Assembly: GCF_917627385.1 (NCBI RefSeq)
Contig: NZ_CAKJTL010000177.1
Span: 20,724-59,338, forward strand
From: Protofrankia sp. CiT1
GTDB lineage: Bacteria > Actinomycetota > Actinomycetes > Frankiales > Frankiaceae
DNA: 38,615 bases
Direction of reading: 5' to 3'
Shown: piece by piece, positions 1-38,615 of the stretch
Layout of the letters: each line of letters starts with the position of its first letter
Position numbering within the stretch: position 1 is the stretch's first letter
Notes under the pieces: model-generated
Databases searched by the model: none
What the model was told of the DNA's origin: nothing
What the model saw: the letters and a program-made list of their open reading frames with translations, nothing else
Translations under genes and position numbers: made by a program

Positions 1-144
1 GGGGCTGACCGACGGGCCGCCTGAACCACCCGCCCCGCACGCGGCGGCCATGAACATGACAGCGGCAAGGGCGAGCGGCGCGGCCATGCCGCTGCGCGTG
101 CGGCCGGGGCTCCCAAGGGGTCTGGACGGACGGGTCCGGATCAC
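1..144 (-). CDS. ABC transporter substrate-binding lipoprotein (N-terminal fragment)
   Basis: Only the first 48 codons are in the window; the gene continues past the left edge. It starts at a GTG preceded by a purine-rich GAGAGGAAG site. The protein has a basic N-terminus (MIRTRPSRP), a hydrophobic stretch at residues 20-35 (APLALAAVMFMAAA) and a Cys at 36 followed by a Gly/Ser-rich linker, which is a lipoprotein signal peptide with a relaxed lipobox (AAAC). It lies 23 bp downstream of two sugar-type permeases on the same strand, so it is most likely their extracytoplasmic binding protein. No part of the mature binding domain is visible, so the substrate cannot be inferred. Confidence 0.72.
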   Translation of the reverse strand, partial: MIRTRPSRPLGSPGRTRSGMAAPLALAAVMFMAAACGAGGSGGPSVSP

Positions 145-167
145 GTGTCTTCCTCTCGGGCGCGCTC

Positions 168-1052
168 TCATCCCTCAGCACCGACACCGGTGCCAGTGAT
201 TCCAGCAGCCAGTCGCCGCTGAGCAAGGATGAACACGAAAAGTGTTGGCAGGCTTATAATCAGCGCCGCAGCCGACAGCTGGGCGAAATCGGGGAAACCG
301 CCGCTGGCTGAAACCAGGTTCGCCAGGGCCAGCGGCGGGGTCGCGATACCCGGTGACCGTGCCACTAGCAGCGGCCAAAGATATTCGTTGAACGAAAGGA
401 GAAAGCTGAAGGTCGCGACCGTGGCGATCGCCGGTGTCGACAGCGGTAGGACGATCGCGCGTAGTGTCCGCCACGTACCGAGACCGTCCATCCGGGCCGC
501 TTCGAGTAAAGCCGGTGGAATCGTGATCATATACTGGCGAAGCAGGAAGATTCCCGCGGCATTCGTCATGAAGGGCAGCACCAGCCCGGCCCTGGTATCG
601 GCCAGGCCGACAGCGGAGATTGTCACGTAGTTCGGTATGGCGGTGATCTGTGGCGGTACCAGCAAAGTCGCGAGAATGACCGCGAACAGCACCGCGCGGC
701 CACGAAACCTGAGGCAACCGAGGGCGTAGGCGGCTGGTATCGCCGTAGCGAGCTGCAGGAACGTGATCGCGATGCTCACCCCGATTCCGGTCGCCAGCGC
801 AGGCCCGAGGCCCGCCGCCTCGAACGCACGCGGGAAGGCCGCGAAGCCGACATCGGACGGAAGCGGGCTCGACGACAGACCAAGCACATTCTGCGGTGGA
901 CCGACCGCGGTACGCAGCATCCACCAGAACGGAAGGAAGGCGCCGCCGATCCCGACGGCGAGAAACGCCCAGCGCAGACCGGTTGAGACGATCCTTCCTG
1001 GCGAGATGGCCGGATGGGCGCGGCTCACCACAGACACGCCACTGGCGTTCAC
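168..1052 (-). CDS. Carbohydrate ABC transporter permease, MalG/CUT1 type
   Basis: This is one of two inner-membrane permeases of a binding-protein-dependent importer. The family EAA loop is clear near residues 180-205 (LLEAARMDGLGTWRTLRAI followed by LP), the site that docks on the ATPase. About six hydrophobic segments are visible and the length (about 294 aa) is normal for MalG. I chose the GTG whose sequence overlaps the stop of the upstream permease (GTGA, 1049-1052), which implies translational coupling. An in-frame start further upstream would overlap the preceding gene by 40 bp and adds a poorly conserved leader. The substrate is probably a sugar or sugar derivative by family. No ATPase gene is present in the window. 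Confidence 0.9.
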   Translation of the reverse strand: MNASGVSVVSRAHPAISPGRIVSTGLRWAFLAVGIGGAFLPFWWMLRTAVGPPQNVLGLSSSPLPSDVGFAAFPRAFEAAGLGPALATGIGVSIAITFLQLATAIPAAYALGCLRFRGRAVLFAVILATLLVPPQITAIPNYVTISAVGLADTRAGLVLPFMTNAAGIFLLRQYMITIPPALLEAARMDGLGTWRTLRAIVLPLSTPAIATVATFSFLLSFNEYLWPLLVARSPGIATPPLALANLVSASGGFPDFAQLSAAALIISLPTLFVFILAQRRLAAGITGTGVGAEG

Positions 1053-1954
1053 AGCGTCACCTCGCGAGCGACTCGGGCACGTGCCCATCGTCCGACGGCG
1101 GCGCCAATAACACCGAGTAGGACGACAGCGACCAGCAGCAACAACGCCAGCATGGAGGCATAGCCGATCCGGAACGATCCAGTAAATCCTGCCTTGTAAA
1201 TGTAGTACACAATCGTCGTGCTGGAGCCCAACGGACCACCCTGTGTGAGGACCGCGACCGTCTCGAACGTCTGCAGCGTGAGAATCGTCGCAAACACCGC
1301 GACAAAAACCGTGGTAGGAGCCAGCAGCGGCAGCGTGATCCGGCGCAGCCGCGCCCAGCCGTGGATGCCGTCGACATCAGCGGCTTCGCGCACCGACACC
1401 GGTATCGTTGTGAGGCCCGCGAGATACACGACGAAGACGAAGCTCGCCAACCGCCAGCCGCCAACAAGCGCGACCACCGGTAATGCGGTGGATGTGTTCC
1501 CGAGCCAGTCGACCGGGGCGATTCCGAACCAGCCGGCCACCGTGTTCGCCAGCGCGTCCGGATTAGCTGAAAAAATGTAGGAGAAAACAACCGCCACCGC
1601 GACAAGATTGGCGCTCACCGGTAGAAACAACGCAAGCCGGATGAGTGAACGCCCACGGGCCACCCGGTCGGCCGCGAGTGCCAGGCCAAGGCCGATCACC
1701 ACCGCTGGAACAACGGTGATCAGGCAGTAGGCCACGGTATTACGGACAGCCTGCGCAAGGTCTGGATCATGCAACGCGGCACGAAAGTTGGTGGTGCCGA
1801 CCCAGCGGAAGCTCGGCCCGGTGAGAGTCTTGTCAGTGCCCGCGATGAACGCGGAGACCAACGCCGGCGCGATCGTGAACACACCGAGGCCGACGACGGC
1901 CGGCAGCAACAGCGCCGCCACTCGCCAGCCTGGACGCTGGAACACCGAGTTCAT
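1049..1954 (-). CDS. Carbohydrate ABC transporter permease, MalF/UgpA type
   Basis: This is the first permease of the transporter, partner of the MalG-type subunit directly downstream. The protein begins MNSVFQRPGWR with a transmembrane helix at about residues 10-35. The family sequence WVGTTNFRAAL follows at about 52-62 and the EAA loop (REAADVDGIHGWARLRRIT then LP) at about 195-215. About 301 aa is a usual length. The frame stays open for 67 codons upstream, but that part is a low-complexity Cys/Pro/Ala repeat and not family sequence, so the ATG at 1954 is preferred. The Shine-Dalgarno is weak (GGCTCC). The gene order permease-permease-binding protein differs from the common order with the binding protein first. 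Confidence 0.88.
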   Translation of the reverse strand: MNSVFQRPGWRVAALLLPAVVGLGVFTIAPALVSAFIAGTDKTLTGPSFRWVGTTNFRAALHDPDLAQAVRNTVAYCLITVVPAVVIGLGLALAADRVARGRSLIRLALFLPVSANLVAVAVVFSYIFSANPDALANTVAGWFGIAPVDWLGNTSTALPVVALVGGWRLASFVFVVYLAGLTTIPVSVREAADVDGIHGWARLRRITLPLLAPTTVFVAVFATILTLQTFETVAVLTQGGPLGSSTTIVYYIYKAGFTGSFRIGYASMLALLLLVAVVLLGVIGAAVGRWARARVAREVTL

Positions 1955-2333
1955 GGAGCCGCCGGCCGGACATAGCGCCAGACACGCGGCCGGGCACACC
2001 GCCGGGCACGCGGCCGGACCGCCCGCCGGCCGCGCCCGGCCGGACAGGACGGAGCTGTTCGGTACACGGTTCGGAATCTTGGCCGGTGACAGGGCATTTG
2101 TACACGACCTGGCCGTGTCGACACGGCGACCGCGTGAAAGACAGTCTCCGATCACCGTTCACGGCCGCGAGCAACAGCCGGCGGGCGCAGAACGACGCGC
2201 ACCGAAAGTCACACGCCGAACGCTTGGAGTCCGATGCCGGCCCTTCGGCTTCCGCTCCGGCAATCGGGTGTGCCTCCTCAGCGCGATCCCTGTAAGAATG
2301 TCAATTGACCTGATGTCGATCTCCGGGGCCACA
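1955..2333. repeat. Divergent intergenic region with degenerate 12-bp tandem repeat (about 1974-2033)
   Basis: This gap separates the transporter genes (leftward) from the DUF349 gene (rightward) and must hold both promoters. About 1974-2033 consists of degenerate 12-bp units built on GCGGCCGGGCAC, ACCGCCGGGCAC and GCGGCCGGACCG. In the minus-strand frame these would read as repeated Cys-Pro-Ala-rich residues ahead of the MalF start, probably untranslated. I could not identify a convincing -35/-10 pair. Confidence 0.5.
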
Positions 2334-3536
2334 ATGAGTGAGCGCAGCAGTTCCGGCTGGGGGCGCGTCGGCGACGACGGCACCGTGTACCTGCGGACAC
2401 CCTCGGGTGAACGCCCTGTCGGTTCCTGGCGGGCTGGCAGCCCGGCGGAGGGCCTCGCGCACTTCGGGCGGCGCTATGACGACCTGGCGGCCGAGGTCGT
2501 GCTGCTCGAGCGGCGGCTCACCGTCCCCAGCGCCGAGCCGGCGGACCTCGCGTCGAGCGCGCGCCGGCTGCTGGCGTCCCTCGACACCGCCGCGGTCGTC
2601 GGCGATCTGGAGACCTTGGCCCGCCGGCTCGAGGCGGTGCTCACCGCGGTCGATGCGCGAAAGGCCGAGCGGGCTGCCGAGCGGGCCCGACGGACCGCCG
2701 CGGCGATCGAGGCGAAGGAAGCACTCGTCGCGGAAAGTCAACGCCTCGCCAGTGGTTCCGACTGGAAGGCCTCGGGCGAGCGGTTCCGCGCCATCGCCAC
2801 CGAGTTCCGGGCGATCACCGGCGTGGATCGCCGTACGGACACCGAGCTGTGGAAAAAGGTGACCGTTGCCCGCGAGGAGTTCAACCGGCGCCGGACCGCT
2901 CATTTCGCCGCGCTCGACCAGCAGCGCGCGCAGGCCAGGGAGCGCAAGGAGGCGATCGTCGCCGAAGCCGACGCGCTGGCCGACTCCACCGAGTGGTCAT
3001 CCAGCAGTGCTCGGTACCGGGCGCTGCTGGATGAGTGGAAGTCGGCCGGACGCGCGCCCAAAGACGTCGAGGACGCCCTGTGGCTGCGCTTCCGCTCCGC
3101 GCAGGATGCCTTCTTCGCCCGCCGCAACGCGGCCAACGCCGAACGCGACGCCGCCCTGCGCACAAACCAGGCCAGCAAGGAACAGCTGCTCGCCGAAGCG
3201 GCCGCGCTCGACCCCAGCCAGCCCGAGCGGTCACTGCGCAGGCTACGGGAGATCGAACAACGCTGGGACACGATCGGGAAGGTGCCTCGCGAGGCCAGTG
3301 CCGACCTTGAGCGTCGGCTGTCGGCTGCCGGTGACCGTATCCGTCACGCGGCGGACGCCCGGTGGCGCCGGCCGCAGACGGCGGAGTCTGCGTTTGTGAC
3401 GACATTGCGGGAGTCCGTCGCCAAGTTGGAGGCAAAACTGGAACGAGCTCGGGCGTGCGGGCGCGCGGACGAGGTAGCGAAAGCCGAGTCGGCGCTGGCG
3501 ACACAGCGCGAATGGCTCTCGCACGCGACTCGTTGA
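2334..3536 (+). CDS. DUF349 domain-containing protein
   Basis: The 400-aa protein begins MSERSSSGWGRVGDDG, the usual opening of actinobacterial DUF349 proteins (SGWGRV.DDGTVYLRT..GER.VGSW). Long charged helical segments follow, with three or four DUF349-like units (for example W......RFRAIATEFRAI, ARYRALLDEWKSAGRAPK, LRRLREIEQRWDTIGKVPR) at about residues 140-360. The family is cytoplasmic and probably forms helical bundles; its biochemical role is not established. Starts upstream in the same frame at 2298 (MSIDLMS) and earlier are possible but lack homology. The gene is monocistronic, divergent from the transporter. Confidence 0.85.
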   Translation: MSERSSSGWGRVGDDGTVYLRTPSGERPVGSWRAGSPAEGLAHFGRRYDDLAAEVVLLERRLTVPSAEPADLASSARRLLASLDTAAVVGDLETLARRLEAVLTAVDARKAERAAERARRTAAAIEAKEALVAESQRLASGSDWKASGERFRAIATEFRAITGVDRRTDTELWKKVTVAREEFNRRRTAHFAALDQQRAQARERKEAIVAEADALADSTEWSSSSARYRALLDEWKSAGRAPKDVEDALWLRFRSAQDAFFARRNAANAERDAALRTNQASKEQLLAEAAALDPSQPERSLRRLREIEQRWDTIGKVPREASADLERRLSAAGDRIRHAADARWRRPQTAESAFVTTLRESVAKLEAKLERARACGRADEVAKAESALATQREWLSHATR

Positions 3537-3802
3537 TCCTCATCCGCGCGACGCCTGGCCAGCTGAGCGCTTGCCATAGCTAGCAGTCGGACGTACGCTG
3601 CTCAGTGTTGGTCACCCGGTGCCGTAGCTCCTACTATCCCAGCCAGAATTCATTCGGGGGCCCGCTCAACCGACGGCGGCGTGAGCACAGATTTTTCGCG
3701 CCGTCGACAGCCAATACGATCCAGCGGCCAAAGGGTATGCGATCATTTTTCGCCTGCCCGGTGGCCCCAGGAAATCTAGCCGAGAGGAGGCTGCCGTCCA
3801 AC

Positions 3803-4537
3803 GTGCCGCCCCTGAATGTGCGCGATCTCGGAGACTTCATCAGGGACCAGCGCAAAATCGCGCAGATCTCCCTTCGCCAGCTCGCCCGGCAGGCCGGGGT
3901 CAGTAATCCTTATCTGAGCCAGATCGAACGTGGTCTGCGAAAGCCGTCCGCGGAGATTCTGCAACAGATCGCCAAGGCACTTCGAATCTCCGCGGAAGTG
4001 CTTTACGTGCAGGCCGGCATTCTCGACGAACGGTCGTCCGACAATGATGTCGTCGTCTCGATTCTCGCGGACACGGGTCTCACCGAGCGGCAGAAACAGG
4101 TCATTATCGAGATTTATGACGCGTTCCGCAAGGAAAACTCGACCTGCGGCCTGGCGCCCGAGCCATCGTCGCCTGACGACCTGAGCACCGGGCAGAATGC
4201 TCCGGAGCCGGTCGCCGGATTCGACCGGGTGGAATCTTCCCCGAACGGTGCCGCCCAACCGGGCGACACGGCGGTAACGACCAGCTCCACCGCTGGCGGC
4301 CAGGCAAAGAGAACCACAACCAGGCGGAAGACGGCCAGCAGCCGGGCGGCTGGCGATCCCGAGCCGCGGACACCGGTGGCCCGGCGGCCACGCTCCGCGG
4401 AAACCGGTGGAGAAACTGGTGGGAATGCCGGCGGCGGAGCCCCCGCGAAGACCGGCGTGACCGCGTCCGAGGATGTCCCGCTCACCACGGTGGCGGCCGA
4501 TGAACCAACTACCCATGACCCGGCAGAGGACGCATAA
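3803..4537 (+). CDS. XRE-family helix-turn-helix regulator (Rv0474-like)
   Basis: An N-terminal HTH_3 domain spans about residues 7-65: LGDFIRDQRK, then SLRQLARQAGVSNPYLSQIE and RGLRKPSAEILQQIAKAL. A short helical segment follows (ILADTGLTERQKQVIIEIYDAFRKE, about 90-120) and then a long disordered Pro/Thr/Arg-rich tail to residue 244. I chose the GTG at 3803 because GAGAGGAGG lies 12 bp upstream; translation further upstream gives no family sequence. From memory, M. tuberculosis Rv0474 is a similar XRE protein directly before hbhA (Rv0475), and an HbhA-like gene follows here too, so it may regulate that gene. A small repeat element separates the two. Confidence 0.82.
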   Translation: MPPLNVRDLGDFIRDQRKIAQISLRQLARQAGVSNPYLSQIERGLRKPSAEILQQIAKALRISAEVLYVQAGILDERSSDNDVVVSILADTGLTERQKQVIIEIYDAFRKENSTCGLAPEPSSPDDLSTGQNAPEPVAGFDRVESSPNGAAQPGDTAVTTSSTAGGQAKRTTTRRKTASSRAAGDPEPRTPVARRPRSAETGGETGGNAGGGAPAKTGVTASEDVPLTTVAADEPTTHDPAEDA

Positions 4538-4546
4538 AGATCAATA

Positions 4547-4710
4547 AGAGCGCTCGAGGATAGGGCGTTCGATCAGTGAGCGGCTCAGCCGCGCCTGATC
4601 CGGCAAGGCGGAGGAGGAAGGCGCCCTGGTGCTGGGCGCCGACTGACGACAACGCGGCCGGGCGGGACGCGGGGAGCCGCGAGCCGGACAGTCCTATCCT
4701 CGGGCGCTCT
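4547..4710. mobile_element. MITE-like palindromic element, 164 bp (family I, copy 1)
   Basis: The element has imperfect 18-bp terminal inverted repeats, AGAGCGCTCGAGGATAGG on the left and the complement of CCTATCCTCGGGCGCTCT on the right, with one mismatch. It encodes no protein. Its centre has CAAGGCGGAGGAGG (4604-4617), a hairpin (GGCGCCC, 7-nt loop, GGGCGCC; 4620-4640) and GACGACAACGC (4645-4655). The same 14-nt and 11-nt blocks occur at 24,723 and 24,764 around a hairpin of unrelated sequence. It begins 10 bp after the XRE gene stop and ends 59 bp before the HbhA-like start, so its hairpin may also act as a terminator or leader structure. Confidence 0.7.
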
Positions 4711-4769
4711 AAATCGGCAATACGCCGACAACCCACGGCCATGTCATGACCGCAAACCAGGAGGTAGCG

Positions 4770-5261
4770 ATGGCCACCATCCGAACCACCGCCCAAACGT
4801 CGGAGGACACCGCTGAGGCCGAGGTAGACGTCAAAATCCCGCTGTCCGAGGTCCGCAAGCCCCTGTACGCCTCCGTGGGTGCCGCCGACGCCGCCGTCAA
4901 GAAGATCCTCACCCTTCCCACCACCTACGTGGATGAGGTCAAGAAGTTTTCCGATCGGGTCAACGGTATTTCCACCCAGGCGCAGAAACTGCCGACCAAC
5001 GTCCAGACCGCGGTCCGGTCACTGCCTGCCACAGTAGGTTCGCAGCTTTCCGACCTACAGGGACGCGCAAGCTCGCTCTACAACAGTTTTGCCGATCGGG
5101 GCGAGAGGCGGGTCTCCAGCATTCGCCGGAGCCCGGTCACCGAGGAGGCTGTTTCCCGCACCAGGACCGCGGTCAGTCAGACCAAGGTCGCCCGCGACTC
5201 AACCCGCAGGGCGGCCGAAGCCGTCAGCAAGGCCGTCGGCGACGCCGCCGCGTCGGACTAA
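4770..5261 (+). CDS. HbhA-like heparin-binding hemagglutinin family protein
   Basis: The 163-aa protein is alanine-rich and largely alpha-helical. Typical segments are VRKPLYASVGAADAAVKK, TYVDEVKKFSDRVN and SQLSDLQGRASSLYNSFADRGE, as in mycobacterial HbhA and related surface or lipid-droplet-associated coiled-coil proteins. I chose the ATG at 4770 because AGGAGG lies 6 bp upstream; an ATG at 4746 has no site. The C-terminus is only modestly basic and lacks the long Lys/Ala/Pro repeat that binds heparan sulfate in M. tuberculosis, so an adhesin role should not be assumed. It follows an XRE gene, as in mycobacteria. Confidence 0.78.
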   Translation: MATIRTTAQTSEDTAEAEVDVKIPLSEVRKPLYASVGAADAAVKKILTLPTTYVDEVKKFSDRVNGISTQAQKLPTNVQTAVRSLPATVGSQLSDLQGRASSLYNSFADRGERRVSSIRRSPVTEEAVSRTRTAVSQTKVARDSTRRAAEAVSKAVGDAAASD

Positions 5262-5273
5262 CGGCCAGCTGCT

Positions 5274-5320
5274 GGCCAAAGGCCGCGCGATCGTGGTTCT
5301 TTTCGCGCGACCGACGCCCC
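5274..5320. repeat. Post-stop repeat shared with 28,625-28,671
   Basis: This 47-bp segment starts 12 bp after the TAA of the HbhA-like gene. It aligns without gaps to the sequence just after the HTH gene at 28.6 kb (35 of 47 identical, most differences transitions). The best conserved parts are GGCCAAAG, GATC and GTTCTTTTC. Inside it, CGCGCGA pairs with TTCGCGCG, so it may form the 3' hairpin of the upstream transcript. The origin of the repeat is unknown. Confidence 0.5.
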
Positions 5321-5383
5321 GGCAAAACAGACTCCGCCGCCACTCGGGAAACACAACCCCATCTCATGGTTCCGCTTCGGCAA

Positions 5384-5419
5384 CCACGGGCCCCGGACCC
5401 TAACGTTCGGGACCCGTGG
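5384..5419. terminator. Inverted repeat, probable terminator upstream of the aldo/keto reductase gene
   Basis: CCACGGG at 5384-5390 pairs with CCCGTGG at 5413-5419. Additional G:C complementarity is possible inside the loop. It lies between the HbhA-like stop and the reductase start and has no T-run, as is common for actinomycete terminators. It ends only 21 bp before the next start codon, so an operator role is also possible. Confidence 0.4.
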
Positions 5420-5440
5420 CGTGTCGTGCTGTACTGAGAT

Positions 5441-6394
5441 ATGAGATATCGCCCACTGGGATCTTCCGGTCTGCTGGTTTCCGTCGTCGGTCTCGGCTGC
5501 AACAACTTCGGGTCGAGAGTCGACATCGAGGGTACCCGGGCTGTTGTCACCGCGGCGCTCGACAACGGCGTCACGCTCTTCGACACAGCCGACACCTATG
5601 GCAACAAGGGCGGCTCCGAAACACTGCTCGGCCATATCCTGCGGACCCGGCGCGACGACGTGGTCCTCGCCACTAAATTCGGCAACGACATGGGCGGCGC
5701 ATACGGGCCCGACTTCAACGCGCGCGCTTCCCGCCGATACATCCGCAAGGCTGTGGAAGGTTCGCTCCGCCGGCTTCAGACCGACTACATCGATCTTTTC
5801 CAGCTCCACGCGCCCGACGCGTTCACCCCGATCGAGGAGACGCTGACCGCGCTTGACGAGGTCGTCCGCGAAGGCAAGGTCCGCTACGTGGGGTCGTCGA
5901 ACCTCACGGCCTGGCAGATCGCGGACGCCGAGTGGACCGCACGCGCGTCCGGTACCACTCGTTTCATTTCCGCACAAAACCATTACAACCTCCTGGAACG
6001 CCGCGTCGAGGCAGAGCTCGTCCCGGCCGCGCAGAAGTACGGCATCGGTGTGCTGCCGTACTTCCCGCTGGCGAACGGCATTCTTACCGGCAAGTACACC
6101 CGGGACTCCCAGCCGCCGCCTGGCACCCGCCTCGTGGGGCGCCAGGACGAGCTGACCGACGAGGTCTTCGATCGACTCGAGACGCTGGAGACCTTCGCCC
6201 GCGAACGCGGCCGGTCCCTGCTGGACGTGGCCATCGGCGCGCTGGCCGCGCAGCCGGCGGTAGCGTCAGTGATCGCCGGTGCCACCACAGCGGAACAGGT
6301 CCGAGCAAACGTCGTGGCCGGCGAGTGGCAGCCGCGAGCCGACGACCTCGCCGTCCTCGACAAGATCGCCCCAACCCGACGCCCAGGTTCCTGA
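5441..6394 (+). CDS. Aldo/keto reductase
   Basis: This 317-aa protein should be an NADPH-dependent reductase of carbonyl compounds with a cytoplasmic TIM barrel. The catalytic tetrad is intact: Asp48 and Tyr53 (LFDTADTYGNKGGSE), Lys79 (VVLATKFG) and His123 (DYIDLFQLHAPD). The late motifs YFPLANGILTGKY and SVIAGATTAEQV (cofactor phosphate binding) match the YajO/YghZ-type group of single-domain AKRs. The ATG has no clear Shine-Dalgarno, so a leaderless transcript is possible. Substrate specificity cannot be read from sequence. Confidence 0.92.
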   Translation: MRYRPLGSSGLLVSVVGLGCNNFGSRVDIEGTRAVVTAALDNGVTLFDTADTYGNKGGSETLLGHILRTRRDDVVLATKFGNDMGGAYGPDFNARASRRYIRKAVEGSLRRLQTDYIDLFQLHAPDAFTPIEETLTALDEVVREGKVRYVGSSNLTAWQIADAEWTARASGTTRFISAQNHYNLLERRVEAELVPAAQKYGIGVLPYFPLANGILTGKYTRDSQPPPGTRLVGRQDELTDEVFDRLETLETFARERGRSLLDVAIGALAAQPAVASVIAGATTAEQVRANVVAGEWQPRADDLAVLDKIAPTRRPGS

Positions 6395-6475
6395 CACCTC
6401 CCACGCGCCGGCAGCGGACAGCCGCTCCGCCGCCGCTGCCCACGGGAGGCGCAACCGGGTGCCAGGCCGTGGAAA

Positions 6476-7003
6476 ATGGTGCTCATGGTCGAAGTGACGC
6501 TGGTACGGGGAGACATCACCGAGCAGGACGTCGACGCTGTCGTCAACGCGGCGAACTCGTCACTGCTCGGTGGCGGCGGGGTGGACGGCGCGATCCACCG
6601 CCGCGGTGGACCTGACATCCTCGCCGCATGCCGTGCGCTGCGGGCAGGCACGCTGGGCGGCGGTCTGCCGACCGGCCGGGCGGTCGCCACAACAGCGGGC
6701 CGGCTGCCCGCCCGGTATGTCATCCACGTCGTCGGCCCCGTCTGGTCGGACGTCCAGGACCGTTCGCACCTGCTGCGATCCTGCTACGAGCAGGCTCTGC
6801 GGGTCGCGGACGAGCTGGGCGTGGTGTCGGTGGCCTTCCCCGCGGTCAGTGCGGGTGCGTACGGCTGGCCGCTTGACGACGCCGCCCGCATCGCCGTGAG
6901 CAGCGTCCTGATCACGCCGACCAGCGTGCGGGAGGCCCGCTTCGTACTGTTCGACAACGCCAGCCACAGCGCCTTCCAGACAGCTCTGGACGCGCTGCGT
7001 TGA
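6476..7003 (+). CDS. Macro domain protein (O-acetyl-ADP-ribose deacetylase type)
   Basis: The protein is a single macro domain of about 175 aa. The ligand-binding loops are clear: GDITEQDVDAVVNAANSSL, GGGGVDGAIHRRGG and FPAVSAGAYGWPLDDAARIA. Such enzymes bind ADP-ribose and hydrolyse O-acetyl-ADP-ribose or ADP-ribosyl esters. ATG at 6476 or 6485 (MVEVTLVRG) could be the start; the latter better fits the family N-terminus. It follows the reductase by 81 bp and faces the methyltransferase gene tail to tail, 9 bp away. Confidence 0.9.
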   Translation: MVLMVEVTLVRGDITEQDVDAVVNAANSSLLGGGGVDGAIHRRGGPDILAACRALRAGTLGGGLPTGRAVATTAGRLPARYVIHVVGPVWSDVQDRSHLLRSCYEQALRVADELGVVSVAFPAVSAGAYGWPLDDAARIAVSSVLITPTSVREARFVLFDNASHSAFQTALDALR

Positions 7004-7012
7004 CGAGCCGTC

Positions 7013-7930
7013 TCAGCGGCCCCCAACGACGGCCGTACCCGTGCATCCGGGCGGCCAGGCCACGGTGACCTCGCCCAGCCGCCATCGCCGCGCGTTACCG
7101 CGCACCGGCCAGCCCTCCGTCCGGATGGCCTCGACCGCCGCGATCCATCGTTGTCTGGGCCCGAACGCCGCGCGCGGCGCCATCCGCAGCCAGGCGTCAT
7201 CGAACGAGGACAGCAACGCATGTATGTCCTCACCCGCAACGTTGCGGGCGATAAGTGCCTTCGGCAGCCGTTGGGCAATCTCGGACGGCCGGCTCAGGCT
7301 CGGCAGATGCGCCGCGAGGGTGAGGGTGGTGGTGCCCGGCCAGGGATCGGCCGGGAGTTCCCGGCCGGCTCCCGGTGCCCCCGCCCCGGAGGGCGCACCG
7401 GAGGGACCGTCGACCGCGAACCAGCATGCGTGCCTGCCGATCTCGTCGCAGGTGCCCTCGACCAACAGGCCGCCGGCGGCGATCTGGTCGAGCATCGACC
7501 GCCAGGCTGAGCCAACCGCCGTCGCCTCGTACTGGCGGAGCACGTTCATCGCGCGGACCAGCACGGGGCGCAGCCCCGCGAGCTCGAATCCGCCGTGGGC
7601 GAAGGCCAGCCGTGGCGGGCGTGCGGCCGGAGCAGCCGCCGCCACCCGGGCCCGGTCGATCTCCAGCCCGACGACCTCGACGCCGGGCACCACCCGCGCC
7701 AACCGGTCGTAGAGCTCAACCGTGGTGATCGGGGACGAGCCGAAGCCGAGGTCGACGACCAGCGGAGTATCGGCGCCGCGCAGGCGGGCAGCCTGCGTTC
7801 CGATGATCCAGCGATCGACTCTGCGCAGGCGGTTCGGATTGGTTGTCCCGCGGGTCGCGACCCCCAGCGCCCTGGCACGACCGGCGGCGAGCCGAGGCGT
7901 ACGGCGGCGGGCGGGAAAAGTACCGGGCAC
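7013..7930 (-). CDS. Class I SAM-dependent methyltransferase family protein
   Basis: Motif I of the SAM-binding fold is visible as VVDLGFGSSPITTVEL at about residues 57-72, followed by an acidic motif II position (VEVVGLEIDRARV). The rest (NVLRQYEATAVGSAWRSML, FDDAWLRMAPRAAFGPRQRW) is family-specific and gives no substrate. As I recall, a gene of this type sits next to mshA in other actinobacteria. The start is a GTG at 7930 with a weak GGTGAAG site. It is divergent from mshA across a 348-bp gap. Confidence 0.75.
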   Translation of the reverse strand: MPGTFPARRRTPRLAAGRARALGVATRGTTNPNRLRRVDRWIIGTQAARLRGADTPLVVDLGFGSSPITTVELYDRLARVVPGVEVVGLEIDRARVAAAAPAARPPRLAFAHGGFELAGLRPVLVRAMNVLRQYEATAVGSAWRSMLDQIAAGGLLVEGTCDEIGRHACWFAVDGPSGAPSGAGAPGAGRELPADPWPGTTTLTLAAHLPSLSRPSEIAQRLPKALIARNVAGEDIHALLSSFDDAWLRMAPRAAFGPRQRWIAAVEAIRTEGWPVRGNARRWRLGEVTVAWPPGCTGTAVVGGR

Positions 7931-8278
7931 CGCTTCACCATCGCAGGGCCGTAGCGCTCGCCGCGGCGAGCCCCGGATTCCCCGCCCGTGGACATCCCAA
8001 GAGAGTCAGATGAATCTCACATTTCGACTTATATCGGCCTATCGGCCGTGTCGATGGCAGAATGTAGCGGGCCCCATCGGGACGACGGACCCCACCATGG
8101 TGGTCGGTGCGGCCTGGTGCCGTACCCGTAGGAGGCGTCCGGGCCGGGCTCCGGCGCGCCCGCCTACCAGCGCACGGGTATGTCCTCGGACGTGTCCGGG
8201 CATGCGGGCGGCAGATCCGTTGTTCGGACATTCGGGAAGCTGGCGATCGGTGTGTCCGGCTCGATGTGGAGGTGATCG
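7931..8278. other. Divergent intergenic region between the methyltransferase and mshA
   Basis: No credible protein is seen in these 348 bp. A moderately AT-richer stretch at about 8008-8065 contains the palindrome CGGCC-TAT-CGGCCG and may carry promoter elements. CCACCATGGTGG is another short palindrome near 8095. The end carries GGAGGTGATC, a very strong Shine-Dalgarno for mshA. Confidence 0.4.
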
Positions 8279-9556
8279 GTGCGTCGGGTGCGGTTCGGCC
8301 ACTCCCGCCGGGTTGCCATGCTGTCGATGCATACGTCGCCGCTGGAGCAACCGGGGACCGGGGACGCGGGCGGGATGAACGTATACGTGGTCGAGCTGTC
8401 TCGGCAGCTCGCCCTGCTCGGTACCGAAGTTGAGATCTTTACCCGAGCCACCAGCAGCAAGGCCGAACCGACGGTCGCGCTCGCCCCCGGGGTCACAGTG
8501 CGCCACGTCAACGCGGGCCCGTTCGGGGACGTCAGGCGAGAGGACCTGCCCGCCTGGTTGTGTGCGTTCATCGTGGATGTGCTGCGGGCCGAGGCCGCGC
8601 GGGAGCCTGGTTGGTTCGATGTCATCCATTCGCACTACTGGCTGTCCGGCCAGGTGGGGCTCGCCCTGGCCCGGCGATGGGCGGTACCGCTGGTGCACAC
8701 AGCCCACACCCTGGCAAAAGTCAAAAATCATGCGCTTGCCGAGGGCGACCGGCCAGAGCCACCACACCGTATCGTCGGCGAGCAGGAGGTCGTCACCGGC
8801 GCCAGCCGGATGATCGCGTCCGCCGCTGACGAGCGACAGCATCTCATCGATCTCTATGCGGCGGATCCGGACCTTGTCGACGTCGTGGCGCCCGGGGTCG
8901 ATCTAGAGGTGTTCCGTCCCGGCGAGGCCGCGGCGGCACGGACCCGCCTCGGCCTCCCGCCGGACGTGGTGCTCGTGTTGTTCGTGGGGCGCATCCAGCC
9001 GCTCAAGGCGCCTGACATGCTGCTGCACGCCACCGCCTACCTGCTGGCGCATGAACCGGCGCTGCGGGAGCGCATGGTTGTCGCTGTCATCGGCGGGCCG
9101 AGCGGCTCCGGCCTCGACCGGCCGGACGCCCTGGTCAAGCTCGCGGCCGAACTGGGCATCTGCGATGTCGTCCGATTCCAGCCACCGGTGCCCCAGCCGG
9201 AGCTGGCCGACTGGTACCGAGCCGCGAGCGCGGTCGTCGTCCCCAGCCACAGTGAGAGCTTCGGGCTTGTCGCGCTGGAGGCCCAGGCCTGTGGGACGCC
9301 GGTCGTCGCGGCGGCCGTGGGTGGGTTGCGCACAGCTGTCCGTCACGGCGTTTCAGGAATCCTGGTGGAGGGACGCGATCCGGCGGCCTACGCGGATGCG
9401 CTGGGCAGGCTGATCGGCCAGCCGCGCTGGCGACAACGGCTCGCTGCCGGTGCCGTCAAACAAGCGGCGGAATTCGGCTGGTCAGCGACCGCCCGCGGAG
9501 TCCTAGCCGGTTACCGTGACGCAGCGGCGCCGGCAACCGTTCCGGCGAGCGCCTGA
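8279..9556 (+). CDS. mshA: D-inositol-3-phosphate glycosyltransferase
   Basis: MshA transfers GlcNAc from UDP-GlcNAc to 1L-myo-inositol-1-phosphate, the first step of mycothiol synthesis. The 425-aa GT4-family protein shows the family order: [19 protein letters not shown], then [16 protein letters not shown], the substrate region [15 protein letters not shown], the second-domain start [16 protein letters not shown], and the nucleotide-sugar motif [20 protein letters not shown] with the E-x7-E pattern. The GTG at 8279 has GGAGGTGATC immediately upstream. A YbjN-domain gene follows, as in mycobacteria (Rv0486-Rv0487 from memory). Mycothiol is the main low-molecular-weight thiol of actinobacteria. 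Confidence 0.95.
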
Positions 9557-9605
9557 CAGACTGATGTCCCGCGCCCACCTCATCCGATCGCATCGGAGCC
9601 GGAGC

Positions 9606-10100
9606 ATGTCACTATCTGTGAATGACACCGAGCGAGCACGCCTCGACCGTGTGATCGACGGCACCCTGGCGGACATCGGTCTGATCTACGAACGGGTGGA
9701 CGAAGGATCCTTCCTCGTCACGCTGGAAGGCGACCACAAGCTCCGGACGATGACCTGGTTGATCGTGGGAGACCACACGCTGCTCATCGAGGCGTTCTTC
9801 ATGCGCAAGCCCGCTGAGAACCCGGCGGGCACGTACGCGTTCCTGCTCGGCCGTAACGCGAGGACGTACGGCGTGCACTTCTCGATCGATCTGGTCGGGG
9901 ATGTATATCTCACCGGTCGGCTCCCGCTGGCAGCGATCACCGCCGACGAGATCGACCGGGTGCTCGGTTGTACCCGCACCTACTCGGACGAGAACTTCGA
10001 CCCGGCCGTAGCGCTGGGCTTCGCCAGCGCCATTGAGCGGGAGAAGGCGTGGCGGGCCCGGGTCAGCGCCGCCGAGGCGAGCACCCGGATGCGGAACTGA
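9606..10100 (+). CDS. YbjN domain-containing protein
   Basis: The 164-aa protein has the YbjN/type III chaperone-like fold signature, with hydrophobic strands FLVTLEGDHKLRTMTWLIVGDHTLLIEAFF at about 35-65 and the helical end ALGFASAIEREKAWRAR. The family role is unclear, possibly as a chaperone-like or regulatory partner. The ATG at 9606 is preceded by GGAGCCGGAGC; starts 90 bp upstream would run into the mshA end. It lies 49 bp after mshA and is probably co-transcribed. Its stop is 2 bp from the convergent nitrobindin-like gene, so the two transcripts must overlap. Confidence 0.82.
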   Translation: MSLSVNDTERARLDRVIDGTLADIGLIYERVDEGSFLVTLEGDHKLRTMTWLIVGDHTLLIEAFFMRKPAENPAGTYAFLLGRNARTYGVHFSIDLVGDVYLTGRLPLAAITADEIDRVLGCTRTYSDENFDPAVALGFASAIEREKAWRARVSAAEASTRMRN

Positions 10101-10102
10101 CG

Positions 10103-10642
10103 CTACGGAGCGGACCGGACCCGGGCGAGGCGCGCGGAGAGGTGCGACTGCAGCGGCTTGCCCTCGGCCTCCATGTCGATGGCATAAGCAAGATCGCATC
10201 CTTCGACAAGGCCGTACAACCGCTCACAGCGGTTGACAGCGCGTGCCGTGGCAGTGCGGATCACAACGTTGGATCGCAGCTCCACCCGCGTGCCGACGAC
10301 ATCTCCGACGTAAATCTCGCTGACGCCGAACGGGTGGGCGAGCATGACCTCGACCGTGGGCGGCCCGTCGCCATCCGGCGGCTGCACGCGCCAGAACCCG
10401 ACCTCGGTGGCCAGCGGGCTTCCCTCGTCACGACCGTCTCGAGGCGCACCAGCCCACCACGTCCGGGACTCGTAGGACAGAGCCGGCTGGCCGGTGCTGG
10501 AGAAGACGACCTCCTGGCCGTAACGGAAGCCGTCCATCCCCTCGTAACCGCCGACGCCCTCGCCGCGCCAGGTACCCAGCAGGAAGGCGAGCGGCCGCAA
10601 ACGTGGATGAAGGTCGACCACCGGCCCCGGCAGTGTCGTCAT
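10103..10642 (-). CDS. Nitrobindin-like heme-binding beta-barrel (FABP/DUF1794 family)
   Basis: The 179-aa protein opens with the family signature LRPLAFLLGTWRGEGVGGYE at about 15-34, then FRYGQEVVFSSTGQPALSYESRTW. Near the C-terminus is LQSHLSARLARV, whose His would be the proximal heme ligand in nitrobindins. Relatives bind ferric heme and can isomerise peroxynitrite to nitrate. The usual GxGxYPTI is changed here to GVGGYEGM, so ligand binding needs testing. A 33-codon membrane peptide gene ends 37 bp upstream on the same strand. Confidence 0.85.
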   Translation of the reverse strand: MTTLPGPVVDLHPRLRPLAFLLGTWRGEGVGGYEGMDGFRYGQEVVFSSTGQPALSYESRTWWAGAPRDGRDEGSPLATEVGFWRVQPPDGDGPPTVEVMLAHPFGVSEIYVGDVVGTRVELRSNVVIRTATARAVNRCERLYGLVEGCDLAYAIDMEAEGKPLQSHLSARLARVRSAP

Positions 10643-10679
10643 GTCGGTTCCACCACACGCGGGCGCGGGCTGGAAACGC

Positions 10680-10781
10680 TCAACGCTGGCCTGAGTACAG
10701 CTTGTAGACGACGTACACGGAGAACCACCCGATAAGTACCGCCACTGTGATCAACAGAGCGGTGAAGAAGATTTCCAGCAC
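10680..10781 (-). CDS. Small single-pass membrane peptide, 33 aa
   Basis: A GTG-initiated frame encodes 33 residues: MLEIFFTALLITVAV followed by LIGWFSVYVVYKLYSGQR. It is one hydrophobic helix of about 22 residues with a basic, Tyr-rich C-terminal end, a plausible membrane-embedded microprotein. The site upstream is GGGTGGGCAG, purine-rich and close to the start. It is co-directional with the nitrobindin-like gene, 37 bp ahead of it. No family is recognised. Conservation in relatives is needed to confirm it. Confidence 0.55.
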   Translation of the reverse strand: MLEIFFTALLITVAVLIGWFSVYVVYKLYSGQR

Positions 10782-11097
10782 CTGCCCACCCTAGCCTGGC
10801 AGCACCAGCCCAGCGCTGTGATTGCGGCTCTGTGACGTTATCTGTGCCGGCAGCCAGGCACGCGGCAAAAATCGCACGCCCTTCGGCCTGGGATGTGGTA
10901 CTCAGGCCGAAGGCCAGCGTCAGGATCGGTTCGGGAGCCTCGCCACGAGCTGGCCGGCGAGGCGCTGAGCGCACCACTCGGCGGAGCACCACTCGGCGCA
11001 CAGCCACCGCGGCCCGATGTCGCCGTGTAACGTGGATCAACACCCCTATTGCCGGGCGCTCTAAGGCGTCGGGAAGACCCCGTGCAGACTGGGTGCC
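10782..11097. repeat. Intergenic region with a solo family II element terminus (11032-11064)
   Basis: No gene is seen in these 316 bp. At 11032-11064 the complement reads TTAGAGCGCCCGGCAATAGG and continues GGTGTTGATC, matching the left end of the 207-bp element at 25,074. No partner end is visible nearby, so this is a remnant. Short direct repeats of CACCACTCGGCG occur near 10,972-10,999. Confidence 0.5.
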
Positions 11098-11457
11098 ATG
11101 GGTTCCCTGGTCATCAAGGCAACTGCCGGTTCAGACGCGCCGGAGCGATGCGCGCAGGCTTTCACGGTCGCCGCCGTCGGGCTCGCCAGTGGCGCGGACG
11201 TCTCCCTGTGGCTTACCGGCGAGTCCGCTTGGTTCGCGCTGCCAGGACGCGCCGCCGAATTCGTGCTGCCCGAGTCCACGCCGCTGGTGGACCTGCTGGA
11301 TACTGTGCTGACCGGGGGCCGGGTCACTGTCTGTGCTCAGTGCGCGGCACGGCGGGGCATAGGTCCCGATGACGTGCTCCCGGGCGTACGTATCGCGGGT
11401 GCCGCGCTCTTCGTCGCCGAGGTGCTGGCCGAAGGCGTCCAAGGGCTCGTGTACTGA
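11098..11457 (+). CDS. DsrE family protein
   Basis: The 119-aa protein has the DsrE/YchN fold pattern: an N-terminal strand SLVIKATAGSDAPERCAQAF, a second strand ADVSLWLTGES, and a Cys pair in VTVCAQCAARRGI at Cys79 and Cys82. DsrE-fold proteins relay sulfane sulfur or act as small redox proteins. The sulfurtransferase operon lies 0.4 kb downstream on the opposite strand, which fits a sulfur-related role by context only. Confidence 0.75.
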   Translation: MGSLVIKATAGSDAPERCAQAFTVAAVGLASGADVSLWLTGESAWFALPGRAAEFVLPESTPLVDLLDTVLTGGRVTVCAQCAARRGIGPDDVLPGVRIAGAALFVAEVLAEGVQGLVY

Positions 11458-11565
11458 CGTCAGCTGTCTGGTGCCCGCCGGGCAACGGCTCCTGCAAAAG
11501 CAGACCACGTCCAGCACACGAGGTGACTCCTTCACGACGTCGACCGGATACGGTTTTGTGATCGT

Positions 11566-11793
11566 ATGATGCACGAACCCGATGTCCTGTACGCAGTCGT
11601 CCAGTTCGACAGTACCGCGCGGCGGACGGTACGACGAGTCGTCGCACCATTTCCGGACCGGAGCTCCGCCGCGCTGTTCGCGACCGACAACGGCCTAGGT
11701 GATTTTACCGTCGGCCCCATGGCGTTTGCCGTACCGACCCGAGCAGCGCTGGTCGGCCAGAGTATTCCTGGCCCCCGGCCGGGCGATTCCTGA
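11566..11793 (+). CDS. Small hypothetical protein, 75 aa
   Basis: The frame starts with two adjacent ATG codons (11566 or 11569) and encodes MMHEPDVLYAVVQFDSTARR followed by a region with balanced composition and no membrane segment. No family is recognised. It follows the DsrE gene by 108 bp and ends just before a strong bidirectional terminator, which supports it being a transcribed gene. Confidence 0.5.
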   Translation: MMHEPDVLYAVVQFDSTARRTVRRVVAPFPDRSSAALFATDNGLGDFTVGPMAFAVPTRAALVGQSIPGPRPGDS

Positions 11794-11804
11794 GGGACGG
11801 AAAA

Positions 11805-11844
11805 CCCCGGCGGCGCAATCATATTCCCACTGGCGCCACCGGGG
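11805..11844. terminator. Bidirectional terminator hairpin
   Basis: CCCCGGCGGCGC (11805-11816) pairs with GCGCCACCGGGG (11833-11844) with one mismatch around a 16-nt loop. It sits between two convergent genes and would stop transcription from both sides. The preceding A-run (GGAAAA) becomes U-rich for the leftward transcript. Confidence 0.65.
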
Positions 11845-11855
11845 CCGCGGAAAAC

Positions 11856-12155
11856 CTATACGGCTACTTCCACCTCGGTGTCGACTGGCTCGCCCTGGCG
11901 GGCGACGACCTTACGTTCACCGGACGCGCCCGGAACCAGCGCGCGGACGGTCCACGAGCCCGGCCGGGCAAAGAAACGAAACTGGCCGGTCGCGGACAGT
12001 GGCACTTCGGCCGTGAAGTCTCCACCCTCGTCCAACAGACGCGCGTAACCCGTTGAAACAGGCGAACCGTCCCTGAGAACGACGCCCTGGATAACCGTTT
12101 CCTTGGCCACGTCAATTCCCTCCACCGAAGGTCCGCCGCTGGTCGCGCCGCACAC
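11856..12155 (-). CDS. DUF1416 domain-containing protein (SseC-like)
   Basis: The 99-aa protein (MCGATSGGPSVEGIDVAKET, then VIQGVVLRDGSPVSTGYARL and a beta-rich FRFFARPGSWTVRAL) matches the DUF1416 family found after cysA-type sulfurtransferase genes in actinobacteria (sseC in mycobacteria, from memory). The fold is probably a small carboxypeptidase-regulatory-like beta-sandwich. The start is a GTG only 3 bp after the sulfurtransferase stop, so it is the third gene of that operon. Confidence 0.88.
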   Translation of the reverse strand: MCGATSGGPSVEGIDVAKETVIQGVVLRDGSPVSTGYARLLDEGGDFTAEVPLSATGQFRFFARPGSWTVRALVPGASGERKVVARQGEPVDTEVEVAV

Positions 12156-12158
12156 GTG

Positions 12159-12992
12159 TCAGACGTCCTTCTCGATCGGAACGCCGACCAGCGAACCGTA
12201 CTCGGTCCACGAGCCGTCGTAGTTCTTCACAGCCGGCAGGTCGAGCAGTTCGTGCAACGCGAACCAGGTGTGTGCCGAACGCTCGCCGATACGGCAGTAG
12301 GCGATGATGTCCTGCGTCAGGTCCACCCCCGCCGCGGAGTACAGAGCGGTCAGCTCGTCATTCGACCTGAACGTGCCATCCTCGTTCGCCGTCTTCGCCC
12401 ACGGGATGTTCTTTGCGGTCGGGACGTGCCCGGCGCGCTGCGACTGCTCCTGCGGGAGGTGCGCCGGAGCGAGCAGCCGCCCGGTGAACTCGTCAGGCGA
12501 GCGCACGTCCACGAGGCTCTTCTCGCCGATCGCGGCTATGACCTCATCCCGGAAGGCACGGATGTCGGTACGGGCGTCACCGGCGGTGTACTGCGTGGCC
12601 GGCCGCTCCAGGACTTCGTCCGTCAGCGGGCGGCTGTCCAGCTCCCATTTCTTGCGGCCGCCGTCGAGCAGCTTGACATCAGCGTGCCCGTAAAGGGTGA
12701 AATACCAGTAGGCATAAGCCGCGAACCAGTTGTTGTTGCCACCGTAGAGAACGACCGTGTCATCGTTCGAGATGCCCTTGGCCGACAGCAGCTTCTCGAA
12801 CTGCTCCTTGTTGACGAAGTCACGGATCACCGGGTCCTGAAGCTCCGACTTCCAGTCGAGACGGACCGCACCCGGAATATGACCTTTGTCATAGGCGGAG
12901 ACATCCTCGTCGACTTCGACCAGGACAACCTTGGGGTCTGTCAAGTGCGCTTCGGCCCAGGTCGGGTCGACGAGCGCGTTGGAACGACTCAT
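12159..12992 (-). CDS. Thiosulfate sulfurtransferase (two-domain rhodanese)
   Basis: The enzyme transfers sulfane sulfur from thiosulfate to a thiophilic acceptor such as cyanide or a protein thiol. The 277-aa protein has two rhodanese domains: an inactive N-terminal one (about 5-125) and a catalytic one (about 150-275) with the persulfide Cys233 in AYCRIGERSAHTWF. LVDVRSPDEFTG and RAGHVPTAKNIPW are the other family motifs. The ATG at 12992 has AAGGGAG upstream and overlaps the DUF4395 stop as ATGA. It corresponds to mycobacterial CysA2/CysA3 and Streptomyces rhodaneses, commonly mis-named sulfate permease ATPases. Confidence 0.95.
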   Translation of the reverse strand: MSRSNALVDPTWAEAHLTDPKVVLVEVDEDVSAYDKGHIPGAVRLDWKSELQDPVIRDFVNKEQFEKLLSAKGISNDDTVVLYGGNNNWFAAYAYWYFTLYGHADVKLLDGGRKKWELDSRPLTDEVLERPATQYTAGDARTDIRAFRDEVIAAIGEKSLVDVRSPDEFTGRLLAPAHLPQEQSQRAGHVPTAKNIPWAKTANEDGTFRSNDELTALYSAAGVDLTQDIIAYCRIGERSAHTWFALHELLDLPAVKNYDGSWTEYGSLVGVPIEKDV

Positions 12993-13407
12993 GTGTGCAC
13001 TCCCTTCACGGAACGTATGGCGAGATATAGCTGACAACCGAGACAAAAGCCGATGACAGCATTCAGCAACGCCGCCACACATGCAAACGTGGTGGCAATG
13101 TACCCAGCGGGATGAGTAACGATGAGAAATCCGATCGCGCCCACCGTGCCGAACAGCGCGCCAACCGCCTGCCCCAGCCCGGACCACGGTGGTCGTTCAT
13201 CCGCCAGCTCGACCAGCGGCCCCCAGCCAAGGGCAGCGATACGCCGTACAGCAGTCCGTACGGCACCCACCGCGGACCGGATACGGCGGTGGCGAAAAAA
13301 ACCACCACCGGCGCGAGGAGTAACCAGCCGCTAGCGGTCAGAGTAAGTACGCCAAGGATAAGGCTGGGCACGATTACAGCGGACCAAGGACCTCGCGGAA
13401 CAGCCAC
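12989..13407 (-). pseudogene. DUF4395 membrane protein gene with a one-base frameshift
   Basis: The N-terminal half starts at a GTG with AGGAG upstream (MAVPRGPWSAVIVPSLILGV) and runs in frame to RWVPYGLLYG near 13,245. The C-terminal half is in another frame and ends with AALLNAVIGFCLGCQLYLAI, the FCLGC signature of DUF4395. Adding one base after the TAC at 13246-13248 (complement) joins them as PYGLLYRRIAALGWGPLVEL, a good family sequence. The joined protein would be about 140 aa with several membrane helices. The stop still overlaps the sulfurtransferase start (ATGA). The cause may be true inactivation, a sequencing error or recoding. I infer a role in membrane thiol/sulfur chemistry only from context. 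Confidence 0.75.
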
Positions 13408-13740
13408 GAACTCATCTCCTGAAGGGCGGGCCCGCTAGCGGCGAGCGACATCAACGCACAAATCAGGAAAGTCGACACGATGTGCTACCGACACGACACA
13501 AATCGATCGTGCGGCGGCTGACGAGCACGGTGGCGAACATAACCCCTCGACCGTAGCAGCGAACACGACCGATGTGTTACCGATCCCACTAGCTGCCAAA
13601 ATGATCAAATAGGACGAACACGGGGCCAGTCACGTGACAGACTCCACATTCTCACCCGCTGAAGTCAGCCCATCGCTCATAACGGGTTCAAGCGCCGCGC
13701 AGACTGCCGCCTGACGCGACGCGGCATCGACAGGGACTCG
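13408..13740. other. Intergenic region upstream of the sulfur operon
   Basis: This 333-bp gap holds the promoter of the leftward sulfur operon (AGGAG ribosome site at its left end) and the 3' side of the leftward membrane protein gene. It is less GC-rich than its surroundings around 13,590-13,620. I saw no gene, RNA motif or confident promoter. Confidence 0.35.
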
Positions 13741-14655
13741 TCATCTCACAAGTGTGTGAGCGACGGCATATACAAAGGGCGCCGCCACCGCCAGCGGGAG
13801 GACCGCGGCAAGGGGGTAGCTGAGCCCAACCGCGCCATCGGCCTGGAGCTCAGCGACCCCACGGGCGACAACCGCGTCGATGACGACGGCCACCGCCGCG
13901 GCCACCGCCGCGATCACGGTACCGTCGAAAACGGTCAGCACACTGGACACCGCGCCGAAGACAGCTCCCACGACGACGCCCGTCGCAAGACCGGCGAGCC
14001 GGGTGAGCACCGGCCGGCCGGTGGAAATGGCCGCGCAGGTCCGCACGCACAGGACGGCTGAGCCACCGCTGGCGAGAGCGGCAGCCACCAGCGCGGCTCC
14101 GGCCACACGGCTGGCCGGAGCCGTTAGCGAAGCCGTGTCCGCGTAGGTGGTGAGCATGGTCACGACGACCACCCCGCTAAGACCCGCGGCCATGTCCACC
14201 GTGACCCGCACGGACCGTTCCGGTGGATGATCGCCGCTCGGCCCGTCAGCCACGCCGGCGCCCGCCGCGGCACCGGTCTGGTCCAGTATCGCCGCGGGCG
14301 GGCTGGCCCGCCGTCGCGCCAGCTGAACGAGGATGACCGCTGCCACCGCCACACCGACGACCCCGGCATAATCGCCGATCTCGTGAGAATCGACGATCAG
14401 CGCGATGGCGTCCGAGACGAGCGCGGCCGATCCGGCGATCGCCAGTGTCCCCATGGAGCCCGCGAACGTCCGTACCCACGCCCAACCGAGAAGGAACTGC
14501 TCGACGGCGATAACGGCGACAAACGACGACGGCCCGGCACCGATGCCGGCGACGAGCGCCGGGACAGCCGCGGCTACCACAACGGAGACAGCAGTGCGGG
14601 ACAGCCGCGATCCGTTCGCCCGGCCTGGCCGCGGTGTCGGGACGGACGCCGACAT
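13741..14655 (-). CDS. Polytopic membrane protein of unknown function
   Basis: The chosen start (ATG at 14655, MSASVPTPRPGRANG, with GGAG 10 bp upstream) gives a 304-aa protein. About eight hydrophobic segments are rich in Ala and Val, for example AVSVVVAAAVPALVAGIG, LAGLATGVVVGAVFGAV and VIAAVAAAVAVVIDAVVA. A hydrophilic loop lies near 140-165. No family is recognised. The frame stays open another 45 codons upstream, so the true start is uncertain. It lies between the sulfur operon and the MoaD-like gene on the same strand. Confidence 0.65.
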   Translation of the reverse strand: MSASVPTPRPGRANGSRLSRTAVSVVVAAAVPALVAGIGAGPSSFVAVIAVEQFLLGWAWVRTFAGSMGTLAIAGSAALVSDAIALIVDSHEIGDYAGVVGVAVAAVILVQLARRRASPPAAILDQTGAAAGAGVADGPSGDHPPERSVRVTVDMAAGLSGVVVVTMLTTYADTASLTAPASRVAGAALVAAALASGGSAVLCVRTCAAISTGRPVLTRLAGLATGVVVGAVFGAVSSVLTVFDGTVIAAVAAAVAVVIDAVVARGVAELQADGAVGLSYPLAAVLPLAVAAPFVYAVAHTLVR

Positions 14656-14781
14656 ACTGGCCGGCTCCGTCCTAGCGGCTGTTTCGGCTCCGCGGGCTCG
14701 CACGCCACCATGCTCCCATGCCCCGGCTACGACGAGAGCGACGAACCAGCTGAAGCCGACCGGACGAGTACACCACGGGCT

Positions 14782-14802
14782 ACAGGGCACAGGCCACAGG
14801 CC
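14782..14802. repeat. ACAGGCC heptamer repeat, 3 units
   Basis: Three consecutive 7-bp units, ACAGGGC ACAGGCC ACAGGCC, lie in the short gap upstream of the membrane protein gene and after the MoaD-like gene. The same heptamer (as GGCCACA) is repeated at 23,483-23,524 and 38,574-38,587. Confidence 0.6.
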
Positions 14803-14826
14803 GGCGGCTGCCGGCCACGACGGTCC

Positions 14827-15072
14827 TCACCCACCGGCGAACGGCGGGAGCACCTCCACCACGCAACCGTCCACGAGCAGCACGTCAGCATGCTCGCGGG
14901 GACCGACCGGGACATCCCCCACCAGGAACGCGCAACACGCCAGCACCGCCGCCAACCGTCCCGGGTGCCGCTCGGACACGGTGGCCAGCAGGTCGGCCAG
15001 GGTATCGGCATGCTGCCGCTCCTCGGCTACCCCGGCGGCCTCCCGGGCCGCGGCCCAGTACCGGATCGTCAC
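14827..15072 (-). CDS. MoaD/ThiS family sulfur-carrier protein
   Basis: The 81-aa ubiquitin-like protein begins [15 protein letters not shown] and ends in ...VVEVLPPFAGG. The C-terminal Gly-Gly is the residue pair that is adenylated and thiocarboxylated in MoaD/ThiS carriers. The start GTG overlaps the stop of the upstream hydrolase gene (GTGA), implying coupled translation; an in-frame GTG 9 bp earlier is less likely. The carrier could serve molybdopterin or another sulfur-transfer pathway; no molybdopterin genes are in the window. Confidence 0.87.
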   Translation of the reverse strand: MTIRYWAAAREAAGVAEERQHADTLADLLATVSERHPGRLAAVLACCAFLVGDVPVGPREHADVLLVDGCVVEVLPPFAGG

Positions 15073-15992
15073 GCAGGCCACGGGGACCCCGGCAGCTCCG
15101 GCGTGTCACCTCGGGCCGGAAGCGGCCGGGCCGGGCCCGGCTGGGCGGGAAGCGGCCGGTCAGCACCCGCATGCTCGCCATGGCCCGCGAGCAGTTCGGG
15201 CAGGTGACGGCCGAGCCGGTCCAGCAGCCCCGGGACCAGCCCCGATTCGGCATGCCCGAACCCGGTTATGATCCAGAGCTGGCTGCCCTCCCCCGCGGCG
15301 GCAGCCAGCGAGTGAGGATGTTCCAGGGCGAAGTAGGTGTCCCGATCCCCGTGAACGAACAAAACCGGCGTCGGCGTGATCCGGCCGACGACGTCGAGCG
15401 GGGACGCCGGGATCATCGGCCAGATCTCGGGCATCAGCCGTACACCGAGCGCACGACGTGCAACGCGGCGGCCGATGGCCGTCTCCGCGAACCAGTTCAC
15501 ACGCCGCATCGACGGGGTGTCCCGGACATACCACCGGCTCGGCGCGCTCACGCTGACGACCGCGTCGACCGGGTTCCGTACCGCATACCCACGCACGGTC
15601 TCCCCGGTCCGGGCGAAGGCCGCGTGGCGGAGTACCGCGGCGGCGCCCATCGACCAGCCCATGGTGATGACGTTCCGGTAACCAAGCCGCCGAGCCGCCC
15701 CCACCGCCGCATCCACATCCAGCACTTCAAGATCGCCAAAGGTGCACACGCCTGAGGACCGGCCGTGGCCCCGCAGATCGGGCACGACCACGCCAGCGTA
15801 CGGACGGATGCCGGCACTGACCGCCCTGACCGGGGGCTTGTCACGCGAACCAGAAAAACCATGGGCGACGACAACTCCAAGATCAAAACTGTGACAGGTG
15901 GCGGAAGCAACACGGCTGTAATGGGTCGTGGCGAGGATCTCGCCGTCCGAGGTAGGGAGAACCTCGAAGACGGTATGAGTGGAGTGGGACAC
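15069..15992 (-). CDS. Alpha/beta hydrolase
   Basis: The 307-aa protein has an oxyanion-hole region [15 protein letters not shown] (about 39-53), the motif [11 protein letters not shown], nucleophile elbow GWSMGA with Ser114, acid HGDRD with Asp218 and base GFGHAESG with His247. A complete catalytic triad is therefore present. The C-terminal 40 residues are Pro/Ala/His-rich and not part of the fold. I chose the GTG at 15992 because GGGGAGGA lies 9 bp upstream; a longer frame would run through the divergent glnR gene. It is translationally coupled to the MoaD-like gene. The substrate is unknown. Confidence 0.87.
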
Positions 15993-16122
15993 TCCGCTAT
16001 CCTCCCCACAGGCCGGTGTTCGTTTCGCGCCCATGACGGTCGTGGAACGCGGGGGGCCGGTCGCAAGGTATCCGTGGGTCGACGCTGCCCCAACATCGCA
16101 ACCGAACCCTGGAGGAGTCGAC

Positions 16123-16875
16123 TTGAGCGTCGTCCTGTTGCTCACCAACGCCCCCGGACCGTCCGCGGAGTCCTTTCCCTCGCTTGGGCTCCTGACCCAC
16201 ACCGTTCGCGTCGCGCCGCTGGAGGCCAGCGCGCTCCTGGACGCTCCCCCGGTGGACGTCGTTGTGGTGGACGGGCGCCGGGAGCTCGTTGTCGCCCGCG
16301 GCCTGTGTCGTCTGCTGCGTACGACCGGACTCACCACGCCGCTGCTCGCGCTCGTCACCGAGGGTGGGCTGGCCGCGGTGTCAGCCGACTGGGGCGTCGA
16401 TGACGTGGTCCTCGACAGCGCCGGACCCGCTGAGGTCGAGGCACGGCTGAGGCTCGCGATCGGTCGGATCGCGGCCGCCGGCGGTACCGCGGAAGCCGGT
16501 GTCATCCGGTCCGGCGACCTGTCGGTGGACGAGACCACCTACTCGGCCAAGCTGCGAGGCCGTCCGCTCGAGCTCACCTTCAAGGAATTCGAGCTGCTGA
16601 AGTACCTCGCGCAGCATCCGGGCCGAGTCTTCACCCGTGCTCAGCTCCTGCAGGAGGTGTGGGGTTATGACTACTACGGAGGTACCCGGACGGTCGACGT
16701 CCACGTGCGCCGGCTGCGGGCCAAACTCGGCCCGGAGCACGAGTCGATGATCGGTACAGTGCGGCACGTTGGTTACAAGTTCGTCGCGCCCCCGATCGCC
16801 CCGCTCCCTGACGACGCCATACACAACCGTAACGACCGCGAAGTAGTCCGCGCCCCCCAGCGGGTCTCGCTCTAA
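16123..16875 (+). CDS. glnR: GlnR, global nitrogen response regulator
   Basis: GlnR is the orphan OmpR-type regulator that activates or represses nitrogen assimilation genes (glnA, amtB and others) in actinomycetes. The receiver-like domain ([20 protein letters not shown] with Asp50, [20 protein letters not shown]) and the winged helix ([20 protein letters not shown], then [20 protein letters not shown] and [18 protein letters not shown]) closely match Streptomyces GlnR. The acidic pair and other phosphorylation residues of normal receivers are absent, as in known GlnR, where Asp50 serves dimerisation. The start is a TTG at 16123 with GGAGGAG 5 bp upstream; it gives (M)SVVLLLTN, aligned with MSSLLLLTN. 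The gene is divergent from the hydrolase gene. Confidence 0.95.
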
Positions 16876-16948
16876 GCGGTCGGCGCTGGGGGCTGTGCGG
16901 CGGAACATGTCCGCGCGGCCCCCGGCCCGAACGTCCTAATGTCGCCTG

Positions 16949-17920
16949 ATGGCGCTGTATCGGACCCGACAGCTGACCCGCCACGATGTCGATGCCCTAC
17001 GGGATCTGACAGCGGCGGCCGCCGAGACGGACGGGATCGCTCCCCTGTCCGATGACGCCGTGTTGCGCATGTCGCCCGATCCGCTCGTACATGGGCAACA
17101 CCTGATCAGCACTGTGCCAGATGTATCAGACATATCAGACGTGCCAGACCTGCCAGGGCCGCGCCGGATCGCCGGATACGCCTATCTGGCCGACCACCTC
17201 GACAACACGTGGCAGGCGGAACTGGTCGTTCACCCCGGGCAGCGGCGCCGCGGCCACGGCGGACGCCTGCTGGCCGCGCTGACCGGCTCCGCCGACCAGG
17301 CCGCCGCGCGGCTCAACGTCTGGGCACGCGGCGACCCGCCCGCAGCGGTGGCGCTGGCACACAGGTACGGCTTCGGCCGCGAGCGAGTGCTGTGGCAGAT
17401 GCGCCGGCCGCTGTCCGTCCTCCCCGGCGTGGAGCTGCCGGCAGGGGTCACCATCCGCCTCTTCGTCCCGGGACAGGACGAGGAGGCGTGGTTGGCCGTC
17501 AATCGCGCCGCCTTCACCGGCCATCCCGAGCAGGGCCGTTGGACGGTGACCGACCTTCTCCTACGAGAGGCCGAGCCGTGGTTCGATCCGGCGGGCTTCT
17601 TCCTCGCCGAGTCCGCCGGCCGGCTCGCCGGTTTCCACTGGACGAAGGTCCATCCCGCCGCGGCCGGCCGTACCGCGGAGCCGGCCATGGGGGAGATCTA
17701 TGTCGTCGGTCTGGAACCCGCCTTCGCCGGGCACGGGCTCGGGCGTGCGTTGACCCTCATCGGGCTGCACCATCTGCGTGATCGGGGATTGGCAACGTCG
17801 ATGCTCTACGTTGACGACGTCAACCAACGGGCGATACGCCTGTACGAGGACCTCGGCTTCACCCGGTATCGCGCGGACATCTCCTACCTGCGCGAACCGG
17901 TGAACAGTCCGTTGACCTGA
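16949..17920 (+). CDS. mshD: Mycothiol synthase (tandem GNAT acetyltransferase)
   Basis: MshD acetylates Cys-GlcN-Ins with acetyl-CoA, the last step of mycothiol synthesis. The 323-aa protein has two GNAT domains: N-terminal (about 1-150, VVHPGQRRRGHGGRLLAAL for acetyl-CoA) and C-terminal (about 165-315, EIYVVGLEPAFAGHGLGRAL, then SMLYVDDVNQRAIRLYEDLG). The length is slightly above family average because of a VPDVSDISDVPDLP insert at about 56-69 encoded by 9-bp tandem repeats. The start ATG has TAATGT about 10 bp upstream, compatible with a near-leaderless transcript. glnR-mshD order matches mycobacteria (Rv0818-Rv0819 from memory). Confidence 0.94.
   Translation: MALYRTRQLTRHDVDALRDLTAAAAETDGIAPLSDDAVLRMSPDPLVHGQHLISTVPDVSDISDVPDLPGPRRIAGYAYLADHLDNTWQAELVVHPGQRRRGHGGRLLAALTGSADQAAARLNVWARGDPPAAVALAHRYGFGRERVLWQMRRPLSVLPGVELPAGVTIRLFVPGQDEEAWLAVNRAAFTGHPEQGRWTVTDLLLREAEPWFDPAGFFLAESAGRLAGFHWTKVHPAAAGRTAEPAMGEIYVVGLEPAFAGHGLGRALTLIGLHHLRDRGLATSMLYVDDVNQRAIRLYEDLGFTRYRADISYLREPVNSPLT
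17114..17158. repeat. 9-bp tandem repeat inside mshD
   Basis: Five 9-bp units follow each other: GTGCCAGAT, GTATCAGAC, ATATCAGAC, GTGCCAGAC, CTGCCAGGG. They stay in frame and encode an acidic surface loop (VPD/VSD/ISD/VPD/LPG) between the N-terminal GNAT strands. Such units could expand or contract without a frameshift. Confidence 0.6.
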
Positions 17921-18017
17921 TGTGCCGGCACCTGGCCCCGTGCGGAAACCCGCGGGCGCCTGCCATCGCCTCCTCTTCGGTCCGCTGCCGGGGTCACAGT
18001 GCGTCCGGCTCGGCAGG

Positions 18018-18794
18018 TCAGGCCGTCGGCCCGTCAACGAGACGGAAACGGTAACCGACGCCACGGATGCTCTCGATCAGGCGCGGTTGTTCGGCGTCAC
18101 CGGTGTCCCCGAGACGGCCGCGCAGGCGGCGCACATGCACCGCAAGCGTGTTCGTCTCATGATTGGTTGTCCCCCAGACACGCTCGAGCAGGGTCTGGCG
18201 AGTAACCACGGAGCCAGCCTGTTCAAGCAGGATGCGCAACAACCTGAACTCCTGCGGGGGCAGCCGCACCGGTATTCCGTCCACCCGGACCTCGTACGCG
18301 ACCATGTTCAAGGTGACCCCACCGACCCGCAGCACACCGGGTTCGGTCCGGTCCACACCGAAGCCCCGGACGGATCGCACCAGAGCCAGTATTTCGTTGA
18401 TCCGGTACGGCTTGGCAACGCAGGCGCTCGCGCCTGCCTCCAACCCAGCCGCGGCCTGGCGCCGGTCCTGCGGGCCGACCCCGAGCAGAATCGGCATGTC
18501 GTCGCGGGTACGGACGGTCCGCACCACCGTCACACCGTCAATGACCGGCAGCCGCGCGGAAATGATCACCGCTGCCGGTGCGAGGCGGCCGATTTCCAGC
18601 AGCGCACGGGCACCGTCCACCGCGACCATGACCTCAACGCCGTGGTCCGCGAGAACGGACAGAAGTTCGCTGTCCGCGGCCGCGTCGGCAACCAGCAGCG
18701 TCGGGCGCCGGCCGCTGGGCAAGGCGACTTCCTCCCCGGAGCGACGTTGTTCCGGAGCCGGGGACTCGTCTTCAAATGGCTGCACGAGACGCAT
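18018..18794 (-). CDS. Atypical OmpR/PhoB-type response regulator in the pst operon
   Basis: A degenerate receiver domain spans about residues 30-145 and an OmpR-type winged helix about 155-255 (LPPQEFRLLRILLEQAGSVV, TRQTLLERVWG, TLAVHVRRLRGRLGD, IESIRGVGYRFRL). At the phospho-acceptor position the sequence is AVIISARLPVIDG, so Asp is replaced by Ser79. The conserved Thr/Ser (PILLGVG) is Gly105 and only one acid remains in VADAAAD, while Lys128 (ACVAKPY) is kept. Aspartyl phosphorylation is therefore unlikely. The gene starts 51 bp after pstB on the same strand, as the fifth gene of the phosphate operon. No histidine kinase is present. Confidence 0.85.
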   Translation of the reverse strand: MRLVQPFEDESPAPEQRRSGEEVALPSGRRPTLLVADAAADSELLSVLADHGVEVMVAVDGARALLEIGRLAPAAVIISARLPVIDGVTVVRTVRTRDDMPILLGVGPQDRRQAAAGLEAGASACVAKPYRINEILALVRSVRGFGVDRTEPGVLRVGGVTLNMVAYEVRVDGIPVRLPPQEFRLLRILLEQAGSVVTRQTLLERVWGTTNHETNTLAVHVRRLRGRLGDTGDAEQPRLIESIRGVGYRFRLVDGPTA

Positions 18795-18812
18795 CCGAGT
18801 GGTCGCGGTGAA

Positions 18813-18854
18813 TTCGGCTGAACGTGGGACCAGCTGCTGTCCGATTCAGCCGAA
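18813..18854 (-). promoter_or_regulatory. Hairpin spanning the pstB stop codon
   Basis: On the transcribed strand TTCGGCTGAA and TTCAGCCGAA form a perfect 10-bp stem around a 22-nt loop. The TGA of pstB lies inside the 5' arm and the 3' arm ends 19 bp before the response regulator start. It may act as a partial terminator, attenuator or 3'-end stabiliser that sets regulator expression relative to pstB. Confidence 0.5.
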
Positions 18855-19622
18855 ACGCCCGGTAATATAATCTTCGGTGCGCTTCTGTGTTGGATTAGAG
18901 AAAATCTTCTCCGTCCTGTCCATCTCCACCAGCCGTCCCGGATCACCGGTCTTGTCAAGCGTAAAGAATGCCGTCGTGTCACTGACCCGGGAAGCCTGCT
19001 GCATATTGTGCGTCACAATAACGATGGTGTAACTCGCCTTGAGCTGGGCGATCAGATCCTCAATAGCGAGCGTCGAGATCGGGTCAAGCGCGGAACACGG
19101 CTCGTCCATAAGCAGCACCTGCGGTTCCACGGCAATTGCACGCGCGATACACAGCCGCTGCTGCTGTCCGCCGGACAGGCCAGAGCCTGGCCGGCCGAGA
19201 CGGTCCTTGACTTCCTCCCACAGGTTCGCGCCGCGCAGCGACTGCTCAACCCGCTCATCGAGGAGCGCCTTCTTACGGGTGCCGTTCAGCTTCAGGCCGG
19301 CGATGACGTTCTCGTAGATGGACATCGTCGGGAACGGATTCGGGCGCTGGAAGACCATACCGACGTTACGGCGCACGTTCACCGGGTCGACGCCGGCACC
19401 GTAGAGGTCCTGCCCGTCCATACGGACCTGTCCCTCAACCCGGGCGCCGGGCAATACCTCATGCATGCGGTTGAGCGTCCGCAGCACAGTCGACTTACCG
19501 CAGCCGGATGGCCCGATGAAGGCGGTGACATTTTTCGGCTCTATGCTGAACTGGACGTTGGCGACGGCCTTGAAATTGCCATAATAGGCGGTCAGTCCGG
19601 AAACATCGATGCGGGTGGCCAT
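18846..19622 (-). CDS. pstB: Phosphate ABC transporter ATP-binding protein PstB
   Basis: PstB powers high-affinity phosphate import with PstSCA. The 258-aa protein has Walker [10 protein letters not shown] (about 34-42), the Q-loop [15 protein letters not shown] signature [16 protein letters not shown], Walker [14 protein letters not shown] and switch His in [14 protein letters not shown]. Length and motifs are normal for the family (mycobacterial PhoT). It is the fourth gene of the operon, 104 bp after pstA, and its stop lies in a strong hairpin. Confidence 0.97.
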
Positions 19623-19726
19623 GAGTTACCTCGGCTCGTTGCGCCGCAGCCGTACGATGACCGGTGCGGACGGTACGGACGGTACGGGAAAAACGACAAG
19701 CGTGGGTGCGGACAGCGCAATAACCA

Positions 19727-20785
19727 TCATCGGACCCGGGCGAATCGAGCCGCAACCCGGGCGATGGCGCTCAGCAACATCACTAGAACAATAAGTGTCA
19801 ACGCGGCGGCCCAGGCCCGGTCAACAGCCACCTGCTGCGGCGCCCCGGCCTGTGAGTAGATATAAAGCGGCAGCGCTGACTGCGGCCCGGAGAACGGGTT
19901 GAAGTTGATGGCGTCGTTCCCGAAAATAGTCAGCAGCAGCGGTGCGGTTTCACCGGCGACCCGAGCCACCGCGAGCATGACACCGGTCACAATGCCGGGC
20001 AGCGCGGTCGGCACGACAATTTTGAGAATGGTTCGCCACCGGGCGACACCCAACGCGTAACTGGCCTCACGCAACTCGTTCGGGACGAGTTTGAGCATCT
20101 CCTCGGTGGACCGCACGACGATAGGAATCATCAAAATGGTCAGGGCGAGCGCACCGGCGAAGCCGGACGGATTCTGGTTGAGCGCGAGAAGGTAGAACGA
20201 CAGGATGAACAGGCCCGCGATGACCGAGGGCAGGCCGGTCAGTACGTCGACGAAAAAACTGATGGTCCGGCTGATCCGCCCGCGGCCGTACTCGACCAGA
20301 TAGATCGCGACCAGCATGCTGAAGGGAACCGCGAAAAGACTTGCCAGGGCGATCTGCTCCAGGGTCCCGACCAGAGCGTGGTAAATGCCGCCGCCGGCGT
20401 CCCGCGCCCCGATATTTCGCATGGAGGTGGTCAGGAAGTCGTAGCTGACCCGCTGCGCGCCCTTGGCGATCACGCTTGCCAGCACCGCGACCAGCGGGAT
20501 AAGCGCCAGCAGGAAAGCGAGATAGACCAGCGTGGTGACGAACCGGTCGACGGCCTTCCGGGCACCTTCAACCATGCCCGACGCCACGCTCTGGCCGATC
20601 AGGTAGAGCGCACCGGCAATCAGCACAAACTGAATCTTGCTGTCTATCGGCGCCACGACATATAGCAGCACGGTGGCCACGACCGCACCGGCGCCAATGG
20701 CCGCGAGCGTGGTCAGCGACAGCTTCTGGCCGGTCAGGTCCATGCCGCCGGGGCTGGTCGCCGGGGCGATAGTCGTTGTACTCAT
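19727..20785 (-). CDS. pstA: Phosphate ABC transporter permease PstA
   Basis: The 352-aa membrane subunit of the phosphate importer has about eight hydrophobic segments and the PstA signatures GGIYHALVGTLEQIALASLF, LTGLPSVIAGLFI and the EAA-like ELREASYALGVARWRTILKI. The N-terminus has an extra helix pair (about 25-65, TTLAAIGAGAVVATVLLYVV) often seen in actinobacterial PstA. Its ATG overlaps the pstC stop by one base (TGATG). The 104-bp gap to pstB contains short direct repeats of GGACGGTAC. Confidence 0.96.
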   Translation of the reverse strand: MSTTTIAPATSPGGMDLTGQKLSLTTLAAIGAGAVVATVLLYVVAPIDSKIQFVLIAGALYLIGQSVASGMVEGARKAVDRFVTTLVYLAFLLALIPLVAVLASVIAKGAQRVSYDFLTTSMRNIGARDAGGGIYHALVGTLEQIALASLFAVPFSMLVAIYLVEYGRGRISRTISFFVDVLTGLPSVIAGLFILSFYLLALNQNPSGFAGALALTILMIPIVVRSTEEMLKLVPNELREASYALGVARWRTILKIVVPTALPGIVTGVMLAVARVAGETAPLLLTIFGNDAINFNPFSGPQSALPLYIYSQAGAPQQVAVDRAWAAALTLIVLVMLLSAIARVAARFARVR

Positions 20786-21801
20786 CAGGTGGCCCCCGAG
20801 AATTCACGCCGACGGGCGATGACTGCCCGGGCCATTATGTTGACGAGCATGGTGACAATAAACAGCACGAGACCGGACGCGATGAGAGCCCCACGGCCGA
20901 TGGGATTGGCTTCGCTGAAGCCGTTCGCCACGTTGGCCGCGATGGTGTTGCCGGCCGGCGACAGGATATGCCAGGAAATGTTAAAGGACGCGGGCAGCAC
21001 CAGTGCGACCGCGATCGTCTCCCCCATCGCCCGGCCGAGTCCCAGCATGGACGCGCTGATCACTCCGGGTTTGCCGTACGGGAGCACCGCGGTCCGGATC
21101 ATTTCCCAGCGGGTCGCGCCGAGGGCGAGCGCCGCCTCCTTGTGCGGGTTCGGCACCTGGAGAAAAATCTCACGGGAAATCGCTGCGACAATTGGCAGAA
21201 TCATGATGGCCAAGACAATCGAGGCAACGAAAATCGATCGTCCGACAAGACCGTCATCCGTGCTGAACAGGGGGATCCAGCCGAAGTAGTCGGTCAGCCA
21301 CTGCTGCAGACCGTTCATTCTCGGGACAAGAACAATCAGGCCCCAGAGGCCGAAAACAACGCTGGGGACCGCCGCGAGCAAATCGACGATGAACGCCAGT
21401 GGGGTAGCGAGACGGCGCGGGGCGTACACCGTGATGAACAGCGCGATTCCAACTGCCACCGGCACAGCAATGATCATCGCGATAACAGCTGTGAGCACCG
21501 TACCGAACAGCAGTGCCGCGATTCCGAAGACCGGCGGAGATGCGTTGGGAAACCATTCGGTCGTGGTGAAGAAGTTCCCGGTGTTGGCCTGCAGCGCGCT
21601 CGTGGCCTCAATCACCAGGAAAGCCGCGATCGCCGCGATAAGGACAAGCAGGCCGATGCCGGCCGCGCGGGTCACGTTCTTGAAGATGAGGTCCGCGGGG
21701 CTGACCCGCGCATGCGCGCTGCCGCTGACGGGTTTTTTGAGCGCTGGTGGCCCGTTGCCTCTCGGTGAACCCGCGCCCTGGCCATCCGATTCACTGCTCA
21801 T
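20785..21801 (-). CDS. pstC: Phosphate ABC transporter permease PstC
   Basis: The partner permease of PstA is 338 aa from the ATG at 21801 (MSSESDGQGAGS), which has GAGAGG 4 bp upstream; a TTG 12 bp earlier is less likely. About six transmembrane segments are visible. The motifs LLAAVPSVVFGLWGL, KEAALALGATRWEMIRTAVL and GLGRAMGETIAVALVLPA are characteristic of PstC. It is the second gene of the operon, separated from pstS by a 158-bp structured spacer. Confidence 0.96.
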   Translation of the reverse strand: MSSESDGQGAGSPRGNGPPALKKPVSGSAHARVSPADLIFKNVTRAAGIGLLVLIAAIAAFLVIEATSALQANTGNFFTTTEWFPNASPPVFGIAALLFGTVLTAVIAMIIAVPVAVGIALFITVYAPRRLATPLAFIVDLLAAVPSVVFGLWGLIVLVPRMNGLQQWLTDYFGWIPLFSTDDGLVGRSIFVASIVLAIMILPIVAAISREIFLQVPNPHKEAALALGATRWEMIRTAVLPYGKPGVISASMLGLGRAMGETIAVALVLPASFNISWHILSPAGNTIAANVANGFSEANPIGRGALIASGLVLFIVTMLVNIMARAVIARRREFSGAT

Positions 21802-21822
21802 AATGCCTCTCAACAGGTGGTG

Positions 21823-21914
21823 GCCGGTGTGCCCGCCCGGTCGGCCGCCGGGTGCGCGAAATCTCTCTCGCGCGCCTGGCGGCCCTTGGAGCCAGCCGTG
21901 GTGGGCACACCGGC
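21823..21914 (-). promoter_or_regulatory. Large stem-loop in the pstS-pstC spacer
   Basis: GCCGGTGTGCCCGCC (21823-21837) pairs with GGTGGGCACACCGGC (21900-21914), 14 of 15 positions. A smaller inner hairpin (GCGCGA with TCGCGC) is visible near 21853-21873. Such spacers after a binding-protein gene often protect the upstream mRNA or terminate part of the transcripts, which would give more PstS than permease. Confidence 0.55.
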
Positions 21915-21959
21915 GGTCGTCCGGTCAGGATCCGTCGCTCCGGCCGGCGGGGAGAATGG

Positions 21960-23066
21960 CTATGAGATGGTCGCCACGACCGAGCTCACCTTGCTGGCGA
22001 GATCAGTGGGAAGCGGAGCATAACCGAGATCGGCGATAGCAGCCTGGCCATTCGTGGAGGATGTGTAGGTCAGGAAGGACTTCACCAGGGTGGCCTGACT
22101 CGCGGCCAGCCCCTGCGTGCAGGTGATCTCGTAAGTGACAAGGTAGATCGGGTAGGCACCAGGCGTGGTCGCCGTGTAGTCGAAGGTCAGCTTCAGGTCA
22201 GGCGCCGGAGCGACCTTCGCTGTGCTCACGCCCTTGGAGGTGGCCTCGGTACTGACCGCCACATACTCACCAGCACCATTTTTGATCTTTGCTGTCGAAA
22301 GGCTCGCGTTTTCCGCGAAGGAGAGCTCGACGTAACCGATGGCGCCAGCGGTCGCCTTCACGGTCGCGGTCACCCCGTCGCTGCCCTTGGAGCCCTGGCC
22401 GCCCGGAGCCTTCCAGTCCGAGCCCGAAGCGAACGTCCAGTCGCTCGCGGCGGCACCGGCCAGGTACTTGGTGAGGTTGTCCGTGGTGCCCGAACCATCC
22501 GAACGGTGCACCGAGACGATCGTCGTGCTCGGCAGCGTCAGGCCGGGATTGTCGGCCGCGATCACCGGGTCATTCCATTTGGTGATCGCACCAGAATAGA
22601 TCTTCGCCAAGGTCGCGGCGGAGAGCTGTAGATCTTTCACGCCAGCGAGATTGTAGATCACCGCGACCGGCCCGGCGACCATGGGGAGGTTGACGAGCTG
22701 CCCGCCAGTGCAACGCTTGGCCGCGCTGGTCGCCTGGTCACCACTGATCGCTGAATCCGAGCCGGCAAAATCGATCTTTCCATCCACGAACGCCTGCTTA
22801 CCAGCGGCAGAGCCGACAGCCTGGTAATTGATCGTAGATCCGGAACAGGCGGTCTGGTACTTCTTGACCCACTCGTCCATCGCGTTCTTCTGCGCGGTCG
22901 AGCCCGAGGCAACGATCGACCCTGTTGCGCAGGAGATCGCGCCCGTGGCAGTGCCCGCCGTCGAGCTCGGCGATGCCGTGTTGTTGTCGGAACCGCAGGC
23001 GGCCACCCCCAGCACCGCCGACATCGCAAGGCCCATGACCGCGACCTGACGCTTCCCTATATTCAC
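21960..23066 (-). CDS. pstS: Phosphate-binding lipoprotein PstS
   Basis: PstS captures phosphate outside the membrane. The 368-aa protein has a lipoprotein signal peptide (MNIGKRQVAVMGLAMSAVLG followed by VAACGSD, lipid-anchored Cys at about 24). Phosphate-binding segments are IVASGSTAQKNAMDEWVKKY, FAGSDSAIS and VHRSDGSGTTDNLTKYL. It is the first gene of pstSCAB with PHO-box-like repeats about 80 bp upstream of the start codon. Confidence 0.97.
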   Translation of the reverse strand: MNIGKRQVAVMGLAMSAVLGVAACGSDNNTASPSSTAGTATGAISCATGSIVASGSTAQKNAMDEWVKKYQTACSGSTINYQAVGSAAGKQAFVDGKIDFAGSDSAISGDQATSAAKRCTGGQLVNLPMVAGPVAVIYNLAGVKDLQLSAATLAKIYSGAITKWNDPVIAADNPGLTLPSTTIVSVHRSDGSGTTDNLTKYLAGAAASDWTFASGSDWKAPGGQGSKGSDGVTATVKATAGAIGYVELSFAENASLSTAKIKNGAGEYVAVSTEATSKGVSTAKVAPAPDLKLTFDYTATTPGAYPIYLVTYEITCTQGLAASQATLVKSFLTYTSSTNGQAAIADLGYAPLPTDLASKVSSVVATIS

Positions 23067-23147
23067 AAGCGACCCTTCGTCTTCAGCGCAATAGCGCCGT
23101 TCTGTCCGCCCCCAGACTGGGGTGCCGGCAAGAATCGAAGCGATTCA

Positions 23148-23176
23148 ACATGAACGAAAGATGAACGGAAGCGAAC
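23148..23176 (-). promoter_or_regulatory. PHO-box-like direct repeats upstream of pstS
   Basis: On the minus strand three units follow in tandem: GTTCGCTTCC, GTTCATCTTTC and GTTCATGTTGA, with GTTC starts 10 and 11 bp apart. This matches the 11-bp direct-repeat layout of PhoP operators in streptomycetes (G(G/T)TCA core, from literature knowledge). It would place pstS under PhoR-PhoP control in phosphate limitation. No phoP/phoR pair lies in the window. Confidence 0.65.
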
Positions 23177-23482
23177 ATAAATCAGGCGGGAATCGAAACA
23201 GATCGGGGGCCCAGGACGGATTCACACGGATTCGTCACGCCGGGTACGGCCAACTATCCTACACCCGCCAGGTCGGTCGACGCACATTCGATCACTTCTC
23301 GATCTGCCGGCATGCCGCCCGGCGCGATCTCATTTTTGCAGCTAAAGATCGAATTCTGGCAACCAGAGCCCGCGCCTCGCCGCGGAGCCACGCTGCCCGC
23401 GTCCAACGAGAATCACGGTCTACGGCGTGTTGCGGAAGTCGTCGTTCGACCAGGGAGCCGCCTCCATGCGGTTCCCTGGCAA

Positions 23483-23524
23483 GGCCACAGGCCACAGGCC
23501 ACAGGCCACAGGCCACAGGCCACG
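23483..23524. repeat. GGCCACA heptamer tandem repeat, 6 units
   Basis: Five perfect units of GGCCACA (23483-23517) are followed by a sixth with one change (GGCCACG). It is a simple heptameric array like the short tandemly repeated repetitive sequences of cyanobacteria in form only. The same heptamer occurs at 14,782 and 38,574. Confidence 0.8.
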
Positions 23525-23548
23525 CCGATACCGGATGCGTGGTATCGG
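23525..23548. repeat. Perfect hairpin related to the core of the 26.9-kb element
   Basis: CCGATACC (23525-23532) and GGTATCGG (23541-23548) pair perfectly around GGATGCGT. The sequence from CGATACCGGATG to GTGCGGCCGA resembles the complement of the centre of the element at 26,886-27,051 (CGATACCGGATGAGTTGTCT then CGGTGTGGCCGA). It may be a fragment of a related element. Confidence 0.5.
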
Positions 23549-23669
23549 TGCGGCCGAGAACGCGTCCAAGCGCGGCCGAGGAGGCGGCGAGCTCACGAAC
23601 AGCAGCCGCGCTGAAAACTCCCCGTCCGCCGGGATGGACCCGACCAGCACCCCCGGCGAATCTATCTCC

Positions 23670-24149
23670 ATGAACAAAAGAACCGCACCACCCGGACCGG
23701 AAACCGGCGGGCCAGTAACGATCACCAAACACATCGACGGCACACGGATCAGTGTCAGCGTCAGTACCCAGCCAGGGATGGGCACAGAGCCATGCGCGCT
23801 CCTGCTCCGCCTGCTGCCGTCACTCCTTGACGTCCTCTTCCGCGCCTACCTGGCATCCGCCGAAGCATGTCAACCCGCCAGCGCCCTCACGGACGCGGCC
23901 ATCATGACGGTGGACGACGGTGTTCAGGCGTGCATACCGGCAGCCGAGCATCTGATACACGCGCACTCACACCGGGCCGAACAGCGAGAGCATTCGGTCA
24001 CGGTCTGCGAAGGAAGTACCGTATCCGATCTTTGTTGGATACTCAATGAGCTACCGGCCCACGCTCGTCTCGTTGACTTCGCCAGCGATACTGATGTCAC
24101 GCTCGTCTTTCACGCCGACAGCGTTGCCTTGGCCACCGACCATGACTGA
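23670..24149 (+). CDS. Hypothetical protein, 159 aa
   Basis: The frame begins MNKRTAPPGPETGGPVTITK and ends with a segment of normal protein composition: EHSVTVCEGSTVSDLCWILN then ELPAHARLVDFASDTDVTLV and FHADS. The ending resembles the L..LP..A.L.....D....L.F pattern of small actinomycete proteins of unknown function. The start is uncertain because there is no clear Shine-Dalgarno and the frame is open upstream through the heptamer repeats (possible ATG at 23635). No domain is recognised. It converges with the next gene, 21 bp apart. Confidence 0.5.
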   Translation: MNKRTAPPGPETGGPVTITKHIDGTRISVSVSTQPGMGTEPCALLLRLLPSLLDVLFRAYLASAEACQPASALTDAAIMTVDDGVQACIPAAEHLIHAHSHRAEQREHSVTVCEGSTVSDLCWILNELPAHARLVDFASDTDVTLVFHADSVALATDHD

Positions 24150-24170
24150 CAGGCCCCACTCTGGGCCCGA

Positions 24171-24542
24171 TCAGATCGGTGCCCGCTGTAGTTCCAGATC
24201 AGCACGACTCTCACACCAGTAGGGGCCTTCGTCCTCCACCACATCCGTCATGATCACATGATGGCGTCCGACGTGTCCCTCGGGGAGCAGGCAGGTCAGT
24301 CCATCCGCTCGGCATCCTGGCGCGGTAACCGTTGTAGGTGTGGCCCATATCAGCCATGCCTCCTGATTGCCCCAGCCCTGAAGAACAGCCATGTGATTAT
24401 CGGGATGCCCGGCCTCAAGCGCGCACGTGACCTCGTCCGCTACCTCGTAAGCGGCCCCCGGGATGCCGTCAAACCGGCTGATGACCTCGTCGGGCACACG
24501 CTGCCACACACCACAGGCACCATCGTCGATGGAGATGCCCAT
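24171..24542 (-). CDS. Hypothetical protein with duplicated C...GH..H motif
   Basis: The 123-aa protein starts at an ATG with GGAGGGG 7 bp upstream (MGISIDDGACGVWQRVPDEV). Two segments share a Cys/His pattern: TCALEAGHPDNHMAV at about 40-54 and TCLLPEGHVGRHHVI at about 85-99. These resemble the C.L..GH.G.H signature of small actinomycete proteins and could bind a metal. No function is known. The strong ribosome site and motif duplication make it a likely real gene. Confidence 0.65.
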   Translation of the reverse strand: MGISIDDGACGVWQRVPDEVISRFDGIPGAAYEVADEVTCALEAGHPDNHMAVLQGWGNQEAWLIWATPTTVTAPGCRADGLTCLLPEGHVGRHHVIMTDVVEDEGPYWCESRADLELQRAPI

Positions 24543-24665
24543 CGTCGTCCCCTCCCCGCAAATACACAGAGATCCAAACTGCCTCATCGCGGCTCGATTC
24601 CACCTGAGTGGACCGGCCATGTCACGGAAGATTGCTCCAGGACCGGTCTGGTGCACTCAGGTCGA

Positions 24666-24833
24666 CTAGGGCGTGCCTGATGGATGTTGGTCGGTGTGGG
24701 CGATGATCCAGAAGGTGGCCTGCAAGGCGGAGGAGGCCCGGATAGTGATGTTCTATCCGGACCGACGACAACGCAGCAAGCCACCTCCTGGGCATTGATC
24801 CGCACGATCAAAGATCCATCAGGCATGCCCTAG
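24666..24833. mobile_element. MITE-like element, 168 bp, CTAG ends (family I, copy 2)
   Basis: Terminal inverted repeats of about 20 bp are CTAGGGCGTGCCTGATGGAT on the left and the complement of ATCCATCAGGCATGCCCTAG on the right, with one mismatch. CTAG at both tips could be a 4-bp target duplication of the IS5 type. The core holds CAAGGCGGAGGAGG (24723-24736), a hairpin (CCGGATA, 9-nt loop, TATCCGG; 24738-24760) and GACGACAACGC (24764-24774), the same flanks as the element at 4.5 kb with different hairpin sequence. It has no coding capacity. Confidence 0.75.
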
Positions 24834-25073
24834 CTCCGATACAAGCACGCACGACCCGGAGCTCGCACACCGGGTAGGAACTTTCTGTTTTGTCTCGACT
24901 CCAAAAAATAATCAGTCTTATAATCCTCCCGATTATTATTAATTGTCACAATCAGATCGAAAATATTCCTATAAAACCCCCAGGGCTACCTCGATTACAG
25001 CTGCTTCCTACGGCCTGCCTCGGAAGTCATCGTTCGATCAGGAAGCCGGACAGCTGACTTTCGAAATACGCCC
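24834..25073. other. AT-rich island and repeat segment
   Basis: About 24,880-24,980 is strongly AT-rich for this genome, with CCAAAAAATAATCAG and GATTATTATTAATTG. It contains no gene and may be a promoter-like or foreign segment. At 25,009-25,047 a segment resembles 23,421-23,459. The gap lies between two small repeat elements. Confidence 0.5.
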
Positions 25074-25280
25074 TTAGAGCGCTCCGGCAATAGGGGTGTG
25101 GATCAAGGAGCGGGGCTGGGGTGCATGCATCGCGAGGCGGCGGAGGCAGGCACCGGAGGTGTTGGGTGGCGACCGACGAGCCGGGGTACCCGTGCATCGC
25201 GCAGCGATGGACGGGGAGCGATGACGCGAGGTGCGCGCCCCAACCCGCGACACCGCTTCCCCTCTTGCCGGTCGCTCTAA
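25074..25280. mobile_element. MITE-like element, 207 bp (family II, copy 1)
   Basis: The ends are TTAGAGCGCTCCGGCAATAG (then GGG) and the complement of CCTCTTGCCGGTCGCTCTAA, forming imperfect inverted repeats of about 22 bp with TA at each tip. The centre carries GTGCATGCATCGCGAGGCGG and CGAGCCGGGGTACCCGTGCA, both found in the copies at 32.5 and 37.0 kb. It codes for nothing recognisable and lies 37 bp downstream of the SAF-protein gene. Confidence 0.78.
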
Positions 25281-25317
25281 GTGGTCGGCGACGCCATGCC
25301 TTCTCTTGTCGATCTCT

Positions 25318-26142
25318 TTAAGGAAGCACTCGCCCACGAATAGTTACCGACAGCCGAGCGTGTACTGCCGCACCCGCGACCACGGTGGCAACCCGTGGTG
25401 TCGCGGCAATAATGATCAATGCGCCGTCGGTTGACCCCGCATTACCTTCTCCCACCTCACGAGGACGCGGAAGCGCCAAAACGGTGACGTCGGACGCAAC
25501 CACTGTCGCGCTGCCGGCTTCGGCGCCCGACGCTGTCGATGTATCGCCAGTGGGTGCTGGGAGCGCCATTGGCATAGCCCCATCCCGTGGCATAGCCCCA
25601 TCCCGTGGTGTAGCCCCATCCAGCGGCATGGCCCCATCGCGCGATCTTGTTTCTGCAACCTCCGCTGTGGTGGATGCCGCAAGCACATCCACCCGATCAC
25701 CCACCCGCAGGAACACGACGGATCCAGCATCAGTGATCCGTACTGGCGTCGCGACCAGGCCATAAGCACTCTGCCGCTGAGTGAGCAGCCCGGGGCCGAG
25801 AAAGCGCGCGTCGGTGATCGTCTCACCACGACCGACCGGTGCGGCCAGCGTACGACCAACGGCATCCTCGGGCTGCCGGGCAGCGCCCGCTGGCACCGCT
25901 TCCGTTGGCAAAGACACGATCCGGATGTCGGTTGGGGCAATAACCGCTCCACCGTCCAGCTCGACCGCCGCCACGACCACCGCTGTGCCGGGCAGCGGAC
26001 GGCTGGAGCGCAGCGCGCCAGTGGCAAGGAGCAGGGTCAGAGCAGCGCAAAGACCCGCGAGAACCCGCCGCCGGGCCCCAACCGCGAGCCGCCAGGCACG
26101 GACCTCCCCGATGCGCGCCGGTATGCGTCCGGCAAGCCACAT
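25318..26142 (-). CDS. SAF-domain protein, CpaB/RcpC-like pilus assembly
   Basis: The 274-aa protein has an N-terminal basic segment, a transmembrane helix (about 27-43, VLAGLCAALTLLLATGA) and a SAF domain (about 50-115: VVVAAVELDGGAVIAPTDIR, then AVGRTLAAPVGRGETITDAR). A CpaB/RcpC-type periplasmic region follows (VFLRVGDRVDVLA). Such proteins belong to Flp/Tad pilus assembly. I chose the ATG at 26142 because GGAGG lies 5 bp upstream. Residues about 177-200 are hexapeptide repeats (GAMPRD-like) encoded by 18-bp tandem units. No other pilus gene is in the window, so its role may differ. Confidence 0.75.
   Translation of the reverse strand: MWLAGRIPARIGEVRAWRLAVGARRRVLAGLCAALTLLLATGALRSSRPLPGTAVVVAAVELDGGAVIAPTDIRIVSLPTEAVPAGAARQPEDAVGRTLAAPVGRGETITDARFLGPGLLTQRQSAYGLVATPVRITDAGSVVFLRVGDRVDVLAASTTAEVAETRSRDGAMPLDGATPRDGAMPRDGAMPMALPAPTGDTSTASGAEAGSATVVASDVTVLALPRPREVGEGNAGSTDGALIIIAATPRVATVVAGAAVHARLSVTIRGRVLP
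25573..25644. repeat. 18-bp tandem repeat inside the SAF-protein gene
   Basis: Four 18-bp units run in tandem: two identical CATAGCCCCATCCCGTGG, then TGTAGCCCCATCCAGCGG and CATGGCCCCATCGCGCGA. On the coding strand they give a repeated six-residue linker (DGAMPR, DGATPR). The length is a multiple of three, so unit number can vary without a frameshift. Confidence 0.8.
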
Positions 26143-26330
26143 CGCGACCTCCAGGATCCTCACGAACAAACGAGAAGATCACGTTAGCCACCGAACGGGA
26201 AACCGTCATGGCCGGAGCACACGCTGTGGACAAAGCATCGCTCACCCACGCTCGAGGCCGCGCCCTGTGGAAAAACCGACTCCGGCCACGATCTCGAAAC
26301 AGTCGCTCTCGCGGAGAGCCGTTACCAGTG

Positions 26331-26356
26331 CCCCGGGCTCCCGCAGGAGCCCGGGG
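26331..26356. terminator. Strong hairpin terminator downstream of the FmdB-type gene
   Basis: CCCCGGGCTCC (26331-26341) and GGAGCCCGGGG (26346-26356) form a perfect 11-bp stem with a CGCA loop. It is 12 bp beyond the stop of the leftward zinc-ribbon gene and also upstream of the leftward SAF gene, which isolates the two transcripts. Confidence 0.75.
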
Positions 26357-26368
26357 AGCCCGCATCGA

Positions 26369-26770
26369 TCAAGCCGCAGCTGTACTCGAGCCGCCGGACG
26401 AACTGGACGAGCTGCCTGAACTAGACGATGATGCCGTGCTTGCGGAGGTCGACGAGCTTGCGGCGCTCGACGTCGCGTCCACCGAACCGCCCCCTGCGGG
26501 CGTACCAGCCCCAACGGTTTCCTTGCCGGACGTATCAGCGCCAGCTTCCTTGCTGACCTTTTCCTTCGCCCGGTCTCGGGCTCCACCGCCACCGGATCGG
26601 CTGTCGGTCTTGTAGAAACCGGCACCCTTGAACACGACGCCGACCGAGCTGAACACCCTGCGCAGTTTGCCGCCACAGGCCGGGCACTCGGTCAGCGCCG
26701 CATCGTTGAAACTCTGCACAACTTCAAGATCATTATCGCACGCGGTGCAGCGGTACTCGTAGCGCGGCAC
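26369..26770 (-). CDS. FmdB family zinc ribbon protein
   Basis: The 133-aa protein begins MPRYEYRCTACDNDLEVVQS and has Cys8, Cys11, Cys29 and Cys32 (CTAC and CPAC), a four-Cys zinc ribbon. GAGFYKTDSRSG at about 50-61 is the usual family end of the folded part. The C-terminal 60 residues are Ser/Ala/Thr-rich and low complexity. The family is named from the FmdB regulator, but its function in actinobacteria is not established. The upstream sequence carries AGGAG about 12 bp before the ATG. Confidence 0.9.
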   Translation of the reverse strand: MPRYEYRCTACDNDLEVVQSFNDAALTECPACGGKLRRVFSSVGVVFKGAGFYKTDSRSGGGGARDRAKEKVSKEAGADTSGKETVGAGTPAGGGSVDATSSAASSSTSASTASSSSSGSSSSSSGGSSTAAA

Positions 26771-27099
26771 GGACTCCTCCCAGGAGTTAGCACTCGACTT
26801 CGATGACTGCCAACTCTAACCCGAGATGATAGCGGCGCGTCGGAGACCACCCCCAGAGCATGGATCCGAGCCGGCTGTCCGCCTCAGAGCGTGTGTGAGA
26901 TCGTCATTCCGGCCCGCCGCGTCCAGACGCCCCCTGGCCGTGTTGTCGGCCACACCGAGACAACTCATCCGGTATCGCTTCGGCCTGCCGCCTTGCCAGG
27001 GGGCGCCTGGACGCGGCTCACTGATCGAAAGCCCGATCTCACACACGCTCTCAGTGCGGGCGATCATAAAAATGATCGCCAGCTTACACACCAGACGTG
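26771..27099. other. Intergenic region mostly occupied by a repeat element
   Basis: These 329 bp hold the promoter and ribosome site of the FmdB-type gene at the left end and the 166-bp element at 26,886-27,051. No gene is seen. Confidence 0.4.
26886..27051. mobile_element. MITE-like element, 166 bp, long inverted arms (family I-related)
   Basis: The arms begin AGAGCGTGTGTGAGATCG and extend about 55 bp to GCCCCCTGGC, with a diverged middle. The right arm includes TTCGATCAGTGAGC (complement), also found just inside the left end of the 4.5-kb element. The loop, read on the complement, has AAGGCGG and CCGACAACAC at positions like the AAGGCGG and GACGACAACGC blocks of the other two elements. Length is within 4 bp of both. 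It has no coding capacity. Confidence 0.72.
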
Positions 27100-27747
27100 C
27101 TACCGCATGTCCGCCAAGACCCCGGACGCCCCGCAACGTACGGTGGCATGCGGCGCGACGATGACATGAACGCCCACGTCATGCGATTCAGTCGGAACAT
27201 GGGCAACCAATTCACGATCATGAACTATCGCCACAATCAGCGCATTCGTTCTCACGCGCCGTAACGCCCGATCGTAAGATCCGCCGCCACGCCCAAGACG
27301 CCCTCCACGCACATCAGCCGCCAGCGCCGGAACAACGATGACATCCACCTGGGAAAGATCAACGACCTTCGCGCCGAGTGGCGGCTCGCGAGTTCCAAAA
27401 GCGCCCGCGATCAGTGATCCACTGTACTCCCGGAAGTCCAGATCAAGATCGGGTCGCATGGACGGCAGCAGGATACCCACTCCCCGAGCCCGCAGCTGAA
27501 CGAGAAGTCCGCCAGTCTCTGGCTCACCAGGCAGACTCACATACGCGGCCACCCAACGGGCCGTGGCCACCTCCGGGAGGGCGAGCACCCGGCGGGTCAA
27601 CAAAGCGGACGTGCGCCCGCCCATTGAAGCCACCGGCGGCGAGCCGCTCAATCCAAGATTTTTATCTGCGGTCCGGCTGGCGCGGGCCGCCAGCAGACGC
27701 GCCCGCAGCTCCGCCTTCGCCTCGTTGCGAGTCCAGTCCGCGGGCAT
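27100..27747 (-). CDS. 5-formyltetrahydrofolate cyclo-ligase
   Basis: The enzyme converts 5-formyl-THF to 5,10-methenyl-THF with ATP and recycles folate. The 215-aa protein begins MPADWTRNEAKAELRARLLA; the substrate motif YVSLPGEPET is at about 69-78 and the ATP/Mg loop RGGRLGRGGGSYDRAL at about 147-162. The length suits the family. The ATG comes one base after the stop of the small acidic protein gene (TGATATG), which suggests coupled translation. Longer starts run through that gene and are rejected. Confidence 0.92.
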   Translation of the reverse strand: MPADWTRNEAKAELRARLLAARASRTADKNLGLSGSPPVASMGGRTSALLTRRVLALPEVATARWVAAYVSLPGEPETGGLLVQLRARGVGILLPSMRPDLDLDFREYSGSLIAGAFGTREPPLGAKVVDLSQVDVIVVPALAADVRGGRLGRGGGSYDRALRRVRTNALIVAIVHDRELVAHVPTESHDVGVHVIVAPHATVRCGASGVLADMR

Positions 27748-27748
27748 A

Positions 27749-27892
27749 TCAGAAAGCGTCGCGGTCGAGATGATGGGGCGGACGCTCGGCCCGCAGCCGC
27801 TCGATGTCGGTGCCCACACCCTCCTCAGGCACGTCCTGGTCATCGCCCCAACCGATGTCACGGTCGTCGTCGGACCGTGCCTCGTCCCACAT
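27749..27892 (-). CDS. Small acidic conserved protein, 47 aa
   Basis: The protein reads MWDEARSDDDRDIGWGDDQD followed by a section ending in ERLRAERPPHHLDRDAF. The acidic GWGDD region and the RERPPHH-type end are typical of a short hypothetical protein family in actinobacteria (from memory). GGGAGGA lies 10 bp upstream of the ATG. It is translationally linked to the cyclo-ligase gene. Function is unknown. Confidence 0.7.
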   Translation of the reverse strand: MWDEARSDDDRDIGWGDDQDVPEEGVGTDIERLRAERPPHHLDRDAF

Positions 27893-28007
27893 GAGCGTTT
27901 TCCTCCCTGCTTCGGAAGCCTCCGCCATCCTGTCCGGCCCTGCGGGCGCGGCTGGCCCAGCAGCGGGTTCACGGGTCCAACGTCCCGCTCCCTTGCCGAT
28001 GCGGCGA

Positions 28008-28319
28008 TCACGCCTCGGCCTGTCCAGATCCGCCCGTCGGTAGACCGGGATCCCCCACAGCATTGACGACCGACGCAATCGCGCCCGCGACCGCGTCCAA
28101 CGCATCGCGCACACCTGCCGAGTATGCCTCGAATTCACCGCCTGACCTGCGCATTCCCTTCTCTGTCAGAAGTTCGGGCACGACATCGATCGCGGCCCGC
28201 ACAGCGCAACGATAGCGGGCTACCGAGAGCGGCGGATCCCCATGCGGGTCTTGATCATATGCCTCGTCGCGATCCAGCATCGCCCGAACCACGTCGCGGC
28301 GAGTTACCGGTACCACCAT
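28008..28319 (-). CDS. Hypothetical protein, 103 aa
   Basis: Starts at an ATG with GGAGGATACAG directly upstream (MVVPVTRRDVVRAMLDRDEA). The protein is predicted helical with no Cys and no membrane segment; RYRCAVRAAIDVVPELLTEK and GVRDALDAVAGAIASVVNAV look like amphipathic helices. No family is recognised. It is divergent from a small HTH gene 85 bp away, an arrangement common for a regulator and its target or partner. Confidence 0.65.
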   Translation of the reverse strand: MVVPVTRRDVVRAMLDRDEAYDQDPHGDPPLSVARYRCAVRAAIDVVPELLTEKGMRRSGGEFEAYSAGVRDALDAVAGAIASVVNAVGDPGLPTGGSGQAEA

Positions 28320-28404
28320 CTGTATCCTCCCGGAGAATTTGCTGTTCAGCAAAACAAACCATAGCGGCGTACTTGGCAGCCAGCAAAGCCGTTACGCTGT
28401 TCGC

Positions 28405-28623
28405 GTGGACGACGGTGAACGTCTGGTCGGCATCGGGGACATAGCCTTCCAGCTAAAGATCACGCGCCAGGCGGTTGACTACTGGACGCGCAGGGACCCA
28501 CAGTTCCCCACCCCCCTGCAGGTCATCAACGCGCCTACCGCGAGCTCCAAAGGCACCCGCGTGTGGCGCAAACGCGATGTCGACGCGTGGATCGTCGAGT
28601 ACTACCGGCGGCGGAGGACCTAA
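28405..28623 (+). CDS. Small helix-turn-helix DNA-binding protein
   Basis: The 72-aa protein (MDDGERLVGIGDIAFQLKIT then RQAVDYWTRRDPQFPTPLQV) is a MerR/AlpA-type winged HTH: the recognition helix is RQAVDYWTRR and the end has the typical TRVWRKRDVDAWI. I chose the GTG at 28405; TACGCT lies 7 bp upstream and TTGGCA further back, which would make a leaderless transcript. An ATG at 28339 in the same frame would add 22 residues of no family sequence. It probably controls its own promoter and the divergent gene. Confidence 0.72.
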   Translation: MDDGERLVGIGDIAFQLKITRQAVDYWTRRDPQFPTPLQVINAPTASSKGTRVWRKRDVDAWIVEYYRRRRT

Positions 28624-28624
28624 C

Positions 28625-28671
28625 GGCCAAAGACAACATGATCATAGTTCTTTTCACCTGGCCGGCGCCCC
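28625..28671. repeat. Post-stop repeat shared with 5,274-5,320
   Basis: This is the second copy of the 47-bp segment found after the HbhA-like gene, again immediately after a TAA codon. The conserved blocks GGCCAAAG, GATC and GTTCTTTTC are at identical spacing. Confidence 0.5.
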
Positions 28672-28685
28672 TCGAGGGGCGCCGG
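28662..28685. terminator. Perfect palindrome after the HTH gene
   Basis: CCGGCGCCCC-TCGA-GGGGCGCCGG is a 24-bp perfect palindrome 39 bp after the HTH gene stop. It would form a 10-bp stem with a tetraloop and is the likely terminator. Confidence 0.65.
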
Positions 28686-29358
28686 GAGGCCCGTATGGGC
28701 CGGATCAACGTCGCCAATCTGACAGCAGCCTCGGAGTAGGCCGCCACCGTTCATTTCACGCGCCCAACGGACTTCGGGGAACGGCGACGTCGATCTTCGT
28801 GCTGCCCGACAATGCATATGCACTTGCACCTGCAATCGCAACCACGGATTCGAGTGGCTGCGGCCGCGGCACCGGGTACCACTAACGGGCCACGCCAGAT
28901 CCAGGCCCGCCCACTCCGCTCGGCCGACGATGCCCTGTTGATCAAATCTGTCGAAGGAAATTTCGATAACCTAGTATCTTTAGTAAGTTTACTGGCAAAC
29001 GGAAATGGCACTGGCATCAGAGCCGGAAATCCTCGCGTAGCTCCGAGCCGGGAATCCTCGGCCAGGACACATCCGTAGATCCATAATAATTACACTCCGC
29101 AACAATCATCGACCGTGACTTCGTGGACTGTAAGGATCTGGGCCACGGTGCCGCGATGTTGACTTCCAGCGATGGGCAGCCGAAGCCCTCAGCCCGATCC
29201 AAAGATCATCTATCTCGGCAACTGATGGCGGGACAGCTTTGACCGCTAGCCCCGATCTTGCCGATGGACGTATAACGATCTTCGATGGCAGGACCCTCCC
29301 GGGATCTCTCCCACCCGTGCCCCCCATCGCGGGTCACCGATGTGAGCGCCCGTTGTCA
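28686..29358. other. Non-coding stretch with an AT-rich part
   Basis: Frames here have no recognisable protein family. About 28,940-29,000 is AT-rich (TTTCGATAACCTAGTATC then TTTAGTAAGTTTACTGG). A segment around 29,100-29,260 looks like decayed coding sequence but I could not assign it. Confidence 0.4.
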
Positions 29359-29775
29359 TCAGCCCACGGCACCACGATCAGCGGGGTGCTGCTCAGCGGC
29401 ATCCTGCTCAGGGGAAGCGCCGCCGGCCGCTTCGAGCAGGACTCGCAAGAGCCGTACCTGCCGGGATGAAAGACCGGCCACAAAGTGACGCAGGGCTGTG
29501 TCCTGGTCCGTGACCTGGCCCAACAACGCGAGCATTCGTGCGGAGGCGTACTCCTCCTGACATCGGGTCGTACGGTACATCCACACCCGTCTGACACGTA
29601 CCCGTTCGACATGCCCCTTGGTGATAAGGCGGCCGAGCGTGGTGGCTACTGTGCTGTGCGCGAGTCCTCCACCCAGCATCTGCTGAATAGCGCCGGTACT
29701 CACGGGCGTCCGCGCAGCCCATAGCGCCGCCAGGACAGCTCCTTCAAGTTCGCCTGGTTGGCGGCGGGCCGTCAC
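29359..29775 (-). CDS. BlaI/MecI/CopY-family transcriptional regulator
   Basis: The 138-aa version starts at GTG 29775 (MTARRQPGELEGAVLAALWA). A winged HTH follows: VSTGAIQQMLGGGLAHSTVA with recognition helix, TTLGRLITKGHVERVRVRRV and the wing WMYRTTRCQEEYASARM. The C-terminal helices (RHFVAGLSSRQVRLLRVLL) give the family dimerisation part. Sequence GATACC lies 6 bp upstream of the GTG, compatible with a leaderless mRNA. The frame is open another 39 codons upstream. No BlaR1-type sensor peptidase is next to it, so it is an orphan. Confidence 0.82.
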   Translation of the reverse strand: MTARRQPGELEGAVLAALWAARTPVSTGAIQQMLGGGLAHSTVATTLGRLITKGHVERVRVRRVWMYRTTRCQEEYASARMLALLGQVTDQDTALRHFVAGLSSRQVRLLRVLLEAAGGASPEQDAAEQHPADRGAVG

Positions 29776-31118
29776 ACCAACGGTATCACGCGTCCGATCG
29801 GTCGATGTCTGGTCGGTCTTTTTCTGGCCGGCCGCCGCCCAATCCGTATTGTCGTGACGATGTCCGGACCATGGGCCAAGAGTGGTCAACAAGGGCCATC
29901 CTCGGGGGCTCGAATGACTGCGGAGCTGAAGGGCCGTCCGTGGCGTGAGTCGCGACGATGCCCCATTCAGCCTGCTGGACGTGAAAGAAAGCGGACCGGA
30001 GCCCGATCAGGCCCGCCAATCCCGCTGGAAAAACCAGACAGAGATGTGTTGGCGGGAACAGAAAGCCGGTGCGAAGCGACAGACGGTCTCCTGGTCGGCA
30101 GCGTGGCGCAACCGGCGTCGGTGAGTCACCGATCTCGGCCTCAGTGACCATGAAGAACCCTGTCGGGAACCCAGCATGACCGCGCGGAAATTCCGATTGA
30201 AGCTTATTCGATCATGACTCGTCTCGCGCGCCGGGAAACCCCGGCCACCGGCTGGCACATACCTATCTCGGCGGCCCCCGCCGGACCATGGCATAGCGCA
30301 GGACCCAGCCCCGCACGTGGCCACCGAAGCTGGCCACGCCGGCCAGTTGGACCGCTTGGCGGTTGTGGGCTGGTACACCTTCCCAGCCAGGGGGCAGGCC
30401 GGGGGAAAACATCGAAAGCACGCTGTGCAGAACCCTGGTCGCAAGCGTCACAATAAGATCGGAAAACCGCCGGAACCGACGCGGAAACTGCCCGGAACGA
30501 CTGAGGGAGCAGCGGGAATGGTCGTCTGACCGGCTGCTTGCGAGAGCCTGCTCCACCGGCGCGGCAGCCACGCGGACGGGGGCCCCGATCATGCTTGAAA
30601 ACGAATCTCGGACAGGTTCCGGCACGCCGCCGACGACAGACCGGATACGGAGCGTCCAGCTCGACAGGACGACAGCATGCCCCATTCGTCCGCCACGAGC
30701 CTATCCATTCGGACATGGCTTCGCGACATGTGCTGTAGCCCGCCCGTCTGTAGTCACGTGTGCCCGAACATCGGCGCCCCATCCGCTCGATGAGCAGTTT
30801 ATGCATGAGGGACGGATCGACGCATACGCAATTGGGCGGAAGCTACTGTGGTTACTCCCTCAGAGTGAAACCGATCCGACCGCCCAGCCCAGCACGGAGC
30901 AAGGCGATACACATCAAGGCCCAAGCGGGCAGACTCATGCGCAGCGCACATGATAAGCCGCTCAGGGCGACGGAGCCGGACCGTCTCACTACTCTACGAA
31001 GATCAACAAGAGATTCGTTCACGGCGTCACGTAGTCAGGCCATCCAGCCGCCGGTACCAGTGCCGCGCTTGAAGTCAGCACCGAGCCCGCGGGAAACTTT
31101 CCGCCGCCAGCGACGAAA
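29776..31118. other. 1.3-kb stretch without recognisable genes
   Basis: Open frames exist on both strands but have atypical amino acid composition, no ribosome sites and no family sequence. I saw no RNA gene, no terminal inverted repeat and no tandem array. It is probably decayed sequence between the BlaI-type and CYTH genes, plus their promoters. Confidence 0.45.
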
Positions 31119-31664
31119 TCATGCTACCCGTAGCTGCGCGGTCCGCACCAGCGCATCACAGGTCTCCTCCGTACGCGCCACATCAACGCACAGAGAAGTC
31201 ACGAATACATTCAAGGCCTCCTGGACGGCAACCACCGACTCATGGGCGGGCACGGGACAGTCAAGCTCCAGGAACATACCCAGCTTGTCGAGTTCATCGA
31301 CGCAGAGTGACACGTTCCCCAGCTGTGCCATCCGCCGGGTCTTGGCCACCCGTACCGTCGGGCAGAAACCCATGTTCAGGATCGCCTGATGCATCTGGTC
31401 ACGATCAGCGACCTCGGTCTCATATGCATCACACGCCTGGGCATTAACAGTCGGCCGTCGCAACGCGAAAAAATGACGGTTGTTTATCGTGCGGAGGCGC
31501 GGGAAGGCCACGCCCAGCCGGCTGTCTTCAAACGTCCAGCGATCGGGAGCATACGCCTGGTCATCCTGAAAGAACGGCTCGCCCAGCTCGACGCCTCGCG
31601 CCTTGAGGGCCAAGAGGAGCGCCTCCCTGTCTCTCACATGGAACTTGACCTTAACCTCGCGCAC
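31119..31664 (-). CDS. CYTH-domain protein (class IV adenylate cyclase/CyaB-like)
   Basis: The 181-aa protein begins MREVKVKFHVRDREALLLAL with the ExExK-like strand as EVKVK. Other family elements are FPRLRTINNRHFFALRRP, AYETEVADRDQ, the ILNMGF segment, VRVAKTRRMAQLGNVSLCVD and ELDKLGMFLELD. CYTH proteins bind triphosphorylated substrates with Mg; relatives include CyaB adenylate cyclase, inorganic triphosphatase and thiamine triphosphatase. The alternating acidic and basic residues are only partly conserved, so activity is uncertain. I chose the GTG at 31664 because GGGGAGG lies 5 bp upstream; the longer frame adds no family sequence. Confidence 0.8.
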   Translation of the reverse strand: MREVKVKFHVRDREALLLALKARGVELGEPFFQDDQAYAPDRWTFEDSRLGVAFPRLRTINNRHFFALRRPTVNAQACDAYETEVADRDQMHQAILNMGFCPTVRVAKTRRMAQLGNVSLCVDELDKLGMFLELDCPVPAHESVVAVQEALNVFVTSLCVDVARTEETCDALVRTAQLRVA

Positions 31665-32910
31665 ACAAGCCTCCCCATCGTCTGTCCCGCCATCCCCCCG
31701 ACGCGACAGCCTGGCACATAACCGGACGACCAGAAGTGACACCCACCGCCAAAGCTATAGAGTTAGTCAGACGTCGGACTCCGACGGAGTGGTCATAGCC
31801 ACATCTTTCTGGCGCGCATCTGGGCCAGTCAACACGGCATCGACCCTCAGCTGACAACCAGCAACAGTGAGCACACGTTCCACCCTTCCATCCGGCGGCG
31901 GTGCATTGGTTCGAGAGCCACTTGCTTCCGTCCTGGGAGGCTCGCTCCATCCCCGGCCGCCGTGTCCTGCCATCCCGTGCTGGTTGCGACGGAGCGCCAT
32001 GTCACAAACATGTTGCACGCGTGATGCGCGAAAATGCCACTACCGCCACCAAGCGCCGGAGCGGAGCGCCCCGGCCGCCCGCGCGGCGGGAGCACGGACG
32101 AGTGGCCTGCCGGCCGCGAGAGCGAAACCACCAACAACCGGATGGTGCTCGATCCGCTGCCTTCGGGCAACTCCAGCGCCCTGACGAAACCGGCCCGGCG
32201 GATCGCCGTCCGCCGCGGCGTGGCCCCACGTCGCACTGATCGTGATCGTGGACCGGTAACAACAGAAATATTGCCTGTGGCGACGGCTCGCGCGCCACAG
32301 TTGTCCACAAAAAATGACGCATTTATTACGGTTTGTAATATTTTCGACCATTTTTCGTTCGACGACACCGCCGCGCACCCATAGCTGCCGAGCCGCGGAT
32401 CACCCGCCGACAGCGCCAGCCAATACCACTGAAGGAATTTCTGGCACGCTGACGTAGATACCTCGAATTTTCGGCATCCAACCTCGGCTGAGAACACCCG
32501 ATAAGCGGGAAGACAGATCAAGAAAAAAGGTTGGGGTGCGTGCATCGCGAGGCGGCGCGGGGAGTCGCTGGATGTGGTGGGTGGCGACCGATGAGCCGGG
32601 GTACCCGGGCATCGCGCGGCGATGGACGAGAAGCGACCGATGGGGAGCAATGACGCGAGCTGGATGCTCCGCATCCCCTGTTGCCGGGCGCTCATACCCG
32701 ACAGGACTATCCGGCAGAGTCCTGTCGCGCCTCGACGGCATACCACGGACCCTTCGCCGACCTTTGTGATCATTATCACCACACACCACAAAGCCCCGGA
32801 AGGGGACCGCCGACGATCAATGGACAACCAGTCGGTCAAGATCGCCCATAAAGACCCCGGTATGCTCCGGTACAGATCAGTTGCGGACATCGCATCACGA
32901 GGAGTAGCGG
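31665..32910. other. 1.2-kb gap with AT-rich island and a decayed repeat element
   Basis: No protein of credible composition is found. About 32,255-32,350 is AT-rich (GACGCATTTATTACGG then TTTGTAATATTTTCGACC). A family II repeat copy lies at 32,500-32,694. The right end holds the promoter region and GAGGAG ribosome site for the beta-helix gene. Confidence 0.45.
32500..32694. mobile_element. MITE-like element, decayed left end (family II, copy 2)
   Basis: The core TGCATCGCGAGGCGGCG, then GGTGGCGACCGATGAGCC and GGGGTACCCGGGCATCGC, is the same as in the 25.1-kb copy. The right end CCCTGTTGCCGGGCGCTCA is intact except that the final TAA is changed. The left terminus (about 32,500) is hardly recognisable. 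Confidence 0.65.
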
Positions 32911-34500
32911 ATGGGACCTGCCTCAACGGACGGTCGCGCCCGCGACGGCTCTGACAACGACACCACCGCCAGGGGTGCTGGCGACAGCACTGGCACTGGC
33001 ACTGGCACTGGCACTGAAACCACTGTCATGCCCCGGCCCGTGAGAGACCGCCAAGGCTTCCACGCAATGATGACCGGGCGGCGCCGGCTGTGGCTACCGA
33101 TCGGTGGTGGGATCGCGGTTGTCGTCGTCATCCTTCTCCTCTTGTTCCTCCTGCTGGGCGGCGGAGGCGGTTCGTCGGCGCCTGTTGCCGGCGCAACCGG
33201 GCACACGCCCACCACAGGCTTGGGCCCCTCCGCCGGCACCCATGACCGCTGGGTGCTTGTCGCCGACGCACACCCGCTGGACGGGCAGTCCGTGCCGGCC
33301 GGTGTAGATGTTACTCTGAGTCCGGGAACGGACACTCTTGACAAGGTCGAACGGGTCAAGTTCTCGCTCGACGGCAACACGCTGCTCGACGACCGGGACG
33401 CGCCGTTCACACTCCACCTCGATGCCGTTGCGGCCGGAAAACACACGCTGACCGCCCGGGTCCGCACCAACAGCGACACCGTCGAGGTGACGGCCACCTT
33501 CACCGCCACCGGGGATGGATCGGCATCGGCCACCCCGTCCGCGGCCGCCGCGCCTGCCGCGGTGGTACCACCCGCCGTGCTGGCTGAAATACCAACCGCC
33601 CCAGCACCGCTGCGGACAGTAACGGTATCCACCGCCGATCAGCTGACCGCCGCGCTCGCGGCGGCCCAGCCAGGGGACCTCATCCAACTCGCGGACGGCC
33701 AGTACACAGGCCACTTCGTGGGCAACCGGGCAGCGAACGCGAAGGCTCCGATCACTGTGCGTGGCTCACGTAATGCGGTGATCGACGGCGGGTCGATCAG
33801 CGAAGGCTACGGTTTCCATCTCGACAAGGCCGACTACTGGCGGCTGGAGGGTTTCACCATCCAGAACGGCCAGAAGGGAGTGATGACCGACCAGACCCAC
33901 GGCGCGGTCATCACCGGCCTGCTCGTGCGCAACGTTGGCGACGAGGGCATCCACCTACGGAACTTCTCCACCGACAACTTCGTCGTCGGATGCACCGTGA
34001 ACGGTACCGGTCGCAAGGAGCGCGGGTTCGGCGAGGGCATCTATATCGGCACGGCGAAGTCGAACTGGGAGCGTTTCAGCGGCGGGAAGCCGGACAACTC
34101 CGACCGTAATCAGATCATCGGTAACACCATCAGCGGGATCACCGCCGAGGCCGTCGACATCAAGGAAGCCACAACCGGCGGGGTCCTGAGCAACAACACT
34201 TTCGACGGATCAACCATCACCGGGGCGAACTCCGCGGACTCCTGGGTGGACGTGAAAGGCAACAACTGGCGTATTGAGGGCAACATCGGCGTCAACAGCC
34301 CGAAGGATGGCATCCAGACTCATGTGATCATCGACGGCTGGGGTACGGGGAACATCATCACCGGAAACAAGCTGGATGTCCGCGGCCCCGGTTACGGAGT
34401 CAGCATCGACAAACCGAACAAGACCCAAAATATCGTCTCCTGCAGCAATACTGTCACCGCGGCGGCCAGCGGCCCGTTCAACGTAACCTGCTCGCGGTGA
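32911..34500 (+). CDS. Membrane-anchored right-handed parallel beta-helix protein
   Basis: The 529-aa protein has a cytoplasmic Gly/Thr-rich N-terminus, one transmembrane helix at about 61-82, a Gly/Ser linker, an Ig-like domain (about 110-195, ADAHPLDGQSVPAGVDVTLS, FSLDGNTLLDD, KHTLTARVRT) and a C-terminal parallel beta-helix (about 225-529). The helix shows repeated N/I/G coils (GFTIQNGQKGVMTD, GLLVRNVGDEGIHLR, NQIIGNTISGITAEAVDI, NIITGNKLDV) and the opening AAAQPGDLIQLADGQYTGHF of polysaccharide-lyase-like proteins. It probably binds or cleaves an extracellular polysaccharide. GAGGAG lies 7 bp before the ATG. Confidence 0.83.
   Translation: MGPASTDGRARDGSDNDTTARGAGDSTGTGTGTGTETTVMPRPVRDRQGFHAMMTGRRRLWLPIGGGIAVVVVILLLLFLLLGGGGGSSAPVAGATGHTPTTGLGPSAGTHDRWVLVADAHPLDGQSVPAGVDVTLSPGTDTLDKVERVKFSLDGNTLLDDRDAPFTLHLDAVAAGKHTLTARVRTNSDTVEVTATFTATGDGSASATPSAAAAPAAVVPPAVLAEIPTAPAPLRTVTVSTADQLTAALAAAQPGDLIQLADGQYTGHFVGNRAANAKAPITVRGSRNAVIDGGSISEGYGFHLDKADYWRLEGFTIQNGQKGVMTDQTHGAVITGLLVRNVGDEGIHLRNFSTDNFVVGCTVNGTGRKERGFGEGIYIGTAKSNWERFSGGKPDNSDRNQIIGNTISGITAEAVDIKEATTGGVLSNNTFDGSTITGANSADSWVDVKGNNWRIEGNIGVNSPKDGIQTHVIIDGWGTGNIITGNKLDVRGPGYGVSIDKPNKTQNIVSCSNTVTAAASGPFNVTCSR
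32988..33016. repeat. CACTGG hexamer repeat in the beta-helix gene
   Basis: Four consecutive CACTGG units and a partial fifth encode a Thr-Gly tract (TGTGTGTG) in the cytoplasmic tail of the beta-helix protein. Changes by whole units keep the frame. Confidence 0.75.
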
Positions 34501-34845
34501 GCTGCCCCTGTCCATCGAGACCTGACGCCGTGCGAGAATCGCACCGACTCGCATAGGACAGCACTGCCAAAAATGTGGCGCAGCGGCCCCGGGCCGGCCC
34601 TGGGCCTTGGGGCCGAGGAGCCGCAGCCGCTCACCGAGCCACCATACTGCCCAGATTTTTCAGTCATGAGCACCACGGCGACGGAAACAGGCCCGTGGGC
34701 AGCGAACAGCGTGCGGATGTGACCGCACCGCAGAGGCCTACGGGGGCTGTGGGCATCCCGGGTGTGGCACCTCAGGCGGGCCACGCGTCCGCAGCTCGGC
34801 GACCTCGCCGTGCTCGGCCCCGTGACCCGCGGGAGAGAAAAAATA
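34501..34845. terminator. Convergent gap with probable terminator (34585-34614)
   Basis: Between the beta-helix gene and the acyltransferase gene, which converge, GGCCCC (34585-34590) pairs with GGGGCC (34609-34614) and the inner GGGCC-GGCCC adds a further stem. It is a plausible bidirectional terminator. The remainder of the gap shows no gene. Confidence 0.45.
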
Positions 34846-36705
34846 TCAGGATCCGCTCTGTGACGCCCCGTGGAGCTCCAGTTTCTCGCTGGCAAGCAGC
34901 TCCTGTAGTTCACGCACTGCTTCCCGAAGGCAGTCGGCAAAGACGGTCATCTCGTCAGCTACCGAAAGCGGCGTGCTCAGATAGAGGTTGAAACTGTCAG
35001 GAAGCAGGACGTAAGCGATGCCGATACACCGGCTGCTCGTCGATCCGAAACCGAGGTACTGGACGTTCGCAGAGGGCACGGAGCTCGTACTCAGGTAATC
35101 GTCCCGCATCTTGAGCCAGCCTGGAGTTTCGTACAGAGCGAGCGGCTCGGTCACCCCCAGCTCCTCGCCGCGCCGTTTCTGAATAAGCTGCAGCTCCCAC
35201 AGGTGTTGCTCGGGCGCCTGCCCCGCCTGGCACTCCTTCGCGCGTTCCACATGCTTTTCGGCGGCCGCCCGAAACGCTGCCCTGCGGGCCGCCGCGGCCA
35301 TGTCTGGGTCATCCATCGTCGCTACGAACCGCATCACCTCGGGCGTGACAACGCGCATCGCCTCCGTACGCCCGTACTGGTACTGTCTCGTGGCGATCGA
35401 CTCGTAGGTGGTGCCCACCACTCCTTTGGCACGTTTGTGGGCCAGTTGAAAGGCCAGCTGTACGAACGCATCAGGTGACATCCGTAGCTCTTTGGCCCGG
35501 TTGGCACCGAAATCGCCGAACGACAGGATGGCTGTGGCGGTGTCGGCCCTATAGGCCGCGAACGACGCGGCGGCGGCCCGTACGTCGGCCCGCAGGTCGT
35601 CGTCCAGCACGAACTCAACAGGAACGACGCTCGGCACCCCCCGGGCCTCGGCCTCGGCGCCGGCCGCCAGACGCTCCTCGGCCGCCGCGCCCACAAGCGC
35701 GTCGACGAAATTGAGGACCGTAGTTCCGTCCAGGCTGCAATGCTCCACGTTGATACCTGCCGTACCGTCCTCAAAGACGATTAGTGATACGGCCTTGTCG
35801 AACCACCGATTACCGCTGTCACCGTGCAGCAGCTGGTCACACGCCATCAAGGGGTCCTTGGGTGCGAAGTCCTCCAGACACATGCAGAACAGCGCGCTCT
35901 CTATCGTCTCAAACACGTCCGCGTTGCCGGGATGACAGGCGAGCAATGCCTGTCGACTGGCTGCCCACTCGGCCCGAGCCTTGGTGGTGAGATGCCCGAC
36001 CGGCTCCTCCCACGCGGGCCGCGTCGCCGCGGCCTTTATGATTGTGTGCAGCCCCGCCACGAGATCGTCAAATATGTAGGGCCGGCCGTCCGGACCGATC
36101 ACGTCCAGGCGAAACATGTTGCCGCGGAAGAACACCATGATATGGCGCGCCCGCGACGGGCCCGGCCACTGTTCGCTGTAGGGCGCGCGGACGGCATCCT
36201 GTACAGGTCCAGGTATTCGCGTCGTGGAGAACAGAAACTTGTTCTGCTCCATCGAAAGCGGCTGCCCCCGCTGGACGATCGGCGCGATGAGCTCCTCGTC
36301 GAGCCGCATCTTGTAGTCGACAGCCGCGGCAATGAGCCCAGCCGCCCGGTCCACCTGCTGTTGGGGAGAAGCCTTGAACAAAAAAAAGAAGTTCGCGTTG
36401 AGGGCTATACGGTCGCGACGGCCCAGATACCGGGACGACCAGAATGTGTCGAGCCAGCTGTGCACGCCGTCGCTGGAGTTGTACTGCTCGAGTGCCGCGT
36501 GCAGCTTGTGGCCGGGACCGTCCGGTCGGCGGAAGGAGGCGGCCGCCGCCTCCGTAGCCGCCAGTTCGGCTGCGGTCAGCAGCGGCGCGCACCAGGCCAG
36601 AAATCTCTCGCAACTGGCATCTAACGTGGGCAGTGGTACTCGCGGCAGACGCTCTTCATTGCCAAAAGTTCGGGTGGACCACTCTTGACCGTTGTGCACA
36701 CTCAT
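34846..36705 (-). CDS. Choline/carnitine O-acyltransferase family protein
   Basis: These enzymes exchange acyl groups between CoA and the hydroxyl of carnitine or choline. The 619-aa protein is full length for the family. It opens with LPRVPLPTLDASCERFLAW (about 20-38). The catalytic His322 is in GINVEHCSLDG (318-327), preceded by the strand SLIVFEDG. TYESIATRQYQYGRTEAMR (433-451) and the STS motif at 539-541 (YLSTSSVPSANVQYLGFGS) form the substrate/CoA site. The family is common in eukaryotes and uncommon in bacteria. The ATG has GAGGTCGAGG directly upstream. A 2OG oxygenase gene lies upstream on the same strand. Confidence 0.9.
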   Translation of the reverse strand: MSVHNGQEWSTRTFGNEERLPRVPLPTLDASCERFLAWCAPLLTAAELAATEAAAASFRRPDGPGHKLHAALEQYNSSDGVHSWLDTFWSSRYLGRRDRIALNANFFFLFKASPQQQVDRAAGLIAAAVDYKMRLDEELIAPIVQRGQPLSMEQNKFLFSTTRIPGPVQDAVRAPYSEQWPGPSRARHIMVFFRGNMFRLDVIGPDGRPYIFDDLVAGLHTIIKAAATRPAWEEPVGHLTTKARAEWAASRQALLACHPGNADVFETIESALFCMCLEDFAPKDPLMACDQLLHGDSGNRWFDKAVSLIVFEDGTAGINVEHCSLDGTTVLNFVDALVGAAAEERLAAGAEAEARGVPSVVPVEFVLDDDLRADVRAAAASFAAYRADTATAILSFGDFGANRAKELRMSPDAFVQLAFQLAHKRAKGVVGTTYESIATRQYQYGRTEAMRVVTPEVMRFVATMDDPDMAAAARRAAFRAAAEKHVERAKECQAGQAPEQHLWELQLIQKRRGEELGVTEPLALYETPGWLKMRDDYLSTSSVPSANVQYLGFGSTSSRCIGIAYVLLPDSFNLYLSTPLSVADEMTVFADCLREAVRELQELLASEKLELHGASQSGS

Positions 36706-37181
36706 CCTCGACCTCGGTGATGTTGGGGGAGCTGGACGACTGCATGTTCGGTGCGATAGCTACAGCTTGCGTAAATTTTTCGTGTCGCATGGCCGAGAGA
36801 TGTAGAATTGCGCGTAGAGCCAGCCGTCGGCTTCCGGACCGGGCGGATTCACACCGATGGCCGACGGCCGTGTCCAGAACGAGCGCCTGCCCCTCCGGGG
36901 AGGCGAACCGCCGCTGTTTGAACACGCCTTCAAGGTGGACGCGGCGGATGCGGCCCGCCACCGACGCTTAAAAGGGGCCCGGCAATAAGACCGTCTGGCT
37001 CGCGCCGCCCAGGCGGCGCCTCGCATCGTCGCTCCCCATCCATCGCCGCGCGCGATGCACGGGTACCCCGGCTCGTCGGCCGACGCCCAACACAGGGCAC
37101 CTCCCCGCGCCTCCCCGCGCCGCCTCGCGATGCACGCACCCGAACCCCGCTCCCTGATCCACACTCCTGTTGCCGGGCGCT
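36706..37181. other. Spacer between oxygenase and acyltransferase genes
   Basis: The right part (36,968-37,185) is a family II element. The left 260 bp carry the acyltransferase ribosome site and promoter. Minus-strand frames here read RFASPEGQALVLDTAV and, after a shift, PEADGWLYAQFYIS, which could be decayed coding sequence, but I could not assign a family. Confidence 0.4.
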
Positions 37182-37185
37182 CTAA
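36968..37185. mobile_element. MITE-like element, 218 bp (family II, copy 3, inverted)
   Basis: In reverse orientation it reads TTAGAGCGCCCGGCAACAGG at the right tip and ends at the left with the complement of TTAAAAGGGGCCCGGCAATA. The shared core (GTGCGTGCATCGCGAGGCGG, GACGAGCCGGGGTACCCGTG) is present. Its right tip overlaps the last codon region of the oxygenase gene and supplies that gene's TAG stop. Confidence 0.78.
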
Positions 37186-38051
37186 TCCAGTAGCTGATCG
37201 ACCCGCACCGCGCGTCCCGCGGCCGCCAGGTGCTGAGGCAGTACCCGGCCGAAAAGCTGCCTGGTCCGTGCCACGCTGCCCACGACGCCGGAACGTTCGC
37301 TATACGCAAAGATCGCTGAATGACGAGCTGTCTCACCGCGCACGGAACTCACCCGATGCATCGAATAACGGCCCTTGAACAACTGAAGATCCCCTGGCCG
37401 CAACGAGAGGCTGCGGATCAGCTGCTCACCGCCGCCGGTCAGCACAGCTCGAACGTCAGCAAAATTTTCCGATTGTACGGACCTGATGTCCGGACAGTAC
37501 TCGAACACGCCACCGGCCTGCGGCTCCTGCGTGAGCAGGCTCACTGCGAACTCGTTTGTGTCGAAATGCCACGGGTGCTCCATTCCCGGCATAACGATGT
37601 TGAGACACAAGCCAGCCAAGGAGTCCGCAAGCTCGTAGAGACAGGACATGCCGAAACAGCTGGCAATAAAGTGCTGAAACAGCTCATTGGCATAGAGCTG
37701 ATGGATGATAAAATTCTCCGGGATTCGATCGCGTGCCACAAACGCATTGCCACGCCGCATCGTGACGCGCCCCGGATGATCTTCTGGTAGGGATGCGTCG
37801 GGCGTGATGTTGTAGGCGTTGACCGTTTCGACACCGTAATACGCCAGCGGAGCGATCGTAGCGCATTCCAGGCGTAGTTCATCACATCGGGAAGACCGAA
37901 TAAAGTTCGGCAGTACACTGCATCCAGAATTTTGGAGTTCGCTCCGGACCCGGGAGACCAAATATTCCCAGTCAGTACCCGTCGGCGCCGACAAAGGATA
38001 GCGGGCGGTGTCAACCAGCTGCCCGACCAGCCCAGCGTCTGATGTTCTCAC
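37182..38051 (-). CDS. Fe(II)/2-oxoglutarate-dependent oxygenase, ArpA/BesD-like
   Basis: The 289-aa protein (from GTG 38051, MRTSDAGLVGQLVDTARYPL) contains the facial triad His162-x-Asp164 (EHPWHFDTNEFAVSLLTQ) and distal His232 (KGRYSMHRVSSV), plus Arg243 for 2-oxoglutarate (ETARHSAIFAYS). GGVFEYCPDIRS and LRPGDLQLFKGRYS are characteristic of the ArpA/HalD/BesD group. The Asp of HxD is present, so hydroxylation is expected; BesD-type halogenases have Gly there. GGAGGGG precedes the chosen GTG; another GTG at 38066 would add 5 residues. The TAG stop lies inside the tip of a repeat element. The substrate is unknown, possibly an amino acid. Confidence 0.87.
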   Translation of the reverse strand: MRTSDAGLVGQLVDTARYPLSAPTGTDWEYLVSRVRSELQNSGCSVLPNFIRSSRCDELRLECATIAPLAYYGVETVNAYNITPDASLPEDHPGRVTMRRGNAFVARDRIPENFIIHQLYANELFQHFIASCFGMSCLYELADSLAGLCLNIVMPGMEHPWHFDTNEFAVSLLTQEPQAGGVFEYCPDIRSVQSENFADVRAVLTGGGEQLIRSLSLRPGDLQLFKGRYSMHRVSSVRGETARHSAIFAYSERSGVVGSVARTRQLFGRVLPQHLAAAGRAVRVDQLLD

Positions 38052-38615
38052 AGGGAACCCCTCCACCTACCGGACGCATCGTCCCAGACCGGGACTTCCC
38101 AACCGGCTCGGCGATCCCTACACTCAAGGATCACGCCACCTCGCCTACCCGACTCGTACGCTGTCAAGGCCAACGCCTCCCGCGCACGGACCACGCCCAC
38201 GACACCTTCCCGTCCCTCTTACGAATCTTGTAAACATTTGGCATGTTAGCATGACTAATTCATCACTGTGAAATATTTTGTGACATGCGACACTAGCGAG
38301 ATCCCAACAAGATTGGCGCTGGTATCCAGCTGACGTCCACCGCGCTTCAGCAGACCCGCGGGCTATGCGAGGCGACGTGTACAACTGGTGTGAACCGGGT
38401 AACCGCGCGGGGCGCTCCAGCATCCCCCGGGAATAGCCGGCTCCGGGCCTTCCATGCAAAACGACGGCAGCCCGCCGACGGGCCCCACGGCGAAGGCCCA
38501 CGGCGAAGGCCCACGGCGCGGGCCGATCCGAACCAGCGACGGACAGAAGCACACATCAAGCAAGCGGCCGCCCGGCCACAGGCCACAGAGGTACCAGAAG
38601 TTGGCGCGGCTGCTA
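38052..38615. other. Right-edge non-coding stretch with tandem repeats
   Basis: No gene is recognised to the window edge. About 38,225-38,290 is AT-rich (CTTGTAAACATTTGGCATG, then GAAATATTTTGTGACATG) and may include the oxygenase promoter region. A 13-bp unit CCCACGGCGAAGG is repeated three times at 38,484-38,522, the last with changes. GGCCACA is repeated twice at 38,574-38,587. Confidence 0.55.

Follow-up and report, generated by a model that had tools for sequence, protein, structure and literature searches.

Why is a choline/carnitine O-acyltransferase encoded beside an Fe(II)/2-oxoglutarate oxygenase in the genome of Protofrankia sp. CiT1, and could the two enzymes serve a carnitine-like pathway, as the initial annotation of this locus had proposed? 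The whole stretch of DNA that was analysed (38,615 nucleotides) is referred to here as the window. Its acyltransferase gene (CAT; 34846..36705, minus strand) is intact and encodes a protein of 619 amino acids, which was assigned by Pfam PF00755, by alignments and by a residue table of 103 homologues. The match to PF00755 scores 543.7 bits (cut-off 22.3, E 6.8e-163) and covers the profile from position 1 to 574 of 574. His322 and the motifs TYESIATRQ, GRTEAMR and LSTSS are present in the protein and conserved in the homologues. H322, Y434, T447 and T540 are invariant in all 103 homologue rows, S541 occurs in 102 of 102 oxygenase-linked rows, and S539 is found in every row except that of a second CAT copy located on contig C184 of the same genome. 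The annotation had described a full-length enzyme with these motifs from a family rare in bacteria, and both statements hold: by profile search PF00755 was found in none of 14 control genomes and in 5 of 396 Actinomycetota genomes. The convergent neighbour of CAT (32911-34500, plus strand) encodes a secreted beta-helix/NosD-like protein with a Big_7 domain, and it showed no conservation at this position in relatives.

The oxygenase gene (OX; 37182..38051, minus strand, open frame to 38066) lies 476 bp upstream of CAT on the same strand. Its start was placed at an in-frame GTG at 38051, five codons into the listed ORF, which is favoured by the 289-amino-acid length of the relatives. OX was classified as a BesD/HalD/Hydrox-type enzyme by its Pfam match, its AF2 fold and its conserved triad. 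It matches the HalD family PF23169 with 47.2 bits (cut-off 26, E 2.5e-12), the sole profile at E <= 0.001, and the TauD-type PF02668, the domain of the trimethyllysine and butyrobetaine hydroxylases (TMLH and BBOX), is absent from its matches. The AF2 model has a pLDDT of 92.5, and its best PDB matches in a fold search are HalB, Hydrox, HalD and BesD (Z 20.8-21.6), the next family reaching 16.8. Thus, the earlier placement of this oxygenase in a subfamily distinct from TMLH and BBOX is upheld both by Pfam and by fold, and so is the upstream, same-strand position with an intact HxD...H site: the iron triad H167-x-D169...H237 is invariant in 101 of 101 OX rows. A halogenase role was considered and rejected, as halogenases carry HxG in place of HxD (Asp to Gly or Ala) whereas D169 is kept in all 101 rows. 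The complete HxD/H triad argues for OX acting as a hydroxylase.

In BesD, R77 and H137, together with W241, bind the substrate carboxylate, and D239, D143 and E123 hold the amino group of lysine (PMC13244439). From iron-ligand spacing and the alignment to Hydrox, R105 and H164 of OX stand at the spacing of R77 and H137, and E123 and D143 are replaced by L150 and T170, which are conserved in 98 and 97 of 101 rows; these substrate residues were assigned from fixed spacing and an alignment of low identity rather than from a solved complex. Since the carboxylate ligands appear to be kept but the equivalents of E123 and D143 are Leu and Thr, the substrate should be amino-acid-like with a non-cationic side chain. 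Lysine is an unlikely substrate because the cation-binding acids of BesD are not found in OX. Distant OX relatives with 29-42% identity also occur without CAT (L166:3195-8435, L167:6179-7852 and L168:6032-7874), and they look like neighbours of amino-acid-related genes, read by eye as an M24 peptidase, a C-N hydrolase and an aminotransferase at L166, a DDAH-like protein at L167 and amino-acid ABC transport at L168.

Co-occurrence of the two families within 5 kb was the check that had been suggested for the pair, and the result was clear-cut. With thresholds of at least 460 bits for strong OX and at least 507 bits for CAT of the Gln type (described below), both genes were found in 39 of 394 class-wide genomes and both were absent from the other 355. 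In all 39, OX lies upstream of CAT on the same strand at a distance of 232-1567 bp. Fisher's test gives p of about 1e-54 for the co-occurrence, a value that ignores phylogeny, and 30 of the 39 genomes are Frankiaceae; within this family, the five genomes lacking OX are the same five that lack CAT. A scan of 84,980 GTDB species genomes yielded 404 loci encoding CAT relatives, and OX is adjacent to CAT in all of the best 80 of these 404. The functional link between OX and CAT is thus close to certain. It should be noted here that co-occurrence shows a shared pathway and not that CAT acylates the product of OX.

The operon was previously taken as a gene pair, and here the initial annotation has to be corrected, as a third gene had been missed. 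A methyltransferase gene (MT) lies between OX and CAT in 71 of 83 inspected loci (one inspected locus without OX, L048, came from a separate search and not from the GTDB scan). When 18 loci of relatives were searched by tblastn with OX, MT and CAT, all three were found everywhere, in the order OX-MT-CAT and on one strand. MT of the linked type is present in 37 of the 39 cassette genomes and in none of the 355 others; weaker MT paralogues occur also in genomes without the cassette. MT and CAT are fused in a single open frame in three relatives of the same genus as well as in Gandjariella and a Streptomyces, and in one of the same-genus fusions only a six-residue linker separates the aligned parts. 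About 13% of loci have no MT in the cassette, and 9 of 10 such genomes have an MT-like paralogue elsewhere. In addition, unlinked MT paralogues with a DLCCSYG motif (35-43% identity; L143-L153) were seen in Streptomyces and Salinispora, and their context gave no consistent partner genes.

In the window MT is a pseudogene. Its remnant (36706..36941, minus strand), recognised by similarity to an intact MT of the same genome, comprises the last ~75 codons, is frameshifted over two frames (MT profile matches at G000:C176:57501-57669) and at the DNA level is 76% identical to the 3' end of its intact counterpart; the 5' three quarters are gone. In place of the 5' part there is a GC-rich repeat (36976..37183, minus strand) of about 200 bp, of which the genome holds about 40 copies, 75-85% identical, with others elsewhere in the window (25074-25239 and 32529-32642). 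MT of the window has been destroyed by a deletion together with a repeat element that replaced most of the gene, as read from the sequence. The suggestion that the repeat had split an older operon was therefore right as to the disruption, which is real, and wrong as to its extent, as the element took the place of most of a gene and does not simply separate two genes.

The window genome (5.02 Mb, 191 contigs) encodes one OX on the window contig C176, one intact MT on C184, and two intact CATs, one on each of these contigs. The C184 locus (L002, G000:C184:14236-18948) has the intact MT directly ahead of the second CAT, has no OX, and its STS motif reads NTS. The intact MT is a class I SAM methyltransferase of 294 amino acids with a conserved motif I, DIGCSYG. 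Its AF2 model has a pLDDT of 86 and matches class I methyltransferases with Z 12-14, many types being tied, so that the fold search does not separate N-, C- and O-methyltransferases as to the accepting atom. Its Pfam matches fall below cut-off, and a PDB sequence search gave no useful match. With dN/dS ratios of about 0.12-0.22, OX and the two CATs of this genome are under purifying selection and thus maintained. In the CAT tree the two copies sit on long separate branches of about 0.23 each, and a recent duplication with reciprocal loss was rejected on account of this deep divergence. An ancient duplication and a transfer are both possible origins, and OX may have been absent from the C184 locus from the start. 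Methylation in the window cassette presumably depends on the intact MT of C184, acting in trans.

Beyond the three genes, comparison of neighbours revealed no conserved flanking gene across genera. A larger gene cluster was rejected, as the flanks vary by genus. The Nocardia cassette is flanked by metH/HAD on one side and by hisE-hisG on the other; an NRPS-like look of these neighbours was likewise dismissed, the genes being read by eye as metH, a Ser/Thr kinase, an HAD phosphatase, hisE and hisG. The CAT tree mixes families and Frankiaceae are not monophyletic in it, several of the deep forks being weak; because of this mixing, the tree suggests that the cassette has been transferred horizontally as a unit. 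A plasmid was searched for and none was found. Many soil actinobacteria carry the cassette. It was seen in most of the Frankiaceae examined, plant symbionts among them, and it also occurs in Nocardia, Actinomadura, Salinispora and Streptomyces. That OX and CAT are mere neighbours by chance or by hitch-hiking, with no common pathway, would agree with the variable gene content around the cassette. This reading is extremely improbable and is effectively refuted by the co-occurrence in 39 of 39 genomes without a singleton in the 355 others, by the fixed order and orientation, by the MT-CAT fusions and by a family-mixing tree of the kind expected for transfer as a unit.

The reading that we consider probable is that OX, MT and CAT form a stand-alone actinomycete cassette by which a small, non-cationic, amino-acid-like substrate is hydroxylated, methylated and acylated. 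OX would hydroxylate a small amino-acid-like substrate with a non-cationic side chain, MT would methylate the intermediate or the product by N-methylation or carboxyl O-methylation, and CAT would acylate the hydroxyl made by OX, with acyl-CoA as the donor and probably with a short acyl group. In the window genome the destroyed linked MT would be replaced in trans by that of C184. Residues of the CAT acceptor site bear on the identity of the substrate. Gln500 aligns with the Arg of the DRHL motif that is present in both CrAT and CPT2; in CrAT this Arg pairs with the carnitine carboxylate. Gln is found at this position in 102 of 102 OX-linked CATs, the C184 copy being counted among them, and the CATs from loci without MT carry it as well. 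The only two OX-less CATs inspected (L048 and L172, in G193 and G653), which are actinobacterial and from another genus, keep the Arg; they are possibly true bacterial carnitine acyltransferases. Because the carboxylate Arg is replaced by Gln in every OX-linked CAT, carnitine and butyrobetaine are poor candidates as compounds of the cassette. The acyl-gating position is Phe in OX-linked CATs, Met in CrAT and Gly in the long-chain enzyme CPT2, and by analogy the Phe would favour a short acyl group. Among the OX-linked CATs, that of the window alone has Leu here (L551), the 101 others all having F, and it may be drifting.

Three other readings of the same residues have to be weighed against this one. 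The cassette could make true carnitine or acylcarnitine by a non-canonical route, with OX acting on GABA or butyrobetaine, MT performing N-trimethylation and CAT acetylation; all three chemistries needed are present, and CAT keeps Tyr434, Ser436 and Thr447 as well as Phe553 of the trimethylammonium site. This is nevertheless very unlikely in view of the invariant Gln, of the Arg retained in the OX-less CATs, and of OX belonging to the BesD group and not to that of TMLH and BBOX. A loss of the carboxylate Arg is also known from choline acetyltransferase, which has Asn in that place. CAT could accordingly resemble this enzyme and accept a carboxylate-free, choline-like amino alcohol, the quaternary ammonium being formed by MT, with which the retained Phe would agree. 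On the other hand, Thr447 of the carboxylate-binding trio, a Thr that choline acetyltransferase has lost, is kept in CAT, and OX retains the carboxylate-type ligands R105 and H164, which makes such an acceptor quite unlikely. A special form of the preferred explanation, in which MT is a carboxyl O-methyltransferase, the methyl ester of a hydroxy amino acid fits Gln500 and CAT acylates its hydroxyl, would account jointly for the invariant Gln in place of Arg and for the MT-CAT fusions. We regard it as an unlikely variant, as Gln is also found in the CATs of MT-less loci, and the fold search is equally compatible with N-, C- and O-methyltransferases.

Likeness to the carnitine pathway, as initially proposed, thus extends to the logic of hydroxyl, methyl and acyl groups alone, as carnitine and butyrobetaine are disfavoured by Gln500 and lysine by the OX site. 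The product of the cassette is very probably a small acylated metabolite, related to acylcarnitine but probably not acylcarnitine itself. Going further, it could tentatively be suggested that OX-MT-CAT is an unrecognised mobile actinomycete pathway to hydroxy-amino-acid metabolites of a new class, O-acylated and methylated, which would be acylcarnitine analogues with another headgroup; for this joint reading the chances are somewhat short of even. No publication describing the cassette was found in a search of the open literature. Acyltransferases of the carnitine family hardly occur in bacteria, so a conserved branch that has an oxygenase and a methyltransferase of its own suggests an undescribed small metabolite, and such a metabolite is indicated for several hundred actinomycete genomes. 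With only two or three genes in the cassette, the product could be found quickly by heterologous expression and metabolomics. The change from Arg to Gln also offers a handle on acceptor specificity in a medically interesting enzyme family.

Among known systems, the use of PF00755 in specialised metabolism has a precedent in the carnitine-acyltransferase (cAT) release domains of fungal HR-PKSs, from which the cassette differs in that CAT is free-standing or MT-fused and a PKS is not consistently nearby. With the halogenases BesD, HalA, HalB and HalD and the lysine hydroxylase Hydrox, OX is grouped in one Fe/2OG subfamily, both by its Pfam match and by its fold (Z about 21), and apparently has in common the ligands of the amino-acid carboxylate; it differs in having HxD against the HxG of the halogenases, in Leu and Thr in place of the ammonium-binding acids, and in an identity of 15-18%. 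Carnitine biosynthesis by TMLH and BBOX followed by an acyltransferase follows a like logic of Fe/2OG hydroxylation, N-methylation and O-acylation, but the OX of the cassette is of another subfamily, its CAT is without the carnitine Arg, and an aldolase or dehydrogenase is not consistently linked to it. To CrAT, CPT2 and choline acetyltransferase the cassette enzyme is alike in its full-length PF00755 family membership, its catalytic His and its TYES, GRT and STS motifs; OX-linked CATs differ from CrAT and CPT2 in carrying Gln for the carnitine-carboxylate Arg, in being bacterial, and in sharing an operon with oxygenase and methyltransferase genes.
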